Positions 1 to 12,595 of a stretch of DNA of 12,595 nucleotides are shown in pieces. Each line of letters starts with the position of its first letter. The stretch's first letter is position 1. A model generated the notes under the pieces. That model saw nothing but the letters and a program-made list of their open reading frames with translations. It did not search any database and was not told where the DNA came from. Source of the stretch: Patescibacteria group bacterium (GTDB lineage Bacteria > Patescibacteriota > Minisyncoccia > Phycocordibacterales > PALSA-1337); the NCBI GenBank assembly GCA_023487965.1, contig JAMDBV010000052.1, positions 1 to 12,595 on the forward strand. The letters run 5' to 3'. The position numbers were made by a program, and so were the translations under genes.

Positions 1-2
1 AT

Positions 3-461
3 TTGGCCGCATCCGTAAGGGCGGCCAAATACGGCGATGTGATTCTTATCGAGGAGTATATTGACGGTGTCGAAGCGACCTGTGGTGTTGTGGGGGACTT
101 TCGAGGACATGAATTGTATGCACTGCCGGTTATCGAGATAAGGCCGATGAATAAGTTCTTCGATTACGAAGCGAAATACGCCGGCAAATCGCTCGAAATT
201 GTTCCTTCATCATTTGCGCATGATCTGAAGATGAAGATCGAAGAATCGGCGCGCAAAGTGCATGAAATTCTCGGTCTGCGACATTATTCCAGGATTGACT
301 TTATGATACACCCCAAAAAGGGCATATTCGTTCTCGAAGCCAATACATTGCCGGGCTTCACCGGCGAATCACTCATGCCCAAAGCGCTCCGCGCGGTCGG
401 GAGCGATGTGGGGCCGTTTATCGAACATTTGGTGGGGATGATGGAAATAAATGTGCGCTGA
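3..461 (+). CDS. ddl: D-alanine--D-alanine ligase, C-terminal part (5' truncated by window edge)
   Basis: Cytoplasmic ATP-grasp ligase that joins two D-alanines for the peptidoglycan precursor. Only about the last 152 residues are in the window; the frame is open to the left edge, so the true start lies outside. The C-terminal catalytic half is clear. IEEYIDGVE (residues 16-24 of the visible part) is the usual strand of the ATP-grasp fold, followed by ALPVIEI and FFDYEAKY. The metal and phosphate ligands are present as SRIDF (Asp99) and LEANTLPG (Glu112, Asn114), with the same 13- and 2-residue spacing as Asp257/Glu270/Asn272 of E. coli DdlB. SLMPKA closes the active site. The gene ends 22 bases before a convergent membrane-protein gene. 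No terminator hairpin is evident in that gap. Confidence 0.93.
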   Translation: MAASVRAAKYGDVILIEEYIDGVEATCGVVGDFRGHELYALPVIEIRPMNKFFDYEAKYAGKSLEIVPSSFAHDLKMKIEESARKVHEILGLRHYSRIDFMIHPKKGIFVLEANTLPGFTGESLMPKALRAVGSDVGPFIEHLVGMMEINVR

Positions 462-483
462 TATTCAATATCGTGCATCGCCA

Positions 484-1005
484 TCAATATGTGGTATCGG
501 CTTCAAGCTGAAGGTTGGCAAATTGCCTCGTCTCCGCATAGACGATGATTACGTACTGAAGGATGCAAACGCCGATCAGTATGGAAATCATCTTTCCAAT
601 AGTTTTTGATACAGGTTTATTGGGGACGGGTTCAGAGTTTGGCCGTTTGAAGAGTTTTGCATAGATAAGGCTGATAATGTAAAAAATCGCGAACCACTCA
701 AGGAAGGCTAGTATTGGACCTGCGATTGAGATCAGCATTCCGTAGATGAAAGCAATTCCAAGATTATTTGTTATTGACGCAAAAAGCATTATCGGATCGC
801 CCCATATCTGAATAGTTCTTATTTTCTCCTCAACCTCCTCGTAGTTTGAATGAACAACGACAGAGTCCGCATTGTCGATCCGAACATGTTCCATTGAGAG
901 CGTCTCGGTAGTTGTCAGGTAGACATCTGCAATCAGCGATATTGAGTAGATAATTGAGAGTACGAAGGCAATATATGTAACTTTTCGAACATACGGGTTA
1001 CTCAT
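484..1005 (-). CDS. four-helix membrane protein of unknown function
   Basis: I do not recognise a family. The 173-residue product has four predicted membrane segments, at about 9-29, 82-100, 101-118 and 138-157. A polar loop of about 50 residues (30-80) lies between the first and second. A lysine/proline-rich loop (119-135) precedes the last helix. The C-terminus is short and polar. No catalytic or ligand motif stands out. The ATG at 1003-1005 is supported by a TATAAT hexamer exactly six bases upstream on the minus strand, which would give a leaderless mRNA; there is no Shine-Dalgarno sequence. The gene is convergent with ddl. A small transporter-like or envelope protein is possible, but the sequence does not show which. 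Confidence 0.75.
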   Translation of the reverse strand: MSNPYVRKVTYIAFVLSIIYSISLIADVYLTTTETLSMEHVRIDNADSVVVHSNYEEVEEKIRTIQIWGDPIMLFASITNNLGIAFIYGMLISIAGPILAFLEWFAIFYIISLIYAKLFKRPNSEPVPNKPVSKTIGKMISILIGVCILQYVIIVYAETRQFANLQLEADTTY

Positions 1006-1011
1006 GTGGTA

Positions 1012-1043
1012 ATTATAATAGATTATATGTATAATTGCACCAA
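1012..1043 (-). promoter_or_regulatory. promoter of the membrane protein at 484-1005
   Basis: On the minus strand TATAAT (1012-1017) lies six bases before the ATG. An overlapping TATTAT (1015-1020) is 17 bases from a TTGGTG -35 candidate (1038-1043). Either register would place the transcription start at or within a few bases of the start codon. Confidence 0.5.
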
Positions 1044-1244
1044 TTTCAGATTAACCGCTCACTTTTTAAAATGATAGGTCAGTATGTGTTAGGTTTGCTA
1101 TAACAAAACTTAATAGTCCGTATGCGATCAGATCAGAAGCGATATGAGTTGGAATTGTCATTTAGTGGTGACCTTATTGCAGTGTGCACAGAATTTATAA
1201 AAAGATAAAGAAGAAATCAGGGACGTATGATTTTGCCCCAAACT

Positions 1245-1754
1245 TTATTCAAATCTCACACTATTTAGTATTGAATCCAGAACATCAAAATCTTTATTCC
1301 GATTTGACTCTGATAACGTCAAACAACTACCTTGATATGAAATAGCATATGTTGCATTAAAACCGGCTGGTGATAAGCCGCTCAAATCAATGTCTTTATA
1401 AACGGTATAACCGTTAACTATGTCCCTAGTAAAAGTCTCCAGCTTATTCGGGGTTGGATTTTCCACAAGTCGTGGTAATGAAGCGCATAAGCTTGAATAA
1501 GTACCAGCGGCTATAAAATTAAATCCCAGTTGTACACCTCCGATTGAATTGGAACCGTACCCCATGCCATATGTGTTCTTCTTAAATGAAAATATCGATG
1601 GGTATGAAAAACTAAACCCACCACCTCGGTCTGTATATTTACTAGTTGAACTATCTATCTTAGAAAAAGAATCAGAACCAAATGAACCCGAAAAATACAT
1701 GATTGTAAGAGTTACCAGTCCTGATACAACTATGATGTATATTGTCCTTTTCAT
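1245..1754 (-). CDS. membrane-anchored PsbP-like protein (predicted)
   Basis: A 169-residue protein with one N-terminal membrane segment (about residues 4-21, after Met-Lys-Arg), then a polar linker and an extracytoplasmic domain. The domain opens with GGGFSFSYPS and ends DSILNSVRF. Openings like FxFxYP and endings like ILxSxxF are typical of PsbP/Mog1-fold small secreted proteins; this assignment is by motif only. Two cysteines in the domain (SLCAS and GSCLT) could form a disulfide. The frame stays open to a TTG at 1793 and an ATG at 1790, against the tRNA-Glu gene. I chose the ATG at 1752-1754 because the longer versions add a polar stretch before the anchor. In addition, an extended -10 (TGaTACACT) lies seven bases upstream of this ATG. 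The function is unknown. Confidence 0.6.
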   Translation of the reverse strand: MKRTIYIIVVSGLVTLTIMYFSGSFGSDSFSKIDSSTSKYTDRGGGFSFSYPSIFSFKKNTYGMGYGSNSIGGVQLGFNFIAAGTYSSLCASLPRLVENPTPNKLETFTRDIVNGYTVYKDIDLSGLSPAGFNATYAISYQGSCLTLSESNRNKDFDVLDSILNSVRFE

Positions 1755-1761
1755 GCAACAA

Positions 1762-1770
1762 AGTGTATCA
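1762..1770 (-). promoter_or_regulatory. extended -10 element for the PsbP-like gene
   Basis: TGaTACACT on the minus strand, with seven bases between the hexamer and the ATG at 1754. The longer string TGTGATACACT (1762-1772) resembles TGTGATATGAT found before two other genes here. No good -35 is seen at 17 bases. Confidence 0.4.
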
Positions 1771-1795
1771 CAAATGTTCTTAACATTCATCAATG

Positions 1796-1870
1796 TGACC
1801 CTACCGGGATTTGAACCCGGGTTTAAGGCTTGAAAAGCCTCCGTCCTGGACCAGGCTAGACGATAGGGCC
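1796..1870 (-). tRNA. tRNA-Glu (anticodon UUC)
   Basis: A complete cloverleaf on the minus strand. The acceptor strands are GGCCCTA and TAGGGTC, with one G-U pair and discriminator A. The D-arm TCGTCTAG...AGGAC is characteristic of glutamate tRNAs. The anticodon stem GAGGC/GCCTT encloses TTTTCAA, giving anticodon UUC (plus-strand 1832-1834). The T-arm is CCGGG TTCAAAT CCCGG. The 3' CCA is not encoded. The 3' end lies close to the PsbP-like gene on the same strand. Confidence 0.96.
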
Positions 1871-1900
1871 GTCTATTATTACATACTCACCACATTCTCG

Positions 1901-1934
1901 ATTCATTGGCAGAGATATGCAATGCCAAATGAAT
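1901..1934. repeat. near-perfect dyad between the divergent tRNA genes
   Basis: ATTCATTGGCA (1901-1911) and TGCCAAATGAAT (1923-1934) are inverted copies with one extra A and an 11-base centre. The dyad sits in the 157-bp gap between tRNA-Glu (minus) and tRNA-Ser (plus), upstream of both. It could be an operator or a cruciform; no function can be read from the sequence. Confidence 0.55.
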
Positions 1935-1953
1935 GAACAAATACTAGCACTTT

Positions 1954-1981
1954 TTGAGAATTTCGCAAAATGTGTTATCGT
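1954..1981 (+). promoter_or_regulatory. promoter of tRNA-Ser
   Basis: TTGAGA (1954-1959), a 16-base spacer and TATCGT (1976-1981). The predicted start near 1988 gives about 40 bases of 5' leader before the tRNA. Read-through could also feed the nuclease gene 25 bases after the tRNA, for which I see no convincing promoter of its own. Confidence 0.45.
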
Positions 1982-1999
1982 TGTGTCACGATCACCCGC

Positions 2000-2014
2000 G
2001 CTCGCTTTGCGAGC
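2000..2014 (+). other. short hairpin in the tRNA-Ser 5' leader
   Basis: GCTCGC TTT GCGAGC is a perfect 6-bp stem with a TTT loop, 13 bases before the tRNA 5' end. There is no T-run, so it is not an intrinsic terminator. It may be a precursor-processing landmark. Confidence 0.5.
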
Positions 2015-2027
2015 TGTGGCGTACCAC

Positions 2028-2114
2028 GGAGAGGTGGCTGAGTGGTCGAAGGCACCGCTCTCGAAAAGCGGCAGGCTCGCAAGGGTCTCGGGAGTTCGAA
2101 TCTCCCCCTCTCCG
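2028..2114 (+). tRNA. tRNA-Ser (anticodon CGA)
   Basis: A class II tRNA with a long variable arm. The acceptor strands are GGAGAGG (2028-2034) and CCTCTCC (2107-2113), with discriminator G. The D-arm is GCTGAGTGGTCGAAGGC. The anticodon stem CCGCT/AGCGG encloses CTCGAAA, giving anticodon CGA (2062-2064), which reads UCG. The T-arm GGGAG TTCGAAT CTCCC is intact. The bases after the discriminator are CCG, so the CCA end is not fully encoded. Confidence 0.96.
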
Positions 2115-2139
2115 CCGTGATTTCCCGACTATATAGATA

Positions 2140-2736
2140 ATGGCCAGATTGTATTTCATGCCCAACCGTCTCACCAAATCAATAATCATGCTTGCCGTAA
2201 TCATAGCCGGTTTTGCTGTCGCCTATGTCATATTTAATAACACAGGTCATGTCCTTATTGGCGAAACACAAAATCAAGCCAGTGTCATCGCAAATACCAA
2301 TAAGACCGATTCAGTCATTGATCCAAAGAAAATATACGAAGTAACCGACATCATCGACGGCGATACATTCAAGGTCATGAATGGGAATAGGGAAGTGACG
2401 GTGCGCATGCTCGGCATCAATACGCCGGAGACGGTCGATCCCCGCAAGGTGCCTGAATGTTATGGCAAGGAAGCTTCAGATGAGACAAAGGAATTGCTAA
2501 AAGGTGGAGAAGTGCGACTTGAGCTCAATCCAAATAGGGAGAAGTATGATATTTACGGCAGAATACTCGCCTATGTGTATTTGCCCAGCGGATTGTTTGT
2601 GAATGAATATTTAGTCCAGAATGGTTATGCGCGTGAGTATACCGTCGGAAGCCCATATGAATATCAAAAGCAATTTCAATACGATCAAAATATAGCAAAA
2701 CGGGCAAGTAAGGGCTTATGGGAAATGTGTAAATAG
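2140..2736 (+). CDS. membrane-anchored staphylococcal-nuclease-like (SNase/TNase) nuclease
   Basis: A predicted extracytoplasmic calcium-dependent nuclease that would cut DNA and RNA. Residues 12-33 form one hydrophobic segment (signal anchor or signal peptide). A polar linker follows, then the SNase domain at about 66-196. Catalytic positions line up with S. aureus nuclease: DGDT (Asp75 = Asp21), VRMLGINTPE (Arg89 = Arg35, Glu97 = Glu43) and YGRILAYVY (Arg141 = Arg87). Position 94 is Asn where the S. aureus enzyme has Asp40. The domain closes with ASKGLWEMC, as is usual. Two starts are possible: ATG 2140, used here, or ATG 2158 (MPNRLTK), which keeps the membrane segment. The gene begins 25 bases after tRNA-Ser and may be read through from it. 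A role in degrading external DNA for nucleotide uptake is inference. Confidence 0.9.
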   Translation: MARLYFMPNRLTKSIIMLAVIIAGFAVAYVIFNNTGHVLIGETQNQASVIANTNKTDSVIDPKKIYEVTDIIDGDTFKVMNGNREVTVRMLGINTPETVDPRKVPECYGKEASDETKELLKGGEVRLELNPNREKYDIYGRILAYVYLPSGLFVNEYLVQNGYAREYTVGSPYEYQKQFQYDQNIAKRASKGLWEMCK

Positions 2737-2737
2737 A

Positions 2738-2765
2738 TTGTTGAATGGCAAAAATGTGATATGAT
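2738..2765 (+). promoter_or_regulatory. promoter of the 44-residue small protein
   Basis: TTGTTG (2738-2743), a 16-base spacer and an extended -10, TGaTATGAT (hexamer 2760-2765). It starts just after the nuclease stop codon. The 11-mer TGTGATATGAT at 2755-2765 recurs exactly in the promoter of the thioredoxin-reductase-like gene. Confidence 0.6.
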
Positions 2766-2775
2766 CTCTAGCTGT

Positions 2776-2910
2776 ATGTACCCTGATTCCATTGCGGTTA
2801 GGGTCATTCGTTCCAGTCCTATAGGTACCAAAGGTACACCAGTGCCGTTGCCCACAGATGAAAGCTCAGGCGGTGACGATGTGTCCTCTGAGGAAAATGA
2901 GAACGAATGA
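2776..2910 (+). CDS. 44-residue acidic small protein (hypothetical)
   Basis: I do not recognise this protein. It begins MYPDSIAVRVIRSSPIG, a basic or neutral strand-like segment. A proline-rich turn (PVPLP, 22-26) follows, then a disordered acidic tail with eight Asp/Glu in the last 17 residues, ending EENENE. It has no membrane segment and no cysteine. Support for a real gene is contextual. A promoter with an extended -10 ends ten bases before the ATG, and an intrinsic terminator begins eight bases after the stop codon, so this ORF is the only content of a short transcription unit. An in-frame ATG at 2761 overlaps the -10 element and is therefore unlikely. The transcript could instead be a small RNA with no translated product. 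The acidic tail suggests a nucleic-acid mimic or binding partner, which is speculation. Confidence 0.5.
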   Translation: MYPDSIAVRVIRSSPIGTKGTPVPLPTDESSGGDDVSSEENENE

Positions 2911-2917
2911 CCAAATC

Positions 2918-2951
2918 GGCTGGCCCACACTACGTGCGCCGGCCTTTTTTT
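2918..2951 (+). terminator. intrinsic terminator after the small protein
   Basis: The stem GGCTGGC (2918-2924) / GCCGGCC (2938-2944) is seven pairs with one G-U. CAC/GTG can pair inside the 13-base loop. A run of seven T follows (2945-2951). The T-run overlaps the stop codon of the convergent flavoprotein gene. Confidence 0.85.
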
Positions 2952-3873
2952 ATTTCGCCTTCAGAAACAAATAAATATCTTCGAGCGCTTTCACAGCATC
3001 GCCCGCCGCTATATTATTCTGGTGATATAGACCGTCTGTACAATCGCCGGCCGCCCAGATACCGGACTGTGAAGTCCTTTGATCGCGAGGGTCAGTGATG
3101 ATATGACCGTACTCATCGATATTAACCAAATCTTTTACAAATGAAGTTGTAGGTATCGAGCCTATTTCCACAAATATGCCCGTAACAGGCAATTCTACAT
3201 CGGTGTTTGAGGTTGTATCAGTGTAGACAAAAGATGAAACGAATTTATCACCTTTGACTTCTTTGGGAACTGCATTCTTTATGATTTTGAAATGGGGATT
3301 TTTCGATACTGCATCTATCGTAGCCGGATCGGCTCGGAATTTGTCACTGCGATTGATAAGAGTCACAGTTTTGCAGTAGGCCAGCAATTGTGCCGCACTG
3401 TCAAAAGCCGCATTTCCGCCACCGACGACAACCACATCCTTTCCGGAATAGAGCGGTCCATCACACGATGCGCAATATGTGAGACCCTTATGTTCTAGTC
3501 GATCAGCCCCCGGAATCTCCAGCTTACGTCTATGACTACCCGATGCCACAAGAATCGTCCGCGCCTCATAAGAATCCTTATCGGTTTTCACGTTAAATCC
3601 AGAATCACTCTTCGCAACATTTATGCACGATTCGCCTTCATGAATGTGAACAAATTCGCCTGCGTATGCCTCTAAATGTTTTTTGAGACTGTTTGCAAAT
3701 TCTAGGCCAGAAATTTTCACCGTACCGATCCAGTTTTCGATGCCTTCAGAGACGGTACTCTGACTATTCCAGTCTTTTGTGATAAATATCGTACGAAGCT
3801 GTTTGCGTGCGGCATAAACGCCCGCCGCTACACCGGCCGGACCGCCACCTATGATTGCAAGATCGTATATCAT
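2950..3873 (-). CDS. trxB: thioredoxin-reductase-like FAD/NAD(P)H oxidoreductase
   Basis: A 307-residue cytoplasmic flavoenzyme that would pass electrons from NAD(P)H through FAD and a redox dithiol to thioredoxin or a similar protein. Domains in order: N-terminal FAD dinucleotide fold with GGGPAG (9-14), a central NAD(P)H fold with GGGNAA (151-156) holding the redox pair just before it (CASC, Cys134/Cys137, in CASCDG), and the C-terminal FAD motif GIWAAGDCTDG (271-281). Length and order match low-molecular-weight TrxB. The NADPH-phosphate motif HRRxxxR is changed to NRSxxxR (174-180), so cofactor preference may differ from E. coli TrxB. No thioredoxin gene is in the window. The ATG is fixed by an extended -10 exactly six bases upstream. 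The gene follows dnaE with a 12-bp gap, but has its own promoter. Confidence 0.88.
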   Translation of the reverse strand: MIYDLAIIGGGPAGVAAGVYAARKQLRTIFITKDWNSQSTVSEGIENWIGTVKISGLEFANSLKKHLEAYAGEFVHIHEGESCINVAKSDSGFNVKTDKDSYEARTILVASGSHRRKLEIPGADRLEHKGLTYCASCDGPLYSGKDVVVVGGGNAAFDSAAQLLAYCKTVTLINRSDKFRADPATIDAVSKNPHFKIIKNAVPKEVKGDKFVSSFVYTDTTSNTDVELPVTGIFVEIGSIPTTSFVKDLVNIDEYGHIITDPRDQRTSQSGIWAAGDCTDGLYHQNNIAAGDAVKALEDIYLFLKAK

Positions 3874-3879
3874 TGCAAT

Positions 3880-3909
3880 ATCATATCACAAAGCTTTCAT
3901 CCGCTCCAA
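3880..3909 (-). promoter_or_regulatory. promoter of the thioredoxin-reductase-like gene
   Basis: Extended -10 TGaTATGAT (hexamer 3880-3885) six bases before the ATG at 3873. A weak -35 TTGGAG (3904-3909) lies 18 bases away, inside the end of dnaE. The TGA stop codon of dnaE (3886-3888) supplies the TGn of the extended -10. It shares the 11-mer TGTGATATGAT (3880-3890) with the promoter at 2755-2765. Confidence 0.6.
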
Positions 3910-6900
3910 GATGAAGCTCTTCTCACCGTTTCTCGTATTGACCGTGACTTTAACTGCGAGACATTGATCAACTTGTATCAATGATTTGAATTCACGATAC
4001 ACGCGCGGAAAAGCGACCGCTTCCGCTTCGCCACTAAAGTCCGCAATCGTGACAAATGCCATTGTTTCATTATTTTTGGTCTGTATGAGTCTGACCTCAT
4101 TTATGATAATGCCGAGAATGGCGGACTCGCCGTCCTTCATGCCTTCAAGAGTTCTTTTGATATCGGTATCGCGTTTCTCAATGATTGAGCGGTAGCGGTC
4201 GAGAGGATGACCGGAAATATACAAGCCGAGTAATTCTCTTTCCCAAGCGAGTCGATCACGCAATTCGGCATTTGGCGCCGGAGCGAGCGACAGAGCGGGT
4301 ACGGTCGAATGATCACTCATAAGGCCGAACAGAGAATCTTGATTCTGATCCTTGGAACTGCTTTCCTTATTGTATTCAAGCAAAAGCTCAATGTTTGCCA
4401 GCATAATTCCTCTATCGACGCCGAAGCAATCCATGGCGCCGGATTTGATTAGCGATTCCAAAGATTTTCGGTTCAGATTTCGATCCTTGACGCGCTCCAG
4501 GAAATCAGCGAGCGAACGATACTTGCCACCACGCTTGCGTTCGTCGATAATCGCCGTCGATATTCCTTGACCGAAGTTTTTGATAGTCACAAGTCCGAAA
4601 CGTATGCGGTGTTTCGGTCGTGCCCGAATGTTTGAATCGGCCGCGGCATTGTCCTTTGAACCCATGATCGGCATCGGAAACGAATTGTCAGAATCGGCCG
4701 CAAATGCATCATCCGAACCCACGATCGGCGCCGGCGTAATGACAGAAGACACGCCAACACCGTCTTTTCTCGGCGGGGAGTCCATCGTAAAATATGGCGT
4801 AGTGCCCCCCGCCTCCGAAGAGGGTTCGGATGATGCATTTGCGGCCGATTCCGGTACTTCACCAATCATGTCAGTATCTTTTACAACTGTGAATTGACTG
4901 AAACTCTCATTGACATCAGGCGCCAATACCGGAATGCCGAGACGTTTGCACTCGGCGATTGTTTCGGCGACCTTTTCTGTTTCGCCGGATTCTGAGGAAA
5001 GCACCGCCGATAGATAAATTTCCGGGAAATGCGCTTTGAGGTATGCCGTGAGGTATGCCACCCAACCGTAGGAAACGGAATGCGCCTTGTTGAATGCGTA
5101 TGCCGCGAACGGTTCGATCCATGACCAGACCTGATTGGCTTTTTTCTCTGACCAACCGCTATTTTCGACACAGCCGTGAATAAAATGATCCTTCTGTTTT
5201 GCCATTTCTTCCGGGATTTTCTTGCCGACCGCCTTGCGGAATTTGTCCACTTCCGCCCATGTGTAGCCGGCGAGATCGTGAGCCATGATAAGGAGATCGT
5301 CCTGATAGACCAGAATGCCGTAAGTCTTTTGCAGTATGCGCTCAAGAGATGGGTCAAGATACTTGATGAGCTTCGGATCGTGTTTGCGCGCAATATAGTC
5401 CGGAATGAATTGTATCGGTCCGGGGCGGTATAGGGCGACCATGGCATTGATATCGTTGATCGATGAAGGTCGCAGATCCTTCAGGAATCTAGTCATGCCA
5501 TCGCCGTTCAGTTGGAAAAGATCGGCCGTCTCGCCTCGCGTCAACATTTCAAATGTCTGTTTGTCATCGGTCGGTATTTTGTCGATCTCCAGATGCACAT
5601 TGTCGATCTTCTTTATCCTGTCAATCGCGTCCGAAATTATCGTCAGGTTTTTGAGTCCGAGAAAGTCAAATTTGAGAAGTCCGGCCTCCTCGATCGAATA
5701 CATATCATATTGCGTTATGACCTTGCCTTCACCTTTCGGATCGAACTGGAGCGGTGTAAAGCCGACGATATCCGAAGGTGCCATGACAACGCCGGCGGCA
5801 TGAACGCCGATATGTCGCGCGCAACCCTCGATCTTCTTTGCCATATCGATTATCCTCTTTGCGTCGGCGTCGCTTGCATATAATTCCCGCAATTCGGTAA
5901 CATCCTCAAACGCCTTTTCGATCGTCATTGGAAATCCTTGGGAACCCATTGGTATCAGTTTCGCGATCCGGTCACCGACGTCAAAAGTGAATCCCATAGC
6001 GCGCGCAACATCACGTACTGATCCTCGAGCCATCATTGTGCCGAACGTACCGATCTGGGCGACTCGGTCTCGGCCATATTTGCGCCTGGCGTATTCGATG
6101 ACTTCGTCGCGACGATTGTCGGCATAGTCCATGTCGATATCGGGCGCCGACGGTCTGTCCGGATTGAGGAAGCGCTCGAACGGTATTTCAAATTCGATCG
6201 GATTGACGTTTGTGATGCCGGACAGATACGTTACCAATGAACCGGAAACCGAACCTCTGATATTGCTCAATATGCCGTTTTCTCGTGCGAAGCGGAGCAG
6301 GTCGGCGACGACCAAGAAGTATGGCGCATAACCTTTGGTTTTTATGACACCCAATTCGTATTCGGCGCGCGATAACATTTCCCGGCTCTGTGGCACATTC
6401 CGGCGTGCAAAACCGTTGAATACAAGGTGCCGTAATTCATCATCGTACGAACGACCGCTCTCCACCTTGTAGTCCGGAAATACCCATTTGCCCAGTTCTA
6501 TATTGAGATTGCACATATCGGCGACTTTCTCGGTATTTTCCAAAGCATCGGGCATGTCCCCGAATAATTCCTCGGCCCTTTGGCTCGAGATAAATGAGAA
6601 GTCGCTTTCATCGTCATCGGATATTCGGTCAGATGCGTCCGAATGTGAATTGACTAGAAGCAATGTATCGCGAGCTTGTCTGTCATCGGGCGTGAGATAG
6701 TAGACATCGTGTCCGGCGACCGTCGGTATATGATTTTTTTTGGCGAATCCGGCAAGCGTTTTCATATTGGCTTCATGGCCGTCTATTTCCGGATGTCTGG
6801 TTATTTCGATGAAAAATCGATCATCAAATATGTCGCGATAATAATCGGCGAATTCATTGGCGCGGTCCTGTGTGCGACCTTTGAGCGAAAGGGCGATGTC

Positions 6901-7323
6901 GCCGGAGAATGACGGTGAGATGGCGATAAGTCCCTCATTGTATTTTTCGATAATTTCGCGATCAATTCTCGGCTTATAATAAAATCCTTCAAGGTTTGAA
7001 TCAGTCACCAAGCGCATGAGATTTTTGTAGCCGATTTCATTCTGGGCCAGAAGGACGAGACGGGACCGACGATTGTCGATACCGGCATCTTTGTCCTTGC
7101 GTGTGCGCGAGGCCACATAAAAATCGACGCCGATGATCGGTTTGATCTCTTTCTTTTTGCACTCTTTGTAAAACTCGATGGCTCCGTAGAGATTGCCGTT
7201 GTCGGTTAACGCCAATGCGTTCATACCTTTTTCCTTAGCCGTATTTACTAGCATGTCGATCTTGGGTAGGGCATTCAGGAGAGAATAATGTGAATGCGTA
7301 TGAAGGTGAGTAAAACGGGACAT
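3886..7323 (-). CDS. dnaE: DNA polymerase III subunit alpha (replicative polymerase)
   Basis: The C-family catalytic subunit of the chromosomal replicase, 1145 residues from the start used here. A PHP domain opens the protein (HTHSH, 8-12). The polymerase core has PDIDMDY (Asp395, Asp397) and KFDFLGL (Asp553), the catalytic aspartates. A helix-hairpin-helix region follows, then the clamp-binding motif QDSLF (995-999) and an OB fold (about 1064-1142). The chain ends right after the OB fold, without the further C-terminal tau-binding domain of E. coli DnaE. The PHP metal site looks degenerate: TDN (40-42) and GVD (65-67), where active PHP domains have TDH and GxE. A low-complexity insertion at about 815-904 interrupts the conserved DVNxS...IRFGL region and carries the inverted repeat listed separately. 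ATG 7321-7323 is chosen because a TATACT hexamer lies six bases upstream; the frame continues to an ATG at 7392. Confidence 0.97.
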   Translation of the reverse strand: MSRFTHLHTHSHYSLLNALPKIDMLVNTAKEKGMNALALTDNGNLYGAIEFYKECKKKEIKPIIGVDFYVASRTRKDKDAGIDNRRSRLVLLAQNEIGYKNLMRLVTDSNLEGFYYKPRIDREIIEKYNEGLIAISPSFSGDIALSLKGRTQDRANEFADYYRDIFDDRFFIEITRHPEIDGHEANMKTLAGFAKKNHIPTVAGHDVYYLTPDDRQARDTLLLVNSHSDASDRISDDDESDFSFISSQRAEELFGDMPDALENTEKVADMCNLNIELGKWVFPDYKVESGRSYDDELRHLVFNGFARRNVPQSREMLSRAEYELGVIKTKGYAPYFLVVADLLRFARENGILSNIRGSVSGSLVTYLSGITNVNPIEFEIPFERFLNPDRPSAPDIDMDYADNRRDEVIEYARRKYGRDRVAQIGTFGTMMARGSVRDVARAMGFTFDVGDRIAKLIPMGSQGFPMTIEKAFEDVTELRELYASDADAKRIIDMAKKIEGCARHIGVHAAGVVMAPSDIVGFTPLQFDPKGEGKVITQYDMYSIEEAGLLKFDFLGLKNLTIISDAIDRIKKIDNVHLEIDKIPTDDKQTFEMLTRGETADLFQLNGDGMTRFLKDLRPSSINDINAMVALYRPGPIQFIPDYIARKHDPKLIKYLDPSLERILQKTYGILVYQDDLLIMAHDLAGYTWAEVDKFRKAVGKKIPEEMAKQKDHFIHGCVENSGWSEKKANQVWSWIEPFAAYAFNKAHSVSYGWVAYLTAYLKAHFPEIYLSAVLSSESGETEKVAETIAECKRLGIPVLAPDVNESFSQFTVVKDTDMIGEVPESAANASSEPSSEAGGTTPYFTMDSPPRKDGVGVSSVITPAPIVGSDDAFAADSDNSFPMPIMGSKDNAAADSNIRARPKHRIRFGLVTIKNFGQGISTAIIDERKRGGKYRSLADFLERVKDRNLNRKSLESLIKSGAMDCFGVDRGIMLANIELLLEYNKESSSKDQNQDSLFGLMSDHSTVPALSLAPAPNAELRDRLAWERELLGLYISGHPLDRYRSIIEKRDTDIKRTLEGMKDGESAILGIIINEVRLIQTKNNETMAFVTIADFSGEAEAVAFPRVYREFKSLIQVDQCLAVKVTVNTRNGEKSFILERMKAL
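4634..4734 (-). repeat. imperfect tandem repeat in the dnaE insertion (57-bp period, two copies)
   Basis: Two copies begin at 4634 and 4691 on the plus strand. Each opens with GAATCGGCCGC and ends near GAACCCAYGATCGG, while the core between has diverged. The 57-base offset is 19 codons. The protein therefore repeats PAPIVGSDDAFAADS and PMPIMGSKDNAAADS in frame. Confidence 0.8.
4691..4851. repeat. perfect 30-bp inverted repeat inside dnaE
   Basis: Bases 4691-4720 are the exact reverse complement of 4822-4851, with a 101-base centre. The left arm begins GAATCGGCCGCAAATGC; the right arm ends GCATTTGCGGCCGATTC. Both arms are translated in the dnaE frame, giving ESAANASSEP from one and GSDDAFAADS from the other. 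The arms lie in the low-complexity insertion, not in a conserved domain. The dnaE mRNA could form a long hairpin here. Confidence 0.92.
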
Positions 7324-7329
7324 GGTTAG

Positions 7330-7359
7330 AGTATAGGGTATTTGTTTCTGTAGTGCCAT
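7330..7359 (-). promoter_or_regulatory. promoter of dnaE
   Basis: TATACT (7330-7335) six bases before the ATG at 7323, with a -35 candidate ATGGCA (7354-7359) 18 bases further. There is no Shine-Dalgarno sequence, so the mRNA is predicted to be leaderless. Confidence 0.55.
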
Positions 7360-7401
7360 AGTCATAGAATGTAATGACGTGCTCATATCCACATATGGGG
7401 T

Positions 7402-7430
7402 TTGACAATATCGACAATATCTGAAATGAT
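7402..7430 (+). promoter_or_regulatory. promoter with tandem GACAATATC repeats
   Basis: A consensus -35 TTGACA (7402-7407), a 17-base spacer and AATGAT (7425-7430). Two back-to-back copies of GACAATATC (7404-7412, 7413-7421) cover the -35 and most of the spacer, as an operator might. The predicted start near 7437 is only about eight bases before the hairpin at 7445. Confidence 0.5.
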
Positions 7431-7444
7431 ATCAATACAAATCG

Positions 7445-7478
7445 CTCGCGCCACCTATGGTGTGTGCGAGTTTTGTTT
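7445..7478 (+). terminator. intrinsic terminator or attenuator upstream of the NYN gene
   Basis: CTCGCGC-CACC (7445-7455), loop TAT, GGTG-t-GTGCGAG (7459-7470), then TTTTGTTT. This is eleven pairs with one bulged T and one G-U. It lies 29 bases before the NYN start codon and after a TTGACA promoter. It either attenuates transcription into the NYN gene or ends a short RNA of about 45 bases. Confidence 0.7.
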
Positions 7479-7499
7479 ATGTGTCCATTTTGCTATTAT
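7471..7499 (+). promoter_or_regulatory. promoter of the NYN-domain gene
   Basis: Extended -10 TGcTATTAT (hexamer 7494-7499) with seven bases to the ATG at 7507. The -35 is weak, within TTTTGTTT (7471-7478), and is shared with the T-run of the preceding hairpin. A leaderless mRNA is predicted. Confidence 0.5.
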
Positions 7500-7506
7500 T
7501 CCGAGC

Positions 7507-8175
7507 ATGACGAATAAACGTATTGCTATATTTGTAGACGGTGGCAATTTGTACCACATTGCATTAAAGAAGATTGGTGTTACCGAGCTCGATTTTGACT
7601 TTGATAACTTTGTAGACTTTCTTGCCAATGGTAGGACCATTGAAAGAGAGTACAAGCGATATTATGTGGGAACCGTTCGCGAAAGAGATGGCGATCCTAG
7701 ATCGAAATATCTCATGTCCCGTCAGACGAAATTGTTCGCTTCTCTCAAAAAACATCAATGGAAACTGCGAACAAGTAAGCTGAAGGTTCGGACGGAAACT
7801 GTGGCGGTTGACGAGCGTATGGTTGAATACCAGAAGATACTTGACCTCGGAATAACAGAGATTTCCTATGAGCGCAGACGAGAGAAGGGTGTAGATGTTA
7901 TGATCGCTACCGACTTGATTGTAGGAGCGGTTGAGAATAGATACGATACTGCGCTAGTGATCAGTTCGGATGCGGATCTTCTGCCGGCAATACAATGGGT
8001 TCGCCAGAATGGGAAATTGCAGGTTGAATATGTAGGATTTTCCATCGATGATGAAAATATTCCGGGCAACAGTATAAGGCCACTATATTCAATGTTTTCA
8101 AACAGTGATTCGCAGAGAGTAATTACTGGAAATACATTGAGAATGTTCATAAATGACAATGCGAATAGTCGGTAA
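7507..8175 (+). CDS. NYN-domain (LabA/DUF88-like) predicted ribonuclease
   Basis: A 222-residue PIN-like nuclease of the NYN family, whose studied members act on RNA. The acidic metal-binding set is visible: FVDGGNLY (Asp11, Asn14), KGVDVMIATD (Asp130, Asp135) and VISSDADL (Asp155, Asp157). The middle (about 40-110) is rich in Lys and Arg, fitting nucleic-acid contact. The C-terminal 40 residues show no known domain. I chose ATG 7507 because the domain begins a few residues later and an extended -10 ends seven bases before it; the frame is open upstream to 7402 without useful content. Its 3' end overlaps rnhB by 23 bases, so the two are probably co-transcribed and translationally coupled. That pairs an RNA-acting nuclease with RNase HII. 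The actual substrate is unknown. Confidence 0.87.
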   Translation: MTNKRIAIFVDGGNLYHIALKKIGVTELDFDFDNFVDFLANGRTIEREYKRYYVGTVRERDGDPRSKYLMSRQTKLFASLKKHQWKLRTSKLKVRTETVAVDERMVEYQKILDLGITEISYERRREKGVDVMIATDLIVGAVENRYDTALVISSDADLLPAIQWVRQNGKLQVEYVGFSIDDENIPGNSIRPLYSMFSNSDSQRVITGNTLRMFINDNANSR

Positions 8176-8755
8176 TAAAACCCTGATAGGTATCGACGAA
8201 TCCGGCCGCGGGCCGATAGCGGGTCCGGTGGCAGTCGGGGTCTTTGTGGTATTCAATGAAAAATGGATGGTGAAATTCCGAGGAGTAAAGGAATCGAAAC
8301 AACTGAGCCGGAAAAGTAGGGAAGTGTGGTACGAGAAGATTCTGAAATTTAGGCAAGAAAATGTATGTGATTTTGCCGTGAATATGATGCCGGCCGAACA
8401 TATCGATAAATACGGCATATCGAAATGCGTTCAGAGGGGGATCGACCGCGGTTTGCGGCAACTTGCCAAAAGGGATTCGATTACAGCCGAATCGCGCATA
8501 TTACTGGACGGATTATTGCGTGCTCCGGAAAATTACAAATATCAAAAGACAATAATCGGCGGAGATCGCAAAGAAAAGGTGATCGCGCTCGCATCAATAT
8601 GCGCCAAAGTCGCGCGCGACAGATTCATGTTGAAAATGAATGATAGATTTCCACAATACGGCTTCGATAAACACAAAGGTTATGGGACAAAGGTCCATTA
8701 TGCCGCTATAGCAATTCACGGCCCATCGAAACTCCACCGCTTGACTTTTCTCTAG
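8153..8755 (+). CDS. rnhB: ribonuclease HII
   Basis: Cytoplasmic endonuclease that cuts the RNA strand of RNA-DNA hybrids and removes ribonucleotides left in DNA. The 200-residue product carries the family motifs: GIDESGRGPIAGPV (Asp15, Glu16), ESKQLS (near DSKxL), LLDG (Asp119), IIGGD (Asp137), ASICAKVARDR (147-157) and the C-terminal HKGYGT...H...GPSKLHRLTF. The four carboxylates of the DEDD site are all present. Length is normal. ATG 8153 and ATG 8159 are both possible; neither has a strong Shine-Dalgarno site. The start lies within the end of the NYN gene, which suggests coupling. The promoter of the next gene begins inside its last codons. Confidence 0.95.
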   Translation: MTMRIVGNKTLIGIDESGRGPIAGPVAVGVFVVFNEKWMVKFRGVKESKQLSRKSREVWYEKILKFRQENVCDFAVNMMPAEHIDKYGISKCVQRGIDRGLRQLAKRDSITAESRILLDGLLRAPENYKYQKTIIGGDRKEKVIALASICAKVARDRFMLKMNDRFPQYGFDKHKGYGTKVHYAAIAIHGPSKLHRLTFL

Positions 8756-8769
8756 GCATAATATATAAT
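8741..8769 (+). promoter_or_regulatory. strong promoter of the PKD surface protein
   Basis: TTGACT (8741-8746), a 17-base spacer and TATAAT (8764-8769). The hexamer ends nine bases before the ATG at 8779, so any leader would be only two or three bases. The -35 overlaps the last codons and stop of rnhB. Confidence 0.82.
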
Positions 8770-8778
8770 AGTGATGCT

Positions 8779-10083
8779 ATGACAAAATATTTTGCCAACA
8801 AATTCTGGGCCAAAAGTGCCGCAACTATCGGTGTTTTTGCCTTTATATTTGCTCTAATCCCAAGCATGGCGGGTGCGTATTACAATTACGGCTCTCACTA
8901 TGTTCCATTGCCTTTTAGCAATTCATACAATTATCCTACATATACGCCACAACCTGTGCCGGTGTATTATCCGACTTACTATCCATCACCGGTCTACTAT
9001 CCGACATATCCGGCTATCACCGTATCGTGTAGTCCGAATCGCACGTCTATAAATACGGGTGATTATGTTACATGGAGCGCATATGCTTCAGGTGGCAACG
9101 GATTGTATTCATATTCGTGGTCGGGAACGGATTCTCTTTATGGCAGTAATTCTTCGATTTCCAAGAATTATTACAGTTTGGGCATGAAGTATGCCAGTGT
9201 TACCGTATATTCGAATGGTCAATCGGTAACTCAAAACTGCGGCAATATCAATGTATATCAGCCGACATATTCCTATTCCAGTCCGGTATATTATTACAAT
9301 ACGCCCTACCAGAATCTCAGCGTATCGTGTATCGCAAATACGAATTACGCCAATACCAATTCACCGGTAACCTGGACAGCTTCGGCCAATGGCGGCAATG
9401 GCTACTATACCTATTCATGGTCGGGCAGTGACGGTCTATACGGCAACGGTCAATCGGTTTCGACGACATATAGTTCGATCGGAAATAAAATGGCGAGTGT
9501 GACCGTCAATTCCGCCGGTCAGACTGTTACGCAATCTTGCGGCAATACTATCGCTATAGGCAATACATACAATTATGCTCTCGCAAGCAATTCCGGTACC
9601 TTGGATGTGGGCTGTTATTCTGATCCTGCGAACATAAATACGAACCAGCCAGTTACCTGGAATGTCGAAGTCTCCGGCGGTTCCGAACCGTACAAATATT
9701 CATGGACTGGTTCTGACGGTCTTATAGGCACACAGGCTTCGATAATCAAATATTATTCCAAGGCCGGCGAGAAGAACGCCATAGTGACAGTTACTTCCGC
9801 GGATGGTAAAACCACTACGCGCGCGTGCAGCAATACGCTGGCGGTAGCGAATCCGAGTACTTACGCCAAGGCGAAGACAACTACGACGGTTGCGTCAAAC
9901 ACTACAAAAGCGTCAGTAAACACAGATACTAGTACTACAAATGCAAAGGCGGCCAGTGCCGAGAATTCCGCCGCCGCTCTCTTCTCGCTCGCCAATGTTC
10001 CGTGGGGTTGGGTTGCCATTCTTGTGATACTTGTACTATTCGCTACAGTCTTGTATCTGCTGTTCAATGCGAAAAAGATCTAG
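8779..10083 (+). CDS. secreted surface protein with three PKD-like repeats and a C-terminal membrane anchor
   Basis: A 434-residue extracytoplasmic protein. A signal peptide spans residues 1-33, with likely cleavage after SMAGA. A Tyr/Pro-rich stretch follows (about 34-78; PVYYPTYYPSPVYYPTYP). Three PKD-like Ig-fold repeats lie at about 80-160, 180-258 and 275-356, each with VTW, SxSWSGxDxL or close variants, and AxVTV. Each repeat has one cysteine pair (84/154, 184/254, 279/350), and these are the only six cysteines, suggesting one disulfide per repeat. A Thr/Ala/Ser linker (358-400) leads to one membrane helix (about 408-429) and a short tail ending AKKI. There is no LPxTG motif. The consensus promoter suggests high expression. 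A role in cell-surface structure or host attachment is inference. Confidence 0.88.
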   Translation: MTKYFANKFWAKSAATIGVFAFIFALIPSMAGAYYNYGSHYVPLPFSNSYNYPTYTPQPVPVYYPTYYPSPVYYPTYPAITVSCSPNRTSINTGDYVTWSAYASGGNGLYSYSWSGTDSLYGSNSSISKNYYSLGMKYASVTVYSNGQSVTQNCGNINVYQPTYSYSSPVYYYNTPYQNLSVSCIANTNYANTNSPVTWTASANGGNGYYTYSWSGSDGLYGNGQSVSTTYSSIGNKMASVTVNSAGQTVTQSCGNTIAIGNTYNYALASNSGTLDVGCYSDPANINTNQPVTWNVEVSGGSEPYKYSWTGSDGLIGTQASIIKYYSKAGEKNAIVTVTSADGKTTTRACSNTLAVANPSTYAKAKTTTTVASNTTKASVNTDTSTTNAKAASAENSAAALFSLANVPWGWVAILVILVLFATVLYLLFNAKKI

Positions 10084-10107
10084 CAATCGGAAGATGAACA
10101 TCATACG

Positions 10108-10140
10108 CCACGATCCTAGGCCTGCGGCTGGGGATCGTGG
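10108..10140 (+). other. hairpin after the PKD gene
   Basis: CCACGATCC (10108-10116) and GGATCGTGG (10132-10140) form a perfect nine-pair stem, with GCC/GGC able to pair inside the 15-base loop. No T-run follows, so it may be an mRNA 3' end or stability structure, not a classic terminator. Confidence 0.6.
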
Positions 10141-10191
10141 TATAATCGGAATGATACATTATTGTACGTGTTTACACGGGTATCTCACGTC

Positions 10192-10220
10192 TTGACTTAT
10201 TACTAACATCATGCTATAAA
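10192..10220 (+). promoter_or_regulatory. promoter of the two-gene cassette
   Basis: TTGACT (10192-10197), a 17-base spacer and extended -10 TGcTATAAA (hexamer 10215-10220). The hexamer is eight bases before the ATG at 10229, so the leader is at most one or two bases. Confidence 0.82.
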
Positions 10221-10228
10221 CATACAAG

Positions 10229-10657
10229 ATGCTTTTTTCAACTGAAAGCGGACCTGGTACGCTCACCGAACGGGTCGAAAGGTCAGAGCGTCGTAATCCA
10301 TACATAACCCTCTCAGAGTTGACGAAACTCTGTCAGGGTAATGAAACGCTCCAGGAATGCCTGGATGATTTGGTAACGGCGTCACTTCAATATGCCGAGT
10401 CGGTAATGAGGCTCGGTAGGATTGCGGCAGCTGGTAGCACATCGATCGATGACGGTTTACGGTATGAAGCCGAGGACCTTCGTGGTCGCGCGCATGACGC
10501 ATCGATCTCGTCGGTGAATATTTTGGGCCGGCAATTAAAGCTTGCTGGTTGCAACACTAACTGGCTTAAGGAAGTTGCGCAACAAGGAAGACCGGGCTAC
10601 ACTCGGTTTCTCTTACTTATAGCGTTCGAAACGGAACGGGAGGAAAACCATGGATAA
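10229..10657 (+). CDS. 142-residue hypothetical protein, first gene of a two-gene cassette
   Basis: I do not recognise a family. The product is soluble, with no signal peptide or membrane segment. It appears mostly helical: an N-terminal charged stretch (TERVERSERR), then amphipathic segments LSELTKLCQ, LQECLDDLVTASLQYAESVMRLGRI and YEAEDLRGRAHDASISSVNILGRQLKLAG. Two cysteines (35, 44) lie close together and a third at about 108. No catalytic motif is visible. The start is set by a consensus promoter ending eight bases before ATG 10229. The last eight bases overlap the start of the next gene, and the pair ends at a strong terminator, so the two make a self-contained unit. A toxin-antitoxin or regulatory pair is possible, but nothing in the sequence identifies one. 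Confidence 0.68.
   Translation: MLFSTESGPGTLTERVERSERRNPYITLSELTKLCQGNETLQECLDDLVTASLQYAESVMRLGRIAAAGSTSIDDGLRYEAEDLRGRAHDASISSVNILGRQLKLAGCNTNWLKEVAQQGRPGYTRFLLLIAFETEREENHG
10638..10643 (+). promoter_or_regulatory. strong Shine-Dalgarno site for the 56-residue gene
   Basis: GGGAGG six bases before the ATG at 10650, inside the end of the upstream cistron. It is the only clear Shine-Dalgarno sequence I found in the window, and it serves an internal cistron that cannot be leaderless. Confidence 0.8.
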
Positions 10658-10820
10658 TCAGACCAAGAAGTCCATATTACGCTACGCTGAAATAGCGTTT
10701 CGTCGTGCGCGTGGCGTGGCGACAAATGAGGAGGTTGAGGAGGCTAATGAACTTCGCGTAAAGCTCAAAATGTCCCACGACGAGATTATGAGCCTTGCGG
10801 CGCTCATCGCCTTACCCTGA
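10650..10820 (+). CDS. 56-residue hypothetical protein, second gene of the cassette
   Basis: A small soluble protein without a recognised family. It opens MDNQTKKSILRYAEIAFRR, a basic amphipathic helix. The middle NEEVEEANELRVKLKMS looks like a second, acidic-then-basic helix and DEIMSLAALIALP a third, hydrophobic one. A three-helix bundle or a partner-binding protein would fit. It overlaps the upstream gene by eight bases and has the strongest ribosome-binding site of the window, so coupled and efficient translation is likely. The stop codon lies seven bases before the terminator hairpin. The basic N-terminus could bind nucleic acid or the more acidic upstream product, which is speculation. 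Confidence 0.66.
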   Translation: MDNQTKKSILRYAEIAFRRARGVATNEEVEEANELRVKLKMSHDEIMSLAALIALP

Positions 10821-10827
10821 TCCAGTG

Positions 10828-10880
10828 ACGGCACCGTGATCACAGCCACATGCTGTGCTCGCGGTGCCGTTTCTTGTTAT
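10828..10880 (+). terminator. intrinsic terminator of the two-gene cassette
   Basis: A perfect nine-pair outer stem, ACGGCACCG (10828-10836) / CGGTGCCGT (10862-10870). Inside it is a six-pair stem CACAGC (10841-10846) / GCTGTG (10852-10857). The tail TTTCTTGTTAT follows. It also separates the cassette from the convergent Nudix gene. Confidence 0.85.
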
Positions 10881-11357
10881 TCAATCTGCGACTATTCCAA
10901 GCTCTGTGAAAAATTCGAGCATTACAGGTTCCATGCCGGGATTTTGTTGCCAATCTTCCTCCGATATTTGTTTATTCAAATATTTTAGGGTGCGATCGGC
11001 AAGGGGTAATATTTGCTCTTTTGTATACCAACCGCCACTTCTGGTCTCATCATTACTCAATTTGATCATTCCGGAAACATCGGCTTTGAATATTTTCCAC
11101 ATATGCCACGTACCACCTTCACGACGACATCCATTCTCCATACGACGTTCAAGAACTAATTCTAGGTGCTCGGCATTCAGGCCAACTTCTTCCGATAATT
11201 CACGTTTTGCGGCGATTTCAAATGTGGCATCTCCATCGACATGGCCGGCGGGAATGGCAAAGCCAAAAGGGAATTTCTTGCGCTCGATAAGTAATATTCT
11301 GTCGTCATTATAGACCAATATTCCTACACTCGTATGATCACATATCTTATTGCTCAT
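10881..11357 (-). CDS. Nudix hydrolase
   Basis: A 158-residue cytoplasmic pyrophosphohydrolase of nucleoside-diphosphate-linked compounds; the exact substrate cannot be read. The Nudix box runs from GHVDGD to RELSEEVGL (residues 38-60): Gly38, Arg52, Glu53, Glu56 and Glu57 fit the consensus GX5EX7REUXEEXGU, but the first glutamate is Ala44. The metal-binding REXXEE core is intact. The strand before it (TSVGILVYNDDRILLIERKK) and AIPAGH are typical. The C-terminus (MEPVMLEFFTELGI) shows no extra domain. The ATG at 11355-11357 is supported by an extended -10 (TGaTATACT) six bases upstream. The gene is divergent from the deoxyribosyltransferase-like pair and shares a symmetric promoter region with it. 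A role in salvage or nucleotide clean-up fits the neighbours, as inference. Confidence 0.9.
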   Translation of the reverse strand: MSNKICDHTSVGILVYNDDRILLIERKKFPFGFAIPAGHVDGDATFEIAAKRELSEEVGLNAEHLELVLERRMENGCRREGGTWHMWKIFKADVSGMIKLSNDETRSGGWYTKEQILPLADRTLKYLNKQISEEDWQQNPGMEPVMLEFFTELGIVAD

Positions 11358-11362
11358 AAATC

Positions 11363-11392
11363 TAGTATATCAGCGCGATGTGTAATATACTA
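11363..11392. promoter_or_regulatory. symmetric divergent promoters
   Basis: TAGTATA (11363-11369) and TATACTA (11386-11392) form an inverted repeat. Read outward, each gives a TATACT -10 exactly six bases before the ATG of its gene, at 11357 (minus) and 11398 (plus). Each -10 also lies 17 bases from the other, in the opposite promoter's -35 position. Confidence 0.6.
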
Positions 11393-11397
11393 CCGAC

Positions 11398-11670
11398 ATG
11401 AAAATATACGTATCTCACGATTATATACGTTCACATTACAAACACATTCTGGAAAGCGACGCTATTCTCATAGTTAATAATGAGAAACATGGTGTGAAAA
11501 ATTATATTGGTGGCAATGTGCTCATGGAAATGGGTATGGCATACGTAAACAACAAAAAGATATTTTTCCTCACTGAAATGCCGACCGAAGCGCCGTACCT
11601 CGATGAAATACATGCGATGCAACCGATATGTCTTCATGGCGACCTAATTAATATTTCAAAAAATATATGA
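11398..11670 (+). CDS. short nucleoside-2-deoxyribosyltransferase-like protein, lacking the N-terminal part
   Basis: A 90-residue protein matching the C-terminal half of the next gene's product. Shared landmarks are DAILIVNNEK, NYIGGNVLMEMGMAY, KKIFFL and HGDLINI. Glu44 in MEMGMAY sits where deoxyribosyltransferase-fold enzymes carry the catalytic glutamate; family assignment is by fold motif only. The N-terminal strand and helix that begin this fold (present as TKTVVICSSASFY in the neighbour) are missing. There is no room for them upstream, since the divergent Nudix gene starts 40 bases away. It still has a promoter with a TATACT six bases before the ATG. It ends in an ATGA overlap with the next gene. 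It is either a truncated duplicate or a partner subunit. Confidence 0.72.
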   Translation: MKIYVSHDYIRSHYKHILESDAILIVNNEKHGVKNYIGGNVLMEMGMAYVNNKKIFFLTEMPTEAPYLDEIHAMQPICLHGDLINISKNI

Positions 11671-12143
11671 AAAAGACAAAAACAGACGGCAAGAATAAGT
11701 CACGAACGAAGACAGTTGTTATATGTTCCAGTGCATCATTCTATAGAGAGGTCATAGATGTGAGTAAGGCGCTAAAGCGTCTCGGCTTCAAAGTGTTGAT
11801 CCCTCTCACCGCTGGGAAAATGGAAAGAAGTGGCGATTTTCGTGTGGAGACATACAAAACATGGTTCAAGGATTCAAAGAACTATTCTCGCAAAACATTT
11901 CTGACAAAACACCATTTCAATAAGGTGTCAAAAGGGGATGTTGTCCTAGTTCTCAACTATGAAAAGAATGGTAGGCCTGGCTATATAGGTGGCGCAGTTC
12001 TCGCAGAAATGGCAATCGGACTATTCCTGGGCAAGAAAATATACATACTAAATCCTATAGATGAGGAAGTGTCCTACAAAGAGGAAATACTCTGTATGTT
12101 GCCAGTGATTTTGAATGGCGATCTGACAAAGATAAAGAAATAA
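11667..12143 (+). CDS. nucleoside-2-deoxyribosyltransferase-like protein
   Basis: A 158-residue cytoplasmic protein with a Rossmann-like fold. After a basic leader (1-14) comes TKTVVICSSASFY (strand and nucleotide-contact turn, 15-26), then the helix VSKALKRLG and FKVLIPL. The second half has KGDVVLVLNYEKNG (89-102), GYIGGAVLAEMAIGLF with Glu114, and KKIYIL (123-128), ending LNGDLTKI. The pattern SDxxLVxN...GG...E(M/L)...GKKIY is that of the nucleoside 2-deoxyribosyltransferase / DUF4406-type superfamily; the true substrate is uncertain. The ATG overlaps the stop codon of the upstream paralogue (ATGA) and has no Shine-Dalgarno site, so translation is probably coupled. Sugar exchange or base removal on nucleotides would suit the divergent Nudix gene. 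Confidence 0.72.
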   Translation: MKKTKTDGKNKSRTKTVVICSSASFYREVIDVSKALKRLGFKVLIPLTAGKMERSGDFRVETYKTWFKDSKNYSRKTFLTKHHFNKVSKGDVVLVLNYEKNGRPGYIGGAVLAEMAIGLFLGKKIYILNPIDEEVSYKEEILCMLPVILNGDLTKIKK

Positions 12144-12256
12144 AATATTTTTGTTACGCAGCAATATTTAATATTTTATTGCAATACTGGATAGCGCTCT
12201 GTAGGGCCGAATATTTTGTCTAACATGATAATATTACAAAATCATGCAAAAAATAC
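12144..12256. other. AT-rich intergenic stretch
   Basis: No gene is seen. A weak hairpin GCAATA (12161-12166) / TATTGC (12177-12182) with a T-run before it, not after it, may mark the mRNA end of the preceding gene. Low complexity in A and T makes chance pairing likely. Confidence 0.35.
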
Positions 12257-12285
12257 TTGACAAAAATGCGGGTATGATCTAATTT
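12257..12285 (+). promoter_or_regulatory. promoter of the candidate structured RNA
   Basis: A consensus TTGACA (12257-12262) with a weak -10 TAATTT (12280-12285) at 17 bases. TATGAT (12273-12278) is a better hexamer but only ten bases away. A start near 12292 would precede the first hairpin by about 20 bases. Confidence 0.45.
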
Positions 12286-12311
12286 CCTTAGAACTTTGAT
12301 AAAGAACTTAT

Positions 12312-12595
12312 GCGCGTTCCATAGTGTTTTTGACACCTTTCGTTGTCGAAATCACCACGGAGCGCGCAAAAGGAAAAAGGTTGCTTTCCTCAGCGTAATC
12401 TCTACGGGTAAGGCTCGTGTTCTGGCTCTCCATGCCGGAGCAAAGGAGACGTGTGGTGGTAGTTAGAAGTAATTGCCACCAGTGATTCGCGACAGCACTT
12501 GCTGTCGTTGGATCTCCCACGTTCCATCCGGGGATGCGCACGTTGTGAAACCAAGGAAAATATCCCCTTGAATAGCAACCTTTTTCCTTTTGCGC
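12312..12595 (+). ncRNA. candidate structured RNA of unknown class (may continue past the window edge)
   Basis: There is no convincing coding frame, but dense pairing. Hairpin 1: GCGCGTTCC (12312-12320) pairs with GGAGCGCGC (12359-12367), then a 3-base internal loop and a 12-position helix 12324-12335/12344-12355. Next, a 22-bp perfect helix (12364-12385 with 12574-12595) closes a multibranched domain. The domain contains GGTGGTAGTT/AATTGCCACC (12455-12480), CGACAGC-ACTT-GCTGTCG (12490-12507), GGGGAT/ATCCCC (12530-12567) and a helix of GGAgACGTG (12445-12453) with CACGTTCC (12518-12525). The last T-rich arm could serve as terminator. I looked for RNase P, tmRNA, SRP RNA, 5S and group I/II intron signatures and found none. 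The alternative is a non-autonomous inverted-repeat element (MITE). Strand is inferred from the TTGACA upstream. Confidence 0.5.
12364..12595. repeat. perfect 22-bp inverted repeat at the right edge
   Basis: Bases 12364-12385 (opening GCGCAAAAGGAAAAAGG) are the exact reverse complement of 12574-12595 (ending CCTTTTTCCTTTTGCGC), 188 bases apart. The window ends with the right arm, so the repeat may be longer. Confidence 0.92.

Follow-up and report, generated by a model that had tools for sequence, protein, structure and literature searches.

The window analysed here, a stretch of 12,595 nucleotides from a Patescibacteria genome (contig JAMDBV010000052.1), raises the question of how its genes engage the ribosome. 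A sequence-only reading had placed -10 promoter hexamers so close to the start codons of nine genes that the AUG would stand at the very 5′ end of the mRNA. All nine hexamers were found again at the gaps reported, as was the TGn motif preceding five of them (Table 1). In the case of the 142-residue gene, the gap of 8 holds but the hexamer, TATAAA, is not a TANNNT. The TrxB-like, NYN, PKD and Nudix products match the Pfam families Pyr_redox_2, NYN, PKD_4 and NUDIX, respectively. The divergent ATGs of the Nudix and NDT-like genes are 40 bases apart and both -10 elements fall within this interval. As the reading had also claimed, none of the nine genes (0/9) has a motif resembling a Shine-Dalgarno (SD) sequence in the 20 bases 5′ of the ATG. 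A TANNNT at exactly gap 6 is found at 5 of the 13 gene starts in the window (P = 1.2e-6, background rate 18.03/1129). Four of the 13 starts lack a comparable -10 element: RNase HII (8153), 11667, SNase (2140/2158) and the 56-residue internal cistron.

Table 1. Promoter, SD-like and terminator features of the window. Gap, bases between the -10 hexamer and the ATG.
Feature	Positions	Strand	Gap	TGn	ATG	Gene or remark
-10 TATAAT	1012..1017	-	6		1003-1005	membrane protein gene, 484-1005
-10 TACACT	1762..1767	-	7	yes	1752-1754	
-10 TATGAT	3880..3885	-	6	yes	3871-3873	TrxB-like gene
-10 TATACT	7330..7335	-	6		7321-7323	dnaE
-10 TATTAT	7494..7499	+	7	yes	7507	NYN-domain gene
-10 TATAAT	8764..8769	+	9		8779	PKD gene
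Cassette promoter: TTGACT (10192-10197), 17-base spacer, TATAAA (10215-10220)	10192..10220	+	8	yes	10229	142-aa orphan
SD-like GGGAGG	10638..10643	+			10650	56-aa internal cistron
Putative cassette terminator: strong inverted repeat, then T-rich tract	10828..10878	+				read from the sequence
-10 TATACT	11364..11369	-	6	yes	11355-11357	Nudix gene
-10 TATACT	11386..11391	+	6		11398	NDT-like gene

A sharp peak of -10-to-ATG distances across the genome, named in the reading as a sign of leaderless initiation, was indeed found at gap 6. This analysis covered 196,403 of the 506,721 bases and was based on reading frames, so that no start calls were needed; our gene calling gave 185 genes. In this sample, TATAAT precedes the ATG of long frames 12 times at gap 6, against 0.62 per control gap (12-40), and TA[ATC]A[AC]T does so 30 times, against 1.76. 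The same gap analysis showed no gap peak in E. coli. Searching the whole genome with a single fixed pattern, TGNTATAATN6ATG, returned 9 matches, against 0 with the pattern reversed. In a logo of 28 sequences, T at -17, T at -15 and G at -14 each occur in 17, defining a TnTGn element upstream from the -10. A pyrimidine occupies -1 in 24 of the 28 (background about 60%); a broader motif leaves a modest excess (75% of 24 sequences against 60%). At most, the pyrimidine at -1 and the A at +1 are compatible with transcripts that begin at the start codon.

The layout extends to other genomes. Combining this genome with 80 relatives gave 190 occurrences at gap 6 from ATG against 45, with no rise at this gap for GTG, TTG, CTG, ATT or ATA. 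Upstream of dnaE, a -10 element lies exactly 6 bases from the ATG in 34 of 75 relatives and at gaps 6-9 in 47, while the control gaps 20-23 give 6 of 75; an SD-like tetramer is present in just one of the 75. The dnaE upstream 27-mers share a mean identity of 30% among relatives, and -1 is a pyrimidine in 31 of 33. The signal at gap 6 is found throughout the phylum, including genomes that retain the CCUCC anti-SD sequence; the -10 layout is thus phylum-wide and not particular to this lineage, the particular feature being the loss of the anti-SD described below.

How many genes follow this layout? In 76 first genes of this genome, the excess of TANNNT over control amounts to 17% at gap 6 and 24% at gaps 6-9 (counted per gene). 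The corresponding figures for 370 divergent genes of relatives are 24% and 38%. Placing the layout "before most first genes", as the sequence-only reading did, is therefore too strong. Leaderless initiation itself is well supported by the ATG-specific gap of 6, here and in relatives, and by the anti-SD missing from the relatives' 16S rRNA; the figures fall short of showing it to be the main mode, the measured share being under half. Further leaderless genes could escape this count where -10 elements are weak or starts are miscalled.

For many genes, transcription might instead begin 1-4 bases 5′ of the ATG, yielding very short leaders and mRNAs not strictly leaderless. Four genes of the window have gaps of 7-9, and gaps 7, 8 and 9 are raised in the relatives as well (101, 39, 32 and 40 TANNNT at gaps 6/7/8/9 of the 370 divergent genes, against 12). 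In this genome, however, the peak is confined to gap 6 (12, 2, 0 and 2 TATAAT at the same four gaps), and at gaps 7-9 the choice of start site could shift onto the A of the ATG. We regard such leaders as unlikely for these genes, while giving the idea serious weight.

Strict SD sequences precede 2 of 268 starts in this genome compared to 5 in the control region, whereas E. coli gives 39 of 193 against 2. Genomes G146, G132 and G118 together give 7 of 330 against 6. Among the 80 relatives the count is 75 of 1603 against 18, indicating that a minority of genes are SD-led. A contrast in SD use according to anti-SD state was expected within the class and did not materialize: 21/388 in the 11 with an intact anti-SD and 13/306 in the 11 without it (P 0.6).

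Examination of the 16S rRNA 3′ end showed CCUCC to be absent from its place in all 37 distinct tails from the order and from named or dnaE relatives. In the class as a whole the anti-SD is a mosaic, with CCUCC kept in 11 of 29, and it is kept in 70 of 74 in other classes of the phylum. The bin of this genome contains no 16S gene, hence anti-SD loss is assigned here by kinship. According to the relevant section of PMC12641178, the 16S 3′ terminus is often incompletely annotated in CPR genomes, which would conceal such a loss. Ribosomal protein bS21 could be detected in 10 of the 41 genomes searched from the order compared to 118 of 145 in a draw from the phylum, and Era scored above cut-off in none of the 41. 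Loss of IF3 was rejected as an explanation, IF3_C being present in 38 of the 41 (36 over cut-off); it was not found in the present, 74%-complete bin.

Some genes are nonetheless preceded by strong SD sequences. The reading's single internal cistron with a strong SD was verified (GGGAGG, Table 1). This is the sole SD-led cistron of the window and sits in an orphan cassette: a protein search with the 142-residue product returned only itself. The cassette belongs to a distinct population. AGGAG occurs at SD spacing in 43 of 1362 ORFs from the relatives and our own sample, and these ORFs are enriched for -35 elements, leaders and terminators. Some of them are likely spurious, as exemplified by those in L043 and L066, which run antisense to dnaE. 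The notion that all SD-led genes are orphans proved wrong, as L067:18682 has 79 relatives; both of those with a descriptive source name are from Paceibacterota/Patescibacteria. Two other queries, the 142-residue product being one of them, matched only themselves. A viral-contig origin for this L067 cassette family was considered and dropped (8 pattern matches, 0 confirmed), and a search of five proteins for PADLOC defence families gave none.

The 43 SD-led ORFs could be taken to mean that leaderless initiation is one of several equal modes, SD pairing persisting by way of an anti-SD that escaped detection, a mature 3′ end longer than usual or a further copy of the 16S gene. The bins are drafts, and two of the 37 tails (L144 and L145, one of them the nearest relative by DnaE) carry CCTCC 18-21 bases past the usual place, where pairing is conceivable if the mature 3′ end extended that far. 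Against this, no tail has the anti-SD at its place, SD counts in this genome do not exceed control, and the SD-led ORFs form a population apart; we judge the idea improbable. Finally, AT-rich unstructured start regions or S1-type sites imitating -10 elements upstream of a normal leader can hardly account for the data: an AT bias around -20 to -10 is described in several phyla as not simply attributable to leaderless promoters (in the part of PMC5397173 concerned), but composition would produce no single-base peak and no TG at -15/-14, would not spare ATT, ATA, GTG and TTG, and would not keep TATACT, TATAAT or TAAACT at one fixed position when the dnaE upstream regions are otherwise dissimilar.

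Judging from sequence, the DNA probably comes from a Paceibacteria-type Patescibacterium in which many units are expressed as leaderless mRNAs from extended -10 promoters and whose order has lost the anti-SD. Placement of the extended -10 would have RNA polymerase begin on the start codon's A, and the 5′-terminal AUG of the resulting leaderless mRNA would act as the ribosome recruitment signal. Such mRNAs would be taken by 70S ribosomes or by 30S subunits loaded with initiator tRNA; downstream cistrons would depend on coupling or on leaderless starts of their own. With the anti-SD lost from the 16S tail in the order, a tail this genome presumably shares, SD pairing would be unavailable.

More tentatively, and leaning somewhat against it ourselves, we suggest that an order-wide group of Patescibacteria may have abandoned ribosomal SD recognition altogether. 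AUG-first mRNAs would be native, and the anti-SD would have given way to a short AU-rich tail containing a small hairpin that appears to covary. A second dialect would be made up of GC-richer, mostly orphan SD-led cassettes with -35/-10 promoters, leaders, strong SDs and terminators. If true, the resident ribosome could not pair with the cassette SDs, and the cassettes may thus be written for, or recently acquired from, other cells. The case offers a natural lineage where the anti-SD can be traced, amid leaderless genes, from intact through one- or two-base decay to full replacement. With such a series one can test whether the leaderless mode was the earlier development and rendered the anti-SD dispensable. 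Gene finders expecting SDs may misplace starts in these genomes.

Parallels exist in several bacteria. Deinococcus-Thermus and Actinobacteria have leaderless "TA-led" genes (Zheng 2011, PMC3160421), which likewise lack an SD and carry a Pribnow box about 10 bp 5′ of the start codon. The section concerned also describes TAtaaT boxes for groups of medium GC content and, for several genomes of low GC content, TG peaks; its listing of leaderless-gene groups names no Patescibacteria and has one unclassified genome. Deinococcus radiodurans plasmid MP1 displays a peak at the same gap (TANNNT 11 against 2.4 at gap 6), but shows a clear SD peak as well, whereas in the present genome SDs do not rise over control and the anti-SD of relatives is gone. 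Bacteria without a CCUCCU anti-SD have been catalogued (Amin 2018, PMC6107228, citing Lim 2012). In the sections consulted, these have a 13-base tail with no recognisable anti-SD and generally no SD before genes, in line with the tails of the relatives and the SD counts of this genome; their 128 cases cluster in Bacteroidetes genera, Mycoplasma and Carsonella, with no Patescibacteria found named among them, whereas the present case concerns an order of Patescibacteria within a graded mosaic in the class. Bacteroidetes/Flavobacteria also make little use of SDs; there, according to the relevant part of PMC10783764, bS21 hides an intact anti-SD, whereas here the anti-SD itself has given way to another sequence, and most of the order shows weak bS21 or none detected.

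Each -10 hexamer that the sequence-only reading had listed before the window genes was present on re-reading, at the gap (bases between hexamer end and start codon) it had given. The divergent ATGs of the Nudix and NDT-like genes lie 40 bases apart, and this interval holds a TATACT box for each of them at gap 6, so that next to no space is left for leaders. The same reading had called for a genome-wide check of this distance, and 196,403 bases of the window's genome did produce a sharp peak at gap 6, the value that fits a leaderless mRNA. The count needed no start calling, being made on ATGs followed by an open frame of 100 codons or more, with gaps 12-40 as control. TATAAT occurs at gap 6 12 times (13 without the edge filter) against a mean of 0.62 per control gap, and a wider motif 30 times against 1.76. 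In the whole genome (506,721 bases, 61 contigs, 74% complete; the window is contig C21) TGNTATAATN6ATG has nine matches and the reversed control pattern none. Aligned sites (n = 28) carry T at -17, T at -15 and G at -14 in 17 cases each and a pyrimidine at -1 in 24 (with the broader motif, in 75% of 24; background about 60%), with no purine preference at -16 and no visible -35 element.

The DnaE protein of the window points to Paceibacteria-type Patescibacteria. From 345 confirmed dnaE loci, 80 were kept; their names include Taylor-, Nomura-, Kaiser- and Zambryskibacteria, others being just "uncultured bacterium" or "Patescibacteria group". Starts could be located from the protein sequence in 75. 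TATACT, TATAAT, TAAACT or a like hexamer stands at exactly gap 6 in 34 of these (0.4 expected per gap) and at gaps 6-9 in 47, against 6 at control gaps 20-23; an SD-like (Shine-Dalgarno) tetramer precedes one, and 31 of 33 have a pyrimidine at -1. Mean identity is 30% in the 27 bases further upstream, indicating that the position of the -10 box is conserved and the sequence is not. In the window's genome and its relatives together, gap 6 is raised before ATG (190 vs 45), with no enrichment before GTG, TTG, CTG, ATT or ATA. In 145 genomes drawn from the phylum, TATAATN6ATG occurs 3379 times and TATAATN18ATG 1365 times, the former being more frequent in 126 genomes, less in 16 and tied in 3. Genome G109 ranks first in this draw, with 124 matches at gap 6 and 14 at gap 18.

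The counts fall short of the suggestion that most first genes have this layout. Among 76 first genes of the window's genome from a simple gene caller (36 divergent, 40 with a same-strand neighbour at least 80 bases away), TANNNT is at gap 6 in 15 (2.2 expected) and at gaps 6-9 in 27 (control blocks, 8.8). The observed share thus exceeds the control by 17% and 24%, respectively, in an estimate that misses weak boxes and wrongly called starts. The corresponding figures are 24% and 38% for 370 divergent genes of relatives, and 1% and -2% for 72 genes of E. coli. Strict SD motifs stand before 2 of 268 frames of the window's genome (5 in the control region); E. coli gave 39 of 193 (control 2). Close downstream genes are no different: SD motifs precede 0 of 52 by the strict definition (control 1) and 0 of 56 by a looser one (control 10). 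Gap 6 is occupied by TANNNT in seven of the 52, and 12 overlap the preceding gene by 4 bases, the latter suggesting coupling.

The window's bin contains no 16S gene, and the anti-SD (CCTCC in the 16S 3′ tail) was sought in relatives. Within the order, a 16S match came from 31 of 41 genomes, and 30 loci were retrieved. The chosen anchor made 21 tails readable, none of which has CCTCC: the canonical GGATCACCTCCTTT is replaced by GGAWTAWTTCAA and similar sequences immediately downstream of helix 45 (GGAA loop). Several of these genes span 2.4-2.9 kb and so contain insertions (L124-L128); rRNA insertions in CPR are already known (PMC11270868). Of 34 genomes with named dnaE loci, 24 had a 16S match, and CCTCC is missing from all 14 tails that could be read, among them the one from the nearest relative by DnaE (L010). 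Altogether, 37 of 37 distinct tails (order, named relatives and two order members from the phylum draw) lack CCTCC at the usual place; two, L144 (nearest relative) and L145, have it 18-21 bases beyond. Many tails form a small UUC-AANN-GAA hairpin whose arms, by eye, change together in five rows (L107, L108, L145, L147, L236), a hint of selection.

In the phylum draw 114 genomes had a 16S match, tails were taken from 90 and 79 were readable. CCTCC is kept in 70 of 74 tails outside the class and in 0 of 5 within it. The four exceptions have one-base changes in the core: G106 (TCTCC), G135 (CTTCC), G046 (CCGCC) and G008 (CTTCC); G106 and G135 both belong to family f67. A draw of 55 genomes from the class yielded a 16S match in 47, of which 30 loci were taken and 29 tails could be read, the five just mentioned among them. 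CCTCC is present in 11 of these tails and absent from 18; AACTCC, TTCTCC and ACTTCTT are examples of intermediate forms. The anti-SD is thus decaying within the class, with no copy seen in the order among the tails read.

As to companion factors, bS21 was found in 10 of 41 order genomes (2 over cut-off) and in 118 of 145 of the phylum draw (88 over cut-off), with a profile that may miss divergent copies. Era, which reads GAUCACCUCC according to part of PMC10582724, had no match over cut-off in the 41 genomes, all of which gave weaker GTPase matches; 10 of 14 control genomes exceeded the cut-off. Era loss in most CPR is published, as passages of PMC10582724 and PMC12641178 state. IF3 is retained in 38 of 41.

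Among the window genes, a strong SD was seen only before the second cistron of a small cassette, and the first gene of this cassette matches only itself in 5.8 billion proteins. Among 1362 non-overlapping ORFs of at least 70 aa, from the 80 relatives and a sample of the window's genome, 43 have AGGAG at SD spacing. A strong terminator lies within 120 bases of 19 of these 43, against 4 of 132 leaderless and 22 of 200 other (sampled) genes; the corresponding counts for a -35/-10 pair plus leader are 18, 6 and 28. SD-led ORFs exceed their locus in GC content by a median of 0.04 (P 2e-7 vs leaderless genes). In a comparison with all fetched loci, relatives turned up for 5 of the 43 and for 100 of 132 leaderless genes. 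Five genomes with a tail that was read and has lost the anti-SD (L022, L063, L067, L071, L075) contain nine of the 43, L022 being among those with the distant CCTCC. From these features, SD-led ORFs seem to form a gene pool of their own, mobile or foreign.

SD-led cassettes and ORFs with coordinates
Locus	Position	Feature
Window	10192-10878	Small cassette with SD-led second cistron
L067	18682-19797	SD-led ORF; 371-aa protein of unknown function
L051	8264-9286	SD-led cassette near dnaE
L057	8320-9282	SD-led cassette near dnaE
L062	8002-8703	SD-led cassette near dnaE
L063	8769-9263	SD-led cassette near dnaE

Such cassettes, often with -35/-10 elements and flanking terminators, GC-richer and mostly orphan, occur in the window and in L055, L045, L032, L034, L051, L057, L067 and others, within a lineage whose read 16S tails are without anti-SD. 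The L067 protein has a family of 79 and no match in Pfam or PADLOC scans; a descriptive source name is given for two members of the family, Paceibacterota and Patescibacteria. In L051, L057, L062 and L063, differing cassettes precede apparently the same downstream gene (starting MVNHMRHT or MVVRMRHT), an arrangement suggestive of a hot spot for insertion close to dnaE.

The gap-6 signal extends across the phylum, although most tail-read genomes outside the class retain the anti-SD, and class members with it (21/388) and without it (13/306) make equally little use of SD sites. It is therefore probable that leaderless starts arose before the anti-SD became dispensable. Judged by titles, abstract openings and passages, the literature matches listed include no report of leaderless genes or anti-SD loss in Patescibacteria, Parcubacteria, Saccharibacteria or the Candidate Phyla Radiation. 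Judged from sequence, the mechanism appears real and ordinary in kind, being leaderless initiation; what is unusual is the setting, a lineage whose relatives' ribosomes have lost the anti-SD. No gap-6 peak is found in 150 kb of E. coli; 150 kb of D. radiodurans MP1 has its peak at the same gap 6 as the window's genome (11 vs 2.4).
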